Assembly: GCA_030655755.1 (NCBI GenBank)
Contig: JAUSOQ010000028.1
Location: forward strand, 62,001-126,000
Source of the DNA: Coriobacteriia bacterium
Lineage (GTDB): Bacteria > Actinomycetota > Coriobacteriia > Anaerosomatales > Anaerosomataceae
DNA length: 64,000 nucleotides
Direction: 5' to 3'
The notes under the pieces were generated by a model, which saw only the letters and a list, made by a program, of their open reading frames with translations, was not told the origin of the DNA and did no database searches. Below, piece after piece: positions 1 through 64,000 of the stretch. Made by a program: the position numbers and the translations under genes. The first letter of the stretch is position 1. Each line of letters opens with the position of its first letter.

Positions 1-360
1 AGCAGCGGCCGCGACCCGCTCTCGTTCACCCTTGGTGAAGCGGAGGTCATTCCCGGCTTCGAGAACGCCGTTCTCGGTCTCGAGCCTGGCGACTCCGCTT
101 CGATCGTGATCGTTCCCGATGACGCATACGGTCCGCGCCATCCCGAGGCCGTTCAGGAAGTACCCATGGAGCTCTTCGGCGAGAATGTGCCGCCGGTCGG
201 CGTCATCGTGACGCTCGTCGCTCCTGACGGAACGAAGGTGCCGGCGACCGTGGCCTCGTTTACCGAGGACGGGACGAGCGCGACGCTCGACTTCAACCAT
301 CCGCTCGCCGGTCAGACGCTCCACTTCGATATCGAGCTTGTGGAGATCGCCGAGGCCTAG
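1..360 (+). CDS. SlyD-like FKBP peptidyl-prolyl isomerase (5' end missing)
   Basis: The reading frame is open from the first base, so the N-terminus lies outside the window. The visible 119 residues match a SlyD-type FKBP: the segment VIPGFENAVLGLEPGD, then AYGPRHPEAVQEVP, which begins the insert-in-flap region, and a C-terminal strand that closes the FKBP barrel (GQTLHFDIELVEI). SlyD proteins are cytosolic prolyl isomerases and chaperones, often linked to metal handling through a His-rich tail. No such tail is present here, so it is a short SlyD/FKBP form. The next gene, bioY, has its own promoter, so this gene probably ends its own transcription unit. Confidence 0.85.
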   Translation, partial: SSGRDPLSFTLGEAEVIPGFENAVLGLEPGDSASIVIVPDDAYGPRHPEAVQEVPMELFGENVPPVGVIVTLVAPDGTKVPATVASFTEDGTSATLDFNHPLAGQTLHFDIELVEIAEA

Positions 361-374
361 GCGCTCTTCCTGTG

Positions 375-429
375 TTGACACTGCTGCATGCGGCACCTAA
401 AGTAAACCAACATTCAATGAGGGTTTACT
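375..429 (+). promoter_or_regulatory. bioY promoter with BirA-like operator
   Basis: A consensus -35 (TTGACA, 375-380) is followed after 17 nt by TAAAGT (398-403) as a plausible -10. Overlapping the -10 and the expected start site is an 8-bp inverted repeat, AGTAAACC (401-408) and GGTTTACT (422-429), separated by 13 nt. The core GTAAACC...GGTTTAC matches the arms of known BirA operators such as E. coli bioO, although the spacer is a little shorter than the usual 14-16 nt. Repression of bioY by BirA with biotinyl-AMP is inferred; birA is not in the window. Confidence 0.7.
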
Positions 430-443
430 AAGAAAGGTGTCGC

Positions 444-989
444 ATGCAGCAGGTCACTTCATCTCGAACGCGGACGCTGGTGGTCTCGGCCCTTTTCGCT
501 GCTCTTATCGCCGCCTCCGCGCTCATCGCCGTGCCGTTCGGTGAGGTCCCCTTCACGTTACAGACACTGCTCATCGCTCTCGTCGCCCTCGTGCTGCCGC
601 CTGCTGCGGCTGCCGGCGCGGTCGGGACGTATGTGCTCATCGGCGCCGTCGGCATGCCGGTGTATGCGGGCGGCAAAGCCGGTCTGGCGGTCCTCGCGGG
701 ACCGACCGGCGGCTTCTTGGTCGGTTTTATCGTCGGCGCATGGCTTGGCTCGGCGGTCCGCTCGGCGCTCACAAAGAGCCGGCCCACGATCACCGCTGAT
801 GTCGCTGCGGTCGTCACGGTCATCGCCGTCACCTATCTTGCCGGTTGGATTCAGCTCGCCTTTGTCACAGGGATGGGTGTGCAGCAGGCGTTCGCGGTCG
901 GCGTGCTGCCGTTCCTGCTGGTCGATGCGCTGAAGGGCGCTGGCGCTGTCGCCATCGCGGGCACACTGCGCAGAGCGCGTCTCGTCTGA
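444..989 (+). CDS. bioY: Biotin ECF transporter substrate-binding component BioY
   Basis: This 181-residue hydrophobic protein has about six membrane segments and the BioY signatures VPFTLQTL near residue 35 and the glycine-rich YAGGKAGLAVLAGPTGG around residues 73-89. BioY is the S component that captures biotin; it works alone or with an EcfA/EcfT energy module, which is not encoded nearby. The ATG at 444 follows a purine-rich ribosome site (AGAAAGG, 431-437). The upstream BirA-like operator supports biotin-responsive expression. Length and sequence are typical of the family. Confidence 0.93.
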   Translation: MQQVTSSRTRTLVVSALFAALIAASALIAVPFGEVPFTLQTLLIALVALVLPPAAAAGAVGTYVLIGAVGMPVYAGGKAGLAVLAGPTGGFLVGFIVGAWLGSAVRSALTKSRPTITADVAAVVTVIAVTYLAGWIQLAFVTGMGVQQAFAVGVLPFLLVDALKGAGAVAIAGTLRRARLV

Positions 990-1054
990 GATACCCTGTC
1001 GCGTGTCAGCCACTCCCTATAAGATGGGGTGCAGGCAGATGACAGGGAGAGTCG

Positions 1055-2308
1055 ATGGGCCAGTCCGTCCGTTTCATCCATGCTGCAGATCTTCATCTCG
1101 ACGCGCCGTTCAAAGGTGTGGATGCGACTGACGAGCGCGTTCGTCACACACTCATCGAGGCGACCTACCGTGCGCTCGACGAGGTCGTCAACGCATGCAT
1201 CGAGCGTCAGGTCGACTTCCTGGTGATCGCCGGCGATGCGTACAACAGCCGCGACAAGAGTGTGCGTGCGCAGTTCGCCTTCCAGCGAGCGATGCAGCGT
1301 CTTGCCGAGGCGGACATCCCCGTCTATCTGGTCTGGGGCAACCACGATCCGGCCGACGGCTGGTCGGCGGGCATCTCGCTGCCGGAGTCGGTGCATATCT
1401 TCTCGGCAAGACAGGTCGAGCGCGTCGTCTTCGAGCGCGAGGGCGTCACATGCGCGATCTACGGGCGGAGCTTTCGCAAGGCGGCCGAGACCGAGAACCT
1501 TGCGAGCGCGTTCGTGCGCGACCCGGCCGACCGGCTTGCGATCGGGGTGCTGCACGCCAACGTCGGCGGCAGGCTCGACTACGACGACTACGCGCCTTGC
1601 TCGGCCGATGATCTCAAGACCGCGCGTATGGATTACTGGGCGCTCGGTCATATCCACAAGCCCGAGCAGCTGTTCTCCGGTGCGGTGACGGCCGCGTATG
1701 CCGGATGCACCCAGGGACTCGACCCCACGCAGACCGGTCCTCGCGGCTGCTGGGAGGTGACGCTCGATGAGAGTGGCGCCCGGGCCACGTTCGTCACCAC
1801 CGCGGCGGTCGTTTGGGACGCACGAGTGGTAGACGTCAGTGACGCGACGGGTGTCGAGGACGTGCACGCACTGCTCGCCGATGCTTATGGGGCGGTTTCG
1901 CGTGACGCGGGAGGCTTTCCTGCCATCGTGCGCTTCGATCTTGTCGGTCGCACCGAGGTCCACGGTGAGCTCATGCGGCCGGGCGTGTTGCGTGATATCA
2001 CCGATGAGCTGCGTGCAGATGCCATGGGCGACGAGCCGTGGGTGTGGATCGACCGTGTACGTGACCGCACGCGTCCCGCTATCGACCTCGCCGTGCTCCG
2101 GAGTTCTGAGGAGTTCGCCGGAGACCTCGTACGCATGGCCGATGGGCTGATCGAGGATCCTGACGCCGCCGTTGCGCTCGTCGCTGAGATCATGGTCCCG
2201 TTGCTCGAGAAGGCAGGTTCTGACCTGATATCTCCCGATCCGCAGTCCGTCATCGACCTGGCGCGAGACCTCGCGCTCGATCGCCTGCTTGCCGAGGAGG
2301 ACAGATGA
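1055..2308 (+). CDS. yhaO: YhaO/SbcD-like metallophosphoesterase (DNA repair exonuclease)
   Basis: A calcineurin-like phosphoesterase of 417 residues. The N-terminus carries the two-metal motifs in order: ADLHLD (residues 11-16), GDAYNSRD, GNHDPAD and GHIHKPEQ. The family is the SbcD/Mre11 group, more exactly the YhaO type that pairs with a YhaN ATPase. Mre11/SbcD enzymes cut DNA ends or hairpins under control of an SMC-like ATPase. The stop codon region overlaps the start of the following yhaN by 4 nt (ATGA), which implies translational coupling and a complex. GGGAG at 1044-1048 serves as ribosome site and lies in the 3' arm of an imperfect inverted repeat (994-1047). Confidence 0.85.
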   Translation: MGQSVRFIHAADLHLDAPFKGVDATDERVRHTLIEATYRALDEVVNACIERQVDFLVIAGDAYNSRDKSVRAQFAFQRAMQRLAEADIPVYLVWGNHDPADGWSAGISLPESVHIFSARQVERVVFEREGVTCAIYGRSFRKAAETENLASAFVRDPADRLAIGVLHANVGGRLDYDDYAPCSADDLKTARMDYWALGHIHKPEQLFSGAVTAAYAGCTQGLDPTQTGPRGCWEVTLDESGARATFVTTAAVVWDARVVDVSDATGVEDVHALLADAYGAVSRDAGGFPAIVRFDLVGRTEVHGELMRPGVLRDITDELRADAMGDEPWVWIDRVRDRTRPAIDLAVLRSSEEFAGDLVRMADGLIEDPDAAVALVAEIMVPLLEKAGSDLISPDPQSVIDLARDLALDRLLAEEDR

Positions 2309-5001
2309 GACTGCGTCGCATCGAGGCCGTCCGCTTCGGTCGTCTCACCGATGTCTCACTCGGCGATATGGGCGATGGACTCACCATCGTCGAGGGTCCG
2401 AACGAGGCGGGCAAGAGCACCTTCACCGCGCTCGTGCGTCACGTCCTCTATGGGTTCCCGACCGCACGCGAGAAAGAACGGCAGTACCACTCGCAGGCTG
2501 GCAAGCGCCACGGACGGCTGGTGTTTCAGGAGGGCGGCTCGCGTTGGGTCGTCGAACGTACCGAGGGGCCGCACGGCGGTCCGCTCGAGGTGCGCTCACT
2601 CGACGGCGTTGCGCGTCCTGCGCTGCGTGACGAGCTGTGCGCGGGTGTGAGCCCGCTCGCCTTCAAGGTCGTCTTCGGCTTCGGTCTGGATGAGATGGCG
2701 CACATCGAGAGCCTGCGGGGCTCGAACGATGACATCATCGCGCGTCTGTACGCGGCAAGCGCCGGTCTCACGGTGAGCCCGCATGACGTGCGGATCGAGC
2801 TCGGCAAGGAGGCCGAGGAACTGTTCACCACGCGCGGTAAGACGAAGCGTGCCAATGTGCTGCTGGGAGATGTGCGCGAGACACGCTTGGCTCTGCGTGC
2901 CCTTGAAGGGGAGGCCGCGTCGTTCGTGGCCGATCACGCACGTCTGGCTGATCTCGACGAGTCACTGGCGCAAGCACGCGCGCGACGTGACGACCGTCGC
3001 GCGGCCCACACTGAAGTGGCGCGCGCCAGCGAACGCCTTGCCGAGCGCATCGGCCGCATCGATATGCTCGAGCAAGAGCTCGTCGGCTCGCGCGTGGAGC
3101 AGAAGGCTGTCGCAGAAGCGCGTGAGAAGTCCATGCCGGATGAGCGTGCGCTCGCCGTCATGGCCGAGATCGAAGTGCTCGTCGATGAAGCATCGGCGCA
3201 CACACAGGGGCGCACCGATCTACGCGATGCCGAGGCGGGACTTGCGCAAGCGGTGCGGCGCTTTGAGGATGCGGTAGCGCGAACCGGGCGCAGTGCAGAG
3301 GAGATGCTGTCGATCGACGCCAGCGCCGAGGCTCAGCGCGCGGTCGATGCCGCGCGCGATGACCTGCAGCGCCTGGATCATGAACTCGAGACACGGCGTC
3401 GTGACGTCGAACGCGCCGAGATGGCGGCGGCCGAAGCCTCGAAGCTGGCTGCAGCGGCGTGTCGCAACGGCGGGATCGAGTCGGCGGGAGAGCCGCGGGA
3501 GTCTTTGGCCGAGCGATACGGGGCACTTGAGGCACTCGAGAGCGGTCGCCCTGCTGTGGGTCGCGTTGGAGCGTTCGATGCCCCCGCCCTTGTCTTGCTC
3601 GGGTCCGGTGTCGTTGCTGTCGCGGCGGGACTGTCACTGCATGAATATGTCGCGGTTGCCATCGGCTTCGTTCTCACGGTGGCCGGCGTGTTCTTCGTAC
3701 TGCGCCAGCGGTCGAGTGTAGGACGCGTACAAGACGCGCCCGCAGCGGCGCTCGAAACGCTCGGACTGACGATCCCTCCCACAGGTATGGAACTCGCCCG
3801 CATCCGTCGGCTGCTTGACGCGTGTCGCACCGCACTCGCCGGTGAGGATGATGCCCGGAAAGCGGTCGCCGAGGCGGTTCGTGAGGCAGATCTCACCCGT
3901 TCAACGTTGGAAGCACGCAAGACGATCTGGGATCGATGGCTCGAATCGAACGGTCTGCAGCCGGGCAGCGCACCGGCAGATGCGTCCCAGGTCCTCGGAT
4001 TCGTACGCGAGGCGCTTACATTGCGCGCTGCGGTTGACGATGCCCGGGAGTCGGTCGAGCGGCTTCGTTCCCGCCTTGACGGCTACGCTCGCCGACTTGC
4101 CGGAGTACTCGCGCTCTTCACGGAGGTGGCGGCTGAGCCCGACGAGGATGATGTCCCGCTGCTCGTGGGTAGGGCACGTCAGGTGATCGCCGAGACCCGT
4201 CAGAAGTCGGCGGCCCATGAAGAGGCCGAACGCCTCCTGGCCGAACTCGACGGACGAGTGGCCATCGCGGAGCAGAAGGCGTCTCATGCCAGCGAGGAAG
4301 CGACCGCCATTCTCCAGAAGTGGGGCATCGCCGATGGCGAGTCCCTGGAGGCGATCGCCGAGCGTCAACGATTGGAACTCGAGGAAGCAGAGCGGGCGCA
4401 CGACGTGCTCGCCGATGAGCGTTCACGTCTCGATGAGCGACTGGCGGAGCGCACACACGAGGCACGAGGCGGAGAGCTCCGGCTCGAGTTGGCCGGCCTC
4501 ACCCAGCGCCTGCAGGAGTCAGCAGAAGAGTATGCGGTGTTGCGTGTGGCGGCGCGACTCGTAGAAGTGACTCAGGCGCGATACGAGCGGGAGCGGCAGC
4601 CCGACGTCGTGCGTAGAGCGCAAGAGGTGTTCCGGCAGATCACGGGTGACCGCTACGTGGGCCTTACCGTTCCGATCGCCGGAGGCTCGGTCGAGGTGTT
4701 CGACGCGCGCTCGGAGGCCAAGACCTCGGAGGAGCTGTCGCGCGGCACTGCCGAGCAGATGTATCTCGCTCTGCGTCTTGGTCTGATCGGCCAGTTGGAT
4801 GACGTTGGACGGGGTCTGCCCGTGCTCATGGACGACGTGCTGGTGAACTTCGATCCTGAACGCCGTCGTGGTTCTGCGGAGGCGATCGCCGAGCTGGCCG
4901 ACCACCGTCAGGTGGTGCTGTTCACGTGTCACCCGGAGATCGCCGAGCTCTTCGCGTCGGTGCGTCCGGACGTGACGCGAATCACCCTCGATCGTTGTTG
5001 A
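2305..5001 (+). CDS. yhaN: YhaN/SbcC-like SMC-family ATPase with internal membrane hairpin
   Basis: At 898 residues, this protein has a split ABC ATPase head at the two termini. The Walker A GPNEAGKST is at residues 31-39; the signature ELSRGTAEQMYLALRLG and Walker B LPVLMDD (from residue 838) are near the C-terminus, followed by a CHP switch histidine. Between them lie long coiled-coil stretches rich in Glu, Arg and Ala. Around residues 427-467 there is a strongly hydrophobic double segment that looks like a membrane hairpin, as in some YhaN proteins. The partner is YhaO just upstream. The inferred role is an ATP-driven DNA end-processing complex, possibly membrane-tethered. Confidence 0.85.
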   Translation: MRLRRIEAVRFGRLTDVSLGDMGDGLTIVEGPNEAGKSTFTALVRHVLYGFPTAREKERQYHSQAGKRHGRLVFQEGGSRWVVERTEGPHGGPLEVRSLDGVARPALRDELCAGVSPLAFKVVFGFGLDEMAHIESLRGSNDDIIARLYAASAGLTVSPHDVRIELGKEAEELFTTRGKTKRANVLLGDVRETRLALRALEGEAASFVADHARLADLDESLAQARARRDDRRAAHTEVARASERLAERIGRIDMLEQELVGSRVEQKAVAEAREKSMPDERALAVMAEIEVLVDEASAHTQGRTDLRDAEAGLAQAVRRFEDAVARTGRSAEEMLSIDASAEAQRAVDAARDDLQRLDHELETRRRDVERAEMAAAEASKLAAAACRNGGIESAGEPRESLAERYGALEALESGRPAVGRVGAFDAPALVLLGSGVVAVAAGLSLHEYVAVAIGFVLTVAGVFFVLRQRSSVGRVQDAPAAALETLGLTIPPTGMELARIRRLLDACRTALAGEDDARKAVAEAVREADLTRSTLEARKTIWDRWLESNGLQPGSAPADASQVLGFVREALTLRAAVDDARESVERLRSRLDGYARRLAGVLALFTEVAAEPDEDDVPLLVGRARQVIAETRQKSAAHEEAERLLAELDGRVAIAEQKASHASEEATAILQKWGIADGESLEAIAERQRLELEEAERAHDVLADERSRLDERLAERTHEARGGELRLELAGLTQRLQESAEEYAVLRVAARLVEVTQARYERERQPDVVRRAQEVFRQITGDRYVGLTVPIAGGSVEVFDARSEAKTSEELSRGTAEQMYLALRLGLIGQLDDVGRGLPVLMDDVLVNFDPERRRGSAEAIAELADHRQVVLFTCHPEIAELFASVRPDVTRITLDRC

Positions 5002-5010
5002 GTTCTTGAA

Positions 5011-5040
5011 AGAAGGCCCGGGCGATCGCCCGGGCCTTCT
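5011..5040. terminator. Bidirectional terminator hairpin
   Basis: A perfect 30-nt palindrome reads AGAAGGCCCGGGCGA followed by its exact reverse complement, between the convergent ends of yhaN (stop at 5001) and the CreD-like gene (stop at 5046). The stem is very GC-rich; the flanks are CTTGAA on the left and CTCGCG on the right, without a long T run. Position and symmetry support termination from both sides. Confidence 0.8.
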
Positions 5041-5045
5041 CGCGC

Positions 5046-6272
5046 TCACATCCGTGTGATATCCGGAGAGATGGGCGGCGCACCGATCATCGGTCGTGCC
5101 CGCCGGGCGAACACGGTCTCCCAGTCGACACGTCCGGTCTTCGCCATGAAGTAGCCGAGTGTCAGTACAGACCCGATCGTCACTGCGAGCCCGGTGAGTC
5201 CCTCGAAGAAGAAGCTGTAGCTGAACAGAACGAGGAAGACGAACTGGCTCAGCGCGATCTCTCGTAGCGCCGGCCCCCTGCCGAGAACCAGGCGCAGGTA
5301 GCCCACGCAGAGTCCCACGGAGGCGATCGAGGCGATCGCGAACGCGACATTGATGTCGACCCGGTCCACCAGGTAGGCGAAGAGGAGGTGGAACGCGAAG
5401 AAACCCGCGGCGAGGAACGCGTAGTTCACCGGGTGAACGCGTATGTGCTGCGTTGCGGTGAGCAGCACGAGTGCTGCGAAGTAGAACAGCAGCGATACCG
5501 GTGCGAACAACGATATCCGCGAAGCGAGCGGCCCCGGGTTCATGGGCCTCGGCATCGTAAGGGCGATCGCACGTCCGCTGACGAGACTGTCGTAGCGCCA
5601 TGTCAGCGTCTTGCCATCCTCGGCATCGTCGATCGAGGTGGGGGAGACCGCGTCATCCGGGAAGTCGACGTCTGTGAAGTCGGTCCTCATCGTCAGTGTG
5701 AAATCCTTGATGACCCCGACGCCGTCTCTTGTCGGCAGGTAGCGCCACTCGTCCAGGCCGTTGGTACTGTAGCCGGCCTGCACGACCGCAGTGGAACCAG
5801 GAGGCAGCTGGAAGGTGGCGACCGCATTCCCCTCGGCATAGGTCACGGGCAGTTCAGCGTCGTCCACGCGCACGGTGAACCCATCGTAGATGCCGTCGGG
5901 CGTGGGGAAGGGGAACTCCATGCGCGCGTCGACCGTGGTGGTCGCCGGGTTGCTCACGCGGTACTCCGCGGCAAAATCTACCGTGTAGGTCGCATACCAG
6001 AGCAGGCCCTTCCTGCGCTGATCGAGATCGAACACGGTATCGATCGTCGTTGCGTCCAGCGAGAGTGAGCGGCTGGCTCCTTCCGCTCCGGACGCAGCGG
6101 TGAACACGGGGACGAGCTGGGTCTGCGATTCGCCCCACAAACCTCCCACGCGGTCGTAGAGAGCGGCGTTGGTGTCTTGCGTCCTGAAGTCCACCGATGC
6201 CGCCAGAACCACCCAGGCTCCCGCCGCCAATACGAAGATGAGTGCGATAGCGACCAATCTCGGTACGGTCAT
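5046..6272 (-). CDS. CreD-like inner membrane protein
   Basis: This 408-residue protein has an N-terminal membrane anchor (about residues 5-25), a soluble extracytoplasmic beta-rich region (about 30-245), and five to six C-terminal membrane helices. The C-terminal half carries the family pattern HPVNY (about residue 281), the helix beginning AFHLLFAYLVD, and a final TGRVDWE. These resemble CreD (inner membrane protein family, in E. coli controlled by CreBC). Its function remains poorly defined in the family. It lies downstream of a response regulator and histidine kinase on the same strand, echoing the creBCD order, so the two-component system may control or sense through it. A 112-nt gap separates it from the kinase. 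Confidence 0.72.
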   Translation of the reverse strand: MTVPRLVAIALIFVLAAGAWVVLAASVDFRTQDTNAALYDRVGGLWGESQTQLVPVFTAASGAEGASRSLSLDATTIDTVFDLDQRRKGLLWYATYTVDFAAEYRVSNPATTTVDARMEFPFPTPDGIYDGFTVRVDDAELPVTYAEGNAVATFQLPPGSTAVVQAGYSTNGLDEWRYLPTRDGVGVIKDFTLTMRTDFTDVDFPDDAVSPTSIDDAEDGKTLTWRYDSLVSGRAIALTMPRPMNPGPLASRISLFAPVSLLFYFAALVLLTATQHIRVHPVNYAFLAAGFFAFHLLFAYLVDRVDINVAFAIASIASVGLCVGYLRLVLGRGPALREIALSQFVFLVLFSYSFFFEGLTGLAVTIGSVLTLGYFMAKTGRVDWETVFARRARPMIGAPPISPDITRM

Positions 6273-6384
6273 ATGTGCCTCCCGTGTGCTCTAGACTCCC
6301 TATCCTCAGTCTGAAGCGTCAGGGTCACGCGGGGATGGCGACCGGGTGTCGTACCAGTCACAAGATGATGGTCGGGCGGTGGCG

Positions 6385-7821
6385 TCAGTCGCCGATGGAG
6401 GGCAGGCGAAGAGTGAACGCCGAGCCGCCGTCCGGGAGGTTCTCGGCCACGATGGTACCCGCATGCGCCTGCACGATCGCCTGCACGATCGCCAGGCCGA
6501 GTCCCGCACCGCCGCTCGAGCGATCGCGGCTCGCCTGGGCGCGGTAGAAGCGGTCGAACAGATGCGTCAACGCCTCCTCGGGGATACCCGGACCCTCGTC
6601 CAGCACACTCAAGACGGCGTGTCCGTCCTCCTCGGCAAGTACTACTTTGACGGCACCGCCTCGAGGGGTCATGCGCGATGCGTTGTCGAGCAGGTTCGCC
6701 ACGACCTGTTGCAGGCGGTCGGAGTCACCAAGCACGGTCGGCGCGTCTCCTTCGATGGAGACCGTGACGCCGCGCTCGTCTAGCAAGGCTTCGAGTCCCT
6801 CGATAGCACGATCGGCGATCACGCGAAGGCGGACCCGGCGAAGCGGCAGCTCACCGGTGGCCCCCTCGATGCGTTGGAGTATCAGAAGGTCGTTCGCAAG
6901 TCGGGCGAGCCGGTCCGATTCGCGCACCATCGTCTCAAGGAAGCGGCGCTCGTCGTCGGCGGGCACGTCGCCGTCGAGAAGCGTCTCGGCGGCGCCCCGT
7001 ATCGCCGTCAGCGGTGTGCGCAGCTCATGGCTGACGTCCGAGACGAAACGCGTCTTGCGCCGCTCCTCCTCCTTGAGTTCTCGGACGATGTCCTCGACCT
7101 CGTCACTCATCGCATTGAACGCTTCAGCGACAGCACGTGTCTCGCGTGAGCCCATGGGCGTCACGCGTATGGAGTGATCTCCTGCTGCGAATGCCTGGGC
7201 TCCCTGACTGAGCTCAAGAAGCGGAGCGGAGAGCCAGCGCGCGAGGAACTCCGTGAGCGCGAACGTGACGACGACGAACAGCAGGATCACGATGACGAGC
7301 CGCGTTCGATACGCCTGGAGCAGTGCGATGATCGAGAATGTGGTCGACGAAGCGTAAGACACGCCGATGACACCGTCATCATGGAGGATGGGCTCGGCGA
7401 CGTAGAGCGCTACCCTGTTGTCGTCGGTGATGCGGGTAGCTGCGCCGTATTCGCCCGTGAGCGCAGCGGTAACCTCGGCAAGTTTGCCGTAACCGACGCC
7501 GATGCCGTCGTCCCCGCCGGAGTCCACCAGTGCAACGCCTTCGGCATCGAGCACCCTCACACGCGAGGAAATCTCCGGCCCGGCAGTCTGCAGTGCAGTG
7601 GAAAGCTCATCGGTCTCGGAAGCCTGGAGCCGCCCGTCGCCCATATACGCTTCGGTGACGAGTTCGGCAACGAGCGTCGCCTCGGTGTCGAGCCGCTCCT
7701 CGAGCTTTCGGAGAGCAAAACCCTCAAGCTCCTTTAAGAAGTACACGGACAGGCCGGCCGCGGCGGTGAGAGCGACTGCGAGGAACGCGGCGAGCAGACG
7801 TGTCCGGATCGAGGAACGCAT
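6385..7821 (-). CDS. Membrane sensor histidine kinase (PhoR/CreC-like)
   Basis: This 478-residue kinase has a first membrane helix at about residues 9-29, an extracytoplasmic sensor region of about 140 residues, a second helix near 175-195 and a HAMP linker. The dimerisation domain has the phospho-acceptor H265 in VSHELRTPL. The ATP-binding domain follows with N-box NLLDNASR (about 376), G1 DEGPGIP (about 408) and G2 GAGLGLAIV (about 439). All catalytic motifs are intact. The response regulator gene ends 3 nt before its start, so the two are cotranscribed. The signal is unknown; the sensor resembles small-ligand PAS/dCache-like folds only loosely. Confidence 0.92.
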   Translation of the reverse strand: MRSSIRTRLLAAFLAVALTAAAGLSVYFLKELEGFALRKLEERLDTEATLVAELVTEAYMGDGRLQASETDELSTALQTAGPEISSRVRVLDAEGVALVDSGGDDGIGVGYGKLAEVTAALTGEYGAATRITDDNRVALYVAEPILHDDGVIGVSYASSTTFSIIALLQAYRTRLVIVILLFVVVTFALTEFLARWLSAPLLELSQGAQAFAAGDHSIRVTPMGSRETRAVAEAFNAMSDEVEDIVRELKEEERRKTRFVSDVSHELRTPLTAIRGAAETLLDGDVPADDERRFLETMVRESDRLARLANDLLILQRIEGATGELPLRRVRLRVIADRAIEGLEALLDERGVTVSIEGDAPTVLGDSDRLQQVVANLLDNASRMTPRGGAVKVVLAEEDGHAVLSVLDEGPGIPEEALTHLFDRFYRAQASRDRSSGGAGLGLAIVQAIVQAHAGTIVAENLPDGGSAFTLRLPSIGD

Positions 7822-7824
7822 ACG

Positions 7825-8529
7825 CTATTCGGCGATCCGGTAGCCGTACCCTCGTACGGTCTCGACCACAGCCGGATCGGCTTCCGCCTTCTCGAGTTTG
7901 TCGCGCAGCCGCTTCACATGCGTGTCCACCGTCTTGGTCTCCACCACGTACTGCCAGCCCCACGCCTGGCGCAGCAGCTGCTCGCGGGAGAGCACCTTAC
8001 CTGCGTGTCGCATCAGGCATGCCAGGAGTTCGAACTCCCGAGGCGTCAGGTCGATCTCGTTCTCGCCGAAGTACGCCTCGTGCGTTCCCTCATCGAGCAT
8101 GATGCCGGAAGCTCTGATGGGTCCGTCTTCGGTGGCTGAGCGCTTACTGGTGCGCCCGGAGGTCCTGCGCAGCAGCGCCTTGACACGTGCGAGTAGCTCG
8201 CGCACGCCGAAGGGCTTTGACAGGTAGTCGTCTCCGCCGATCTCAAGACCGACCACCTTATCGAGTTCGGTGTCACGGGCCGATAAGAACAGCACGGGGA
8301 CGTCGCCTTTGGCGCGCAGCGTGCGGCACACCTCATACCCGTCGGTGCCCGGCAGCATGATGTCGAGTATGACGAGGTCGAACTGTTCGGCTTCGGCAAG
8401 TTCGAGGGCCTCGTCTCCATCGCTTGCGACAGTGACCTCGTAGCCCTCCTTGCGAAGGTTGTAGGATACGAACTGTAGGATCGACTGCTCGTCATCTACG
8501 ACGAGGATCTTGGATGGTGTCGCCGTCAT
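7825..8529 (-). CDS. OmpR/PhoB-family response regulator
   Basis: The 234 residues form a receiver domain with acidic pocket D12/D13, phospho-acceptor D56 (in LVILDIMLPG) and conserved K105 (in YLSKPF), joined to a winged-helix DNA-binding domain ending in the typical VETVRGYGYRI. The family binds direct-repeat DNA sites as a dimer after phosphorylation. It is the first gene of the minus-strand unit regulator, kinase, CreD-like protein. That order matches E. coli creB-creC-creD, so a CreB-like role is possible, but sequence alone does not separate CreB from PhoB or other OmpR members. Confidence 0.93.
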   Translation of the reverse strand: MTATPSKILVVDDEQSILQFVSYNLRKEGYEVTVASDGDEALELAEAEQFDLVILDIMLPGTDGYEVCRTLRAKGDVPVLFLSARDTELDKVVGLEIGGDDYLSKPFGVRELLARVKALLRRTSGRTSKRSATEDGPIRASGIMLDEGTHEAYFGENEIDLTPREFELLACLMRHAGKVLSREQLLRQAWGWQYVVETKTVDTHVKRLRDKLEKAEADPAVVETVRGYGYRIAE

Positions 8530-8644
8530 CGGACCTCCCGTTCAACAGGTTGCGGGCGTCTTAGGCGATGATAACATCGGAACGTACCTGCTAGCCGCCG
8601 TGTTGCGGCACCGTAACACGGTTTGATGGACAGAGAGGCAGACG

Positions 8645-9409
8645 ATGATCCTCGCCGCCGACATAGGCAATACCCAGACCGTCCTCGGATCGTTCGAGAA
8701 CGGGACACTTGGGGGACACTGGCGTATCTCCACTGAGGCGACACTCACCGCTGACGAGCTGCGCCTGCGCATCGGCGGTCTTCTCGGACTCGACGGTATC
8801 GGCTGGGAGTCCATCGACCGCGTCGTCGTTTCCTCGGTGGTCCCGGCTCTTACCGTCGCCTATGAGGAGATGGCCGAGCGTGCCACGGGACGTGCGCCCA
8901 TGATCGTCGGGCCCGGCGTGAAGACCGGGATGCCCATCCACTACGACAATCCCCACGAGGTCGGCGCCGATCGGATCGTGAACGGCGTTGCGGCATATGC
9001 GGCGCTGGGCGGTCCGGTCATCATCGTCGACTTCGGTACAGCCACGACACTCGATGTCATCGACGCCGAAGGTGCGTACCTTGGCGGAGCGATCACGCCT
9101 GGCGTGGAGACAAGCGCCGAGGCGCTCTTCAGCCGCGCTGCGCGATTGGCGAAAGTCGATCTTGAACCGCCCGCCAAAGTCATCGGGACCAATACCCGCG
9201 CTTCGGTGCAGGCCGGCCTGCTGTTCGGTGAAGCTGCCAAGGTCGACGGTCTTGTGCGGCGTATCTGGGGCGAGCTCGGGGATGAATGCGCGGTCATTGC
9301 TACGGGTGGTCTTGCCGAGCGGATGACACCGCTGTGCGAGACGATCGGGCACGTCGATCCTGATCTGACGCTCAAGGGTCTCATGGCCATCTACGAGCGC
9401 AACGCCTGA
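8645..9409 (+). CDS. coaX: Type III pantothenate kinase
   Basis: A 254-residue ASKHA-fold kinase that phosphorylates pantothenate in the first step of coenzyme A synthesis. Family motifs are present: DIGNT at residues 6-10 for phosphate binding, GADRIVN, the catalytic-region strand VDFGTATTLD and a late TGGLAE. The length is typical and the ATG at 8645 follows GAGAGG at 8633-8638. The upstream region (8530-8644) separates it from the divergent response regulator gene and holds a 7-bp inverted repeat, CCGTGTT (8598-8604) and AACACGG (8615-8621), of unknown meaning. Confidence 0.95.
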   Translation: MILAADIGNTQTVLGSFENGTLGGHWRISTEATLTADELRLRIGGLLGLDGIGWESIDRVVVSSVVPALTVAYEEMAERATGRAPMIVGPGVKTGMPIHYDNPHEVGADRIVNGVAAYAALGGPVIIVDFGTATTLDVIDAEGAYLGGAITPGVETSAEALFSRAARLAKVDLEPPAKVIGTNTRASVQAGLLFGEAAKVDGLVRRIWGELGDECAVIATGGLAERMTPLCETIGHVDPDLTLKGLMAIYERNA

Positions 9410-9488
9410 CGCTGGCTTCTGGTACAGGGTTTGCTCATCGAGAACTGTTGAGTTGCCCGTTTCTCGCGCGCTCGGGAATCGGTTCACA

Positions 9489-9517
9489 TTGTCCGGGCGG
9501 GTCTCGGATGGTACTAT
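9489..9517 (+). promoter_or_regulatory. Probable promoter of the ccm operon
   Basis: TTGTCC (9489-9494) and TACTAT (9512-9517) are separated by 17 nt, a good sigma-70-type match in the 243-nt gap between coaX and ccmE. The predicted start is near 9524-9525, at the first base of a motif also found at the predicted start of the hemA transcript. The long heme supercluster that follows has few other candidate promoters. Confidence 0.55.
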
Positions 9518-9524
9518 CCACGAT

Positions 9525-9652
9525 GTTCAGGTAAGCAGGTGCACGAGCGGTGGCGGGTCTTTTTTAAAAAACCACCTTGCCCGATGTCGCCTTAGCCGTG
9601 ACCTTTTGGATTGCGAATAGGCAGACGCGCGTCTGTGGCAAGGAGTGGTCGA
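9525..9652 (+). promoter_or_regulatory. Structured 5' leader of the ccm operon
   Basis: The predicted untranslated leader starts with GTTCAGGTAAGCAGG (9525-9539), nearly identical to motifs in the hemA leader. It then has GGTGG (9549-9553) and CCACC (9572-9576) flanking a TTTTTTAAAAAA block (9560-9571), which can pair into a hairpin and is conspicuous in GC-rich DNA. It ends in the ccmE ribosome site AGGAG (9641-9645). I recognise no known riboswitch. The region could equally be a DNA-level operator. Confidence 0.4.
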
Positions 9653-10339
9653 GTGAACAAGAGGGCGAAGCAGCGTCTCATCGGCGTGACCGCACTCATC
9701 ATCATTGCCATCGCTGGGCTCATCTTCTACACGAGTCAGGGTTCCGGTGCGGGTGCATACAAGAAGACCGTGGCCGAGGTCGCCGCTGATGAGACTCTCA
9801 TCGGCCAGCAGGTCCAGGTGAGTGGTCCGGTCGTCGCCGGATCGTGGACTCCCGGAGCCAAGCCGCTCATCTTCGAGATCAAGGATCAGGATTCCGCCGA
9901 CGGCACGACTCTCCGCGTCATATGGGACGGCCCTGTGCCGAGCGCGTTCGGTGACGGTACCGTGGCCATCGTGAGCGGCATCATCGAAGATGACCAGTCG
10001 CTGAACGCGAAGTCGCTCATCACCCAATGTCCGTCGAAGTACGCCTCCGCGACGGGCGCCCTTTCCGTCTCTGAACTGACGGGCAAGTCCGCAGAGGTCA
10101 CTGACAAGTTCGTGAAGCTCACCGGCTATGTCGTTTCCGGCTCGATCGGGGGAGCGGGTAGTGCCGAGCGGTTCTCGATCTCGAACGATATCGGTTCCGG
10201 CGATGTCGTCGGTGTCTCGTTCAGCGGGGCGCTACCCTCGGGCATGGATGACGGTTCGAAGGTCGTCATCGGCGGTAAGCTAGGTGCGAACGGTGTGTTC
10301 GTGGCCGACGACGTATCGCTTGACGAAGCAGCTCAATGA
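9653..10339 (+). CDS. ccmE: Cytochrome c maturation heme chaperone CcmE, CxxxY variant
   Basis: This 228-residue protein has one N-terminal membrane anchor (about residues 9-26) and an exported beta-barrel OB domain. CcmE carries heme from CcmC to CcmF. Classical CcmE binds heme through a His; here the corresponding place has CPSKY, with C126 and Y130, the CxxxY form known from archaea and Desulfovibrio, where the system lacks CcmH. A second OB-like segment follows (about residues 145-225), which is longer than usual. The GTG at 9653 is chosen because AGGAG sits 7 nt upstream; an upstream in-frame extension to 9611 has no ribosome site. It begins the ccm operon. Confidence 0.85.
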   Translation: MNKRAKQRLIGVTALIIIAIAGLIFYTSQGSGAGAYKKTVAEVAADETLIGQQVQVSGPVVAGSWTPGAKPLIFEIKDQDSADGTTLRVIWDGPVPSAFGDGTVAIVSGIIEDDQSLNAKSLITQCPSKYASATGALSVSELTGKSAEVTDKFVKLTGYVVSGSIGGAGSAERFSISNDIGSGDVVGVSFSGALPSGMDDGSKVVIGGKLGANGVFVADDVSLDEAAQ

Positions 10340-10379
10340 TCCTGCGACTGACACTGCCTTTTTAGAAGTGGAGTGAGGA

Positions 10380-12470
10380 ATGGGTCTTTCGGATCTCGGC
10401 AACATCCTTCTGGCGCTGGCGAGTATCTGTGCGCTCGCCTCGATCGGGCTGATCGCGTTCGGCACATGGACCAAAGATGGAGAGGGCCTCATCAAGGCGG
10501 GTCACTACATGACTTATGGCGTGTTGGCCTTCACGTCGATGGCGATCGTTCTGCTGGCTGCGGCCTTCCTCGGCGAGAATTTCTCGCTGGAGTATGTGGC
10601 GTTCAACCATCCCACGATCGTCGGTCCCTGGGCCTGGCTGTACCGGCTGTCCGGCGTATGGGCAGGACGGGAGGGCTCGCTTCTGTTCTGGGAGTGGGTG
10701 CTCGCGATCTATGCGGCTTTCGTCGCGCGCAAGTTCATCGACAAGAACGACCGTTTGGGCAGCGTTGCTCTTGCGGTGATCAACTTCGTGCAACTCTTCT
10801 TCCTTGCAGCCCTGTTCATCAAGCTCAATAACCCGTTCCAAGCTCTTGATCCCTCATATCTGGATGCGTCAGGTAGGCTGCTCATCGACGCCGCGATGAA
10901 CGCGTTGCTGCAGAATCCATGGATGCTCACTCATCCGCCGGCGCTGTTCGTCGGCTACGCCGGACTCACGGTGCCGTTCGCGTTCGCACTGGCGGCACTC
11001 ATCACGGGCGACACCTCGAGCCATTGGGTCAAGATCTCGGATCGCATCACCGTGTTTTCGTGGTTGCTGCTCGGCATCGGCATCGGTCTGGGTTCGATAT
11101 GGGCGTATGTCGAGCTTGCGTTCGGCGGCTACTGGGCATGGGACCCGGTCGAGAACGCGTCGCTTCTTCCGTGGCTCACCGGTGTTGCGCTCATCCACTC
11201 GATGACGGTCTACCGCCGTCGCGAAGGCTTCCGTACGTGGACGATCTTCCTCGCCGGTCTGACGTTCGTGCTGGTCCTGCTTGGCACCTTCATCACGCGT
11301 TCCGGTGTCGTCGCCTCGGTGCATGCCTTCCAGGTGGACATGCGCTCGTTCTGGCTGTTCATCGTGATGATGGCGGGTTCGATGGCCGCTATCGCCGCCG
11401 GTATCGCCTATCGCCGCAAGGAGCTGGGCGGTAGCGAGACGTTCGATCGTTTGATATCCAAAGAGGGTTCTTACTACTTCAACAACCTGATCATGACCAT
11501 CGCCGCGTTGCTCGTGGCGTACCTCACCATAAGCTCCGCGTTCAAGGACTGGCCGCTTGCCTGGCTTACCTCGTGGTGGCCTGCTGCAGGCAAGAGCTTC
11601 GGTGCCGCTACCTATGACACACTGGCCCGTCCGATCGGTATCTTCTACATCTTCGTGATGTCGGTCTGCCCGATCCTGGCCTGGGGCGGTGGTGAGCCCG
11701 GTTCTTTCCTGAAGCGGGCCAAGTGGCCGCTTGCAGGCGCCGCTGTGCTCGGCGCCGGTCTGCTCGGCCTATGGTGGTTCGACATGGTCCCGTACTTCCA
11801 GCAGACGTCGGATCGGATGAGTGCGGGCGCCACGAACGTGATCGCCATTGTCGGCTTGTTGACCGCAGCGTTCGCCATCGCGCTTCCGCTCTATCTGTTC
11901 ATCGACGGCGCTCGCAAGCGTGCCGCAGCCAAGGGCGAGAGCTTCGGCAGCGCCCTGTGGTGGGTGCTGAGCAAGCCCCGCACGCAGTCGGGCGGCTATC
12001 TTACACACCTGGGATTAGGCGTGATCTTGGTCGGTCTGATCGGTTCGACGATGTATGTGCAGACATTCAACACGTCGCTCGCGCAGACTCCCGGCGCGCA
12101 ACTCCAGGCCGGCGGGTATGCCTTCGCATACCAGTCGCTGGAAGAGACGACCGAGGGCAATGGGGACGTGGTCTATACCGCCACACTCGATGTCCTGCGA
12201 GACGGTACGGTCATCGACAGTATCACGCCGCGGCTTGTATTCCCCGTGCAGTTGCAGAGCCAGAACCAGTCGACGCAGAAGGTCGACATCACGATGAGTC
12301 CGGTGAAAGACATCTTCGTTTCGTTCGCGGGCCTTGATCAGGCGGGCAACCTCGCTCTGACGGTCAAGTACTTCCCGATGCAGATATGGGTCTGGACCGG
12401 GTTCATGCTGACGATCATCGGTACCGCGCTGGCCTCATGGCCCAAGCGTCGTGCGCGAGCGGCGGCGTAG
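10380..12470 (+). CDS. ccmF: Cytochrome c heme lyase subunit CcmF
   Basis: A 696-residue protein with about 14 membrane helices. The heme-handling tryptophan-rich WWD signature WAYVELAFGGYWAWDPVENA lies near residues 240-260, and an earlier WAWLYRLSGVWAGREGSLLF near residue 83 is also typical. A periplasmic domain precedes the last helix. CcmF takes heme from CcmE and ligates it to apocytochrome CxxCH motifs. In systems with CxxxY CcmE there is usually no CcmH, and none is seen here. The ATG at 10380 follows GGAGTGAGGA. Confidence 0.94.
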   Translation: MGLSDLGNILLALASICALASIGLIAFGTWTKDGEGLIKAGHYMTYGVLAFTSMAIVLLAAAFLGENFSLEYVAFNHPTIVGPWAWLYRLSGVWAGREGSLLFWEWVLAIYAAFVARKFIDKNDRLGSVALAVINFVQLFFLAALFIKLNNPFQALDPSYLDASGRLLIDAAMNALLQNPWMLTHPPALFVGYAGLTVPFAFALAALITGDTSSHWVKISDRITVFSWLLLGIGIGLGSIWAYVELAFGGYWAWDPVENASLLPWLTGVALIHSMTVYRRREGFRTWTIFLAGLTFVLVLLGTFITRSGVVASVHAFQVDMRSFWLFIVMMAGSMAAIAAGIAYRRKELGGSETFDRLISKEGSYYFNNLIMTIAALLVAYLTISSAFKDWPLAWLTSWWPAAGKSFGAATYDTLARPIGIFYIFVMSVCPILAWGGGEPGSFLKRAKWPLAGAAVLGAGLLGLWWFDMVPYFQQTSDRMSAGATNVIAIVGLLTAAFAIALPLYLFIDGARKRAAAKGESFGSALWWVLSKPRTQSGGYLTHLGLGVILVGLIGSTMYVQTFNTSLAQTPGAQLQAGGYAFAYQSLEETTEGNGDVVYTATLDVLRDGTVIDSITPRLVFPVQLQSQNQSTQKVDITMSPVKDIFVSFAGLDQAGNLALTVKYFPMQIWVWTGFMLTIIGTALASWPKRRARAAA

Positions 12471-12478
12471 GGAGCATC

Positions 12479-13210
12479 ATGGGGGAGACGTCTTGCACAG
12501 GAAGAGCATTGGAGGTCCAGGGTCTCACCCGGGCCTTCGGTGTGCGCAAGGCCCTCGATGGCGTCGAGTTCGAACTCCCCGACGGGGCGTTCCTCTCGAT
12601 CTTCGGACCCAACGGCGCAGGCAAGACCACGCTGGTCAAGATCCTGACGACGCTGCTCAATCCCTCGGCAGGTACTGCGAAGGTCTGCGGTCTCGATGTC
12701 GTCACCGATGCGGTCGAGCTGCGGCATCGTATCGGTCTGATCAGTCACAACCCGCTGCTCTATCCTGATCTGACTGCCGAGGAGAATCTGCTGTTCTTCG
12801 CCGAGATGTACGGCATCCCGCAGGCGACGGAGCGGGTACGTGATCTGCTTGAGAGCGTCGAGCTCGACCATCGGCGTCTCGATATCACGCGTACGTTCTC
12901 GCGAGGCATGCTTCAGCGGTTGTCGATCGCGCGTGCGTTGCTGCATAAGCCGGACATCCTGTTCCTGGACGAGCCGTACTCCGGCCTCGACCCTCACGCG
13001 ATGGACATTTTAGACTCGCTCATCGCACAGATACGCGGTGACCACACGTTCGTCATGATCAGCCACGACCTGACCAAGGGTCTTGAGCTGTGCTCGCATG
13101 CGCTCATCCTCGCCAATGGCCGGGTCGTGCTCTTCGACGAGAAGGACGCTATCGACGAAGGTGCGTTCCGCGAGACGTATCGCTCCACTGTCGGGATGGG
13201 GGTGGCCTGA
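12479..13210 (+). CDS. ccmA: Heme exporter ATP-binding protein CcmA
   Basis: A 243-residue ABC ATPase. Walker A GPNGAGKTT, signature FSRGMLQRLSIARALL and Walker B ILFLDEPYSGLD are intact, as is the switch histidine in MISHDLTKG. CcmA with CcmB powers release of holo-CcmE from CcmC. The ATG at 12479 lies 8 nt after the ccmF stop with GGGAG upstream; an in-frame extension back to 12386 runs inside ccmF and is rejected. Its TGA shares one base with the ccmB ATG, so the pair is translationally coupled. Confidence 0.93.
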   Translation: MGETSCTGRALEVQGLTRAFGVRKALDGVEFELPDGAFLSIFGPNGAGKTTLVKILTTLLNPSAGTAKVCGLDVVTDAVELRHRIGLISHNPLLYPDLTAEENLLFFAEMYGIPQATERVRDLLESVELDHRRLDITRTFSRGMLQRLSIARALLHKPDILFLDEPYSGLDPHAMDILDSLIAQIRGDHTFVMISHDLTKGLELCSHALILANGRVVLFDEKDAIDEGAFRETYRSTVGMGVA

Positions 13211-13914
13211 TGGCTGGCTCGAGTTGGCGCCAGTTCAAGGCGATCCTGCGCAAGGATCTCGTCATGGAGCTCCGCACCCACGAGATGATCACCTCGATGG
13301 GTCTGTACGCCATCCTCACGATGGTCGTGTATCAGATCGCGCTGACAGAGGCGGGCGAGGCGCTCGATGTGCGGCTTGTGATGCCGGGACTCATCTGGGT
13401 GGCGTTCATCTTCATGTCGCTGCTCGGCCTGAACCGGTCCTTCGTGCACGAGAAGGACCAGGGATGCATCGACGCACTCCTGCTCTCCCCGGTCGATCGC
13501 CCGGTCATCTTCTTCGCGAAGTCCGCCGGAAACTTGTTGTTCCTGCTCGTGGTGGAGCTGCTCTCGCTTCCCGTGTTCGCGTTCCTGTTCCTGCAGGGCC
13601 GCGAGGGCATAACCAATCCGATATGGCTGCTCGGCGTGGTGATGTTCGCGGCGTCTGTGGGCATCTCCGGCGTCGGCACGCTGCTCGCCACGATGACGGT
13701 CAACACCACAGGCAAGGACATCTTGCTGGCGGTCGTGTTCGTGCCTCTGATGTATCCGCTACTCAGAGCCGCTGTGGGTGCGACGTTCGCCGCTATCATC
13801 GGTGGACCCGGATCGGTGGAGACCTTCTGGGCATGGATGACCTGGATAGCGGGCTTCGATGTCATAATGCTGCTTATAGCCTTCGGACTCTACGAGTTCG
13901 TGATAGGCGCGTAG
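13210..13914 (+). CDS. ccmB: Heme exporter membrane protein CcmB
   Basis: This 234-residue protein has six predicted membrane helices and the CcmB pattern: an amphipathic start with RKDLVMELRT, then HEKDQGCIDALLLSPV in the first cytoplasmic loop. It is the membrane partner of CcmA in the ABC complex that acts on the CcmC-heme-CcmE complex. The ATG at 13210 overlaps the ccmA stop (TGATG). The length fits the family at about 220-230 residues. Confidence 0.92.
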   Translation: MAGSSWRQFKAILRKDLVMELRTHEMITSMGLYAILTMVVYQIALTEAGEALDVRLVMPGLIWVAFIFMSLLGLNRSFVHEKDQGCIDALLLSPVDRPVIFFAKSAGNLLFLLVVELLSLPVFAFLFLQGREGITNPIWLLGVVMFAASVGISGVGTLLATMTVNTTGKDILLAVVFVPLMYPLLRAAVGATFAAIIGGPGSVETFWAWMTWIAGFDVIMLLIAFGLYEFVIGA

Positions 13915-13938
13915 GCGTCGCGCAGGAAAGGAGAGTCC

Positions 13939-14631
13939 TTGAATCGCACGAAGATAGCGAGACTGGTGTTGGTTCTCGGTGGCATGCTCACCACAGCCGC
14001 GTTCTTGATGACGTTTTTCTGGGCGAACCCGAGCCTGCTCCCTGACGGCCGCGTCGATTTCTCCCAGAAGATCTTCTACTTCCATGTGCCGGTCGCCGAG
14101 GCGTCGTTTCTGGTGTTCTTCTTCACTGCGCTTTATGGCGTCAAGTTCCTTCTGACCAAGGATCGGCGCTACGACATGCGTGCGAAGATCGCTACCGAGG
14201 TGACGCTGTTCTTCGTCTTGCTCACCATGGCCACCGGCATCCTGTGGACGAAGGTCGCCTGGGGTGTGTGGTGGCAGTGGGAGCCGCGACTCACCACGTA
14301 CTTCATCATGACGTTGCTGGTCATCGCGTACTTCGTGCTCCGCAATTCGGTTGAAGACGAAGAGAAGCGAGCGGTGTATGCGGCGGCATTCGGCATACTC
14401 GCATTCATCGATGCGCCCATCTCGTTCTTCATCACCCGGTGGGCCGAGTCGATCCACCCCGTTGTCCTGGCCGGGGGGAAGAGCTCGGGCCTTGAGGCGC
14501 CGATGCTGATCACATTCATCATCGCCCAGATCGGGATGCTGATGCTCGGCTATGCGTTCTATGAGATGCGTCTGCACGAAGAAGAACTCAAAGAGCGCCT
14601 TGAGGCGCTCAAAGTGAAGGTTGGAGGCTAG
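13939..14631 (+). CDS. ccmC: Heme handling protein CcmC
   Basis: A 230-residue protein with six membrane helices. It carries the tryptophan-rich motif WGVWWQWEPRLTT (around residue 110), where most CcmC proteins have WxWDxRLT, so the Asp is replaced by Glu-Pro, and the periplasmic histidines in FYFHVPVA and ESIHPVV. CcmC loads heme onto CcmE. The start is a TTG at 13939 with a strong AGGAAAGGAG just upstream; no ATG lies near. A cytoplasmic tail of about 25 charged residues (EEELKERLEALK) is longer than in many homologues. Confidence 0.9.
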   Translation: MNRTKIARLVLVLGGMLTTAAFLMTFFWANPSLLPDGRVDFSQKIFYFHVPVAEASFLVFFFTALYGVKFLLTKDRRYDMRAKIATEVTLFFVLLTMATGILWTKVAWGVWWQWEPRLTTYFIMTLLVIAYFVLRNSVEDEEKRAVYAAAFGILAFIDAPISFFITRWAESIHPVVLAGGKSSGLEAPMLITFIIAQIGMLMLGYAFYEMRLHEEELKERLEALKVKVGG

Positions 14632-14635
14632 AGCA

Positions 14636-14815
14636 ATGCAGGACGTCTATTCCGCGGTTCTTCCTCAGGCTCCCTACGTCATCGGTGCGTACGGGCTTAT
14701 CTGGGTCGCTCTTCTCGGCTATGTCGGTCTTGTCTTCTCGCGTCTTAACAGGATCGAGAAGGAGATCTCCGTTGTTGAGGCCGCAGTGAAGCGTCGAGAG
14801 AAGTCCGAGTCCTAG
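14636..14815 (+). CDS. ccmD: CcmD-like small membrane protein
   Basis: A 59-residue protein has one membrane helix (about residues 15-40, PYVIGAYGLIWVALLGYVG) followed by a charged cytoplasmic tail, the architecture of CcmD, which stabilises the CcmABC/CcmE complex. CcmD sequences are too short and variable for certain assignment; position directly after ccmC is the main argument. The ATG at 14636 is preceded by GGAGG (14623-14627) inside the end of ccmC; an in-frame TTG at 14621 is a weaker start. Confidence 0.7.
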   Translation: MQDVYSAVLPQAPYVIGAYGLIWVALLGYVGLVFSRLNRIEKEISVVEAAVKRREKSES

Positions 14816-14843
14816 GAATCGTCCGATAAGGGAGGTCGAGAGC

Positions 14844-15677
14844 GTGGAGCAGTTCTCAGTCGTCGCGTTCTGGTTCGCGACCGTGCTCTATGCCGCCGCG
14901 ACCGTACTCTACGGGTACTGGTTCTTAAGCAAGCGGCGTACGTTCTCGTGGTACGCTACGTTCCTGACCGGCGCGGGATTCTTGTGCCACACGCTCTCTG
15001 TCTACTCGCGGTCGGTCGCCACCGAGGGTACGCTGCTCGACGGCTCCAACACACTCATCCTGCTTGCGTGGGCGCTCGTTCTCATCTACTTCGCGATGGA
15101 GCACCTTATCAAGATCAAGGTCTACGGCACAGTGCTCGTCCCCGTTTCGCTGGTTCTGATGACTATCTCGCAGCTACTCCAGGCCGCAGGCCAAGGGGGC
15201 GTGACGGCCTCACCGCTCGTCGAGAACTGGAAGGTCGGCATCCACGTCGCGCTGATCACGTTCGCGAATGCGGGCTATTTCATCGGCGCGGTCGCCTCGC
15301 TGGCGTACCTGCTACAGGAGCGGCAGCTCAAGGGGCACAAGACGAGCGTGCTGTTCCGTCGGCTTCCGCCGCTCGGAAGCATAGATGCACTCGCCCGGCG
15401 GGCCATCGCTTTCGCGTTCCCGGCCTACAGTGCCGGGCTGCTTCTCGGGGTCGTGCGCGCGGTGGAGACCGATCCACCCGGCTGGTGGGCCGATCCGAGA
15501 GTCGTGCTTGCGGGCCTCGTATGGCTTGTGTTCGGCGTGTACCTGTTCCTGCGCTACCGCGGTGGCGCAACCGCCAGGACCACGGCGCTGATCGCGCTCG
15601 GTGGTTCCGCTATCGTGCTTGTTCTCGCGGTGATCGCTCGTTCTGTGCCTGCCGGTTTCCATATCTTCGGTGTTTAG
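14844..15677 (+). CDS. CcsA/HemX-like heme transport protein
   Basis: The 277 residues form about eight membrane helices and match the cytochrome c assembly (CcsA/HemX) family, including PGWWADPRVVLAGLVW in place of the longer WWD region, and paired histidines in hydrophobic loops (about residues 48 and 91). HemX proteins accompany hemA in several Gram-positive operons and can affect glutamyl-tRNA reductase level; CcsA proteins transport heme for cytochrome c synthesis. Here it sits exactly at the junction between ccm and heme biosynthesis genes, so either role fits. GTG start at 14844 after GGGAGG. Confidence 0.8.
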   Translation: MEQFSVVAFWFATVLYAAATVLYGYWFLSKRRTFSWYATFLTGAGFLCHTLSVYSRSVATEGTLLDGSNTLILLAWALVLIYFAMEHLIKIKVYGTVLVPVSLVLMTISQLLQAAGQGGVTASPLVENWKVGIHVALITFANAGYFIGAVASLAYLLQERQLKGHKTSVLFRRLPPLGSIDALARRAIAFAFPAYSAGLLLGVVRAVETDPPGWWADPRVVLAGLVWLVFGVYLFLRYRGGATARTTALIALGGSAIVLVLAVIARSVPAGFHIFGV

Positions 15678-15692
15678 GACTGATGTACTGAG

Positions 15693-16352
15693 ATGAGTCG
15701 CGACTACACAACCCGTTACTATCCCGTCTACCTCGACCTCGGCGACAGGCTTGCCGTCGTCGTCGGTGGTGGGTCCGTGGCGGCTCGCAAGATCCGGACG
15801 CTCGTGGACTATGGCGCCCGGGTGCTTGTCGTTGCACCTGATCCCACCGCGGAGCTTGAGCGACTTGCGACCGACGGTGCGATCGCGCTCGAGCGGCGCG
15901 GCTATGTGAGAGGCGACCTTGACGGTGCGTTCCTCGTGGTGTGTGCGACCGATTCCGAAGAGGTCAACCGTGCCGTCTACGAGGAGGCCGACCAGCGAGG
16001 ATGCCTGGTCAACGTCGTCGACGTCCCCGAGCTCTGTAACTTCATCGTGCCGTCGATCGTCCGGCGTGGGCAACTGCAGCTCGCGATCTCGACCGGCGGA
16101 GCTGCGCCGGTCGTCGCTAAGCGCCTCCGCCGCCACATCGAGGAGTACGTCGGCGAAGAATGGGGTCCCTACATCGAGCTGCTCGGCGAGGTGCGTATGC
16201 TGGTCATGGAGCGCGTGCCGGGTGGCGAGGCGGAGCGCAAGCCCATCTTCGAGACCATCGGTGCATCGGACCTGCTCGACCGCATCGGCTCGGGCGAAAG
16301 GCCGAGCGCCGAAGACGTGTATGCCGAGTTCGTGGGCGGTGATCGCCCATGA
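15693..16352 (+). CDS. Precorrin-2 dehydrogenase / sirohydrochlorin ferrochelatase (Met8/CysG-N type)
   Basis: The 219 residues begin with YYPVYLDL and an NAD-binding glycine loop VVVGGGSVAARK, then LVNVVDVPELCNFIVPSIV and ISTGGAAPVVAKRLR, all diagnostic of the Met8/SirC/CysG N-terminal family. It oxidises precorrin-2 to sirohydrochlorin and may also insert iron to give siroheme, the branch substrate for the Ahb heme pathway encoded downstream. Whether it chelates iron itself is uncertain; no separate CbiK/SirB chelatase is in the window. It overlaps the next gene by 4 nt. Confidence 0.88.
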   Translation: MSRDYTTRYYPVYLDLGDRLAVVVGGGSVAARKIRTLVDYGARVLVVAPDPTAELERLATDGAIALERRGYVRGDLDGAFLVVCATDSEEVNRAVYEEADQRGCLVNVVDVPELCNFIVPSIVRRGQLQLAISTGGAAPVVAKRLRRHIEEYVGEEWGPYIELLGEVRMLVMERVPGGEAERKPIFETIGASDLLDRIGSGERPSAEDVYAEFVGGDRP

Positions 16353-17185
16353 GGACCGACGGCGCCATCGCTATCGTCACCGGAGGCTCGAGCGGCATCG
16401 GTCTGTCGACCGCCGAGCTGCTGGCGGCGCGAGGGGCGCACGTGGTCATCGTCGCTCGTGACGTCGAGCGTCTTGAGGCCGCGCGCGAGGCTGTCGCAGC
16501 CGCTCGCAGGGACGAGTCGCAGCGCGTCGTGGCGATCTCGTGCGACGTGGGTGATTGGGAGGAAGTGCGCACGATGGTGACGCGGGTGGAGGCGGAGGTC
16601 GGTCCCGTCGACCTGCTGATGGCGTGCGCCGGCTTCTGCACGCCGATGCGCTTCACCGAGTTGCCCATTGGCGAGTTCGAATCCCATCTGCACACGAACC
16701 TTCTCGGCGTGACATACCCCGCTCGCGCTGTGGCGCCCGGCATGATGAAACGCGGGCATGGCCATATCGCGATGGTCTCATCGATGGGTGGGTTCGTCGG
16801 CGTGTACGGCTACTCGGCATACAGCCCCGCCAAGTTCGGTGTGATGGGCCTGGCCGAGGTCCTGCGCTGCGAACTCAAGCCTCACGGCATCGGCGTGACG
16901 GTGCTTTGCCCGCCGAACGTGGACTCACCTGGGTACGCGCGTGAGATCGCGATGGAACCCGCCGAGACCGCGGCGATCAACGGCAGCGTGGCGGCTGTTT
17001 CGCCACGCTGCATAGCCGAGATACTCGTTTCGGCCGTCGAGAGAGGCAAGTACCTCGTCGTGCCCGGACTGGTGAACGGTCTGCTCTATCGACTCAAGGG
17101 ACTGTTCCCGGAGTTGTTCTTCATGATCTTCGACAGAGACGTGGCAAAGACACGCAAGGCTGCGCGGGACTCGGTACCGTCATGA
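16349..17185 (+). CDS. SDR oxidoreductase, 3-ketosphinganine-reductase-like
   Basis: A classical short-chain dehydrogenase of 278 residues: cofactor loop TGGSSGIG (about residues 11-18), catalytic-region VSSMGG and the YSPAK tetrad tyrosine/lysine. The sequence around the cofactor loop and the C-terminal basic, hydrophobic tail (LFPELFFMIFDRDVAKTRKA) recall 3-ketodihydrosphingosine reductases, which act at membranes. That assignment is tentative. No heme pathway step needs it, yet it overlaps the Met8-type gene by 4 nt and precedes hemA, so it is cotranscribed with tetrapyrrole genes. Confidence 0.7.
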   Translation: MRTDGAIAIVTGGSSGIGLSTAELLAARGAHVVIVARDVERLEAAREAVAAARRDESQRVVAISCDVGDWEEVRTMVTRVEAEVGPVDLLMACAGFCTPMRFTELPIGEFESHLHTNLLGVTYPARAVAPGMMKRGHGHIAMVSSMGGFVGVYGYSAYSPAKFGVMGLAEVLRCELKPHGIGVTVLCPPNVDSPGYAREIAMEPAETAAINGSVAAVSPRCIAEILVSAVERGKYLVVPGLVNGLLYRLKGLFPELFFMIFDRDVAKTRKAARDSVPS

Positions 17186-17201
17186 AGGAACACGCAGCGC
17201 G

Positions 17202-17231
17202 TTGTCCGTCGCTGGCGGCCAATGCTAGGAT
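17202..17231 (+). promoter_or_regulatory. Probable hemA promoter
   Basis: TTGTCC (17202-17207) and TAGGAT (17226-17231) are separated by 18 nt, with TGC directly before the -10 as an extended element. The -35 is the same hexamer as at the ccm promoter. The expected start is about 17238, which is the first base of the leader inverted repeat. The 199-nt gap here is the largest in the heme cluster apart from the tRNA region. Confidence 0.5.
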
Positions 17232-17237
17232 GTCTAC

Positions 17238-17334
17238 GTTCAGGCAAGCGCAGGAGGTGCGCCCCATAGTGCTTCATATCGCCCCCGCCGGGCCTGCTTG
17301 CCTGAACAACAATGCACCGTTCCGGCGGGGGCGA
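17238..17334 (+). promoter_or_regulatory. hemA leader with two interleaved inverted repeats
   Basis: Arm A1 (17238-17254, GTTCAGGCAAGC then GCAGG) pairs with A2 (17293-17307) over 15 bp with a 2-nt bulge. Arm B1 (17279-17291, TCGCCCCCGCCGG) pairs perfectly over 13 bp with B2 (17322-17334). The order A1-B1-A2-B2 means the two helices are either an H-type pseudoknot, with only one base between B1 and A2, or mutually exclusive hairpins. A small hairpin inside L1 presents GGAGG (17253-17257) in its loop. I match it to no known riboswitch class. Confidence 0.55.
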
Positions 17335-17384
17335 CCCATGTCTTCATCTGCGTGGACTGCCCACGATGAAACGAAGCGAGTCAC

Positions 17385-18755
17385 ATGCACTTGACGCTCG
17401 TCGGTCTGAGTCATAAGACCGCACCCATCGAGATACGCGAGAAGCTGACGTTCCCTGCCCATCGGCAGGCCGATGCGCTGTCGCTGCTGTGCTCGTCGGA
17501 GTGGGTGGCCGAGGCGGTCATCCTCTCCACATGCAACCGGACAGAGATCTACGCGGTCACCATAGGCGAGGACACCGGCGTGGACGCGGTCATCGATTTC
17601 ATGGCCGAGTACCACGATCTCGATCGTCATGAACTCGTCCGCTATCTCTACATCACGCGGGGAGAGGCGGTCGTCAAACACCTGTTCCGCGTCGTCTCAT
17701 CCCTGGATTCGATGGTCATCGGGGAAGCGCAGATCCTTGGTCAGACGAAAGAAGCCTACGAGCATTCGCTGGAAAGTGGGACTTCCGGGCGTGCGTTCAA
17801 CCGGCTGTTCCGTCAGTCGTTCGAGGTCGGCAAGCGCGTACGCACGGAGACCGACATCGGCGAGAACGCGGTGTCTATCAGCTACGCGGCGGTCGAACTC
17901 GCCCGGAAGGTCTTCGACTCGCTCGAGGGACGTACGATCCTCGTGCTCGGTGCGGGCAAGATGAGCGAGCTCACCGCCAAGCACCTCATGTGCAACGGCG
18001 TGAAGGCCGTTCTGGTCGCCAACCGCACCTACGAGCGTGCGGTCGAGCTGGCCGAGCGCTTCGAGGGTGAGGCGATCCGCTACGACGACCTGTTCGCTCG
18101 CATGGCCGAGGTCGACATCGTCATCTCATCCACGGCGGCACAGCACTACGTCATCACGCGCGATGCTGTCGCAGCGACGCTCAAGTCGCGTGGCGGCCGT
18201 TCGCTGTTCCTGATCGATATCGCGGTACCCCGAGACATCGAGCCGACGGTCAACGAACTCGGCAACGTGTTCCTCTACGATATCGATGATCTCAACGGGG
18301 TCGTCGAGTCCAACCTCGATGAGCGTATGCGCGAGGCGCGTCGTGCCGAGGTGATCATCGACGAGGAGATAGCCTCCTTCCTCGACTGGCTCGAGTCTCT
18401 CGAGGTCGTACCGACGATCGCGGCGATCCGCGGCAAGGCCGAGGTGATCCGCTCGGCAGAGCTCGAGAAGGCGCTCAAGCGCCTGGGCGGGCTCTCGGAC
18501 AAGGAGCGCCAGACCGTGGAGGCGCTGAGCTGCGCCATAGTGAGCAAGATGCTGCACGGTCCAACCGCGCGTCTGAAGCAGGCGGCCGGTACGAAGGACG
18601 GATTCACGGTGGTGGAGACCGCACGTCACCTCTACGGACTGGAAGAGGCCGAGGCGCGTCACGGCCACGGTGTGTTCCGTAATCTGCTGAACCTACGGGC
18701 GAAGGAGCTTACTGACGACAAGTGCAAGGAGATGGGAGATTCGGTTGGCTGCTGA
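17385..18755 (+). CDS. hemA: Glutamyl-tRNA reductase
   Basis: The 456-residue protein reduces glutamyl-tRNA to glutamate-1-semialdehyde, the first committed step of C5-pathway tetrapyrrole synthesis. It has the catalytic cysteine C50 in LSTCNRTE, SSLDSMVIGEAQILGQ, an NADPH-binding domain with VLGAGKM, and a C-terminal dimerisation helix. The ATG at 17385 has only a weak ribosome site (ACGAAGCGAG), and an upstream frame starting at a GTG (17269) ends 10 nt inside it, so translation may be coupled or controlled through the structured leader. It overlaps hemC by 11 nt. Confidence 0.97.
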   Translation: MHLTLVGLSHKTAPIEIREKLTFPAHRQADALSLLCSSEWVAEAVILSTCNRTEIYAVTIGEDTGVDAVIDFMAEYHDLDRHELVRYLYITRGEAVVKHLFRVVSSLDSMVIGEAQILGQTKEAYEHSLESGTSGRAFNRLFRQSFEVGKRVRTETDIGENAVSISYAAVELARKVFDSLEGRTILVLGAGKMSELTAKHLMCNGVKAVLVANRTYERAVELAERFEGEAIRYDDLFARMAEVDIVISSTAAQHYVITRDAVAATLKSRGGRSLFLIDIAVPRDIEPTVNELGNVFLYDIDDLNGVVESNLDERMREARRAEVIIDEEIASFLDWLESLEVVPTIAAIRGKAEVIRSAELEKALKRLGGLSDKERQTVEALSCAIVSKMLHGPTARLKQAAGTKDGFTVVETARHLYGLEEAEARHGHGVFRNLLNLRAKELTDDKCKEMGDSVGC

Positions 18756-19713
18756 GCGCACACAGCTCACGATCGGCACCCGGGGCAGCAAGCTGGCCCT
18801 GTGGCAGAGCAACCACATCAAAGACCGCCTGGAGCAGATCACGGGTCTTCCCGTCTGCCTCAAGGTCATCAAGACCACGGGGGACAAGATCTTGGACGTG
18901 CCGCTCGCTAAAGTGGGAGGCAAGGGCCTGTTCACCAAGGAGATCGAGGTCGAGCTGATCGATGGTACGGTGGACCTCGCCGTGCACTCGATGAAGGACG
19001 TCCCGACCGAGTTGCCGGAAGGCCTCATCATCGCGGCGACCCCGACGCGGGTCGACCCGCGCGACGTGATCGTCTCGGGCGGGAACCATTCGATCGACTC
19101 GCTTCCCGAGGGCGCCCGGGTGGGCACGAGCTCGCTGCGTCGCCGTTCGCAGCTTCTGGCGCTCCGGCCCGATGTCGAGATCGTCGACGTGCGAGGTAAT
19201 CTCGATACGCGCATGCGTAAGGCCGAGGACGGCGAGGTGGATGCGGTCATCCTTGCAGCTGCGGGCATCACGCGCATGGGCTGGGGCGAGCGCATCACGC
19301 ACTACATCGATCCCGAGCAGATGGTCCCCGCCGTCGGTCAGGGCGCCATAGGTATCGAGATCCGCGAGGACGATGGGTTCATGCAGGAGGTCTGCCGCGA
19401 TCTCTCCGACCCGCCCACGCTCACCTGTGTGACTGCCGAGCGGATCGTCATGCGTAAGCTTGAAGGCGGATGCCAGGTACCTATCGGCGCGTACTGCCGC
19501 GTGGTGGATGGCGACAAGCTCGTCATGGATGCCTTCGTCGGCTCCATCGATGGCCGGACGCTGTTGCGTCACACCCTCGAGGGCTCGATCGGCGAACCGG
19601 TCGTGCTTGGAGAGGCGATGGTCGATCGGCTGCGGGACATGGGCGCTGACGCGATCTTGGCGCAAGTCCGTGCCGGCGCCGAAGACGGCGTGAGCGGCCT
19701 GCTGAAGACGTGA
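18745..19713 (+). CDS. hemC: Porphobilinogen deaminase (hydroxymethylbilane synthase)
   Basis: At 322 residues this enzyme joins four porphobilinogens into hydroxymethylbilane. Signatures seen are IGTRGSKLALWQ at the N-terminus, HSMKDVPTELP, GTSSLRRRSQL, and the dipyrromethane cofactor cysteine C243 in EGGCQVPIG. The start is TTG at 18745, inside the end of hemA, with GGGAG 6 nt upstream; no better start exists. The next gene, the cobA-hemD fusion, follows after 43 nt. Confidence 0.97.
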   Translation: MAAERTQLTIGTRGSKLALWQSNHIKDRLEQITGLPVCLKVIKTTGDKILDVPLAKVGGKGLFTKEIEVELIDGTVDLAVHSMKDVPTELPEGLIIAATPTRVDPRDVIVSGGNHSIDSLPEGARVGTSSLRRRSQLLALRPDVEIVDVRGNLDTRMRKAEDGEVDAVILAAAGITRMGWGERITHYIDPEQMVPAVGQGAIGIEIREDDGFMQEVCRDLSDPPTLTCVTAERIVMRKLEGGCQVPIGAYCRVVDGDKLVMDAFVGSIDGRTLLRHTLEGSIGEPVVLGEAMVDRLRDMGADAILAQVRAGAEDGVSGLLKT

Positions 19714-19756
19714 ATCGCACGGCCATGGGCCGTGCTGTGAGTGAATGGAGCGTGTG

Positions 19757-21292
19757 ATGGGACGTCCCATCGTGTATCTGATCGGAGCGGGTCCCGGTGA
19801 CCCGGGGCTCATGACGGTAAAGGGTCTGGCGCGCATAGCCGAGGCCGACATCGTCGTGTATGACTACCTCGCCAACCCGGTGTTCCTTGAGGGTGCGCGC
19901 GAGGACGCCGAACTCATCTACGTCGGCAAGAAGGGCTTCACCACGCATGTGACGCAGGAGGAGATCAACGCGTTGCTGGTCGCCAAGGCGCTTGAGGACG
20001 GCGGCAAGTCGATCGCCCGACTCAAGGGCGGCGACCCGTTCATCTTCGGCCGTGGGGGTGAAGAGGCGCTCGCGCTCGTGGATGCGGGCGTTGCGTTCGA
20101 GGTCGTGCCGGGTATCAGCTCAGGCTACGCGGCCCCGGCATATGCGGGCATCCCGGTCACCCATCGAGGCATCACCACCGAGATGGCGTTCGTGACCGGC
20201 CATGAGGACCCCACCAAGCCTGACAGCGACATCGACTGGGCCCATCTCGCCAAGGGCGTGGGGACCGTCTGCTTCTTCATGGGCGTGAAGAACCTACCCA
20301 CGATCGTCGAGAACATGGTCGGCAACGGCCGTCCGGCTTCGACGCCGGTCGCGCTCGTGCGCTGGGGTACCACGCCACAGCAGGAAGTGATCACCGGCAC
20401 GCTCGAAGATATCGTCGCCAAGGTGCAGGCCGCCGGTTTCAAAGCCCCTGCGATCACCGTCGTCGGCGAGGTCGTGAAGCTGCGAGAGAAGCTCGCATGG
20501 TTCGAGACGCGCCCGCTTTTTGGCAAGACGGTCGTGGTGACACGCTCCCGTGCGCAAGCATCCGCGCTCAGTAGCGAGCTGCGCGACCTCGGCGCCGAGG
20601 TGCTCGAGTTCCCCACCATCGAGATCGTCGAACCTGAGAGTTTCGAGCCGGTCGACTCGGCCATCCGTAACTTGGATGTGTATCACTGGCTGATCCTGAC
20701 GTCGGTGAACGGCGTCGAGCGTTTCTTCGACCGCCTGGAGTACGCCGATAAGGACGGGCGTGCGCTGCACGGTCTGCGCATCGCGGCGATCGGTCCTGCG
20801 ACTGCGGCGGCATGTATGGACCGCGGCATCCGTCCGGACTTCGTCCCGGAGGAGTACCGCGCCGAAGGCGTGCTCGAGGGGCTGTGCGAGCGTGGAGCGG
20901 GGAAGGACACGCGCATCCTGCTCGCCCGTGCGCTGGAAGCGCGCGAGGTGCTTCCCGAGAAGCTGGCCGAGCGGGGAGCGCTCGTCGATGTCGTGCCGGT
21001 CTACCGTACGGTGCGCGGCGCCGGTGACCCGACCGTGGCCGAGCGCATCGCGGCCGGCGGCGTTGACATCGTGACGTTCACGTCCAGCTCGACGGTGCGC
21101 AACTTCATCGATCTCACCGACGGGATCGACCTCGCTGATGCCCTCGGTGATACGCTTGTCGCTTCGATCGGCCCCATCACCACAGACACCGCGCGCGAGC
21201 TCGGTCTGACCGTGGGCGTTGAGGCTGAAGAGTACACGATCCCCGGTCTCATCGAGGCCGTCTTGGGACACCTCGGCAAGAAAGGACAGTAA
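19757..21292 (+). CDS. Fused uroporphyrinogen-III C-methyltransferase / uroporphyrinogen-III synthase
   Basis: A 511-residue two-domain fusion. Residues 1 to about 245 are the SUMT/CobA domain, with VYLIGAGPGDPGLMTVKG at the SAM site, LKGGDPFIFGRGGEE and GITTEMAFVTGHE. Residues from about 255 are the HemD domain (KTVVVTRSRAQASALSSELR, TSSSTVRNF). It closes and cyclises hydroxymethylbilane to uroporphyrinogen III, then methylates it to precorrin-2, committing flux to siroheme. Start ATG 19757 has GGAG 6 nt upstream; an ATG at 19745 lacks a site. Such fusions are common in anaerobic Gram-positives. Confidence 0.95.
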   Translation: MGRPIVYLIGAGPGDPGLMTVKGLARIAEADIVVYDYLANPVFLEGAREDAELIYVGKKGFTTHVTQEEINALLVAKALEDGGKSIARLKGGDPFIFGRGGEEALALVDAGVAFEVVPGISSGYAAPAYAGIPVTHRGITTEMAFVTGHEDPTKPDSDIDWAHLAKGVGTVCFFMGVKNLPTIVENMVGNGRPASTPVALVRWGTTPQQEVITGTLEDIVAKVQAAGFKAPAITVVGEVVKLREKLAWFETRPLFGKTVVVTRSRAQASALSSELRDLGAEVLEFPTIEIVEPESFEPVDSAIRNLDVYHWLILTSVNGVERFFDRLEYADKDGRALHGLRIAAIGPATAAACMDRGIRPDFVPEEYRAEGVLEGLCERGAGKDTRILLARALEAREVLPEKLAERGALVDVVPVYRTVRGAGDPTVAERIAAGGVDIVTFTSSSTVRNFIDLTDGIDLADALGDTLVASIGPITTDTARELGLTVGVEAEEYTIPGLIEAVLGHLGKKGQ

Positions 21293-21293
21293 C

Positions 21294-22493
21294 GTGATCG
21301 GTATCTCCAAGCTCTACTGCGGGGCCGTCGAGCCCAGCGATGTGCTTCGCTACAACCGCGAGTCCGGCAAGCTGCCGAGCGAACTACTTCAGTTCGCGGC
21401 CGACAAGAAGCCGGTCGTCGTGTGGAACTGCACCCAGCGGTGCAACCTCAAGTGCGTGCACTGCTACGCGCAGTCCGAGGATCGCGACTATTCTGGCGAG
21501 ATGAGCACCGAAGAGGGCAAGGCCATGATCGATGACCTGGCCGCCTACGGTGCGCCCGTGCTGCTCTTCTCGGGCGGCGAGCCGACCATCCGCAAGGACT
21601 TGCTCGAACTCATGCACTACGCCAAGTCCAAGGGCATGCGCGTGGTCATCTCCACCAACGGTACGCTCATCACTCCTGAGAGGGCGAAGCAGTTCGCCGA
21701 GGTGGGCCTGAGCTATGTGGGCGTGTCGCTGGATGGCAGCCGCGAGACTCACGACAAGTTCCGCGGGCTCTCGGGCAGCTTTGACAAAGCCATCGCTGGC
21801 ATCCGCAACTCCAGGGACGCCGGCATCAAGGTCGGCCTGCGCATGACGATCAACAAGCGCAACTGGCAAGACATCCCCGAGATCTTCAAGGTCATGAGAG
21901 AAGAGGGGATCCCGCGCGCGTGCTTCTACCATCTCGTTTACACGGGCCGTGGTTCCGAGCTCATGAAGGAGGATCTCGATCACGAGGAGACGCGCAAAGC
22001 CGTTCGCCTCATCATGGATGAGACCAAGGCCATGTTCGACGACGGCCTCGAGCCTGAGGTCCTCACTGTCGACAACCATGCGGACGGTCCGTTCGTCTAC
22101 ATGGAGATGCTCAAAGAAGACCCGGAACGTGCCGAGGAGGTCTTGCAGCTCCTGCAGTGGAACCAGGGTAACTCCACCGGCAACGGTATCGGATGCGTGA
22201 GTTGGAACGGCGAGGTCTACGCTGACCAGTTCTGGCGTCACTTCTCGCTTGGCAACGTGCGCCAGCGCCCGTTCTCAGAGATCTGGACCGATGTCTCCGG
22301 CGATACCGAGCAGAGTGAGCTCATGAAGCGCCTCAAGGACAAGAAGCCCTACGTGACGGGTCGCTGCGCCAAGTGTAAGTGGCTGCAGATCTGCGGCGGC
22401 AACTTCCGCGTGCGTGCGGAGGCCGCCACAGGCGACCTGTGGGCGCCGGATCCGGCGTGCTATCTGACGGACGAGGAGATCGGTCTGGAGTAG
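21294..22493 (+). CDS. ahbC: 12,18-didecarboxysiroheme deacetylase AhbC (radical SAM)
   Basis: This 399-residue radical-SAM protein begins IGISKLYCG, as NirJ1/AhbC proteins do. Cysteines C50, C54 and C57 form the CxxxCxxC site for the SAM-binding iron-sulfur cluster; C46 is extra. The C-terminal SPASM/Twitch-like region has further cysteines (GCVSWNG, CAKCKWLQICGG, ACYL) for an auxiliary cluster. AhbC removes the two acetate side chains of didecarboxysiroheme, giving iron-coproporphyrin III. The GTG at 21294 follows the previous stop by 1 nt with AAAGGA upstream. A more remote in-frame start would sit inside the cobA-hemD fusion. Confidence 0.92.
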   Translation: MIGISKLYCGAVEPSDVLRYNRESGKLPSELLQFAADKKPVVVWNCTQRCNLKCVHCYAQSEDRDYSGEMSTEEGKAMIDDLAAYGAPVLLFSGGEPTIRKDLLELMHYAKSKGMRVVISTNGTLITPERAKQFAEVGLSYVGVSLDGSRETHDKFRGLSGSFDKAIAGIRNSRDAGIKVGLRMTINKRNWQDIPEIFKVMREEGIPRACFYHLVYTGRGSELMKEDLDHEETRKAVRLIMDETKAMFDDGLEPEVLTVDNHADGPFVYMEMLKEDPERAEEVLQLLQWNQGNSTGNGIGCVSWNGEVYADQFWRHFSLGNVRQRPFSEIWTDVSGDTEQSELMKRLKDKKPYVTGRCAKCKWLQICGGNFRVRAEAATGDLWAPDPACYLTDEEIGLE

Positions 22494-22526
22494 CATTACC
22501 GTGCGGCCGGAGGTGGTCGTGCGGCG

Positions 22527-22560
22527 TTGACAAAGAGTTGTTTGCTCGGCATTGTATACA
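22527..22560 (+). promoter_or_regulatory. Possible promoter of the tRNA-Ala gene
   Basis: A perfect TTGACA (22527-22532) lies in an AT-richer patch. The -10 is unclear: TTGTATACA begins at 22552, a 19-20 nt spacer, so the element may be weak or offset. The tRNA starts at 22595. Confidence 0.4.
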
Positions 22561-22594
22561 CTTGCGCTGAGGCCCCTTAAGGCGGGCGCGAGAT

Positions 22595-22670
22595 GGGGAT
22601 GTAGCTCAGCTGGGAGAGCGCTGCGTTCGCAACGCAGAGGTCGTCGGTTCGAATCCGATCATCTCCACCA
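22595..22670 (+). tRNA. tRNA-Ala (anticodon CGC)
   Basis: A full cloverleaf of 76 nt can be drawn. The acceptor stem is GGGGATG with CATCTCC, and an encoded ACCA end follows. The D arm is GCTC/GAGC, the anticodon stem CTGCG/CGCAG with loop TTCGCAA (anticodon CGC, reading GCG alanine codons), and the T arm has TTCGAAT. It sits between ahbC and the small gene before hemB, an unusual place inside a biosynthetic cluster. Confidence 0.96.
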
Positions 22671-22683
22671 ACAGTGACAGTGT

Positions 22684-22713
22684 CGAGGCGGTCCGCATGC
22701 GCGGGGCGCCTCG
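22684..22713 (+). terminator. Hairpin after tRNA-Ala
   Basis: CGAGGCG (22684-22690) pairs with CGCCTCG (22707-22713), 14 nt after the tRNA end. It is followed by GCTGCTTTC with only a short T run. It could end or process the tRNA transcript; read-through to hemB is possible. Confidence 0.35.
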
Positions 22714-22721
22714 GCTGCTTT

Positions 22722-22745
22722 CCCGGCCGGATCCCATCGGCCGGG
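22722..22745 (+). promoter_or_regulatory. GC-rich hairpin before the small membrane gene
   Basis: CCCGGCCG (22722-22729) and CGGCCGGG (22738-22745) form a perfect 8-bp stem with an 8-nt loop, 11 nt before the AAGGAGGAG ribosome site of the next gene. There is no T run, so it may be a processing or stability element instead of a terminator. Confidence 0.35.
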
Positions 22746-22772
22746 GAGTGAGATGAAGGAGGAGACACGGTG

Positions 22773-22997
22773 ATGAGCACAGCGTCGGCGGGCGGGTTCC
22801 TGACGTGGTTCAACATGTGGGGCAGTGTCATCTATGCGGTGATGCAGATGCTCTTCTGGGTGGCTGTCGGTTTCGCCGCCGTGTACGCTGCTGTCGCATA
22901 CAAGCGGTTCATCGACCACAAGATCGCCCGCTACGCCACGGTCGATGCTCCGGCCGTTGCACAGACCGAGATCGCGATCGACGAGTTCGTCGACTAG
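22773..22997 (+). CDS. Small single-helix membrane protein of unknown function
   Basis: A 74-residue protein with one long hydrophobic stretch (about residues 12-43, containing [20 protein letters not shown]), a positively charged [10 protein letters not shown] segment after it, and an acidic tail. I do not recognise the family. The very strong ribosome site AAGGAGGAG (22757-22765) and its place between tRNA-Ala and hemB, 43 nt before hemB, argue that it is a real gene cotranscribed with heme genes. The ATG at 22773 has better spacing than the GTG at 22770. A role as an anchor or assembly partner for heme enzymes is speculation. Confidence 0.6.
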
Positions 22998-23040
22998 CGA
23001 CTACTGCGGGTGCACGCTCCCGCTGACAAGGAGGCACATG

Positions 23041-24021
23041 ATGGAGTTTCCCACGTACCGGCCGCGTCGCCTGCGCCGGACCGAGACACTGCGCACCATG
23101 GTGCGCGAGACCCGTCTCGATGCGAGCGACCTCATCTACCCGCTCTTCGTCATGTTCGGTGAAGGTATCCGCAGGGAGGTCCCCTCGATGCCGGGTGTGC
23201 TCAACATCTCGCTCGATCAGCTTCCCGCTGAGATCGATGAGCTGAAAGCGCTCGGCATCCCCGCGGTCATCCTCTTCGGGATCCCGGATCACAAGGACGA
23301 GGCAGGGACCGGCGCGTATGCCGAGGACGGGGTCGTGCAGGAGGCCGTCCGCGCGATCAAGGCGCACGATCCCGACTTCTATGTCATCACCGATGTGTGC
23401 ATGTGTGAGTACACGTCGCACGGCCACTGCGGCGCGCTCGATGAGCATGGTCGCGTCATCAACGATGTGACGCTCGAGCTGCTTGCGAGTGTCGCTCTCT
23501 CGCATGCCGAGGCGGGCGCCGACATGGTGGCGCCGTCCGACATGATGGATGGCAGGGTAGGCGCGATCCGCGGTGCGCTCGATGCCGACGGCTTCACCGA
23601 GGTGCCGATCATGGCGTACTCGGCCAAGTACGCTTCGGCGTACTACGGTCCGTTCCGCGATGCCGCCGACAGCGCTCCGGCGTTCGGCGATCGTCGCGGC
23701 TACCAGATGGACCCCGCCAATGGCGAGGAGGCGCTGCGAGAGGTGTCGCTCGACATTCAGGAGGGCGCAGACATCGTCATGGTCAAGCCCGCGCTGGCGT
23801 ACATGGACATCGTCCGCCGCGTCAAAGACGAGTTCGGCTATCCCACGGCTGTATACAACGTGAGCGGCGAGTACGCGATGGTGAAAGCTGCGGCCGCCAA
23901 CGGTTGGATCGACGAGAAGAGTGTCGTGCTGGAGACGCTGACCGGCTTCAAGCGCGCCGGGGCCGACCTCATCATCACGTATCATGCCAAAGACGCCGCC
24001 CGCTGGCTCAAGGAAGGTTAG
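23041..24021 (+). CDS. hemB: Delta-aminolevulinic acid dehydratase (porphobilinogen synthase)
   Basis: The 326-residue enzyme condenses two 5-aminolevulinates to porphobilinogen. Active-site lysines are K196 (in [16 protein letters not shown]) and K249 (in [11 protein letters not shown]). Cysteines C120, C122 and C130 in [13 protein letters not shown] form the catalytic zinc site, so this is a zinc-dependent type. AAGGAGG (23028-23034) precedes two consecutive ATGs at 23038 and 23041; the second has the better spacing. Confidence 0.97.
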
Positions 24022-24027
24022 GCTCGC

Positions 24028-25440
24028 ATGGCAGACGATGTAGGCAACGCTGACGCACGTCCTGATCTTGAGCTCGAAGAGGAGTTCGGTGACGTTCGTC
24101 CAACGATAGACGAGCAGGAGATGGCCGAGGCCGGCAAAGGCTGCGGTCAGAGCGCCGTGGGGATACCGATGGCGGGGACTGCCGCGCCGGTGGCTCCTTC
24201 CTCGCTGTCCTCGGGCGGAACCCGCCCTGCGGAGGCTTCGTCAGGAGCCCCGACGCAGGCATCCCACCCGCACCACCCCGGCGGGCATCCTGACGGCACG
24301 CAACGCCACGGCGGCGCGCGCTCGATGGGCTTTCGGCCCGGTGGCGGTGAGGCTGCGACGGCGTACGAGGCACGCACCGGTATCCAGGCGCCGCGCATCA
24401 TCGCGTGGGAGATCACCCGCAGCTGCAACTTAAGCTGCGCCCACTGCCGCGCGGCTGCGGAGTTCGGCCACTATGAGGGTGAACTCTCGCTCGACGAGAT
24501 CAAGAGCACCATCGATGACATCGTCACCATCACGAACCCGATCATCATCCTCACCGGTGGCGAGCCGCTGATGCGGCCCGACATCTGGGAGATCATCGAC
24601 TACGCGCACGAGAAGGGCGCCATGCCGGTCATCGGTACCAACGCCACGCTCATCACCGATGACATCGCCGAAAAGATGGCCGAGCACCGCATTCCGCGCA
24701 TCAGCGTCTCGATCGACTTCCCCGACGCTGAGGGACACGACGCTTTCCGTGGTCAGCCCGGTGCGTTCGACTTGTCGATCGCCGGCATCAAGATGGCTAA
24801 GGCGCACGGCGTGGGCGTGCAGATCAACATGACGGTCACCACGCTCAACTACCAGAAGATCGAAGAGGTGCACGACCTGGCCGAGTCGCTCGGTGTGGAT
24901 GCGTTCCACATCTTCATGCTGGTACCGACCGGCCGCGGCGAGGACCTGCTCGACAAGGAGTTGCCGCCCGAAGAGTACGAGAAGGTGCTCGAGTGGGCGT
25001 ACGAGCGGCAGAAGACGTCGCCGCTGCACTTCAAGCCCACCGATGCGCCGCACTACTACCGCATCATCCGCCAGAAGGCGAAAGCCGAGGGCAAGAAGGT
25101 CACGCGCGAGGAGTACGGGCTCGATGCTATGACGCGCGGGTGTCTCGGCGGTATCACCTTCTGCTTCATCAGCCATATCGGCGACATCCAGCCCTGCGGC
25201 TACTTCGACATGCAGCTCGGCAACGTCAAAGAGCAGCCGTTCTCCCAGATCTGGACGGAGTCGAGGGTCTTCAACGAGCTTCGGGATTACTCGCTGCTCA
25301 AGGGCAAGTGCGGCGCATGCGAGTACAAGGCCGTCTGTGGCGGCTGCCGGGCCCGGGCGCTCAGTGTGACCGGCGACTATCTGGCCGAGGAGCCGTACTG
25401 CGTGTATGTCCCGAAGTCGATGCGCGGGGAGTGTGAGTAG
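24028..25440 (+). CDS. ahbD: Heme synthase AhbD (radical SAM) with long N-terminal extension
   Basis: This 470-residue radical-SAM enzyme decarboxylates the two propionates of iron-coproporphyrin III to vinyl groups, making heme b. The site cysteines are C133, C137 and C140 (SCNLSCAHC). The C-terminal auxiliary-cluster region has GCLGG, QPCGYF, CGACEYKAVCGGC and YCVY. About 110 residues precede the catalytic barrel: an acidic start, then a low-complexity Ala/Ser/Pro stretch with HPHHPGGHP. Family members usually have a short lead-in, so this extension is unusual; the histidines could bind metal or heme. It overlaps no neighbour, and the fused AhbA/B gene follows. Confidence 0.9.
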   Translation: MADDVGNADARPDLELEEEFGDVRPTIDEQEMAEAGKGCGQSAVGIPMAGTAAPVAPSSLSSGGTRPAEASSGAPTQASHPHHPGGHPDGTQRHGGARSMGFRPGGGEAATAYEARTGIQAPRIIAWEITRSCNLSCAHCRAAAEFGHYEGELSLDEIKSTIDDIVTITNPIIILTGGEPLMRPDIWEIIDYAHEKGAMPVIGTNATLITDDIAEKMAEHRIPRISVSIDFPDAEGHDAFRGQPGAFDLSIAGIKMAKAHGVGVQINMTVTTLNYQKIEEVHDLAESLGVDAFHIFMLVPTGRGEDLLDKELPPEEYEKVLEWAYERQKTSPLHFKPTDAPHYYRIIRQKAKAEGKKVTREEYGLDAMTRGCLGGITFCFISHIGDIQPCGYFDMQLGNVKEQPFSQIWTESRVFNELRDYSLLKGKCGACEYKAVCGGCRARALSVTGDYLAEEPYCVYVPKSMRGECE

Positions 25441-25444
25441 CGCC

Positions 25445-26464
25445 GTGACCCCGCCTGTGGAGCTTACTGAGCTGGATCGCCGGGTCATCTCCACCATCCA
25501 GGCCGCCTTCCCCATCAAGGCGCGGCCGTACGCGGTGCTGGCCGAGGAACTCGGTTCGACCGAGGTCGACGTGCTCACATCCGTGCGCAGGATGAAGGCC
25601 GACGGTATCATCCGCCGGATCGGCGCGATGTTCGACTCCCATCGGCTCGGCTACCGTTCCACCCTGTGTGCGATCGCCGTGCCCGAAGAGCGCGTGGAGG
25701 ACGTGGCGGCGCTTATCGGCGAGTACCACAACGTGACGCACAACTACGAGCGTGAGGACCACTACAACGTATGGTTCACGCTCATCGCGCCGTCGGAAGG
25801 TCGTATCGAGGTGATCTTGGACGAGATCGCCGAGAAGACCGGCATAGACGACATCCTCGATCTGCCGGCGATCCGGCTCTTCAAGATCAAGGTCGACTTC
25901 GATCTCACAGGCGAGCAAGAGCAGCGCACGGAGGCTCCGCCCATCATCAAGCCCGCCGAGATCGAGCCGGTGCACTTCAACCGCGAGGAGAAGGCACTCG
26001 CGCGGCTGTTGCAGGCCGATCTCCCGCTCGTGGAGCGCCCGTTCGCCGAAGTCGCGCGGATACTGTTGGAGTGCGGCTACGACGTGGACGAGCAGTGGGT
26101 CCTCGAGCGCACCGCCGCCTGGGTCGACTCGCGCGTCATCCGCCGCTTCGGCGCCGCCATCCGTCATCACCGCACGGGCTTCTCGGCGAATGCAATGGGC
26201 GTTTGGAGCTGCTTGGAAGAGCGCGTCGAGGAGGTCGGGCAGATCATGGCTTCCTTCAATGAGGTCAGCCACTGCTACGAGCGACCGACGGCGCCCACAT
26301 GGCCCGCCAACCTCTATACGATGATCCACGGCCGCACGCGGGAAGAGGTGGGGGCGGTTGCCGAGAGTATCCGCGGAGCCACCGGCCTTGAGGCGCCGCG
26401 GTTGCTGTACTCGGTTCGCGAGTTCAAGAAGGCGTCGATGAAGTACTTCGCCGAGGGAGACTAG
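25445..26464 (+). CDS. Fused siroheme decarboxylase AhbA-AhbB
   Basis: The 339 residues contain two AsnC/Lrp-like units in tandem. The first (about 1-160) starts [16 protein letters not shown] and has the helix-turn-helix-like [20 protein letters not shown]; the second (about 180-335) starts [15 protein letters not shown] and ends [12 protein letters not shown]. AhbA and AhbB are normally separate proteins that form a heterodimer decarboxylating siroheme to didecarboxysiroheme; some nir clusters have fused forms (NirDL). Here one chain supplies both halves. GTG 25445 is taken as start, 4 nt after the ahbD stop; GTG 25433 is an alternative. Confidence 0.88.
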
Positions 26465-26472
26465 GAGTCCCC

Positions 26473-27756
26473 ATGCATCACGAGCGTTCGCATGAGCTGT
26501 TCGCCAAGTCCCGCCGTCTCATACCCGGAGGCGTGAACTCGCCTGTCCGCGCCTTCAAGAGCGTCGGGGCGGACCCGGTTTTCTATGAGCGCGCCAAGGG
26601 CTCGCACGTGTGGGACGCCGACGGCAACTCCTACATCGACTTCGTCGCCTCGTGGGGGCCGATGATCCTAGGGCATGCGCCCGATGTGGTACTGGACGCT
26701 GTCCGCGCGCAGCTCGACAAGGGCACCAGCTATGGCGCACCCACCGAGATCGAACTCAGGATGGCCGAGGCCGTCTCGGCAGCCGTGCCTTCCATAGAAG
26801 AAGTACGCATGGTGTCCTCGGGCACCGAGGCGACGATGAGCGCTGTCCGCCTCGCTCGCGGCTACACCGGCCGCGAGAAGTTCATCAAGTTCGACGGCAA
26901 CTACCACGGTCACAGCGATGCGCTGTTGGTGGCGGCTGGAAGCGGTCTTCTCACGCTCGGCATTCCCAGTACGCCCGGCGTCACCAAGGGCGCTGCTGCC
27001 GACACCGTCGTGCTGCCGTACAACGACCTCGAGGCCGTGCGCTCCACGCTTGCCGAGATAGGCGAGCAGGTCGCCGCCATCATCCTTGAGCCGGTCGCTG
27101 GCAACATGGGTGTCATACCGCCTGCCGAGGGATTTCTGGAGGGCCTACGCGTTCTGTGCGATGAGCACGGCGTCGTTCTCATCTTCGACGAGGTCATCAG
27201 TGGTTTTCGCGTGGCGCTCGGCGGTGCGCAGGAGCGCTACGGTGTCACCCCGGATCTCACGACGCTCGGCAAGATCATCGGCGGCGGCTTCCCTGTGGGC
27301 GCCTTCGGGGGCAAGCGGGAGATCATGGAGCGTCTGGCGCCGGTGGGTCCCGTCTACCAGGCGGGTACGCTCTCGGGCAATCCGGTCGCGATGGTGGCTG
27401 GTCTCGCGCTCATCGGCGAGCTCAAGAAGCCCGGCGTGTACGCAGAGTTGGAGCGCAAGGGCGCGCGCCTCGAGGCAGGTTTGCGGGATGCGGTGGAGGC
27501 TGCCGGCACCGAGGCGTACCTCACGCGTGTCGGCTCGATGGCGTGCATGTTCTTTGCCGAGGGCCCGGTCACGGATTGGGCGAGCGCCGCGAAGAGCGAC
27601 ACGGATCGCTACGCGCGCTACTTCCAGGGGATGTTGGAGCGAGGCATCACACTTGCGCCGAGCCAGTTCGAGGCGACGTTCGTGGGCCTGGCGCACAGTG
27701 ATGACGACATCGATGCCATGACGGCCGCAGCTGCCGAGGTGCTTGCGGGGCTGTAG
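26473..27756 (+). CDS. hemL: Glutamate-1-semialdehyde 2,1-aminomutase
   Basis: A PLP enzyme of 427 residues, making 5-aminolevulinate from glutamate-1-semialdehyde. It begins with the family signature [15 protein letters not shown]. The PLP lysine is K267 in [18 protein letters not shown], with [10 protein letters not shown] (Asp-PLP contact) before it and [11 protein letters not shown] after. It is the last gene of the plus-strand heme supercluster. After the stop a short GGGCG/CGCCC hairpin (27770-27784 region) without T run might end transcription. Confidence 0.97.
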
Positions 27757-27841
27757 GGGTACCTGCGGGCGCCGAACGCCCACGTTAAGCGTAGTACAGT
27801 CAAAGAAGCGCAATAAGCGCATTCGGTGCTATCATGCACGC

Positions 27842-28390
27842 ATGAGGACACTCCTGACACCCCGGCAAGTTGCTGAGCGCCTCGCCGTTTCACCGCGTAC
27901 CGTCTACCTGTGGATCGAGCAGGGGCGTCTGCCTGCCGTCCATCTTTCCGAGCGTGTCACACGCATTTCCGAGGAGGCCCTCGGTGCGTTCACCGAGAGC
28001 GCAGCGGGTGGGTCAAGTCTGGTTGCGAAGGCGAGTGCGGGGTATGGGAGCGGTGGAGTTGCCGTCGCGGAGCCCTTGGACCCTGCGTCAGCTTCCACCC
28101 GGCGGCTCCGCGGTCTACTCCGCACGCACCGTCATGAGATTCTGGCGATCGCGGATAGGCGCCGGACGGAGAACCTCCGGGTATTCGGGTCGGTTGCCCG
28201 TGGCGACGCGTGCGACGGGAGCGACATCGACCTTCTCGTGGAGATGAAACCGCATGCCTCCCTCTTCGATCTGAGCGGATTGGGTGCCGAGCTGGGACAG
28301 CTTCTGGGCGTGCGGGTGGACGTGGTTCCCGCGCGCAGCCTCAAGCCAGGGATCCGCGAGCGGGTGCTTTCTGAAGCGGTACCGTTGTGA
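27842..28390 (+). CDS. mntA: MntA-type nucleotidyltransferase antitoxin with N-terminal HTH domain
   Basis: This 182-residue protein combines two modules. Residues 1-50 are an excisionase/MerR-like helix-turn-helix (TPRQVAERLAVSPRTVYLWI). Residues 90-182 are a minimal nucleotidyltransferase with G116-S117, ten residues, then D128 and D130, the GSX10DXD motif of MntA antitoxins, which block the HEPN toxin by transferring AMP to its tyrosine. The HTH fusion probably gives direct promoter binding; GCGC-AATAA-GCGC (27808-27820) just before TATCAT (27830-27835) is a candidate site. It overlaps the toxin gene by 4 nt. Confidence 0.85.
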   Translation: MRTLLTPRQVAERLAVSPRTVYLWIEQGRLPAVHLSERVTRISEEALGAFTESAAGGSSLVAKASAGYGSGGVAVAEPLDPASASTRRLRGLLRTHRHEILAIADRRRTENLRVFGSVARGDACDGSDIDLLVEMKPHASLFDLSGLGAELGQLLGVRVDVVPARSLKPGIRERVLSEAVPL

Positions 28391-28740
28391 TCGCGAAACG
28401 GGAGTCCCGTTCGCGGCTACGGGATATCCAGGAAGCCGTGCAGAGCATCGAAGCCCGCACCCGGGACGGTCGTGAGGCCTTCATGCACGATGAGATGGTG
28501 CAGGTCTGGGTCGTACATCACCTTGAGATCATCGGCGAGGCCGCGACCCACGTGCCCGCTGGCATCAAGGCCGAGAATCCGGACGTCGACTGGATCGCCA
28601 TCACCGCCACTCGGAACCATGTTGTTCACGGCTACTTCGAGGTGGATATCGAGATGGTCTGGGAGACCGTGGAACGAGACATGCCGATTCTCAAGCGGCA
28701 GGTCGCCCGAATACTCCGGTCGCTTCCTGGCAACGAGTAG
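28387..28740 (+). CDS. hepT: HEPN-domain toxin HepT (DUF86 family)
   Basis: A 117-residue helical HEPN protein. The catalytic RNase motif RX4HXY is intact as R76-x4-H81-G-Y83 (RNHVVHGY); Y83 is the tyrosine modified by MntA in studied pairs. HepT toxins cut RNA and halt growth when free of the antitoxin. GTG 28387 overlaps the antitoxin stop codon. The pair sits alone between the heme and polysaccharide clusters, a common location for such mobile defence or stabilisation modules. Confidence 0.9.
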   Translation: MIAKRESRSRLRDIQEAVQSIEARTRDGREAFMHDEMVQVWVVHHLEIIGEAATHVPAGIKAENPDVDWIAITATRNHVVHGYFEVDIEMVWETVERDMPILKRQVARILRSLPGNE

Positions 28741-28858
28741 CGTCCTTTGCGTGTCAAAGCGTGGGTCAGGGTTGAATCGAGCGCGGATTCGCGCGCAATG
28801 CACTCGCTTGTACTAGCATAGACAGGTACGAATGAATCCGAGGAGGTATCGCGCACGC

Positions 28859-29713
28859 ATGAAAGCCATCATTCCGGCAGCGGGTCTCGGGACACGTTTC
28901 CTGCCGGCTACCAAAGCCCAGCCCAAAGAGATGCTTCCCGTGGTCGGCAAGCCGGTCATCCAGTACGTCGTGGAAGAGGCCGTCGCTGCGGGTGTCTCGG
29001 ACATACTGCTCATCACGGGTCGCGGCAAACGTGCGATCGAGGATCACTTCGATCGTTCGATCGAGTTGGAGGACCTGCTCGAGCGCTCCGGCAACACCGA
29101 CAAGTTGCGCCAGGTGCGAGCCATCTCCGAGCTTGCCGAGGTGTTCTACGTGCGCCAGAAGCGTCCGCGGGGCCTCGGCCACGCGGTTCTGGCAGGTGCC
29201 GCACACACCGGTAGCGAGCCGTTCTTTGTCTTGCTTGGCGATGTGCTCGTCCCGTCCAATGAGTGTCTGCCCAAGCTCAAGGAGGTCCACGAGAAGTATG
29301 GAGCCTCCGTCATAGCCGTCACGCCTGTGGAGCAGCAGTACGTGAGCCGCTACGGCGTCATCGCTGGCACCGAGGTCGAGCCGGGCGTGTGGAAGATCCA
29401 GGACCTGGTGGAAAAGCCGCCGGTCAACGACGCGCCGAGCAACCTGGCTATCTTCGGGCGCTACCTGCTGACCCCCAAGATCATGGAGATACTGCCCAAG
29501 ATCGAGCCTGGCCGAGGCGACGAGATCCAGCTGACCGACGCACTGCGCGAGTTGCTGCACTCCGAGGACATCTATGCGACCACGATGGACTGCGCAGGCT
29601 ACGATACCGGCAGCGTGCTCTCGTGGCTGGATGCGAACATCCGGCTTGCTCTGGAGACCGAGGAGTACGGCGCGGCGCTGCGGGAGATGCTTGAGGGGAT
29701 TCTCGGCGCGTGA
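28859..29713 (+). CDS. galU: UTP-glucose-1-phosphate uridylyltransferase
   Basis: A 284-residue nucleotidyltransferase starting KAIIPAAGLGTRFLPATKA, with KEMLPV, VRQKRPRGLGHAV, VLLGDVLV and VEKPP, all typical of bacterial GalU. It makes UDP-glucose for surface polysaccharide. The ATG at 28859 matches the family N-terminus; GGAGG (28842-28846) is 12 nt away, rather far, and an in-frame ATG at 28832 would add nine residues. It opens the polysaccharide locus. Confidence 0.94.
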   Translation: MKAIIPAAGLGTRFLPATKAQPKEMLPVVGKPVIQYVVEEAVAAGVSDILLITGRGKRAIEDHFDRSIELEDLLERSGNTDKLRQVRAISELAEVFYVRQKRPRGLGHAVLAGAAHTGSEPFFVLLGDVLVPSNECLPKLKEVHEKYGASVIAVTPVEQQYVSRYGVIAGTEVEPGVWKIQDLVEKPPVNDAPSNLAIFGRYLLTPKIMEILPKIEPGRGDEIQLTDALRELLHSEDIYATTMDCAGYDTGSVLSWLDANIRLALETEEYGAALREMLEGILGA

Positions 29714-29750
29714 TGCCGTCAGGGCCGTGCTCGGCAGGGAGTAGACATAC

Positions 29751-32229
<2,479 letters not shown>

Positions 32230-32253
32230 GGGAGCGGACGGGAGCGCAGACAC

Positions 32254-33225
32254 ATGACCAAGCGAGCACTCATAACCGGCGTCGCAGGGCAGGATGGCAC
32301 GTATCTTTCTGAGCTGCTGCTGGGCAAGGGCTATGACGTGTATGGTGTTGCGGGACCGTACCCGGGGGACTTCCCGGAGCGTGTCGCAGTCTCCAATGGC
32401 AGGCTGCATGCGATCGACGCGGACCTCACCGACATGGAGTCGCTTCTTGCGGCCGTCGAGGCGTCGCGACCTGATGAGGTCTACAACCTGGCGGGGCAGT
32501 CTTCGGTGGGGGATTCGTGGACTGAGGCCATCACCACGACCGAAGTGAACGCGATGGGCGTGTTGCGCCTGCTCGAGGCGTTGCGCCAGCTCGCGCCTGA
32601 GGCGCGCTTCTTCCAGGCCGCCTCCGCCGAGATGTTCGGTAACGCTGCCGAGACGCCCCAGCGCGAAACCACTCCGCTCCACCCGCAGTCGCCATACGCC
32701 GCGTCCAAGACGTACGCGTTCCACGTGGTGGGCAGCTATCGGGAGTCCTACGGCATGCACGCGAGCAACGGCATCATGTTCAACCATGAGTCGCCGTTGC
32801 GGAGCCTGCAGTTCGTGACGCGCAAGATCACGGATGGAGTTGCTCGCATCAAGCTCGGTCTTGCCGAGGAACTCGTACTTGGCAACCTCGATGCACGGCG
32901 TGACTGGGGATTTGCAGGCGACTACGTCGAGGCGATGTGGTTGATGCTGCAACAGGAGCGGCCCGACGACTACGTGGTTGCAAGCGGGGAAGTGCATACG
33001 GTACGGGAGTTCTGCGCGGCTGCATTCTCACATCTCGACCTCGACTACGAGCAGTACGTCCGCACCGACCTGCGGTTCTTTCGACCGGCGGATGTGAACG
33101 TGCTCTATGGCGATGCGACGAAGGCCTGCACGGTGCTAGGCTGGGAGCCGAAAGTCGGCTTTGGCGAGTTGGTCGCGATGATGGTGGATGCGGACGTGGA
33201 GCAGCTTCGGGCCGAGGGGGCGTGA
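32254..33225 (+). CDS. Diverged Gmd paralogue (GDP-sugar dehydratase/reductase-like SDR)
   Basis: The 323 residues are clearly homologous to the preceding gmd product along the full length (KRALITGVAGQDGTYLSELL, ASAEMFG, YAASK, NHESPLRS). Two cofactor features differ: the LVRR loop is replaced by GVAGPYPGD, and NHESPRRG by NHESPLRS. These changes fall in the NADP-binding and tetramer-contact positions of Gmd, so cofactor choice or reaction may have changed. It may act on the product of the first copy. No dedicated fucose synthase or Rmd is seen nearby. Confidence 0.75.
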   Translation: MTKRALITGVAGQDGTYLSELLLGKGYDVYGVAGPYPGDFPERVAVSNGRLHAIDADLTDMESLLAAVEASRPDEVYNLAGQSSVGDSWTEAITTTEVNAMGVLRLLEALRQLAPEARFFQAASAEMFGNAAETPQRETTPLHPQSPYAASKTYAFHVVGSYRESYGMHASNGIMFNHESPLRSLQFVTRKITDGVARIKLGLAEELVLGNLDARRDWGFAGDYVEAMWLMLQQERPDDYVVASGEVHTVREFCAAAFSHLDLDYEQYVRTDLRFFRPADVNVLYGDATKACTVLGWEPKVGFGELVAMMVDADVEQLRAEGA

Positions 33226-33276
33226 CGATCGTGAGTCAGGGCGAACATTCTGGCTTCTGAGGGTGGGAGGCACGAT

Positions 33277-34047
33277 ATGAAGGCAGTCATACTTGCGGGC
33301 GGTCTCGGAACTCGGCTCTCCGAGGAGACCGATCTCAAGCCGAAACCAATGGCCGAGATCGGGGAGCATCCGATCCTGTGGCACATCCTGAAGCTCTACA
33401 GCCACTTCGGCGTGACTGACTTCGTGATTTGCGTGGGTTACAAGGGATACCAGATCAAGGAGTACTTCAACAACTACTGGCTCCATAACTGCGACGTGAC
33501 ATTCAACATGCGTACGCGTGCGACCGAGGTACACCAGGACGCCAGTGAGCCGTGGCGCGTCACGGTGGTCGATACCGGAGCCGAGACTCCAACAGGCGGT
33601 CGAATCAGGCAGATTCGCGATTACGTTGGTGACGAGACTTTTCTGCTCACCTACGGTGACGGTGTGGCCGACGTCGATGTTTCGGCCTCGATTGACTACC
33701 ATCGCCAACACGGCAAGCTCGCTACGGTCACAGCGGTGCAGCCGATCGGGCGCTTTGGCGCGATGGATCTTACGCGCGAACAGGCTGTTCTGTCGTTTCA
33801 AGAGAAGCCAAAGGGCGACGGCGGTTGGGTCAACGGGGGATTCTTTGTGCTCGAACCGGGCATCTTTGAGTATCTAGGGGACGGCGACACGATGTGGGAA
33901 CAGGCCCCTCTCGAGGAAATAGCCGCAGCCGGAGAACTCGTCGCCTACAAGCACACCGGCTTCTGGCAGCCCATGGACACACTGCGAGACAAGAGGCTTC
34001 TTGAGGAACTCTGGCGCTCTGGCGAGGCCCCCTGGAAGGTTTGGTAG
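33277..34047 (+). CDS. rfbF: Glucose-1-phosphate cytidylyltransferase
   Basis: This 256-residue enzyme makes CDP-glucose, the entry to CDP-3,6-dideoxyhexoses. It shows the family signature GGLGTRLSEETDLKPKPM, then GYKGYQIKEYFNNYW, LTYGDGVADV and NGGFFVLEP. The order rfbF-rfbG-rfbH follows exactly as in Salmonella and Yersinia O-antigen loci. The start ATG at 33277 has GGGAGG upstream. Confidence 0.95.
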   Translation: MKAVILAGGLGTRLSEETDLKPKPMAEIGEHPILWHILKLYSHFGVTDFVICVGYKGYQIKEYFNNYWLHNCDVTFNMRTRATEVHQDASEPWRVTVVDTGAETPTGGRIRQIRDYVGDETFLLTYGDGVADVDVSASIDYHRQHGKLATVTAVQPIGRFGAMDLTREQAVLSFQEKPKGDGGWVNGGFFVLEPGIFEYLGDGDTMWEQAPLEEIAAAGELVAYKHTGFWQPMDTLRDKRLLEELWRSGEAPWKVW

Positions 34048-34049
34048 CA

Positions 34050-35138
34050 GTGAGAGCCACTTTCGGCGAAGTCTTCTCTGGTCGGAGAGTTCTGCTCACG
34101 GGTCACACGGGCTTCAAGGGCTCGTGGCTCAGCCGCTGGCTGCTTGACCTGGGTGCCAACGTGATCGGCTATGCGCTCGAACCCGACACGACACCTTCGC
34201 TGTTTGCAGATCTGGAGCTGGGGCGCTCGATGGACAGCCGCATCGGCGACGTACGGGACGCCGAGAGGATCGCCGCGCTCGTGACGGATTTTCGCCCCGA
34301 GGTCGTGTTCCACCTGGCCGCGCAACCGCTCGTTCGAAGGAGCTACGCCGAGCCCAGCTACACCTTTGAGACCAACGTCATGGGCACTGTCAACGTGTTG
34401 GAGGCGGTGCGCGGGCGCGAGGACTGCCTGGCCGTGGTGAATGTGACCACGGACAAGGTGTACGCGAACCGCGAGACCGGGGAGCCATTCAACGAGGAGT
34501 TCCCGCTCGGGGGGCGCGATCCGTACAGCGCGAGCAAGGCTGCCTCGGAGATCGTGACGGCGTCGTACCGCGACTCGTTCTTCTCGGTGCAGAGGTCGGC
34601 GGCTGTGGCGACGGCACGCGCAGGCAACGTCATCGGAGGCGGCGACTGGGCGGAGGACCGGCTCGTTCCGGACTGCGTGCGGGCGCTGTTGAACGGCGCC
34701 GCGGTGATTGTGCGCAACCCGGCTTCGGTTCGCCCCTGGCAGCACGTTCTTGAGTCGTTGTCTGGCTATCTCCACTTGGCCTCGGCGCTGTTGTCTAACC
34801 GTTCGCTCGCCGGTCCGTTCAACTTCGGTCCCGACCCTGAGGCGGCGCGCACTGCTGGCGAGGTCGTCGAGCGGTTCGTCTCGGCATGGGATGAGGGCTC
34901 GTGGCATACGCCGGATCTTGGGGAACACCTCCACGAAGCGGCACAGCTCAGGCTCGACATCAGCAAGGCCGAGCAGGTCTTAGGCTGGCGCCCGGTATGG
35001 GGTTTTGACGAGACTGTCGAGAGGACAGCTGCGTGGTACCGCGCCTACAGCACAGGTGAGGACGCAGCCGGACTCGTGGAAGCAGATCTAGACGCCTACG
35101 TGGCCGCCGCTCGTGCGATGGCGGCACCGTGGGCATGA
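34050..35138 (+). CDS. rfbG: CDP-glucose 4,6-dehydratase
   Basis: A 362-residue SDR with [15 protein letters not shown] at the NAD loop, [21 protein letters not shown] and a YSASK tyrosine/lysine pair, all typical of RfbG. It converts CDP-glucose to CDP-4-keto-6-deoxyglucose. GTG 34050 is used, 2 nt after the rfbF stop; a TTG at 34041 is possible. The next gene, rfbH, uses its product. Confidence 0.94.
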
Positions 35139-35151
35139 TGGGAGAAGGTAC

Positions 35152-36492
35152 GTGACCGACACTGATCGTGCAGCGCAGATCAGGCGCCAGATTCTCGATC
35201 TGACTCGCGAATACTACACGGAGCAGTTTGCGGAGAAACCCGCATTCGTCCCCGGCGAGTCGCGCGTCGCGTATGGCGGACGTGTGTTTGACGAGCGCGA
35301 GATCGTGAACCTGGTCGACTCATCGCTTGAGTTTTGGCTGACCTATGGGCGGTATTCAGCGGTGTTCGAGAAGGGTCTCGCTGAGTATCTAGGTATCAAG
35401 CATGCGCTTCTGGTCAACTCGGGCTCGAGTGCGAATCTGCTCGCATTTGCTGCGCTCACGAGTGAGAAGCTCGGTGTGCGTAGAATCGTCCCTGGCGACG
35501 AGGTCATAACCGTGGCGGCAGGGTTCCCTACGACAATCGCGCCGATCGTGCAGCATGGAGCAGTGCCGGTCTTTGTCGATGTGGTGCTCGGCACATACAA
35601 CATTGACGTGAGCCAGCTTAAGGTGGCTGTGTCCCCGCGCACGAAGGCCGTCATGCTTGCGCACACGCTCGGCAACCCGTTCGAGGTACGGGCGGTTCGT
35701 GACTTCTGCGACGCGCACGGTCTGTGGCTCATTGAGGACAACTGCGACGCGCTTGGGTCGCGCTACGAGGGGAAGCTGACCGGCTCGTTTGGCGACATCG
35801 GCACTTCGAGCTTCTACCCGCCCCATCATATGACGATGGGCGAGGGCGGCGCGGTCTACACGAACGACGAGCTACTCGCCAAGGTCGCGCTCTCGATGCG
35901 TGACTGGGGACGTGACTGCTACTGCCCGTCGGGGCGCGACAACAGCTGCGGTAAGCGGTTCAGCCAGCAGCACGGCGCTCTGCCGTTTGGCTACGACCAC
36001 AAGTATGTCTACTCCGAGTTCGGCTTCAACCTGAAGGCGACCGACATGCAGGCCGCCATCGGTGTAGCGCAGCTCGAGAAGCTGCCCGAGTTCACTGAAG
36101 CCCGAAAACGCAATTGGGCGCAGCTTCGCGAGGCGCTCGGCCCGCTCGCGGACGTGCTCGTTCTGCCGGAGCCGACGCCGGGTTCAGATCCGTCGTGGTT
36201 CGGTTTCCTCATGACGGTGCGTGAGAACACCGGCGTCACCCGCGACGAACTGGTGCGAGCGCTTGAGGATGCGAAGGTGCAGACGCGTATGCTCTTTGCG
36301 GGCAACATGGTGCGACAGCCTGCGTTCGATGGGATGCGTGAGCGTAGCGATGGCTATCGAGTTGTGGGCGAACTGCCGAACACGGATCGCATCATGAGCA
36401 ACGCGTTCTGGATCGGGGTCTACCCGGGAATGACCGAGGAGATGCTCGCGTACATGACAGAGACGATCCTGCATGCGTTCGGGCGAGGGTAG
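35152..36492 (+). CDS. rfbH: CDP-4-keto-6-deoxyglucose 3-dehydrase (E1)
   Basis: The 446-residue protein is a PMP-dependent iron-sulfur enzyme. In place of the usual PLP lysine it has histidine ([15 protein letters not shown]), as E1 enzymes do, and the cysteines in [17 protein letters not shown] fit the 2Fe-2S site. With a reductase (E3, not found in this window) it removes the 3-hydroxyl to give CDP-4-keto-3,6-dideoxyglucose. GTG 35152 follows GGGAGAAGG. The next gene is a likely 4-ketoreductase. Confidence 0.94.
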
Positions 36493-36496
36493 CGCC

Positions 36497-37384
36497 GTGC
36501 GCGTTCTCATCACCGGCGGTTCGGGTTTCATCGGTCGTAATCTGGTCGAGTCGCTGCGAGAGCGACACGAGGTGCTCGCCCCAACTCACTCCGAGCTCGA
36601 ACTCACCGATCACGATGCGGTGCACTCATATCTCGCGGTCCACCGGCCAGAGGTCGTCGTTCATGGCGCAGTCAAGCCGGGACACCGGGCCGCGAAGGAT
36701 CGCTCCGGCATCGCGGAGTCCAACACGGCGATGTTCCACAACCTCGCGGACGATCCGGAGTTGTGCCCGCGCATGGTGTTCCTGAGCTCGGGTGCGGTAT
36801 ACGACGAGCGTCACTACCTGCCAAAAATGCGCGAAATCTACCTCGGCACACATGTCCCCACAGACCCGAACGGCTATGCGAAGTACCTAGCGGCGCGTTG
36901 GATCGAGTCAGCGGAGCACGTCGTGGAACTTAGGCCGTTCGGCGTGTACGGGTCATACGAAGACTACTCAATCCGCTTCATCAGCAACGCGATCTGCAAG
37001 GCTCTGCTCGGTCTGCCCATCACCTTACGGCAGGACCGGAGGTTCGATTACGTCTGGGTGGGTGACCTCGTCCGCATCGTCGAGTACTTCATAGATCGGT
37101 CGCGTGGTGAGCTTCGATACGGTGCCTACAACGTGACACCAGACGAGTCCGAGAACCTGACCGGCATTGCTCACATGGTGCTCGAGGTGACTGGTGTGGA
37201 CGTCCCCATCATCATCGCAATGTCCGGAGAAGGGGTCGAATACTCGGGTGATAACACGCGGTTGCGCGAGGAGATGCCAGGTTTGGAGCTGACGTCGCTA
37301 CGCTACAGTATCGAGATGCTCGTGTCGTGGTATGAGGCGCGGATTGACACACTGGATCGTTCAAAGTTACTAGTGGACGCGTAG
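36497..37384 (+). CDS. NAD-dependent epimerase/reductase, candidate CDP-paratose/abequose synthase
   Basis: A 295-residue SDR (LITGGSGFIGRNLVESL, SSGAVYD, LRPFGVYGSYEDY). Position after rfbH and the presence of a CDP-paratose epimerase gene suggest it reduces CDP-4-keto-3,6-dideoxyglucose. Oddly, where the family has tyrosine four residues before the catalytic lysine (DxYGxxK), this protein reads DPNGYAK: N125 stands in the tyrosine place and K129 is kept, while Y127 is two residues away. Either Y127 compensates or the enzyme is altered. The GTG at 36497 lies 4 nt after the rfbH stop. Confidence 0.7.
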   Translation: MRVLITGGSGFIGRNLVESLRERHEVLAPTHSELELTDHDAVHSYLAVHRPEVVVHGAVKPGHRAAKDRSGIAESNTAMFHNLADDPELCPRMVFLSSGAVYDERHYLPKMREIYLGTHVPTDPNGYAKYLAARWIESAEHVVELRPFGVYGSYEDYSIRFISNAICKALLGLPITLRQDRRFDYVWVGDLVRIVEYFIDRSRGELRYGAYNVTPDESENLTGIAHMVLEVTGVDVPIIIAMSGEGVEYSGDNTRLREEMPGLELTSLRYSIEMLVSWYEARIDTLDRSKLLVDA

Positions 37385-37392
37385 TAGGCTCT

Positions 37393-39036
37393 CTAGTTCA
37401 ATTGCATAACGTCGGTAGGCAACCAAGGCTGGAGTCCGCCGTCACGAGGCACGCATAGCAGCAGGTTACGCCATTGGTACACTGTGCATTCGGCGGCCAG
37501 TTGATTGATGAGTGCTGGCGGCATGAATGTCGTGTCGCCGCGGTAGAAGATCATTAGTCGGTAGTCGGCTTGGTAGAAGGCAGCTATTGCGGCGTCGGTA
37601 CGCGGAGCGCCCTGGGGATATGGCTGCCACCACAGTGGTAGACCGGGGGCGGCGCGAACGCCAAAGGCAGGATAGGCCCAGAGCAGGCGTGGGCCGAAGT
37701 ACACGGGGGCATCGAGCTGCCCTTCCCAGTCGTTGCCCTCCAGTACGGTGGCGAGTTCATCGGCGGCTGCGGTCATTGTTGGCCCCGCTTGAAGCCCACG
37801 CAGGAAGAGCGGGTCCTGAAATCGAGTCAGCGCGGAGTCCTCATAGAAACAGCCCGGACCCGCGCTACGGATGCGATGTCGGTCGACCGCGTATGTCACT
37901 CCGGCCGTTCCAAAGCAAACGAGCGACACGACCAGCAAGCTCGGCAGAAGCACGCGCTCGACCTGTCCTTGCACATATGGGCGGGTGAGCAGAATGATTC
38001 CTGTCACCGCCGTGAGGATCACAGGGACTTCGGCCATGTTGTGGTCGTTGTTCGTCCCCATCGCAACGAGTCCGGTTAGGACGCCAAGCGCGCAAAGCAT
38101 CACGGCTGGGGAGACCTTTCGTCGCGGTGCGCGCCGCGCGAGCACGACGAGCCCTCCCGCGAACGATGCTGCGGCGGGCAACAGCAGGCTCAGCGTGAGC
38201 CGCGCCTCGTCCGCGTCATTGAGCAGGAAGAACGTGCGGAAGTTACCGGCACTGAGGACTCGGGTTCCGCCGACCAGGTAGCTGCGGATCATGGCCGTGA
38301 CATCCACGCCTGCTAGCATCAGAAGGACAATCGACGAAGTCGCAGCACCAGCGATCAGGCATAACCCACGTCTGCGAAGTCGCGGCGTCATTGCTAGCAC
38401 AATTGCCGCTCCGACCAGCAGCAGACCTGCGCTGTTGGCTTTAGCCCATGAGAGAACGACAGCTGTGAGGACAAAGGCCACTTTAGCATCGCGGTCGTCT
38501 GGGTACTGGACGAAGTACAATGCTGCGGCCAAAAAGAGGGCTGCGCAGGCAGCCGTGAGCTGGTTCGACCACCAGAAGGATGCCGAGACCATGCTCACGG
38601 AGAGCACTACAGCAGGCAAGGCTAGCGAGAATGTCGTTCCTGCACGGAGTCTGAGTAGGATGGTGCAGAGGCCGGCATAAGCGAGTGCAGCGAATATGGC
38701 CGTGGCAGTGACGAGCGAAGACCACGCCACCCCGGACACGTCGAACGCCCATTTAGCGCCGAGCAGGAAGAGTGGCGGCATACCCTCTGCCGGGAGATCG
38801 ATGTAGGGTCTGGCTCCGACGTGAAGCTGCCAACCGGCCATGGAAACAATGCCGCCGTCCTCGGCAGGAAACTGGACCATACCGAGTGTAAGTACGACCA
38901 CGGCTATGGCGGCGGCAAGGATAAGCATCGCCGCGGCCGTGAATAACGGGTTCATGTAGTCGAGCTCGAAGATGGTCCTGGTCAGAGATTTTGGCGCAGC
39001 ATGCGTTCGCGAAGTGACCACCCTGGTGGGCTTCAC
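37393..39036 (-). CDS. Multi-pass membrane protein, putative GT-C glycosyltransferase
   Basis: The 547-residue protein has about 11-12 membrane helices and a soluble C-terminal region. After the first helix it has an acidic EDGG and a loop GARPYIDLPAEGMPPLFLL, the arrangement seen in lipid-linked-sugar GT-C glycosyltransferases. Exact family is not recognised. The start is set at GTG 39036 because it overlaps the stop of the upstream GT2 gene (GTGA), implying coupling with a dolichol-phosphate-mannose-synthase-like enzyme that could supply its lipid-linked donor. A longer in-frame start at 39198 would overlap that gene heavily. Confidence 0.6.
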   Translation of the reverse strand: MKPTRVVTSRTHAAPKSLTRTIFELDYMNPLFTAAAMLILAAAIAVVVLTLGMVQFPAEDGGIVSMAGWQLHVGARPYIDLPAEGMPPLFLLGAKWAFDVSGVAWSSLVTATAIFAALAYAGLCTILLRLRAGTTFSLALPAVVLSVSMVSASFWWSNQLTAACAALFLAAALYFVQYPDDRDAKVAFVLTAVVLSWAKANSAGLLLVGAAIVLAMTPRLRRRGLCLIAGAATSSIVLLMLAGVDVTAMIRSYLVGGTRVLSAGNFRTFFLLNDADEARLTLSLLLPAAASFAGGLVVLARRAPRRKVSPAVMLCALGVLTGLVAMGTNNDHNMAEVPVILTAVTGIILLTRPYVQGQVERVLLPSLLVVSLVCFGTAGVTYAVDRHRIRSAGPGCFYEDSALTRFQDPLFLRGLQAGPTMTAAADELATVLEGNDWEGQLDAPVYFGPRLLWAYPAFGVRAAPGLPLWWQPYPQGAPRTDAAIAAFYQADYRLMIFYRGDTTFMPPALINQLAAECTVYQWRNLLLCVPRDGGLQPWLPTDVMQLN

Positions 39037-39764
39037 GATCGCGTCCGCATTAGGTTGCGCTTGAGCATCCAGAGTCGTCCCATGGCCATGATGAACGCGA
39101 CGGTAAACACTGCCATGTTGCGCTTCGAGGACCCATGGCTGCGCTGGCGGAAGTGGAACGGGACCTCGAGCACCGAAGCGGCCACCCCGGGCGTCCACAA
39201 CAGTCGTGCGAGGATCTCCTCTTGTATGTCGAAGTGCATCGAGGTCAGTTCCAAGCGCCGAAGCTGGTCGCCGTGATAAAGGCGGAAGCTGTTCGAGATG
39301 TCGCGTACCGGCATTCGGAGAATGAGTGCGAAAACCGTGTTGAGCAGTTGGCTCAACAGCACCAGAAGGAACGGATTGTCCGTTGAACCGCCCTTGGTGT
39401 AACGGGAAGCGATTATGATGTCAGCCTGATTGCGCTGAACCCACAGTTCCCGTACAAACTCCGGATGGTGAGATCCATCGACGTCCATGATCAGGATTCG
39501 CGATCCCGTGGACTCTTCGATTCCTGTACGTATGGCATTGCCGTACTCGTCCCCTCCGCGACGCGGAACCCTGTGAGTCCCTGTCAATCGACACACCTCT
39601 GCGGTATCGTCTTTCGGCTTTTGGGTGTCGATGACGAGTATCTCGAAGTCCAGTGCCATCGTCGACAGGACGTCCGTCAAAGCGGGTACGAATTCTCGAA
39701 GGTTCTCCGCTTCTGCGTATGCCGGGAGAACCACCGAGAGATCGTGTCGTGTGTCAGCGGGCAT
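39033..39764 (-). CDS. Family 2 glycosyltransferase, polyprenyl-phosphate sugar synthase-like
   Basis: A 243-residue GT2 enzyme with SVVLPAYAEAENL at the N-terminus, MDVDGSHHPE as the metal-binding DxD-type region, and ASRYTKGG, resembling dolichol-phosphate mannosyltransferases. It likely makes polyprenyl-phosphate-linked sugar for the GT-C protein encoded by the overlapping next gene. There is no C-terminal membrane pair, unlike the GtrB-type gene at 46.4 kb. It follows rfbE by 5 nt in a four-gene minus-strand operon. Confidence 0.85.
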   Translation of the reverse strand: MPADTRHDLSVVLPAYAEAENLREFVPALTDVLSTMALDFEILVIDTQKPKDDTAEVCRLTGTHRVPRRGGDEYGNAIRTGIEESTGSRILIMDVDGSHHPEFVRELWVQRNQADIIIASRYTKGGSTDNPFLLVLLSQLLNTVFALILRMPVRDISNSFRLYHGDQLRRLELTSMHFDIQEEILARLLWTPGVAASVLEVPFHFRQRSHGSSKRNMAVFTVAFIMAMGRLWMLKRNLMRTRS

Positions 39765-39769
39765 GAAGA

Positions 39770-40804
39770 TTATTCTTCAAAACGCAGTTCTCGCACCCAT
39801 TCCAGCATAGCTGTGATGCCGGTTCGGGCATTGACGGTTGGTCGCCAGCCGAAGTCCTGTTCCGCGTTGGTTGTGTCTGCAACGAACACCTTCTGGTCAC
39901 CCGGGCGCCATGGTCCAGCGACGAATCTCAGTGTGTTGCCTGTCAAGTCCTCGAGCAATCGGAAGAGCTCGAGCAGAGAGAGGGCGTTCGAGGCGCCTCC
40001 GCCAATGTTGTATATGTGCCCGGCGACAGCATCCGGGTGTTCCACGGCGGCGAAATACGCTGCAACCAAGTCGGAACCATGGAGGGCATCGCGCACCTGC
40101 TTGCCGTTCCCACTGATGGTGAAGGGTGGGGCGCTGGGGTCGCCCATCTCCAAGGCCTTCATGCAGAACCAGCCGATCCAGCCTTGATCGTATGTAGCAT
40201 ACTGGCGTCCTCCATACATCGAGGAGTGCCGGAAGACTGTAGTGCGCAGTCCATACATACGGTGGTAGTCCCGAACGTACTGGTCTGCAGCCAACTTCGA
40301 GCAACCGTACGGGGAGTAGCCGTCTATTTGTAGTGACTCATCGAGGCCGTTCGGATACGCGGGCAACTCGTAGTGGGTGTCGCGTTCGACGGCATCGATG
40401 TTTTCGAGCGAGCCATACACCTTATTGGTCGAGGAGTAGAGGAAGACGGTCTCCGGTGCACCGAGGCGGACGGCCTCAAGCATATTGAACGTGCCCCTCG
40501 CGTTTGTCTCGAAGTCCAGGCGTGGGTCAGCCAAGCTCGTCGTCATCGCGACCTGTCCCGCGAGATGAGCGACCACGCCAGGGCGCTCAAAGGCGACAAT
40601 ATGGGCGGTAGCATCCGCATCACATACGTCGACGTCAGCGAAGCGCCAGCTCTCGCCATAGCGAGAGCGCAGCCAGGCCAGGTTCTCTGAAGAGCCTATC
40701 CGGCTTAAATTGTCCACAAGGACGACTTCGTCACCGCGCCCCAGTAGCGCGTCTGCCAAGTTGCTGCCGATGAAGCCACACCCACCGGTAATCAGCCACT
40801 TCAC
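39770..40804 (-). CDS. rfbE: CDP-paratose 2-epimerase
   Basis: This 344-residue SDR has ITGGCGFIGSNLADAL, SSTNKVYGSLE, SPYGCSKLAADQYV, FRHSSMYGGRQYATYDQGW and FTISGNGKQVRDALH, close to RfbE, which converts CDP-paratose to CDP-tyvelose. Its presence with rfbFGH suggests tyvelose, or another 3,6-dideoxyhexose, in the polymer. GTG 40804 gives the family N-terminus (KWLITGG); a TTG at 40819 would overlap the previous gene's stop. Confidence 0.88.
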   Translation of the reverse strand: MKWLITGGCGFIGSNLADALLGRGDEVVLVDNLSRIGSSENLAWLRSRYGESWRFADVDVCDADATAHIVAFERPGVVAHLAGQVAMTTSLADPRLDFETNARGTFNMLEAVRLGAPETVFLYSSTNKVYGSLENIDAVERDTHYELPAYPNGLDESLQIDGYSPYGCSKLAADQYVRDYHRMYGLRTTVFRHSSMYGGRQYATYDQGWIGWFCMKALEMGDPSAPPFTISGNGKQVRDALHGSDLVAAYFAAVEHPDAVAGHIYNIGGGASNALSLLELFRLLEDLTGNTLRFVAGPWRPGDQKVFVADTTNAEQDFGWRPTVNARTGITAMLEWVRELRFEE

Positions 40805-40808
40805 TCGA

Positions 40809-41807
40809 TTACGTCCCAACAGCGTGCACCTCCGTTGGTATGTTCTGACGATACCAAGCTACTGTTTCGCGCAGGCCATCGCGGAGTTGCCAGCGAGGTT
40901 CCCACCCGATGGGTGCCGTAGAGAGAGCAGCGCTTGCGACCTGCGGGCACTGGACGGCTGCGGAATCGGTCGAATCGAAGACAGGGTGGCCAGTGCTTCC
41001 CACGATGTGGGCCAACTCGGCTACCACGTCAGCCAGCTTGATGCCGACTCCGGTTCCAATCTCAACGACTTGTCCTACACATTTGGAATCCTGCACGGCA
41101 TACAGCAGACCGCGTACGAGGTCGGTGACGTAGATGAGGTCGCAGATGCGGTTGCCGTTTCGAATCACGGGATTCCTGCCTGCGAGCAACTCGCAGATTG
41201 TGTACGGAATGATCTTCTGAGGTTGTTGCCCAGGGCCGTAGCTCATGAACGGCCTGGCAACGACGACTGGGAGCGCGAATAGCGATGCGAACATTCGTGA
41301 GTAAGAGGTGGCAGCAAGCTTTGAGGCCGCGTAGGGAGAGATTGGTGCACTCGCCTCTTCAGCTATTTCCTCAGAGGAACCCATTGTGACGACACGAGTG
41401 CAGTCGGTCTCGGCGAGGGCCAAGAGAAGATTTACCGTGCCGAGTACATTCGTCTCGAGCGTTTCTCGGACTAGACGCAACTCGCGAGAAGTGTCGACGA
41501 CACCCGCGAGATGAAAGACGAAATCAGGTCGAGTCAAGCGGATGGCGCGCGCGACAGCGTCAGAATCGCGCAAGTCTGCGCGAATCGCTCGGCCAGCGTT
41601 GGGCTCCGCCGAACAGTCCAGAGTGGTCACGTCGGCTCCGAGTAGCGCAAGCGCAGCGGCTACGTGCCCGCCGACGAACCCAGCGGATCCTGTCAGAAGC
41701 ACCGATCGGTCGGCAAACGTATCGTGGAACTCGTCGCGCCAGACGTAGGTCGCGGGGACCGGGTCCGATATTCCCGCATCTCCTGTGTTCATCTTGCTGC
41801 TCGGCAT
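40809..41807 (-). CDS. NAD-dependent sugar epimerase/dehydratase of unknown substrate
   Basis: A 332-residue extended SDR: VLLTGSAGFVGGHVAAAL, LAGVVDTSREL, TMGSSEEIAE, YAASKLAA (Tyr and Lys present) and ARPFMSYGPGQ. It resembles UDP-glucose-4-epimerase-like and GDP-6-deoxy-4-ketohexose reductase (Rmd-like) enzymes, but nothing fixes the substrate. It heads the minus-strand operon with rfbE, a GT2 and a GT-C gene, and has a strong GGGGGAG ribosome site. It could supply the missing reductase for either the GDP- or the CDP-sugar branch. Confidence 0.7.
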   Translation of the reverse strand: MPSSKMNTGDAGISDPVPATYVWRDEFHDTFADRSVLLTGSAGFVGGHVAAALALLGADVTTLDCSAEPNAGRAIRADLRDSDAVARAIRLTRPDFVFHLAGVVDTSRELRLVRETLETNVLGTVNLLLALAETDCTRVVTMGSSEEIAEEASAPISPYAASKLAATSYSRMFASLFALPVVVARPFMSYGPGQQPQKIIPYTICELLAGRNPVIRNGNRICDLIYVTDLVRGLLYAVQDSKCVGQVVEIGTGVGIKLADVVAELAHIVGSTGHPVFDSTDSAAVQCPQVASAALSTAPIGWEPRWQLRDGLRETVAWYRQNIPTEVHAVGT

Positions 41808-41910
41808 GTGCTCCCCCAGGTGAATAGTTCTCAGAGTGTACCAGCTCCTGGAAGCGTCTTGGTATCATTGGCGATGCGACGCACGCTCCGCCTGAGAGGA
41901 TGGCGATCAT

Positions 41911-43737
41911 GTGACGAAAGTTTCAGACTACCTCGCTCGCCGCGTGGCCGAACTCGGGGTCACCCATGTCTTTATGGTGGTCGGCGGGGGAGCGATGCAC
42001 CTCGACGATTCATTCGGCGGCCGAGACGATCTTGCGTACGTGTGTTGTCATCATGAGCAAGCGTGCGCAATCGCAGTCGAGGGCTACGCCCGGGTTCGCG
42101 GGGCGATTGGCTGTGCCGTGGTCACGACCGGGCCGGGCGGTACCAACACGATCACCGGCGTGCTGGGACAGTGGCATGACTCGGTACCGGCGCTCTACCT
42201 TTCGGGACAGGTGCGTTACGACACTACGGTCGCTTCTACCGGTCTGCCGCTGCGGCAGTTAGGTGATCAGGAAGCCGATATCGTCACGATCGTCTCATCA
42301 ATCACCAAATATGCGGTGATGGTCACCGACCCGCAGACCATCCGCTACCACTTCGATCGCGCTGTGCACCTCGCGACCTCTGGTCGACCTGGGCCGGTGT
42401 GGCTCGACATACCGCTTAACGTGCAGGCGGCGTGCATCGACCCAGACGCTCTTGCACCGTACGACCCCGCCGAGGACGCCTCGGTGGCCGGCGAGGGCTT
42501 CGACCGCGATCGGGTGCGTGCGCAGATCGATGAGGTCGTCGCGCATCTCAAGACCGCCGAGCGCCCCGTCGTGCTTGCCGGCAGCGGCATTCGCACGGCG
42601 GACGCGCACGATGCATTCCTGGCGCTCGCAGAGCGGCTCGGCGTTCCGGTTGCCACAGCATGGAACGCGCACGACCTACTGTGGGAGGATCACCCGCTGT
42701 ATGCTGGCCGTCCTTCGACCATAGGCGACCGCGCGGGCAACTTCGCAGTGCAAAGCAGCGACCTGCTCATCGTGCTCGGCTGCCGTATGAACATCAGACA
42801 AGTTGGCTACAACTTCGACTCGTTCGCGCGCGCCGCGTATCAGGTGGTTGTCGACATAGACCCCGTCGAGCTTGAGAAGCCCACTATCTGCCCCGATTTG
42901 TCCGTCCACTCAGATGTGGGCTTTTTCATCGACACCTTGATGGAGCGGCTGGACGGCATCGATTTGCCTGACCGTTCTTGGTGGGTCGACTGGTGTCTCG
43001 AGCGCCGCCGTCGCTACCCGGTGTGTCTGTCCGCGTACCGCGAGCGTGGCGAGCCGGTGAACCCGTACGTCTTTGTTGACACCCTCTCGGACCACCTTGT
43101 CGAGGGGGATGTCGTAATCACCGCCAATGGTGCCGCCTGTGTCGTGGCCTTCCAGGCTCTCAAGCTCAAGCGCAACCAACGGCTCATCGGCAACTCCGGA
43201 ACAGCGTCAATGGGTTACGATGTGCCAGCGTCAGTCGGGGCGGCGGTTGCACGTGATGGCCAGCGCGTCGTGTGCTTGGCTGGCGAGGGCTCGATCCAGA
43301 TGAACCTTCAGGAGTTCGAGACGATCGCGTTCAACCAGTTCCCGGTCAAGGTCTTTGTCTTTGAGAACGGCGGCTATCTGTCGATCCGTCAGACGCAGGA
43401 CAACTTGTTCGGTGGACACTACGTGGGCGAGGCGCCGCGCTCGGGCGTGGGCTTCCCCGACATGGTCAGGATTGCGGAGGCGTATGGCATTCCGGCGCGC
43501 CGTGTGGCGAGCCACGTCGACCTCGATGAGACGATTGCCTGGGCATTGTCGCTCGAGGGGCCGGTGCTTGTGGACGTGATGATGGATTCCGAGCAGAACT
43601 TCGCGCCGAAGTCGCAGGCTCAGAAGCTGCCCGACGGCACACTGGTGTCAAAACCGCTCGAGGACTTATGGCCGTTTCTGCCAGCCGAGGAAGTGCGCGA
43701 CAACCTGCTCATTCCCGAATGGGATGGGTCGCGGTAA
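41911..43737 (+). CDS. Thiamine-diphosphate-dependent enzyme (acetolactate-synthase-like)
   Basis: This 608-residue protein has the three-domain layout of IlvB/YerE/IolD-like enzymes. The N-terminal domain has the catalytic glutamate in CCHHEQACAIAVEGYAR and GPGGTNT; the C-terminal ThDP/Mg domain has GEGSIQMNLQE and FENGGY, where most relatives have GDG. It is divergent from the regulatory-subunit-bearing IlvB, and no ilvN or ilvC is near. It heads a cassette with an aldolase, an SDR and a dehydroquinate-synthase-like cyclase, inside the sugar locus. Making or cleaving a C-C bond of a sugar precursor is inferred; YerE, which adds a two-carbon branch to a CDP-sugar, is a precedent. Confidence 0.78.
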   Translation: MTKVSDYLARRVAELGVTHVFMVVGGGAMHLDDSFGGRDDLAYVCCHHEQACAIAVEGYARVRGAIGCAVVTTGPGGTNTITGVLGQWHDSVPALYLSGQVRYDTTVASTGLPLRQLGDQEADIVTIVSSITKYAVMVTDPQTIRYHFDRAVHLATSGRPGPVWLDIPLNVQAACIDPDALAPYDPAEDASVAGEGFDRDRVRAQIDEVVAHLKTAERPVVLAGSGIRTADAHDAFLALAERLGVPVATAWNAHDLLWEDHPLYAGRPSTIGDRAGNFAVQSSDLLIVLGCRMNIRQVGYNFDSFARAAYQVVVDIDPVELEKPTICPDLSVHSDVGFFIDTLMERLDGIDLPDRSWWVDWCLERRRRYPVCLSAYRERGEPVNPYVFVDTLSDHLVEGDVVITANGAACVVAFQALKLKRNQRLIGNSGTASMGYDVPASVGAAVARDGQRVVCLAGEGSIQMNLQEFETIAFNQFPVKVFVFENGGYLSIRQTQDNLFGGHYVGEAPRSGVGFPDMVRIAEAYGIPARRVASHVDLDETIAWALSLEGPVLVDVMMDSEQNFAPKSQAQKLPDGTLVSKPLEDLWPFLPAEEVRDNLLIPEWDGSR

Positions 43738-43805
43738 AATCAGCTAATCAGCCCGACGTGGTCGTGGCGGGCGACCTCGGACAGCCAAAAAAAAGGGGGC
43801 ACTCC

Positions 43806-44627
43806 GTGAATTCACTTGAGCGCAAGATGGTCGAGGTTCTCATCGACTTGCGTGAGAACCATTCTGTGAACGGTGTGAAGGCTGAGTTTGAGGCGGAGGG
43901 TACTCGTCTCGAGGAGGCCATGCGCCTGAAGGAAGTTGTCTCGGCGGCGGGTATCGGCCTCACCATCAAGATCGGTGGCTGCGAGGCGCTTCGTGACATG
44001 TACGAGTGCCGCGTTCTCGGTGTCGCCCGCATCGTCGCGCCGATGATCGAGTCTGCGTACGCCATGCACAAGTACATCGGTGCCGTGAAACTCGCCTTCC
44101 CAGAGGAAGAGCGCTCGACGACCGACTTCGCAATCAATGTGGAGACTCTCTCGGGTTTCAAGGTGTTTGACGACATGCTGGCGCTGCCGGATGCCGAGTA
44201 CCTCGATGGTATCGTTCTGGGCCGCGTTGACCTGACAGGCTCGATGGGGCTATCGCGTAATGACATCAACAGCAGCAAAGAGGTCATGGACATCTGCCGC
44301 ACCCTGTTCACCAAGGCCAAGGCCGCCGGTCTCGAGACCGCACTGGGCGGTGGCGTTTCCGCCGAGACGATTCCGTTCATCCACGAGGTCGGCGCCGACC
44401 TTGTGGACCGTTTCGAGACCCGTAAGGTCATCTTCTGCTGCCAGAACGGTCTGCCCGCCTCCGATGCCGACAAGGGCATCCTGAAGGCGGTCGGCTTCGA
44501 GCTTATGTGGCTGAAGAACAAGCGCGACTTCTACAGCTCGATCGCCACCGAGGACGCGACGCGTCTGGAAATGCTCCAGTCGCGCTACGACAAGCTGATC
44601 ATGGCCGCTGGAGGCATGTACGAGTGA
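43806..44627 (+). CDS. HpcH/HpaI-type aldolase/citrate-lyase-family protein
   Basis: The 273 residues form the TIM-barrel family of class II pyruvate aldolases. Metal ligands appear as the Glu in INVETLSGF and the Asp in LGRVDLTGSMGL, matching the VETxxxxxx and GPADL positions of HpcH. The N-terminal part (SLERKMVEVLIDLREN) is not typical of HpcH, and no annotated substrate is clear. GTG 43806 follows an AAAAGGGGG ribosome site. It overlaps the SDR gene by 4 nt, so it belongs to the cassette 41911-46368. Confidence 0.75.
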   Translation: MNSLERKMVEVLIDLRENHSVNGVKAEFEAEGTRLEEAMRLKEVVSAAGIGLTIKIGGCEALRDMYECRVLGVARIVAPMIESAYAMHKYIGAVKLAFPEEERSTTDFAINVETLSGFKVFDDMLALPDAEYLDGIVLGRVDLTGSMGLSRNDINSSKEVMDICRTLFTKAKAAGLETALGGGVSAETIPFIHEVGADLVDRFETRKVIFCCQNGLPASDADKGILKAVGFELMWLKNKRDFYSSIATEDATRLEMLQSRYDKLIMAAGGMYE

Positions 44628-45292
44628 GCGGACGAACGGCGCTCGTAACCGGTGCTTCGCGCGGAATCGGGCGCTCCATCGTTGATGCTTTGGAGTCTGC
44701 TGGGATTACGGTGCTCGCGCCGACACGGGCGCAACTCGACCTTTCGTCTGACGGCTCGGTTGACGCGTTCCTTGCGTCGCTTACGGGACGCGTGGATGTA
44801 CTCGTGAACAACGCGGGAATCAACCCGCTAGCAACCGCGCTGGAGGTCTCAGACGACGACATCGAGACCACGTTGCGCGTGAACCTCATTAGTCCAATGC
44901 GGCTGTGCCGCGCGATCGGTGCAGGCATGGCTCAGCGCGGCTGGGGCCGCATCGTCAACATCTCATCGATCTGGGGCACGGTGAGCAAGCCAGGGCGTTT
45001 TGCCTATAGCGTCTCGAAATCCGGAATCAATGGTATGACACGGTCCTTGGCGGTCGAACTGGGGTCTCGGGGTGTCCTGGTGAATGCGGTCGCCCCGGGA
45101 TTCGTGGCGACCGACCTCACTCGGCAGAACAACACACCCGCACAAATCGCTGAGATCGCTGCCGGGCTTCCCCTTCGCAGACTCGCTGAGCCCGAGGAGA
45201 TCGCTGCGGTTGTGTTGTTCCTCGCCAGCGAGGCGAACACCTTCGTGACCGGTCAGGTCATTCTGGCCGACGGGGGTTACTCATGCCTGTAG
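44624..45292 (+). CDS. Short-chain dehydrogenase (FabG-like) of the cassette
   Basis: A 222-residue classical SDR: cofactor loop TGASRGIG, VNNAGIN, SSIWG, catalytic YSVSK and the C-terminal VTGQVILADGGYS. It resembles 3-oxoacyl-ACP reductases but is short and lies inside the sugar cassette. It overlaps the aldolase stop (GTGA) and the downstream cyclase by 10 nt, so its dose is tied to them. The likely role is reduction or oxidation of a keto intermediate; substrate unknown. Confidence 0.8.
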   Translation: MSGRTALVTGASRGIGRSIVDALESAGITVLAPTRAQLDLSSDGSVDAFLASLTGRVDVLVNNAGINPLATALEVSDDDIETTLRVNLISPMRLCRAIGAGMAQRGWGRIVNISSIWGTVSKPGRFAYSVSKSGINGMTRSLAVELGSRGVLVNAVAPGFVATDLTRQNNTPAQIAEIAAGLPLRRLAEPEEIAAVVLFLASEANTFVTGQVILADGGYSCL

Positions 45293-46368
45293 AGACGATG
45301 CGGCTTCACTCCAACGTTCGCGACTACACTGTGTCGCTCCAATCGGATGCGGAATTCATCGGTCGACTTGTCGAGATGCCCAACCGTGTGTTCGTGATTG
45401 ACGAGAATGTGTGGGCATCCCATCGCCAAGGCGTACTCGCCGCAGTCCCCGAGAGCGATGTCCTAGTTCTCCCCATCGCCGAGGGGTTCAAGACGCTGGC
45501 TTCTGTCGAGGAGGTTTGGGACCGGCTGCTCGAGCGCTCGGCTCGGCGCAACATGACGCTAGTGTCAATTGGTGGTGGCATCTGCCAAGACGTCACGGGG
45601 TTTGCCGCATCGACACTATACCGAGGTATCGGCTGGATATTCCTGCCGACGACCCTCCTGGCACAGGCTGACAGCTGCATCGGATCCAAGACATCGCTCA
45701 ACTATCGCCGCTTCAAGAACCTCCTGGGTACGTTCTTCCCGCCGAATGAAGTCCATATTCTCGCGTCGTTCCTCACCACTCAGGACGCGGCCGACTACTT
45801 CAGCGGCGTGGGTGAAGTGGTCAAGCTGCACATCATGGGTGGGCATGAGTCAGCGACGGGGCTGGTGGCTCGCTTCGGTGACGTTCGAGCACGGGACATG
45901 GCGATCATGCAAGAGGTGATCCGGGACTCGTTGCTTATCAAGCAGAACTACATCGCGGGCGACGAGTTCGATACAGGGCGCCGCAACATGCTCAACTACG
46001 GGCACTGCTTCGGACATGCGGTCGAGACCGCATCGGACTTTGCCGTTCCGCACGGCCAGGCGGTAGTCCTGGGAATGATCATGGCACAACGTCTCGCTAG
46101 GACTCGCGGTCTCGAGACCGATGCCGGCCAGAAGGCTCTGCTCGACCATCTCTTCCGTGAGGCGCTCTTGGTCGAGCGCATTCCTCGCGACATCGACATC
46201 GACGGTGTCATTGAGGCGATGAAGCACGACAAGAAGCGTACGGGGGAGGGGCTCGTCGTGGTCATGGCCGCCGATGGGCTCGAAATGGTGAAGCACGATG
46301 ACGTTTCGGTCAACGAGGCCCATTGCGCCGCGACAGAGACTCTCCGCAATCTGCTCGGGAGGAACTGA
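45283..46368 (+). CDS. Dehydroquinate-synthase-like sugar phosphate cyclase
   Basis: A 361-residue member of the AroB/EEVS/DOIS fold. NAD-binding GGGICQDVTGF differs from AroB's usual GGGxxGDxxGF; LPTTLLAQADSCIGSKTSLN is close to the family but Gly is replaced twice; KNLLGTFFPP and LNYGHCFGHAVE retain the zinc histidines, with the third ligand in SGVGEVVKL. The signature set is nearer to non-shikimate cyclases than to AroB. It probably closes a keto-sugar phosphate into a carbocycle. It ends at the ATG of the following GT2 gene (one-base overlap). Confidence 0.75.
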   Translation: MPVETMRLHSNVRDYTVSLQSDAEFIGRLVEMPNRVFVIDENVWASHRQGVLAAVPESDVLVLPIAEGFKTLASVEEVWDRLLERSARRNMTLVSIGGGICQDVTGFAASTLYRGIGWIFLPTTLLAQADSCIGSKTSLNYRRFKNLLGTFFPPNEVHILASFLTTQDAADYFSGVGEVVKLHIMGGHESATGLVARFGDVRARDMAIMQEVIRDSLLIKQNYIAGDEFDTGRRNMLNYGHCFGHAVETASDFAVPHGQAVVLGMIMAQRLARTRGLETDAGQKALLDHLFREALLVERIPRDIDIDGVIEAMKHDKKRTGEGLVVVMAADGLEMVKHDDVSVNEAHCAATETLRNLLGRN

Positions 46369-47312
46369 TGGGGGCTGTGTCGCGCAAGCTCATATCGATC
46401 GTTATTCCCCTCTACAACGAAGAGGGGAACGTTGACGAACTCGCGCGCCGCCTCCAAGCGGTCTTTGCCGAGAATCTGGGGTATGACTTCGAAGTAATCG
46501 CGGTCGAGAACGGTTGCGAAGACTCCACGCTTGAGAAGCTGCTCGCCGTGCGCAAGGACGATTCGCGCTTCAAGATCCTCCAACTTGCCCGCAACTTCCG
46601 CATGGACGGCGGCCTGACTGCAGGGCTACAGCACGCAGCGGGCGATGCGGCTGTGCTGATGACCGCCGACCTGCAGGACCCGCCGGAACTTATCACCCGG
46701 TTCATCGAGAAGTGGGAAGATGGTTTCGACAGCGTCGCCATGATTGTGACGAAGCGCGAGGGTACTGGGCTACTGCGCCGCTTCAATTCCCAGCTCTTCT
46801 ACTGGTTGATCAACGTGATGACGGGTGGCAACTTCCCAAGAAACGTCAGCGACTTCCGTCTCGTCGATCGCAAGGTCTATCAGGTCATCAACTCCATGAA
46901 CGAGCGGAACCGGTTCGTGCGGGGCATGTTCTTCTGGGCCGGCTTCAAGTCGACCGGCATCGAGCATCCACGTCCGCCGCGCTTTGCCGGTGAGTCGAAG
47001 GCCGACACGCTCAAGGTCATCGAACTCGCTCTCAAGGGCATACTCTCGTTCTCGGTCTTCCCGCTGCGAATCATCACCTGGACTGGTGTCACGGTTTCCG
47101 TTGTGGCGTTCATGCTGCTGGTCTACGAAGTGGTGAAGGCAATCTTCTTTGGGGTGCCCTTTGCCGGATTCGGATCGATCATGAGCGTCATGCTGCTGAT
47201 GTTCGGCTTCCTCTTCGTGATGCTCGGCGTTGTGGCTGAGTACATCGGACTCATCTACGAAGAGGTCAAGCAGCGCCCCAACTTCGTCGTCCGGGAGAAG
47301 ATCGGCCTGTGA
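46368..47312 (+). CDS. GtrB/ArnC-like polyprenyl-phosphate glycosyltransferase
   Basis: A 314-residue GT2 protein: ISIVIPLYNEEGNVDELA, MTADLQDPPELI (DxD region), FRLVDRKVYQ, and two C-terminal membrane helices with EYIGLIYEEVKQRP, typical of GtrB/ArnC/DPM1 enzymes that put a sugar on undecaprenyl phosphate. The GtrA-type flippase gene overlaps its stop by 4 nt. Direct coupling to the unusual cassette upstream suggests the cassette product may be its sugar or that both serve the same side branch. Confidence 0.9.
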   Translation: MGAVSRKLISIVIPLYNEEGNVDELARRLQAVFAENLGYDFEVIAVENGCEDSTLEKLLAVRKDDSRFKILQLARNFRMDGGLTAGLQHAAGDAAVLMTADLQDPPELITRFIEKWEDGFDSVAMIVTKREGTGLLRRFNSQLFYWLINVMTGGNFPRNVSDFRLVDRKVYQVINSMNERNRFVRGMFFWAGFKSTGIEHPRPPRFAGESKADTLKVIELALKGILSFSVFPLRIITWTGVTVSVVAFMLLVYEVVKAIFFGVPFAGFGSIMSVMLLMFGFLFVMLGVVAEYIGLIYEEVKQRPNFVVREKIGL

Positions 47313-47821
47313 GGTCTCTCACCGAGAAGCTGCTGGGCGCGTACGACAATCATGCAGAGAAGCTACGCTACCTGGCGGTGGGCGTTGTCAATACCGCGTT
47401 CAGCTACGGGCTGTTTTGGGTCTCGATTCGCTTTCTTGCCGGACCACTCGAGAGTTCGACTAGCTTCGACTCGAAGGTTGTCGCGATTGGGCTACAGTGG
47501 GCCGTTTGGATCGTGGCGGTGGTGTGGAGCACGACTACGATGAAGTACCTGGTCTTCCGATCGGCAGGGTCTCTCGGATCCCAGATTCCGCGCGCCTACT
47601 TCGTGTACCTACCGGCGCAAGGACTGTCGTCGCTCATTCTCTTCGTAGCGATGCAGTTCCTCGGACTCGGTGCCCTCGTCGGCCAGCTACTGGCAATCTT
47701 CATCACGACCATCTTCAGCTACTTCGGTCACAAATACTTCACGTTCCGAGTCCCATTGGAGGTGGGCGAGGTGCCGGAGGAGAACCTCCTCAGTCCGAAG
47801 ATGCCGCGCGGCTCCAGGTGA
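47309..47821 (+). CDS. GtrA-family membrane protein
   Basis: The 170 residues contain four membrane helices in the GtrA pattern (LRYLAVGVVNTAFSYGLFW, TTTMKYLVFR, FGHKYFTF). GtrA proteins flip polyprenyl-phosphate-linked sugars made by GtrB partners across the membrane for side-chain glycosylation. GTG 47309 overlaps the GtrB stop. The following membrane protein starts 38 nt later and could be the matching transferase that uses the flipped sugar. Confidence 0.88.
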   Translation: MRSLTEKLLGAYDNHAEKLRYLAVGVVNTAFSYGLFWVSIRFLAGPLESSTSFDSKVVAIGLQWAVWIVAVVWSTTTMKYLVFRSAGSLGSQIPRAYFVYLPAQGLSSLILFVAMQFLGLGALVGQLLAIFITTIFSYFGHKYFTFRVPLEVGEVPEENLLSPKMPRGSR

Positions 47822-47859
47822 TTGCTGATAGTCGGCCAGGAATACAGCGGGGAGTGCTG

Positions 47860-49641
47860 ATGGGTAGTCACGACGGATCCAAGAACTGGTCGAGAGCGGG
47901 CGCATGGTCCTACGCGCTCCTGTCCGTTCTGGTTCTCCTCGCGCTCGTGATCGTGCTTCAGCTCTGGCGGGCCGACTGGAGCGTTCCGCTCGGATACAGC
48001 GGGGACGCCGTAACCGTAAGCGCCGTCACCAAAGGTATGGCGGAGACCGGGTCTTGGCTGACCAACCCGCAACTCGGTGCCCCCGGCAGCCTGAGTATGC
48101 TCGACTACCCGGGCACTGACCTTCTGAACAACCTGGCGCTGTACCTGCTTACGTTCGTCACACGAAGCTGGGTCATCGCGCTCAACGTCTTCTACCTTTT
48201 GAGCTATCCACTGGCCGCAATCTCCTGCTTCTACGCGCTTCAGCGGCTCAGCGTTTCACGGTGGGCAGCCTTCTTCTCGGCGGTACTCTACGCGTTCCTG
48301 CCGTACCACCTGTACCGGGGTGAAACGCATCTGTACCTGAGCGCCTACTACCTCGTACCGCTTGTAGCGCTCATCGCGATCGAACTTATGGCAGCGGAGT
48401 CGCCCCTGATTGTTTCGCCTGGATTGCGCTGGCGCTCAACTCACGTACGCTGGGCCGTTATCGTGTGCGTTCTCTTGGGGGCCTCGGGCGTCTATTATGC
48501 GTACTTTGGATGCTTCTTCCTTGCGCTTGCGGGCGCGCGGGGCTGGTGGAGGACGGGCGAAGCCCGGCGGTTGAGACTCATGGCGGTGCTGCTCGCCACC
48601 GTGGTTGTGACCGCCGGGCTCAGCCTCTCGCCGTATCTGGTGCACAGACTCAACACACAGCCGAATCTGAGCGTTGCACAGCGCGGTGCTACAGAGACCG
48701 AGTATTACGGGCTCAAGATCACGCAGATGATTCTCCCGGTGCACCACCACCGCATAGTCGTGCTCGCATCAGTTCGCGAGCGGTACGTCGACGCTCTGGT
48801 TAAGATGTTTGGCGGCAGGATGGACAACGAGGCAGACGCAGCGACTCTGGGTGTTGTGGGCGTCATAGGCATGATGTACATGCTTCTGGCGCTCCTGTTC
48901 GGCAAACGAGGCGAAGGGGGAAAGGCGACCCGTTCGGAAGTCGTCACAAGCGCCGCAGTCCTCCTCGTTGCGGGCCTACTCCTTGCCACGACAAGCGGAT
49001 TCGGGACGATCGTGGGTTTCTTGTTGCCCCAGATCCGCGCGTACAACCGGATTGTCGTGTACCTCGCGTTCTTCGCCCTGTTCGGCGCAGCGGTGCTCTT
49101 CGACAAAGTGACGTCCAAAGTTCCGCCGGCACGTCAGCGCATCCTCCTGCCGCTGCTGGTGCTGTTCTTGATGGTCGTCGGCGTGGCCGACCAGACCACG
49201 TCAGCCAGTATCCCCGACTATGCGCACACACGTACCGACTGGGCCACGCTCGGTGAGTTCGTGGGGCGCGTCGAGGCGCGTGTACCGCGAGACGCGATGG
49301 TCTTCCAGCTGCCGTACGTGCCCTTCCCGGAGAACCCGCCCGTCGTCGCGATGAAAGACTACGATCATTTCAAGCCGTATCTGCAGTCCACGAAGATTCA
49401 CTGGAGTTACGGGGCGATGAAAGGTCGCGAGGATTCCATATGGCAGCAGAATGTCGCAGCGCTGCCAGTCACTCAGATGGTCGCGATGCTTCGCGAGCGG
49501 GGGTTCGCGGGCGTGTGGGTCGATCGGGTCGGCTACACCGACGGTGCGGCAGCCATCGAAGCCGAAATCGCAGCTGCTTCAGGCGTTCAGGTCATGTCGA
49601 GCTCGGATGGGCGTTACGCCTTCTTCGCGCTTGACGAGTAG
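47860..49641 (+). CDS. YfhO/GT-C-like multi-pass membrane protein
   Basis: This 593-residue protein has about 12 membrane helices and a soluble C-terminal domain (about 440-593). Near the first loop it has GYSGDAVTVSAVTKGMAE and DYPGTDLL, acidic motifs as in GT-C glycosyltransferases or the YfhO family, where GtrA/GtrB systems have their third, sugar-specific GtrC component. Function as the side-chain transferase is therefore a reasonable inference from position. ATG 47860 follows GGGGAG; the longer in-frame start at 47497 overlaps gtrA. Confidence 0.65.
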   Translation: MGSHDGSKNWSRAGAWSYALLSVLVLLALVIVLQLWRADWSVPLGYSGDAVTVSAVTKGMAETGSWLTNPQLGAPGSLSMLDYPGTDLLNNLALYLLTFVTRSWVIALNVFYLLSYPLAAISCFYALQRLSVSRWAAFFSAVLYAFLPYHLYRGETHLYLSAYYLVPLVALIAIELMAAESPLIVSPGLRWRSTHVRWAVIVCVLLGASGVYYAYFGCFFLALAGARGWWRTGEARRLRLMAVLLATVVVTAGLSLSPYLVHRLNTQPNLSVAQRGATETEYYGLKITQMILPVHHHRIVVLASVRERYVDALVKMFGGRMDNEADAATLGVVGVIGMMYMLLALLFGKRGEGGKATRSEVVTSAAVLLVAGLLLATTSGFGTIVGFLLPQIRAYNRIVVYLAFFALFGAAVLFDKVTSKVPPARQRILLPLLVLFLMVVGVADQTTSASIPDYAHTRTDWATLGEFVGRVEARVPRDAMVFQLPYVPFPENPPVVAMKDYDHFKPYLQSTKIHWSYGAMKGREDSIWQQNVAALPVTQMVAMLRERGFAGVWVDRVGYTDGAAAIEAEIAAASGVQVMSSSDGRYAFFALDE

Positions 49642-49659
49642 CGCCGTCGAGCGGCTTTG

Positions 49660-51186
49660 TCATGCGGCCGAGACGCGGTGCCGGACGGCATCTGCGGCGC
49701 TCTTGAGATCGGCGCGCTCGTCCGCCGACAGCCCAACCGCGACCATCGCCACGTAGTAGGCACCGCAGCTGACCACACTGAGTGCTGCGAGTCCCACAAG
49801 GGAATCCGCGAGCGGCGTACTCAGTCCCAATAGGCTGATGCTCGCCGGCACAACGAGCAGTGGGTACACGGGCAGCATCGTTTCGCGCAGCCACCGCTTT
49901 GCCGGCACGTCGATCTCTCGAAGCAACAGTCGCATATGAATCGGGTAGTCGAGTACGTAGGGGATTGCTGTGCCCAGCACGACACCTAGGATACCCAAGG
50001 GCCCCACGAGCGCGATGCTCAAGGCCAGGTTGCCAAATGCCATCGTCAGGGCCATAGGCAGGCGTTGCGGTAAGGCACCGGTTCCCAGGATGATGCTATC
50101 ACCGATGATGCCACCCACTACCAGTAGGTGAGGAAGAATCAGAAGTCGTGCATTCATCGCCTGTGCGGCGAAATCCGGTCCAAGCCATTCGCGCAGCAGG
50201 GGGCGAGCGATTACGGCGAGCACTACAATTACGGGAGTGACGAGCGCCAACGTATACTTCGTGCCGCGCAAAAACAGCGCACGCAACCTCTCGGTCTCAC
50301 CTAAGGCATCGAGATGAGAGGCCATGGGTATGACTGCTGAATTCGCGAAGCCGGTGAGGGCCGCGATCAAACCTTGCATGCGGCCGGACGCCTCGTAGAG
50401 CGTTACGGCTGCGGCACCGACAAATGCGCCAAGGATCATCCTATCAGTCTGCTGGTACAAGACTATCGTCATCACTTGCACGACGAAGATCGCCCAGCTG
50501 AAGCTGAAGATGCGCTTGAGCGATTCAGGCCGAGCCAGCGTCGGGCTTACGGTGATGCCGGCCAGTTGGCGGCGAGCGAAAAACACGTTGACTAAACTAC
50601 CCAGTGCCCCGATGGACGAGGTCGCAATCAACAACACAAAGGGTCCTTGGTGCGCGATGAGCACGGCGGCGATTGCCACCGCATTGGCGAGTGTCACGCC
50701 CAGCGACACGCGAGCGGTGATCGTGTAGTTCTGGAAGCCGTGCAGCACCGACACAAACGTGCTTGCTGGCCATGTCCACAGTGAGAACGCTGCCGCGACA
50801 AGCAGCAGCCGCTGCAGCAGGTCGGCTTGCTCAGGCGTTACGCGGAACAGCACGCCGGAAAGAAGCCCCAGGATCACCATCAGCGCGGCGATGACTACGC
50901 CGATGATGATGTAGAAGACGAGTGCTGCCGAGGCAAGCGCCCCGATGCCCTCACGGCTTCCCTCGGACTCCTTTGCGGCAATCATCTTCACGAGTGACGC
51001 ACCAACGCCGAAGTCGAGAAGTGACGCGTAACCAACAATCGAGCTTGCGAGAAGATACAGACCGTAGTCAGCCAGGCCGAAGGATCTTATGAGCAGTGGC
51101 ATGAAGACGAGGCCTGCCAACAACGACGTGAACTGTGCAGTTCCGTTCGCGAGGGTGTTGGTGACTATGCGGCGCTTCTCGGTCAT
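49660..51186 (-). CDS. Wzx-type oligosaccharide flippase
   Basis: A 508-residue MOP-superfamily protein with about 12-14 membrane helices. The N-terminus, NTLANGTAQFTSLLAGLVFM, and FGLADYGLYLLASS match polysaccharide transporter (Wzx/RfbX) proteins that flip undecaprenyl-pyrophosphate-linked repeat units. It is convergent with the preceding YfhO-like gene and divergent from the methyltransferase gene. With the WbaP-like and Wzy/ligase-like genes downstream it suggests Wzx/Wzy-dependent assembly. Confidence 0.88.
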   Translation of the reverse strand: MTEKRRIVTNTLANGTAQFTSLLAGLVFMPLLIRSFGLADYGLYLLASSIVGYASLLDFGVGASLVKMIAAKESEGSREGIGALASAALVFYIIIGVVIAALMVILGLLSGVLFRVTPEQADLLQRLLLVAAAFSLWTWPASTFVSVLHGFQNYTITARVSLGVTLANAVAIAAVLIAHQGPFVLLIATSSIGALGSLVNVFFARRQLAGITVSPTLARPESLKRIFSFSWAIFVVQVMTIVLYQQTDRMILGAFVGAAAVTLYEASGRMQGLIAALTGFANSAVIPMASHLDALGETERLRALFLRGTKYTLALVTPVIVVLAVIARPLLREWLGPDFAAQAMNARLLILPHLLVVGGIIGDSIILGTGALPQRLPMALTMAFGNLALSIALVGPLGILGVVLGTAIPYVLDYPIHMRLLLREIDVPAKRWLRETMLPVYPLLVVPASISLLGLSTPLADSLVGLAALSVVSCGAYYVAMVAVGLSADERADLKSAADAVRHRVSAA

Positions 51187-51401
51187 TTCACCTCATCGAT
51201 TCCCTGGCTGATCAAACAGGGCATATCACCCAGCTGCTTCCTTCAGGGTAGCGCACTGTGCCCCCGATCTTGCACGTGTTTGCCCGCTACGGTGTGAACG
51301 AGGCGATGCGGGCGCGTTTGCACGCGGTTATCTTCATGCGGACGCTGGTGGTACGCTCTGCGTGTTTCCGCTTATCAGATTGTGCAGGACTGAGGAGAAC
51401 A

Positions 51402-52172
51402 GTGATCGCGAAGATCAGGTCACATATTACCAAGCTCCTTCGTGACGCTGTCCTTTTGCGAGCGGAGTTGCCCGAGGTGCTCGAGATTACTCCGTTCCAG
51501 GATCGGTCTCCTCGTGACTACGGTGACCTAGATCAGGACGGCCGCTATGTGCTCTTCGAGGATGCGTTTCGTGGTGCTCCATCTGAGATTGCCGTTCGGC
51601 AGAGTCGGTACTTGCCTTGGATTAGAGAGGGCGTCTCCGCGAGCGGTGGGCTTCCGGTGCTCGATGCGGGCTTCGGTCGTGGGGAGTTCCTGCGCGCCTT
51701 GCGCGATGAGGGTATTGTTGTTCGCGGCGTTGACCTGAACGCCTCGTCATGTGCTTCCCTGATTGATGAGGGTTTCGACGTGACGTGTCGCGACGTCAAC
51801 GCCTATCTGAAGGATTGCCAGGAAGCCGAGTATTCTGCCGTTGTGTCGAATTCCGTGATCGAGCACATGGAGCCGGATGATGCGCTAGAGTTCCTGAGAC
51901 TGGCGACCAGGGCCGTTGCTCCCGGGGGGTGCGTGGTGGTTGAGACCAATAATCCAGAGTGCGCTTTCGCTCTTGGGCAGTTCTGGCTCGACCCGACACA
52001 CACTCGTCCATATCACGCGCTGACAGTGACGTTTCACTTGCGAAGCTGTGGCTGCTCTCGCGCCACTGTCACCTACGCCTGTCCGGTTTCCCGCGCTCAT
52101 CGTGTTCCCGGGACGCATCCGTGCAACTACCAGGAATACGCAGCCGTCGGGTTCAAGGAAGGCGTCGGGTAG
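51402..52172 (+). CDS. SAM-dependent methyltransferase of the polysaccharide locus
   Basis: A 256-residue class I methyltransferase: VLDAGFGRGEFLRAL (SAM motif I), VRGVDLNASSC, SNSVIEHMEPDDALEFL and FWLDPTHTRPYH, close to O-antigen methyltransferases. The end, YQEYAAVG, matches the end of relatives, but the segment between RPYH and it is shorter than usual, so an internal deletion is possible. GTG 51402 has TGAGGAG 4 nt upstream; a GTG at 51258 adds an unconvincing leader. It faces a convergent glycosyltransferase gene after 2 nt. Confidence 0.78.
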   Translation: MIAKIRSHITKLLRDAVLLRAELPEVLEITPFQDRSPRDYGDLDQDGRYVLFEDAFRGAPSEIAVRQSRYLPWIREGVSASGGLPVLDAGFGRGEFLRALRDEGIVVRGVDLNASSCASLIDEGFDVTCRDVNAYLKDCQEAEYSAVVSNSVIEHMEPDDALEFLRLATRAVAPGGCVVVETNNPECAFALGQFWLDPTHTRPYHALTVTFHLRSCGCSRATVTYACPVSRAHRVPGTHPCNYQEYAAVGFKEGVG

Positions 52173-52174
52173 GC

Positions 52175-53437
52175 TTAGTCCACCAGCCCGAGCCGACGCA
52201 GGGTGCCGGCGGCGCTTGCACGGGCGCGCCAGTATCCTGCGGGTCGATTCTGAAGACCGGCGAGCTCCGAGAGAGCCGGTGCTGTCTCTGAGTAGCCGAG
52301 GAGCGTCTCAATCGCGGCTGCGCGCGCGGGGTTGGAGTGGGTAGCGAGCGCCGCTGCTCTGGCGGCCGCCCCGAGAGCCGCTCGGTGCTCGTCGTCCATG
52401 AGTTCACCCATCGCCCGTGCAGCATCTGCCTCGTCGGGCTCGGCCCACATCTGGTTTGGTCCCATCCTCGCCATGCTGTAGCTTCCGATTGACGTCCCTG
52501 ACACGGGAACGAGGCGGTACCGAATGAGCTTCGAGTCGTTCGGCGTCATGAAGTCCAAATTACCCGAGTAGGCGGTTGCTATGACTGGGACACCAAGCAT
52601 CATGGACTCGAGTAGCCCCAGTCCCAGGCCCTCGCCTCGGTGTAGAGATACGAACACGTCGGCGCTTGCGTAGAGCGAAAGGACGTCAGGGTAGGGTAGG
52701 CTTTCCGCTATGAGGTCAATCGCGGGATCACCTGCGGTCAGTTTGCGGAGTTCTTGGAGGCGGCCCGCCTGGGAACGGTTATGTTCGGGGTTGTTCACCT
52801 TGATGATCAATCGAGTTCGCTTTGCGGTTGCCGCATCCAGGTTGTCGCGCATGCTTTGAAATGCGCGGACGACTCCGTGCGGGTTCTTGCGCGACAGGTC
52901 GCTGTTGAGATCGAAACTCGAGATGAATACCACATCGCGCTTACTGAAGTGCCAGCGGGCGCGATCTGCTCGGACGGTTCCGGGAATCTCTGCTATGGGG
53001 GGAAGGTGGAGAATCTTCGGACCGGACAATGATGCGGTCGCGAGTTCTTCGACAAACCGTGTGGGCGCCAGTACCACGTCCATGCGGTTCATGGTGTCGA
53101 TCCAAAGGGGTGGGAATTCCGAGAGTTCCCAATAGGGGATGATTGCATTCAAGCGTCCATTGATCTTGAGCCACGGCGGACGACATCGCACCTGGGCGCG
53201 GAGTTCCGGGGGATTGAGATGAAACAGATTCACCTGGTACGGTGCGGTGGCAGATCGCGACCACTCGTGCGAAAGCCATGTGGAGTTACTGCGATGCGTT
53301 TGCGAGTTTGTGGGGATGTCGATCGTAACGAATGGCACACCAAGGTTCTGTAGGAGTCTTGCTGTCAGCCGACAGGCAACCCCCAGGCCAAGATTCCCGG
53401 AGATATGTCCGATCAGGTTGACTCCCGGTTGTGTCAT
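52175..53437 (-). CDS. Glycosyltransferase, GT4-like
   Basis: A 420-residue GT-B glycosyltransferase. It has NLIGHISGNLGLGVACR at the start (acceptor side) and the donor-site pattern SLHRGEGLGLGLLESMMLGVPV near residue 270. It is a full-length homologue of the protein encoded by the overlapping upstream gene (53434-54714); both share GLGVA and SLHRxEGLGLxLLE. The pair probably adds related sugars in sequence. The final 30 residues are Ala/Arg-rich. Confidence 0.82.
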   Translation of the reverse strand: MTQPGVNLIGHISGNLGLGVACRLTARLLQNLGVPFVTIDIPTNSQTHRSNSTWLSHEWSRSATAPYQVNLFHLNPPELRAQVRCRPPWLKINGRLNAIIPYWELSEFPPLWIDTMNRMDVVLAPTRFVEELATASLSGPKILHLPPIAEIPGTVRADRARWHFSKRDVVFISSFDLNSDLSRKNPHGVVRAFQSMRDNLDAATAKRTRLIIKVNNPEHNRSQAGRLQELRKLTAGDPAIDLIAESLPYPDVLSLYASADVFVSLHRGEGLGLGLLESMMLGVPVIATAYSGNLDFMTPNDSKLIRYRLVPVSGTSIGSYSMARMGPNQMWAEPDEADAARAMGELMDDEHRAALGAAARAAALATHSNPARAAAIETLLGYSETAPALSELAGLQNRPAGYWRARASAAGTLRRLGLVD

Positions 53438-54714
53438 GAGGGGACCCCGAGCCTTGTGCGTATCCTGTGCACGATCGCCCTCGCGATCCGTTTCCCCTCG
53501 TTTCGAAAGTACGCACGACGGAAGTCTGTCATATGGGCAGCGGTGACGGTGTCGGGCTTGAGTGTCTCCAGCGCCGACACTATCGCGTTGCCGCTGTCAT
53601 AGCATGCGGTGAGTGCGCGTGCGTCCGTAGCTGCCTTGTGACCGAGGGAGGCTCGCAACTCGGAGCTCTCGGCGAGCCGCCGCATCCAAGCGGCGGCTTC
53701 ATCGACACTGGGGTCAGCCCACTGCTGCTTGCCGCTGATGCCTTTGCTGTATATGGGCTGGGTACTCGACACGACATCGATCAGTTTGAAACTCACGGGG
53801 CAGGAGTTCTCCGCTGTCATGAAGTCCATATTGCCGGACCAGGCTGTCGCTATCACTGGCTTGCCCAGTGCCATCGCCTCGAGCAAGTTCAGTCCCAGTC
53901 CTTCCGAGCGGTGGAGCGAGACCAGCACATCGCTGGAGGCGTACAGCGTTAACACTTCCCGGTAATTCATGGGTCGGTCGAGTACGATGATGCGCGGATC
54001 GGCCGCGACCTCGCGCAGGTGGGTGACATTACGCTCAAGCCCGCGTATCGTCTCGACGTTACTGGCCTTTATGACAAGGCGCACGTCTTCGCGCTCAGGG
54101 AATGCTTGCAGGAATGCTTCGATCGCAGCCCAGGGATTCTTGCGTTCGATGTCGCTGCGCATATCGAAGCTCATCACGAATATGAGTGCATCGTCCGGCA
54201 GGTTGAAAGCTGCGCGGTCGGGAGTGATGTCTCCTGGCACATGCACGGCTTGTGGGTAGTGGATCACGTTCGCATCAGGCAGACTGTCGCGAACAGCGGC
54301 CTCCACGAAGTGTGTGGGCGCGAAGACCACATCCATCGCAGCTAGGGGCTTGACCCAGGCATCCGGCAACCGGGGTAGCTCCCAGAACGGTACGCACGCG
54401 TTGATGCGCCCGGACAGAGCCACCGTGTTCTTGAACGGGTTGAGCAGATAGAGCATCTGGTCAGGGTTGATGTGAAAGAGGTTGACCACGTACGGTTCGA
54501 CTCGGCGGTCGGCTGCGATCTTCTCGGCGAAGGTCGAGTCCTTGCCCTGCATGCCGCCGCCAGGGTTCACGTCGATGAAGCGGGAGGGTATCCCGTTCGT
54601 CAGTAGCATGTGAGCGGTGTTACGTGCTGCGACCCCAAGCCCAAGGTTGGAGGTGAGATAGCCGAAGAGGTTGACGCCGAAATCGGGATGCGTTGAGATT
54701 TTCGAGGGATTCAT
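53434..54714 (-). CDS. Glycosyltransferase, GT4-like (paralogue)
   Basis: The 426-residue protein shares with its neighbour the start GVNLFGYLTSNLGLGVAARN, the loop EKIAADRRVEPYVVNLFHIN and the donor-site segment SLHRSEGLGLNLLEAMALGKPV. It overlaps the next gene by 4 nt (ATGA). Its start faces the divergent GT gene with the unusual start codon at 54817, with about 100 nt of shared upstream region. Substrate unknown. Confidence 0.82.
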   Translation of the reverse strand: MNPSKISTHPDFGVNLFGYLTSNLGLGVAARNTAHMLLTNGIPSRFIDVNPGGGMQGKDSTFAEKIAADRRVEPYVVNLFHINPDQMLYLLNPFKNTVALSGRINACVPFWELPRLPDAWVKPLAAMDVVFAPTHFVEAAVRDSLPDANVIHYPQAVHVPGDITPDRAAFNLPDDALIFVMSFDMRSDIERKNPWAAIEAFLQAFPEREDVRLVIKASNVETIRGLERNVTHLREVAADPRIIVLDRPMNYREVLTLYASSDVLVSLHRSEGLGLNLLEAMALGKPVIATAWSGNMDFMTAENSCPVSFKLIDVVSSTQPIYSKGISGKQQWADPSVDEAAAWMRRLAESSELRASLGHKAATDARALTACYDSGNAIVSALETLKPDTVTAAHMTDFRRAYFRNEGKRIARAIVHRIRTRLGVPS

Positions 54715-54760
54715 GAGTCGAATGATAATCGACGGTCCTCTGCGGTGTCACGCGCAAGGG

Positions 54761-54816
54761 TATGATGGTTGTTCGTATGCCTGTGCATCCGATGTTGTCG
54801 GTCTTGGAGGTCAACC
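54761..54816 (+). promoter_or_regulatory. Candidate -10 and ribosome site before an ATT start
   Basis: TATGAT (54761-54766) is a good -10, but no convincing -35 precedes it. GGAGG (54806-54810) lies 6 nt before an ATT codon (54817) that begins the natural N-terminus of the next protein. Confidence 0.4.
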
Positions 54817-55893
54817 ATTCGTATCCTACTTGATTGTCGCATGGCCTCCTGGAGCGGTGTGGGGCGATACACGACCGGTCTTGCTTCGGCACTCGCACGT
54901 CGGGATGACGTTGCCTTGGTGGTCGCGTGCGATCCCGTTGACGTCGAACTGCTCACCGGCGATCTCAACGCAGAGGTCTTCTCGGCAACGAGCGCGCCAT
55001 TCAGTCTCACGGGCATGTGGGAGCTTGGCCGAATCGCTCGACGAGCCCGCGCCGACGTCACGCACTGCCCACACTTCCCGACGCCGTTTCCCGCGTTACA
55101 TCCGCTCGTGGTGACACTTCACGATCTCAGTCCGCTGATCGTTCCCGGTCTCATGCCTTCTGCGGCCAAGCGCACGCTCTATCGCGCATGGAATCGTCGT
55201 GCTGTGCGTTGTGCAGACCGTATCGTCGCGGTCTCGGCCAGTACCGCTCATGATCTTGCGAGGATCTTCCCGCCTGCTGCCACCAAGACATCGGTCGTGC
55301 TTGAGGCTGCCGATGATTTTGCCGGAGGCGACCTCGGCGAGCTGCCGGAGTGGCTGCAGGGCCGCCGCTACATCCTGTCGATGGGCAACATGCGACCACA
55401 CAAGGACCTCCCCACGCTCCTGCGGGCATTCGAGGCTCTCTCGGATGACGGCGTGCTGCTCGTGCTCGTCGGCAATGACGTACCCGGCTATGCAGCATCC
55501 GTCATCGGAGGTGCCGCAGATCGAGTGCGATTCACTGGACCCGTGGACGACCCGATGCTTCGACGCCTGTATCAGGACGCAGCCGTCTTCGCCTTCCCCT
55601 CGTTCTACGAAGGTTTCGGTCTTCCGCCGCTCGAGGCGATGTCGCTGGGTACGCCGGTCGTGTGTGCCGACGCGGCCTCGCTGCCGGAGGTCGTGGGAGA
55701 TGCAGCACTGCTCTTCCCGGCGCGCAACGTCGACGCGCTGACTGCTGCGCTTGCGCGGGTGCTGTCCGACGACGCATTCAGGCGGCACCTCTCTGCCGCA
55801 GGACGCGCTCGGGCCGCTACAATGACATGGGAGCGCACAGCAAAGGAGACGGTCGCAGTGTACGAGCGCGCGATTGTGGAGGCACACGAGTGA
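54817..55893 (+). CDS. Glycosyltransferase family 4 with apparent ATT start
   Basis: A 358-residue GT4 enzyme. The donor site has FPSFYEGFGLPPLEAMSLG (about residue 266), and LSMGNMRPHKDLPTLL and VSASTAHDLARIF are typical. The first beta strand should read RILLDCRMASWSGVGRYT. The only upstream in-frame candidates, TTG 54769 and others, have no ribosome site, while ATG 54841 would cut off that strand. GGAGG lies 6 nt before ATT 54817, so a rare ATT start is the best reading. It overlaps the next gene by 4 nt. Confidence 0.85.
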   Translation: MRILLDCRMASWSGVGRYTTGLASALARRDDVALVVACDPVDVELLTGDLNAEVFSATSAPFSLTGMWELGRIARRARADVTHCPHFPTPFPALHPLVVTLHDLSPLIVPGLMPSAAKRTLYRAWNRRAVRCADRIVAVSASTAHDLARIFPPAATKTSVVLEAADDFAGGDLGELPEWLQGRRYILSMGNMRPHKDLPTLLRAFEALSDDGVLLVLVGNDVPGYAASVIGGAADRVRFTGPVDDPMLRRLYQDAAVFAFPSFYEGFGLPPLEAMSLGTPVVCADAASLPEVVGDAALLFPARNVDALTAALARVLSDDAFRRHLSAAGRARAATMTWERTAKETVAVYERAIVEAHE

Positions 55894-56486
55894 GAGGCTG
55901 GACTCGCGCCACATTCCTCTTCATCTCTACGCAGAACACGCTCGAGCCGGGCGGCGTTGAAGAGCGATGGTTTGCCGTGATGGGAGAACTCGTCTCCCGC
56001 GGCGCGACCGTGCGCTTGCTCGCACCGCTGCACACTGAGGTCGTCGATCGCGCTCGCGCGCTCGGTATCCAGGTCGATCCCTATATGCTCGACAAGTGGA
56101 ACGTGGTGCGGACACGCTCGCGCCTCCGCAAGTACCTCAGGCGCTATCAGCCTTCGGTCGTACACTCCACCGGCACCGAGGCGGACGTACTCCTGCGTTG
56201 GGCGGCCCGTCGCGTCGAGGGGATGCGCGTGGCGCACACGCTGCGTGCTGTATGCACGAGCGGACTGCGGCGGACATTAGGGATCCTCGCGGTGCGCGTC
56301 GCCGAGCTCGGTCTTTCTCACGCGAAGCTGGTGTTCGCGGAAACGCAGGAGCTTGCCGAGTTGGCTCTCTCGGCAGGGATACCTCCGGCCTTCGTGGTCT
56401 TCGACCCGCCTGCAATGGATGCGGCGGCGGTTGCCGAAAGCGTCGCCCATCATGTCGACGCCTATTGGCGGCTGCTGGGGGACTAA
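55890..56486 (+). CDS. Single-domain glycosyltransferase-4 N-terminal protein
   Basis: The 198 residues match only the acceptor-binding half of a GT4 fold: LEPGGVEERWFAVMGELVSRGATVRLLAP near the start in parts, and VHSTGTEADVLLRWAARR. The nucleotide-sugar-binding half with its EX7E motif is missing, and the frame ends cleanly. It is translationally coupled to the preceding full GT4 (GTGA overlap). It may be a remnant, or a partner subunit in a two-component transferase. An ATG-less long upstream extension overlaps the previous gene and is rejected. Confidence 0.62.
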   Translation: MRGWTRATFLFISTQNTLEPGGVEERWFAVMGELVSRGATVRLLAPLHTEVVDRARALGIQVDPYMLDKWNVVRTRSRLRKYLRRYQPSVVHSTGTEADVLLRWAARRVEGMRVAHTLRAVCTSGLRRTLGILAVRVAELGLSHAKLVFAETQELAELALSAGIPPAFVVFDPPAMDAAAVAESVAHHVDAYWRLLGD

Positions 56487-56573
56487 TGGCCGCAGTTCTT
56501 CGACCGTGGCCGATGAGGCACAATAGAGTCTGACGAGAGACGTCGCGCCACGCGCGCAGAAGGTGGGGGACCC

Positions 56574-57971
56574 ATGGGCACGTCACATGACATCCGCTTC
56601 GGCACCGACGGCTGGCGGGCGGTCATCGCCGAGGACTTCACGTATGACAACTTGCGCAGGGTCGCGGACGCGGCGGGACGGGTGTTCGCCGAGGACGCTC
56701 CGGGCGGCGTCGTCATCGTCGGTCACGATACGCGCTTCGAGGCGCCGAGTTTCGCACGAGTCGCGGCGGAAGTGCTCGCCACGCACGGTCTCCGCGTCAA
56801 GGTGACCGATCGCTATCTACCGACGCCCGCGCTGTGCTGGTCGGTGGCGCACGACGATGAGGCCGTCGGCGGCGTGATGCTCACTGCCAGCCACAACCCG
56901 GCATCGTACCTGGGCTTCAAGCTGCGCATGGCTGATGGCGGCGCATCCCCGGTGTCTTTCACGCAGCGCGTGGAAGCGGCGCTTGTGGCCAAGCCTCCGG
57001 TCGCGCGAGGCACCTACGAGGTCGTCGATCTTGTGGCGCCGTATCTCTCGGCGCTGCGCTCGTTCGTTGATGGAGACGCCATCGCCAAGGCGGGTCTGCG
57101 CGTCGCTGTCGACCCGCTCTACGGCGCCGGGCAGGGCTACCTCGCGGACACGCTGCGTTCGTTCGGCGTCGAGGTCACCGAGTTGCACTCGGAGTTGAAC
57201 CCCGGCTTCGGCGGTCTGCACCCGGAACCGATCCCCCCGCACATCGACGAGGTCCGCGAGCTCGTGAAGCGCGAGGGGCTTGACGCGGCGTTCATCACGG
57301 ACGGCGATGCCGACCGCATCGGCGCGGCTGATCGCAACGGCGCCTTCGTGAACCCGCATCGCATCATCGCGCTCATCACGCGTCATCTCGTGGAGGATCG
57401 AGGACTCACCGGTAAGGTCGTCAAGACGCTTTCCACGTCGGTGCTGGTCGATCGTCTCGGGGCCGCTCTCGGACTCGAAGTCGTCACGACACCCGTCGGC
57501 TTCAAGTGGATATACGAGGAGATGGTGAAGGGCGGCGTACTCATCGGCGGTGAGGAGTCGGGCGGCATCGGCATACCCGATCACGTCCGCGAGCGAGACG
57601 GTCTGCTGATGGCGCTTCTGCTGGCCGAGATGATGGGACAGCGCGGTCAGGGTCTGGCCGAGCTGGTCGAAGACCTGTTCGCGGTCACCGGCCCGATGGA
57701 GTACTTGCGCATCGACCTCAAACTCGAGCAGGCGACGATGGACGCGTTCGTGGTCCGCATGCCCGATCTTGCTCCCACTGAGCTCGCCGGTCTTGAGGTG
57801 CTCGACATCGTGCGTACCGATGGCGTGAAGTTCCTGCTCCCCGATGATGCATGGCTGCTTCTGCGCACCTCGGGCACCGAGCCGCTCGTGCGCGTCTATG
57901 CCGAGGCGTCCTCTGCAGGAGTGGTCGACGATCTGCTTGATGCGGGCAAGGGCCTGGTGACGGGTGTCTGA
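56574..57971 (+). CDS. Phosphoglucomutase/phosphomannomutase family protein
   Basis: A 465-residue alpha-D-phosphohexomutase with all four signatures: FGTDGWRAV at the start, phosphoserine loop TASHNPASY (about residue 105), metal loop DGDADRIGA (about 244) and C-terminal RTSGTEPLVRVY. It interconverts hexose 1- and 6-phosphates, feeding manC, galU and rfbF. Glucose versus mannose preference cannot be told; the sugar loop EESGG is present. ATG 56574 follows AGGTGGGGG. Confidence 0.93.
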   Translation: MGTSHDIRFGTDGWRAVIAEDFTYDNLRRVADAAGRVFAEDAPGGVVIVGHDTRFEAPSFARVAAEVLATHGLRVKVTDRYLPTPALCWSVAHDDEAVGGVMLTASHNPASYLGFKLRMADGGASPVSFTQRVEAALVAKPPVARGTYEVVDLVAPYLSALRSFVDGDAIAKAGLRVAVDPLYGAGQGYLADTLRSFGVEVTELHSELNPGFGGLHPEPIPPHIDEVRELVKREGLDAAFITDGDADRIGAADRNGAFVNPHRIIALITRHLVEDRGLTGKVVKTLSTSVLVDRLGAALGLEVVTTPVGFKWIYEEMVKGGVLIGGEESGGIGIPDHVRERDGLLMALLLAEMMGQRGQGLAELVEDLFAVTGPMEYLRIDLKLEQATMDAFVVRMPDLAPTELAGLEVLDIVRTDGVKFLLPDDAWLLLRTSGTEPLVRVYAEASSAGVVDDLLDAGKGLVTGV

Positions 57972-57999
57972 GCCTATCTCAAAAGAAGGGCACTCGCCC

Positions 58000-59130
58000 A
58001 TGCAGGTGACGATGGTCAACAAGTACTATCCGCCGCACCTCGGCGGCATTGAATTCCACTTGCGTGACCTCTCGACCGCTTTAGCAGCGCGTGGCCATCA
58101 CGTGCGTGCGCTCGTCGCCAACGAGGCTAGCGACACGGTGCGTGAGCAGGTAGACGGCGTCGAGGTGACACGTCTCGGCCGCACGTTCGCGTACTCGTCG
58201 ACGCCGGTGGCTCTGGGCATGTACGGCGCCATCCGCTCACAGTCATTCGGCGAGTCGCCGGCAGACCTGTTGCACCTGCACTTCCCGTACCCCTGGGGCG
58301 AGGTGAGCTGGCTTGCCGCGAAGCCTGGCCTGCCGACCGTGCTCACCTATCACAGCGACATCGTGCGGCAGAAGACGATGCTTGCGGCCTACGCACCGCT
58401 GTTGCGCCGTGTGCTCGATCGCGTGGATCTCATCATCGCGAGTTCTCCGGACATGGTGGAGCACAGCCCGTTCCTGTCCCGTGTGGCCGAGAAGTGCCGC
58501 GTGGTCCCGTTCGGCATCGATGTCGATCGCTTCGACCTGAGTGGCGAAGCGGCCGCGCGCGCCGTCTTGATCCGGGCCGCGCACGTGCGTCCCGTCGTCC
58601 TGTTCGTCGGTCGTCTCGTCTACTACAAAGGAGTCGACGTCCTCGTCGAAGCGATGGCTTCGGTGGATGCTGACCTTGTCATCGTGGGTTCCGGTCCACT
58701 CGAGGCGCAGCTGAAGGCGCGCATCTTGGCGCTCGGCATGCAGGAGCGCACGTTGATGATGCCGAAGCTCTCTGCAGCCGAACTTGCCGCATGGTTCAAC
58801 GCCGCCGACGTCTTCTGTCTTCCGTCGGTCGCGCGCTCCGAGGCCTTCGGACTCGTGCAGCTCGAGGCGCACGCGTCGGGTACCCCCGTGGTATCGACGC
58901 GGCTGACGACGGGCGTGCCGTTCGTGAACCAGGACGGCGTCACCGGTCTCACCGTGACTCCCGGCAGTGTCGAGGAGCTGGCCGAGGCGCTCTCGCGACT
59001 CGTGGCCGAGGAGTCGCTGCGCAAGCGTCTCGGCACACAAGCCAGGGAGCGGGTGAGGGCGGAGTTCACCATCGAACGGATGGTCGAACAGACGCTGGCA
59101 GTCTACGATGAGGCGATGGGGGTCGCCTGA
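58000..59130 (+). CDS. Glycosyltransferase family 4
   Basis: A 376-residue GT4 enzyme with MVNKYYPPHLGGIEFHLRDL at the N-terminus, VPFGIDVDRF, VGRLVYYKGVDVL and donor-site RSEAFGLVQLEAHASGTPVV. ATG 58000 matches the family start and has GAAGGG upstream; an in-frame start at 57964 overlaps the phosphohexomutase stop. It overlaps the next gene by one base (TGATG), so it acts with the initiating transferase, probably adding an early sugar. Confidence 0.9.
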   Translation: MQVTMVNKYYPPHLGGIEFHLRDLSTALAARGHHVRALVANEASDTVREQVDGVEVTRLGRTFAYSSTPVALGMYGAIRSQSFGESPADLLHLHFPYPWGEVSWLAAKPGLPTVLTYHSDIVRQKTMLAAYAPLLRRVLDRVDLIIASSPDMVEHSPFLSRVAEKCRVVPFGIDVDRFDLSGEAAARAVLIRAAHVRPVVLFVGRLVYYKGVDVLVEAMASVDADLVIVGSGPLEAQLKARILALGMQERTLMMPKLSAAELAAWFNAADVFCLPSVARSEAFGLVQLEAHASGTPVVSTRLTTGVPFVNQDGVTGLTVTPGSVEELAEALSRLVAEESLRKRLGTQARERVRAEFTIERMVEQTLAVYDEAMGVA

Positions 59131-60491
59131 TGCAGAGAAGCCGGTTCATAGCGCTTTCGGTCGTACTGGACGGCGTGTTCGTCAACGTCGCGATCGTCGG
59201 TGCGTTCTTCGTGCGCTTCACCGGCGAGCTGCCCGAGTTCAACTTCAGTGCCTATGCGGCGCTCTGGCCGCTGATCACGGTGGTCTTCCTTGTCACCGGC
59301 TACATCTATGGTCTCTACGAGCCGGAGCGCATGGAGAACGTATGGGGCGTTGTGCGCGCGGTGATGCAGGCTGTGACGTTAGGTACGGTTCTCATCGCTG
59401 CAGTCGCGTTCTTCGCCGGACCGCGGTTCTTCTCGTTCAGTCGTCTCGCGATCGTGATCGCCTGGGTGTTCGAGTCGATCGCGCTGGTCGGATGGCGAGT
59501 GGTGGCCCTCCATCTGACACCCATCAAGTGGCCCGAGCAGCGTGTGCTCATCGTCGGTACCGACGATGTGGCGCGCGAGCTGGCTTTCGAGCTGGGGGAG
59601 CGGGCCGAATGGGGTTATCGTGTCGTCGGGTTGCTGGCGCGGGATGTTTCAGACGAACGTCTCGAGGGCGAAGGCACGCCTCCCGTCCTCGGAGTCGCTG
59701 GAGACATCGCTGCGATCATCGAGCGCTATAACGTCAACCGGGTGATCATCGCGTCCCCCATGGCGCAGCGTGAGTCCATCGAGCAGATCGCGCTCACGAG
59801 TGACGTACGCGTGGAGGTCGTCCCCGAGCTCTACGAGATCTTCATCGGAACAGTGGACAGCACGGTGAGTGACATCCCGCTCATGGAGATCACGGGCGCC
59901 GGTGCACCGGCCTGGTTCGTCTCGGCCAAGCGTGCGGTCGACATCGGCTTTGCAATCATGATGCTCGTGGTACTGAGCCCGGTGCTGCTGTTCGTCTCGC
60001 TGTGTATCCTCGCCAGCATGGGCTGGCCGGTCCTGTTCGTGCAGGAGCGTGTGGGGAAAAACCTCAAACCCTTCAAAGTCATCAAGTTCCGAACGATGAT
60101 CAATGATGCCGAGAAGGAGACAGGGCCGGTGCTCGCGGTTGAGGACGACCCGCGGATCACGCCACTCGGAAGGTTCCTACGCCGCTACCGGATCGATGAA
60201 CTGCCGCAGCTCGTCAATATCGTGGAGGGAACCATGAGCTTCGTCGGGCCGCGGCCCGAGCGCCCGGAGTTCGTGGAGGGTCTTATCTGGGAGCTGCCGT
60301 CGTATCGGGAGCGTTTCCGGTCAAAACCGGGTGTGACGGGTCTTGCCCAGGTCAGCGGGTCGTATGCGACGACGCCCGAGCGCAAGCTCAAGTACGATCT
60401 CATCTACATGTATCATCAGAACCTGCTCATGGACGTACAGATACTTGCCGAGACCGTGCGCGTGGTGCTCACGGGCCGAGGCGCACGCTAG
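59130..60491 (+). CDS. Undecaprenyl-phosphate sugar phosphotransferase (WbaP/WcaJ type)
   Basis: The 453 residues have four to five N-terminal membrane helices, a Rossmann-like domain (VLIVGTDDVARELAFEL), then the catalytic bacterial sugar transferase domain (KRAVDIGFAI, VQERVGKN, FKVIKFRTM, RIDELPQLVNI, VGPRPERPEF). It transfers a hexose-1-phosphate from its nucleotide sugar to undecaprenyl phosphate, starting repeat-unit assembly at the membrane. The sugar may be glucose, from galU. Confidence 0.93.
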   Translation: MQRSRFIALSVVLDGVFVNVAIVGAFFVRFTGELPEFNFSAYAALWPLITVVFLVTGYIYGLYEPERMENVWGVVRAVMQAVTLGTVLIAAVAFFAGPRFFSFSRLAIVIAWVFESIALVGWRVVALHLTPIKWPEQRVLIVGTDDVARELAFELGERAEWGYRVVGLLARDVSDERLEGEGTPPVLGVAGDIAAIIERYNVNRVIIASPMAQRESIEQIALTSDVRVEVVPELYEIFIGTVDSTVSDIPLMEITGAGAPAWFVSAKRAVDIGFAIMMLVVLSPVLLFVSLCILASMGWPVLFVQERVGKNLKPFKVIKFRTMINDAEKETGPVLAVEDDPRITPLGRFLRRYRIDELPQLVNIVEGTMSFVGPRPERPEFVEGLIWELPSYRERFRSKPGVTGLAQVSGSYATTPERKLKYDLIYMYHQNLLMDVQILAETVRVVLTGRGAR

Positions 60492-60499
60492 GAGGCAGT

Positions 60500-62638
60500 G
60501 TGGCGAAGAAGAAGCGATCGAAGGTTCCTGTCGCGCCCGCGCGCGAGGAGACCGGATGCGGCACTATGTCCCAATACGAGCGGATCGCGTGGGTCTGTCT
60601 GCACCTGCTCGTCTTCCTCGTACCGATCGCGATCTCCAACCCGTCGATCTTCGGCGCCCAACAGCTGCCGCTCACCTTCGACCAGTTCGATATCGTCAAG
60701 GTGTTCTTACAGCGGGCGCTGGTACTCATCGGCCTGGGCGTCTGGCTCATCGGACTCGCGCGCGAGGGCGGACGTGTCCGTATAAGCAAGGTCGGCTGGT
60801 TGGTGCTCGCGTTTTTGGGTTGGGTACTCCTCACGACCGTTCTGTCGGTGCACCCCGCAACGGCTGTGTTCGGCAAGTACCGCCGCTTTGAGGGGCTCAT
60901 CTCGTTTCTGACGTACGCTTCCGTGTTCTTCCTCACGTTGCAGCTCGCAGACCGGACCACCCGTATCCGCTCGCTCGCCCGGACACTCGTTATCTCGGGG
61001 GCGATCGTCAGTTTCTACGGCGTCCTCCAGTATCTCGGTCTCGACCCCATCAAGTGGCAGTCACTGCCGTTCGAGGCCAACCGTGCGTTCTCGTTCTTCG
61101 GCAACCCTGACCTGCTTGGCGGCTACCTGATCTTCCCGCTCGCTATCTCGATCGGCCTCGCCATCTCCGAGAAGGACAGTCGCTGGCGTATCGCATACTG
61201 GTCGATCTTCGTGCTCACGGGCTTCACGCTGCTGGTGTCGTTCGTGCGTGGCGCGTGGATCGGCGGCTTCGTAGCGCTTGCCATCGTGGCGTATGCGGCC
61301 TTCAGGGTGCGCTACAAGCCCAACCGGGTCGACTGGTCGTTCATGGGGGCCAGCGGCGCCGTGGCGGCCCTGGCGGTCGGTCGTAGCCTGAGCGCCGACA
61401 CTGCGGTCATGAACTTCTGGGCACGCCTGACCTCGATCTTCCAGTTTAGCGAGGGCAGCGCTAAGACGCGTTTCGAGATATGGCAGGCCGCCTTGGACGC
61501 GACGGCGAAACGCCCGATCTTCGGATGGGGCGCGGACACGTTCCGGCTGCTCTTCCCCAAGTTCAAGCCTGCCGCCTACGTTGCGGACGCCGGTTATCTC
61601 TCCGTTGCCGACAACGTACACAACTACCCGCTCCAGCTGGCCTCAGCGATCGGTGTTCCCGGGGCGTTGCTCTTCTATGGGCTCTTCGGCTACTCGTTGG
61701 CCACCTCGGCCAAGCATGTCTTCGCGAAAGACCGCGGTGTGGGACGCTTCGTGTTGGTTGGCTTCTGGGCGGCGGTCGCAGGCTACCTGGTCCACCTACT
61801 GTTCGGTCTGTCCGTGACCGGCTCCACGGTCTTCTTGTGGCTGTCGCTCGCGGTGATCGTCTCGCCACTGGCGACCAGCCGCGAGATCAAGGCGATGTCG
61901 CTTTATCCGGTCGTGCTGGTGGCCGTGCTCGCGGTGATGGTCTTCGGCTCCTACGGCAACGCGCGCTATATCGCCGCGGACAACGCGTATCTTAAAGCCA
62001 GGGTCTCCTCGACCGGTTTGGATCGGGTGCACAACGCCGAGAACGCGATACGGCTGAATCCGTACAACGATATGTACGTCGCCGAACTCGGTGTCGCATG
62101 GAAAGACCTCTTTTCCAGCAGTGCGATGACGCTGGTCCAGATGGATCCGAACGATCCGGCCTACGCACAGCAGTACGCGACCACTCAGGAGTACTTCCAA
62201 AACGCCGAGGCCGCCTATCGTGATGCCATCGCGTTCACGCCGATGGAGTACGACACCTATGTGTTCCTCGCCAACCTCTACAACCAGGCGTCCTACTACA
62301 TGGATGCCAAGTACGCCGACTCTGCGATCGAGGTCGGACTCCAGGGCGTGGCGGTCGAGGAGTATGGACCGGCCATCAGGCTCCAGCTGGCCATCGCCTA
62401 TACCAACAACGGCATGTACGATGAGGCGATCGAGCATGCCAAGATAGGTGCCGATCTCGATCCCAACTATGCCGAGATACGCGTGGTGCTCGGTGACGCT
62501 TATCGCTATGCCGGTCGCACAGAGGAAGCGGCGGAGGTGTACCGCAGCGTACTGGCGGTGCAGCCTGGCCGAACCGACGTCGCTGATTCGCTCGCGGCGC
62601 TTGAAACGAGTGTTTCTGACGAGACCACGAGCGAGTAG
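60500..62638 (+). CDS. O-antigen ligase/polymerase-like membrane protein with TPR tail
   Basis: This 712-residue protein has about 12 membrane helices in the first 480 residues and the Wzy_C/WaaL pattern: GNPDLLGGYLIFPLA, FVRGAWIGG, and HNYPLQLASAIGVPG in the large loop. The C-terminal 200 residues (about 500-705) are helical TPR repeats (YNDMYVAELG, NNGMYDEAIEHAKIGADLDP, YRYAGRTEEAAEVYRSVLAV). Ligases or polymerases with such tails occur in Gram-positives and deltaproteobacteria. It likely polymerises the repeat units or links them to an acceptor. Confidence 0.85.
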   Translation: MAKKKRSKVPVAPAREETGCGTMSQYERIAWVCLHLLVFLVPIAISNPSIFGAQQLPLTFDQFDIVKVFLQRALVLIGLGVWLIGLAREGGRVRISKVGWLVLAFLGWVLLTTVLSVHPATAVFGKYRRFEGLISFLTYASVFFLTLQLADRTTRIRSLARTLVISGAIVSFYGVLQYLGLDPIKWQSLPFEANRAFSFFGNPDLLGGYLIFPLAISIGLAISEKDSRWRIAYWSIFVLTGFTLLVSFVRGAWIGGFVALAIVAYAAFRVRYKPNRVDWSFMGASGAVAALAVGRSLSADTAVMNFWARLTSIFQFSEGSAKTRFEIWQAALDATAKRPIFGWGADTFRLLFPKFKPAAYVADAGYLSVADNVHNYPLQLASAIGVPGALLFYGLFGYSLATSAKHVFAKDRGVGRFVLVGFWAAVAGYLVHLLFGLSVTGSTVFLWLSLAVIVSPLATSREIKAMSLYPVVLVAVLAVMVFGSYGNARYIAADNAYLKARVSSTGLDRVHNAENAIRLNPYNDMYVAELGVAWKDLFSSSAMTLVQMDPNDPAYAQQYATTQEYFQNAEAAYRDAIAFTPMEYDTYVFLANLYNQASYYMDAKYADSAIEVGLQGVAVEEYGPAIRLQLAIAYTNNGMYDEAIEHAKIGADLDPNYAEIRVVLGDAYRYAGRTEEAAEVYRSVLAVQPGRTDVADSLAALETSVSDETTSE

Positions 62639-62668
62639 CATGCTTCTTGCTGAGTCGGGAGAGTGATG

Positions 62669-63304
62669 ATGGAACGCACACAGATACCTGAGACGACGAT
62701 ACACCGGCTCCCCGTGTACCTGCGCTGCCTGCTGCAGGCGCAACAGGATCGCATGCCGGTGATCAGCTCCGTGGGGATCGCCGAGATGGCCGGCACCAAT
62801 GCGGCGCAGGTGCGCAAGGACCTGTCGTATCTGGGCGAGCTTGGCACCCGCGGCATCGGTTACGACGTCGAGGCGCTGATCGAACACATCTCGAAGTCGC
62901 TCGGCATCACCGGGCTCCGCCGCGTGGCGATCGTCGGGTATGGACGACTCGGTGGCGCGCTCAAGAGCTACACGGGCTTCTCTGACAGAGGTTTCGACAT
63001 CATCGCGGTGTTCGACGCCGATCCTGCGAAGATCGGGACTGACGCTGACGGCGTCATCATCCGTTCCACCGACGAGCTGGAGACGGTCCTGGCCGAGAAC
63101 CGCGTCGAGATCGTGGTGATGGCGACGCCGGCGGGTGTGACCCAGGAGCTGGCCGATCGTGTGACGGGCGCGGGCATCAAGGCGATCCTCAATCTTGCGC
63201 CGGTGCGGCTCCATGTTCCCGATGGAGTCGCGGTGCGTCAGGTCTGCATGTCCACTGACCTGCAGATCCTCTCCTTCTACCTCGCGCAGGACGGCATGAA
63301 GTGA
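62669..63304 (+). CDS. rex: Redox-sensing transcriptional repressor Rex
   Basis: A 211-residue Rex protein: an N-terminal winged helix (TIHRLPVYLRCLLQ, VRKDLSYLGELGTRGIGYDV) and a C-terminal NAD(H)-binding fold with VAIVGYGRLGGAL and the swapped C-terminal helix (LQILSFYLAQ). Rex represses anaerobic and fermentative genes and releases DNA when NADH/NAD rises. ATG 62669 has GGGAG upstream; a GTG and ATG just before are alternatives. No clear Rex palindrome was found in the promoters examined in this window. Confidence 0.95.
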   Translation: MERTQIPETTIHRLPVYLRCLLQAQQDRMPVISSVGIAEMAGTNAAQVRKDLSYLGELGTRGIGYDVEALIEHISKSLGITGLRRVAIVGYGRLGGALKSYTGFSDRGFDIIAVFDADPAKIGTDADGVIIRSTDELETVLAENRVEIVVMATPAGVTQELADRVTGAGIKAILNLAPVRLHVPDGVAVRQVCMSTDLQILSFYLAQDGMK

Positions 63305-63948
63305 CGGCGAACGCGGGAGATCGACTTGCCGGTCAGCGCTTCCCCCGTTGGTTTGTCTTCCTTGTCTTGATCCTGATGCTCGCCCTCGCCGGTCTCGGCG
63401 GGTATGTGGTTCGCGGTCTGATGGTCGACAAGGACGCGGTCACGCCTGACGACGCCGTCGCCGATTGGGAGCAGAAGGTGACTGAGGATCCTGACGACCT
63501 CGACAGCCATCTCTCACTCGGTTTCGCATACCAGCAGGACAAGGAGTACGACAAGGCGCTCGAGCAGTACGATCAGGTGCTGGCCAAGGAGGCCGGCAAC
63601 ACCGCAGCGCTCTACAACAAAGCGGTCATCTACATGGAGACGGGTCAGCCCAAGCTTGCCGAGGAGACCTACTGGGACGTGCTTGAAGTCGTGCCGGACC
63701 ACGTGCTGGCCGCGAAAGCGCTCGGCGAGTACTACATGAGCAAGGAACAGTACAAGTCCGCGCTCGTCGCGCTTGAGCTGGTGGTCGAGAAACGGCCGGA
63801 ATTCGCCGACCTACAGTATCTTGCCGGTGTGTGCTACGAGAAGCTTGGGCGCACAGCCGACGCGATCGAGCGCTACCGGGAGGCGCTACGCTATGCACCT
63901 GACTTCATCGACGCCCGCGACGCTCTTACCGCACTCGGCGTGCAGTGA
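63301..63948 (+). CDS. Membrane-anchored TPR protein
   Basis: This 215-residue protein has one N-terminal membrane helix (about residues 17-40) and then four to five tetratricopeptide repeats (DSHLSLGFAYQQDKEYDKAL, AALYNKAVIYMETGQPKLAE, LQYLAGVCYEKLGRTADAIE). TPR proteins of this type scaffold protein complexes outside the membrane. GTG 63301 overlaps the rex stop by 4 nt. The partner is unknown. Confidence 0.85.
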   Translation: MTANAGDRLAGQRFPRWFVFLVLILMLALAGLGGYVVRGLMVDKDAVTPDDAVADWEQKVTEDPDDLDSHLSLGFAYQQDKEYDKALEQYDQVLAKEAGNTAALYNKAVIYMETGQPKLAEETYWDVLEVVPDHVLAAKALGEYYMSKEQYKSALVALELVVEKRPEFADLQYLAGVCYEKLGRTADAIERYREALRYAPDFIDARDALTALGVQ

Positions 63949-63979
63949 CCTCGTCGTCGCGGACAAGGAGAACGATCGC

Positions 63980-64000
63980 GTGCAGATGGTGCGTCTGCTG
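63980..64000 (+). CDS. Start of a gene cut by the window end
   Basis: GTG 63980 is followed by seven open codons; AAGGAG (63965-63970) is 9 nt upstream, and an ATG at 63986 is in the same frame. Only seven codons are visible, so no product can be named. Confidence 0.4.

Follow-up and report, generated by a model that had tools for sequence, protein, structure and literature searches.

Caryophyllose and related C4-branched sugars

Mycobacterium marinum makes caryophyllose, a 3,6-dideoxyhexose of which C4 bears a tetrahydroxyhexyl branch (D-altro-1,3,4,5-tetrahydroxyhexyl), this branch being an open chain with a CH3 end (PMC5706390). Production is lost on deletion of MMAR_2331, MMAR_2332 or MMAR_2333 (PMC5706390, PMC12247030). 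Caryophyllose is thus a known sugar; its gene-level route was not described in the literature that we searched. Another C4-branched sugar, gastriose, is formed in Mycobacterium gastri with the help of a YerE-like enzyme, MygE; YerE itself uses pyruvate as a substrate, and ErwE accepts 4-hydroxy-2-oxo acids (PMC12247030). The yersiniose A and erwiniose systems, to which YerE and ErwE belong, share with the locus described below a CDP-4-keto-3,6-dideoxyglucose acceptor and a YerE-like thiamine diphosphate (ThDP) enzyme, but no AroB-like enzyme was described for them in the literature searched.

Organisation of the locus and comparison with M. marinum

The window, i.e., the whole stretch of 64,000 nucleotides that was analysed, belongs to a Coriobacteriia bacterium. 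At positions 41911-46368 it contains, in this order, genes for a ThDP enzyme (TPP), an aldolase (ALD), a short-chain dehydrogenase (SDR) and an AroB-like protein (CYC). The tight packing announced by the original prediction was found: ALD and SDR overlap by 4 nt, SDR and CYC by 10 nt, and CYC and the GtrB gene by one base, with GtrA following GtrB. TPP is not overlapped and ends about 70 nt ahead of the ALD start, for which GTG 43806 is a better choice than 43668 (end at 44627). The genes RfbF, RfbG and RfbH lie 5-8 kb upstream of the cassette. The features are as follows:

33277-34047, + strand: RfbF, glucose-1-phosphate cytidylyltransferase, first step to CDP-4-keto-3,6-dideoxyglucose (TIGR02623, 426 bits; cut-off 300)
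34041-35138, + strand: RfbG, CDP-glucose 4,6-dehydratase (TIGR02622, 461 bits; cut-off 278)
35113-36492, + strand: RfbH, CDP-4-keto-6-deoxyglucose 3-dehydratase (E1) (NF011936, 725 bits; cut-off 423)
36473-37384, + strand: extended-SDR reductase, candidate YerF-like enzyme that may act on the branch ketone (Pfam Epimerase, 100 bits)
39770-40819, - strand: CDP-tyvelose/paratose 2-epimerase-like protein, accessory (1orr, 376 bits; 9rl0, 416 bits)
41911-43737, + strand: TPP, YerE/ErwE-like ThDP carboligase, predicted to decarboxylate a 2-keto acid and add it onto a 4-keto sugar (8rph, 431 bits)
43806-44627, + strand: ALD, HpcH/HpaI-type class II pyruvate aldolase family, own subfamily (PF03328, 30.3 bits)
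44624-45292, + strand: SDR, classical short-chain dehydrogenase adjoining CYC, putative reductase of a CYC-derived ketone
45283-46368, + strand: CYC, AroB-like sugar-phosphate phospholyase, kin of TIGR04425 (380 bits), which would eliminate a terminal phosphate
46368-47312, + strand: GtrB-type polyprenyl-phosphate glycosyltransferase, start ATG 46368 (59% identity to M. marinum GtrB)
47309-47821, + strand: GtrA-type membrane protein, flippase partner (PF04138, 41.8 bits)

A count gave 34 loci with RfbH next to the cassette. The nearest solved structures to the extended-SDR reductase are of the dTDP-4-dehydrorhamnose-reductase type; in most viral loci its gene comes directly after that for the ThDP enzyme. 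The epimerase-like gene is also near the cassette in L005, L012 and L014.

One of the genomes with a related cassette was identified as M. marinum via its NAT protein, which agrees with 2vfb at 278/280 positions, and its ThDP enzyme is therefore MMAR_2332. The genes are arranged there as RfbF-GtrB-TPP-ALD-SDR-CYC, adjoining RfbH-RfbG. This lipooligosaccharide (LOS) locus thus has the YerE-like ThDP enzyme, the aldolase, the SDR and the AroB-like gene in the same order as the window, as well as the 10-nt SDR/CYC overlap and RfbF/G/H. Based on adjacency to the sole YerE-like gene, MMAR_2331 would be the aldolase and MMAR_2333 the GtrB beside the ThDP gene, an assignment that accounts for these two mutants; the cyclase and SDR genes would be expected to be MMAR_2329/2330. 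In contrast, CYC and TPP are just about 37% identical to those of the window, a FGGY kinase is encoded 3' of CYC (none was found at the window), the YerF candidate and the CDP-tyvelose-epimerase-like gene are extra at the window, and the polymer is of another type. Because of the kinase, the phosphorylated substrate in M. marinum may not be erythrose 4-phosphate, and since the M. marinum CYC branches off deeply from that of the window (37% identity), the window enzyme could differ.

RfbF/G/H upstream and the 59% identity between the GtrBs agree with the original prediction that these genes are dedicated to a branched, chain-extended, yersiniose-like sugar, and loading of this sugar on polyprenyl phosphate by GtrB/GtrA is probable. 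The prediction also stated that the four enzymes do not occur together in any known CDP-sugar route. This held for the literature searched, but not for the M. marinum LOS locus, which holds all four. For the same reason the sugar class is already known, and what can be called undescribed, as far as we found, is the gene-by-gene route.

ThDP enzyme, aldolase and short-chain dehydrogenase

TPP scored 431 bits against 8rph, compared to 238 bits against the best acetolactate synthase, and remained below the acetolactate synthase cut-off (TIGR00118, 346.5 versus 538.35 bits). Judged by its sequence, it is a YerE-like ThDP lyase. According to the reference given in a review, 8rph is JanthE. The genome has a separate IlvB (G000:C45, 823.6 bits) as well as its own AroB (G000:C21), so that TPP and CYC are not the organism's only acetolactate synthase and AroB, a possibility that the prediction had left standing. 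TPP and the upstream RfbF, RfbG and RfbH, the order TPP-ALD-SDR-CYC and the GtrB orthologue together reproduce the caryophyllose-type arrangement of M. marinum.

ALD passed the gathering score of PF03328 (30.3 versus 25). Its structural model (pLDDT 87.8) matched HpaI and pyruvate kinase barrels best, and the metal-ligand positions E113 and D142 were kept in 53/53 scorable sequences. ALD is thus predicted to be a HpcH/HpaI-type pyruvate aldolase. The SDR would reduce the ketone left by CYC.

An AroB-like enzyme that forms its own clade

The best curated model for CYC is TIGR04425 (AroB-related putative sugar phosphate phospholyase, cyclizing), the name of which presumes cyclisation. CYC scored 380.4 bits against it, under the cut-off of 400, and 255.7 bits against the aroB model, under the cut-off of 305; a relative in the same clade, from L074, passes TIGR04425 (446.7 bits). 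CYC resembles AroB and the sugar phosphate cyclases in its fold domains and in all 14 catalytic positions of dehydroquinate synthase (DHQS), defined on the Aspergillus enzyme. These positions, carboxylate clamp included, were intact in 45/45 cassette-type CYCs, and the Asn and Lys of the active site were retained in all of them. CYC differs from AroB in that it belongs to a separate clade (support 100/99), carries Gln without exception at position 102, a site occupied by Gly or Thr in AroB, has an obligate SDR partner, and is associated in M. marinum with a product without a ring. An EEVS-type cyclase acting on sedoheptulose 7-phosphate was also considered and rejected, as the diagnostic residues are absent from CYC.

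Recurrence of the cassette and exchange of its modules

Copies of the cassette were found in bacteria of several phyla, and about 28 viral contigs have it as well; 6 of these also contain a terminase gene. Thirteen genome loci, chosen by a cyclase identity of at least 47%, were compared. The same SDR was immediately 5' of the cyclase in all of them (13/13), the same ALD was present in 11/13, and the ThDP gene in 10/13 (of the three loci that lack it, two are 3-5 kb contigs). The 10-nt SDR/CYC overlap was conserved in 11/13 loci, in addition to M. marinum, and the 4-nt ALD/SDR overlap was also seen in L004, L007, L008, L009, L011, L012 and L015. Co-occurrence of the cassette genes is far beyond chance, and the four families indeed travel together in other genomes, as had been anticipated.

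In the two loci without ALD, its slot is filled by another C-C-forming enzyme, HMGL-type in L005 and NeuB-type in L010, and neither genome contains an ALD. Mycobacterium species have NeuB in place of ALD, SDR and CYC, and in five of them NeuB is accompanied by a HAD phosphatase (RfbFGH-GtrB-NeuB-TPP-HAD). These five loci, possibly of the gastriose type, have NeuB and HAD where the window has ALD, SDR and CYC. The C7 branch of gastriose corresponds to KDO minus CO2, with which the five loci match; their genomes may belong to the kansasii/gastri group. HAD and CYC were never found in one locus among the loci examined. L106 and L110 contain ALD plus a second C-C-forming enzyme, which the simple scheme proposed below does not explain.

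A link with bradyrhizose, to which the original prediction had compared the product, or with caryose was considered and rejected. These sugars have bicyclic or C4-linked frameworks, but the link does not hold, since their rings are hydroxylated where AroB chemistry would leave CH2; no gene list for these sugars was present in the literature searched.

Proposed pathway and alternatives

We favour, with moderate confidence, a caryophyllose-type cassette that would make caryophyllose itself or a near relative differing in stereochemistry or oxidation state. If 3-deoxy-D-arabino-heptulosonate 7-phosphate (DAHP) is stripped of CO2 and its phosphate-bearing carbon turned into CH3, the caryophyllose branch results; the number of carbons, the two deoxy positions and the configuration at C4' all match erythrose 4-phosphate. 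The shared gene order in M. marinum, the exchange of ALD for HMGL- or NeuB-type enzymes, the absence of loci with both HAD and CYC, and the acceptance of 4-hydroxy-2-oxo acids by ErwE also speak for this reading. As expected from their families, RfbF, RfbG and RfbH would provide CDP-4-keto-3,6-dideoxyglucose. ALD would condense pyruvate with a tetrose phosphate, for which erythrose 4-phosphate is the simplest choice, to a 3-deoxy-2-heptulosonate 7-phosphate, either DAHP or its C4 epimer. CYC would then oxidise this compound, eliminate phosphate and re-reduce, the enolate being protonated rather than closing a ring, so that C6 would be a ketone and C7 a methyl. After reduction of the CYC-derived ketone by the SDR, TPP would decarboxylate the 2-keto acid and transfer the six-carbon acyl to C4 of the CDP-sugar, by analogy with the literature on MMAR_2332 and ErwE. 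The extended-SDR reductase may reduce the leftover branch ketone, and, as is usual for these families, GtrB would charge polyprenyl phosphate with the sugar and GtrA flip it for addition as a side group outside. The complete DHQS site and clamp are retained as expected, because a DAHP-like acid substrate predicts such retention.

We know of no AroB homologue that acts without ring closure, all characterised relatives known to us being cyclases, and the complete DHQS site is kept in CYC. CYC might thus act after the ThDP step and cyclise the C4 acyl branch in the way of DAHP, yielding a 3,6-dideoxyhexose of which the branch is a polyhydroxycyclohexyl group, the SDR reducing the ring ketone; the chemistry of the four enzymes can be arranged in this order. 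We consider this unlikely. The substrate would be free of carboxylate, yet the clamp (K250/R264) is kept, and replacement of SDR and CYC by a HAD phosphatase elsewhere suggests phosphate removal rather than ring formation. Furthermore, M. marinum, with the same genes in the same order, has an open-chain branch with a CH3 end (PMC5706390), so that the carbocyclic product originally envisaged can no longer be the default. That ring closure does take place in phages and in the bacterial lineage to which the window belongs, giving a CDP-3,6-dideoxyhexose with a C4 polyhydroxycyclohexyl group, a novel class of sugar, and that the complete pathway serves phages to alter the glycans of the host or the virion, is a speculation to which we give little credence.

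The two halves of the cassette are sometimes seen apart: 9 viral loci have ALD and TPP but no CYC (L081, L082, L086, L091, L108, L110, L111, L113 and L114), and SDR and CYC occur without TPP or ALD in L074-L079, near CMP-transferase-like and GmhA-like genes, which is a point against the caryophyllose-type model. It could mean that ALD, TPP and RfbFGH make one branched sugar, while SDR and CYC independently supply a different residue of that glycan, which would be a cyclitol, a quinate-like acid or an ulosonate deoxygenated at its end. This appears rather improbable to us: in bacterial cassettes CYC of this clade is found with TPP and with ALD (or its substitute) as far as the contigs extend, a few bases of SDR are shared with ALD and a few with CYC, and no other cassette enzyme offers the deoxygenation required for the methyl end of caryophyllose. 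Finally, since TPP is YerE-like and YerE uses pyruvate (PMC12247030), TPP could simply add an acetyl from pyruvate, the remaining genes being accessory or decayed. We hold this to be very improbable, as it leaves unexplained the near-constant ALD neighbour and its replacement by NeuB or HMGL, and the metal-ligand positions of ALD are invariant.

The caryophyllose-type assignment, the swappable modules and the phage carriage appear to be new. An undescribed biosynthetic pathway is now testable, because the same cassette is found in M. marinum, several other phyla and many uncultured phages. It would include an odd use of an AroB relative, pointing to a possible role of the TIGR04425 AroB-like family as phosphate-removing deoxygenases; to our knowledge, such a use of the dehydroquinate synthase mechanism has not been described before. 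The modules (ALD, NeuB or HMGL, then HAD or CYC plus SDR) would allow the branch structure to be predicted from sequence.

Phages, plasmids and hosts

A cyclase profile search of viral contigs gave no confirmed match, while 37 were found with the ALD profile. Among isolated phages (50,697 records), no ALD was found and the matches were AroB- and IlvB-like only. Plasmid carriage was considered and dismissed: cyclase matches had at most 38% identity, and ALD matched 3 records, of which the Ilyobacter one is a catabolic-looking operon. Some of the cassette hosts are environmental isolates in culture; cultured carriers include Sulfuriferula multivorans TTN and Geobacter sp. AOG1. At least six terminase-bearing phage contigs hold the full set.

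Gene content of the locus

Annotation of the window, which comes from a 2.1 Mb draft genome, placed the genes for a ThDP enzyme (TPP), an aldolase (ALD), a short-chain dehydrogenase (SDR) and an AroB-like cyclase (CYC) where the original prediction had put them. By kinship label, the source shares its phylum, though not its class, with genomes that encode mycolic FabG1, and is thus actinobacterial in a broad sense.

Genes of the locus
33277-34047, +, RfbF (above the curated cut-off)
34041-35138, +, RfbG (above the curated cut-off)
35113-36492, +, RfbH (above the curated cut-off)
36473-37384, +, extended-SDR-type reductase (303 aa), after RfbH
39770-40819, -, CDP-tyvelose-2-epimerase-like gene, between the RfbFGH/reductase group and the cassette
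41911-43737, +, TPP, all three ThDP-enzyme domains present
43806-44627, +, ALD, best start GTG 43806 with a purine-rich stretch ahead of it
44624-45292, +, SDR
45283-46368, +, CYC, both dehydroquinate synthase (DHQS) domains
from ATG 46368, +, GtrB
47309-47821, +, GtrA

Another epimerase and glycosyltransferases lie on the - strand in the same interval as the tyvelose-epimerase-like gene. The pair formed by the latter and its neighbouring glycosyltransferase (39033-40819, -) recurs by the cassette in three other bacterial loci (L005, L012 and L014); the epimerase may serve to make a C2 epimer or a separate tyvelose-type residue.

The source genome encodes a separate AroB (G000:C21) and a separate IlvB (G000:C45; 823.6 bits, above the cut-off, versus 346 for the cassette TPP). 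This excludes that CYC and TPP are the housekeeping enzymes, the case in which the original prediction was to be abandoned.

Match with the caryophyllose locus of Mycobacterium marinum

The order RfbF-GtrB-TPP-ALD-SDR-CYC-FGGY kinase, with a divergent RfbH-RfbG, was found in a 6.45 Mb, one-contig genome (locus L152), and the SDR/CYC overlap is 10 nt, as in the window. The arylamine N-acetyltransferase of this genome is identical at 278 of 280 positions to PDB 2vfb, the M. marinum enzyme. The genome holds a single YerE-like enzyme at the stringency used, so that the TPP of L152 is identified as MMAR_2332, known as the caryophyllose ThDP enzyme (PMC12247030). The glycosyltransferase MMAR_2333 is hence, by adjacency, GtrB, and MMAR_2331, on the other side of TPP, is hence ALD. 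Mutants in MMAR_2331, MMAR_2332 and MMAR_2333 accumulate the LOS-II precursor without caryophyllose (PMC5706390). Caryophyllose, a C12 sugar whose C4 carries a hydroxylated C6 chain (PMC7821131), is 3,6-dideoxy-4-C-[D-altro-1,3,4,5-tetrahydroxyhexyl]-D-xylo-hexopyranose (PMC5706390).

Of the products first proposed, a branched or chain-extended sugar is supported; a carbocyclic one may still be made but is not the reading we now prefer. The window product would be caryophyllose as such, and not a variant of it. The sugar class is thus already known; the gene assignment of the route and the role proposed for an AroB homologue seem undescribed in the literature searched.

Aldolase and ThDP enzyme

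ALD gave a weak HpcH/HpaI match, and its predicted structure (pLDDT 87.8, confident) was nearest to HpaI aldolases and pyruvate kinase barrels. Glu113 and Asp142 align with the HpaI metal ligands and are kept in 53 of 53 scorable sequences. The ALD slot is occupied by an HMGL-type enzyme in L005 (Geobacter sp. AOG1) and by a NeuB-type enzyme in the bacterial locus L010, and ALD was not found anywhere in these two genomes. Each of these families condenses pyruvate, PEP or a similar donor with a carbonyl compound; from family chemistry, the slot would therefore yield a 2-keto-3-deoxy (4-hydroxy-2-oxo) acid. A distant ALD homologue (37%) lies between aconitase and PrpF-type genes on an Ilyobacter polytropus plasmid (L118, 12001-12774), suggesting a catabolic relative.

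By a wide margin, the closest solved relative of TPP was 8rph (431 bits), ahead of an acetolactate synthase (238); 8rph is probably JanthE, a YerE-like enzyme (referenced in PMC12247030). RfbF, RfbG and RfbH make CDP-4-keto-3,6-dideoxyglucose. YerE transfers acetaldehyde from pyruvate onto this sugar, and ErwE uses longer 4-hydroxy-2-oxo acids as donors with the same acceptor (PMC12247030). The cofactor motif GDG reads GEG in the window TPP and 13 others among 45 sequences scanned.

Cyclase and proposed route

CYC scored 380 bits with TIGR04425 (cut-off 400) and 256 bits with aroB (cut-off 305). Each of 45 cassette-type CYCs had all 14 DHQS catalytic positions (Aspergillus numbering) conserved, including Lys250 and Arg264, which hold the substrate carboxylate in DHQS. 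Position 102 set these CYCs cleanly apart from AroB: it is Gln in all 45, and also in the SDR-only relatives (6 of 6), versus Gly or Thr in AroB. In the tree, a branch with 100/99 support lies between cassette CYCs and AroB.

The fully kept site suits a DAHP-like acid substrate, DAHP being the natural substrate of AroB. The caryophyllose branch CHOH-CH2-CHOH-CHOH-CHOH-CH3 corresponds to a C7 2-keto-3-deoxy acid minus CO2 with a methyl as last carbon, its skeleton being that of DAHP with the phosphate carbon deoxygenated. D-altro over carbons 1, 3, 4 and 5 reads left, right, right, right, with C4' and C5' D-erythro; C4', the only surviving centre, is as erythrose 4-phosphate would give it, and the aldol centre is that of 4-epi-DAHP. 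We infer what ALD acts on, that CYC does not close a ring and that SDR is its partner: CYC would perform AroB chemistry (oxidation, phosphate elimination, re-reduction and opening) to give a C7 enolate, which would be protonated without aldol closure to a methyl ketone, to be reduced by SDR. The ThDP step requires a free 2-keto acid, and ring closure on C2 would destroy it. After transfer of the open chain by TPP, the 303-aa reductase would be the branch reductase.

In six other loci (L074-L079), SDR and CYC stand as a pair with neither ThDP enzyme nor aldolase. Several of these pairs adjoin 2-hydroxyacid dehydrogenase-like, CMP-Kdo-synthetase-like, Gfo/Idh and GmhA-like genes, as judged by eye from the start of each sequence; the pathway may lead to a terminally deoxygenated CMP-ulosonate.

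Distribution in cellular genomes

The cassette cyclase was absent from 60 related genomes (best matches ≤212 bits, in the AroB range, versus 576 for the window CYC); the distribution is therefore patchy, presumably through horizontal exchange. Among 84,980 species genomes scanned, cyclases of 47-55% identity came up at 13 loci, the next matches being <40%. The 13 lie in Chlorobiota, Thermodesulfobacteriota (Geobacter), Pseudomonadota (Sulfuriferula, Nitrosospira/Nitrosovibrio and an alphaproteobacterium), Chloroflexota, Wirthbacteria, Elusimicrobiota and Actinomycetota (Thermoleophilia). The expected co-occurrence was borne out: SDR lay directly 5' of CYC in all 13, with the 10-nt overlap kept in 11, an aldolase was present in 11 and a ThDP gene in 10, two of the other three being contigs of 3-5 kb. 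RfbH and the 303-aa reductase were present in many.

Mycobacterium loci again carry RfbG, RfbH, RfbF, GtrB (54-60% identical to the window GtrB) and TPP, after which modules that can replace one another are found.

Modules in Mycobacterium loci
ALD+SDR+CYC: L148, L149, L152
NeuB + HAD phosphatase: L143-L147
NeuB: L151, L154
ALD: L150
SDR+CYC: L153

ALD+HAD was found in two further loci (L126, L127). HAD and CYC occurred together in none of the loci compared, with few independent cases. In our reading, HAD and CYC+SDR are alternative means of taking off the terminal phosphate, with CH2OH left by the first and CH3 by the second. This modular logic seems undescribed in the literature searched. 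An FGGY-family sugar kinase lies directly 3' of CYC in L152 (4896-6173, -), L148, L149 and L153, and was not found at the window.

Viral contigs

The ALD profile matched 37 IMG/VR contigs. About 28 of them have RfbH or are fragments, and in these ALD, SDR, CYC and TPP stand together in a single run, mostly with the reductase. A terminase large subunit was found in 8 of 26 viral records tested, and together with the full cassette in six contigs of up to 328 kb (L084, L087, L088, L097, L104 and L106), with a phage sliding clamp near the cassette in L084. ALD was found in none of 50,697 records of isolated phages. The branched-sugar pathway seems common in uncultured phages and absent from isolated ones, and its phage carriage seems undescribed in the literature searched.

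Some viral loci varied in content. L106 (10001-15539) has ALD, a NeuB-like enzyme (55% identity with the one in L010), TPP, SDR and CYC, the CYC forming a very long branch. In L110-L114, the gene after ALD encodes a 4Fe-4S ferredoxin-type protein in place of SDR+CYC; in L110, the one tested, a phosphoheptose-isomerase-like small protein also replaces them and a second, more canonical HpcH aldolase sits between TPP and ALD. Between ALD and TPP, L091 (9016-9411) and L108 (10883-11284) encode a protein of 131-133 aa that belongs to no known Pfam family.
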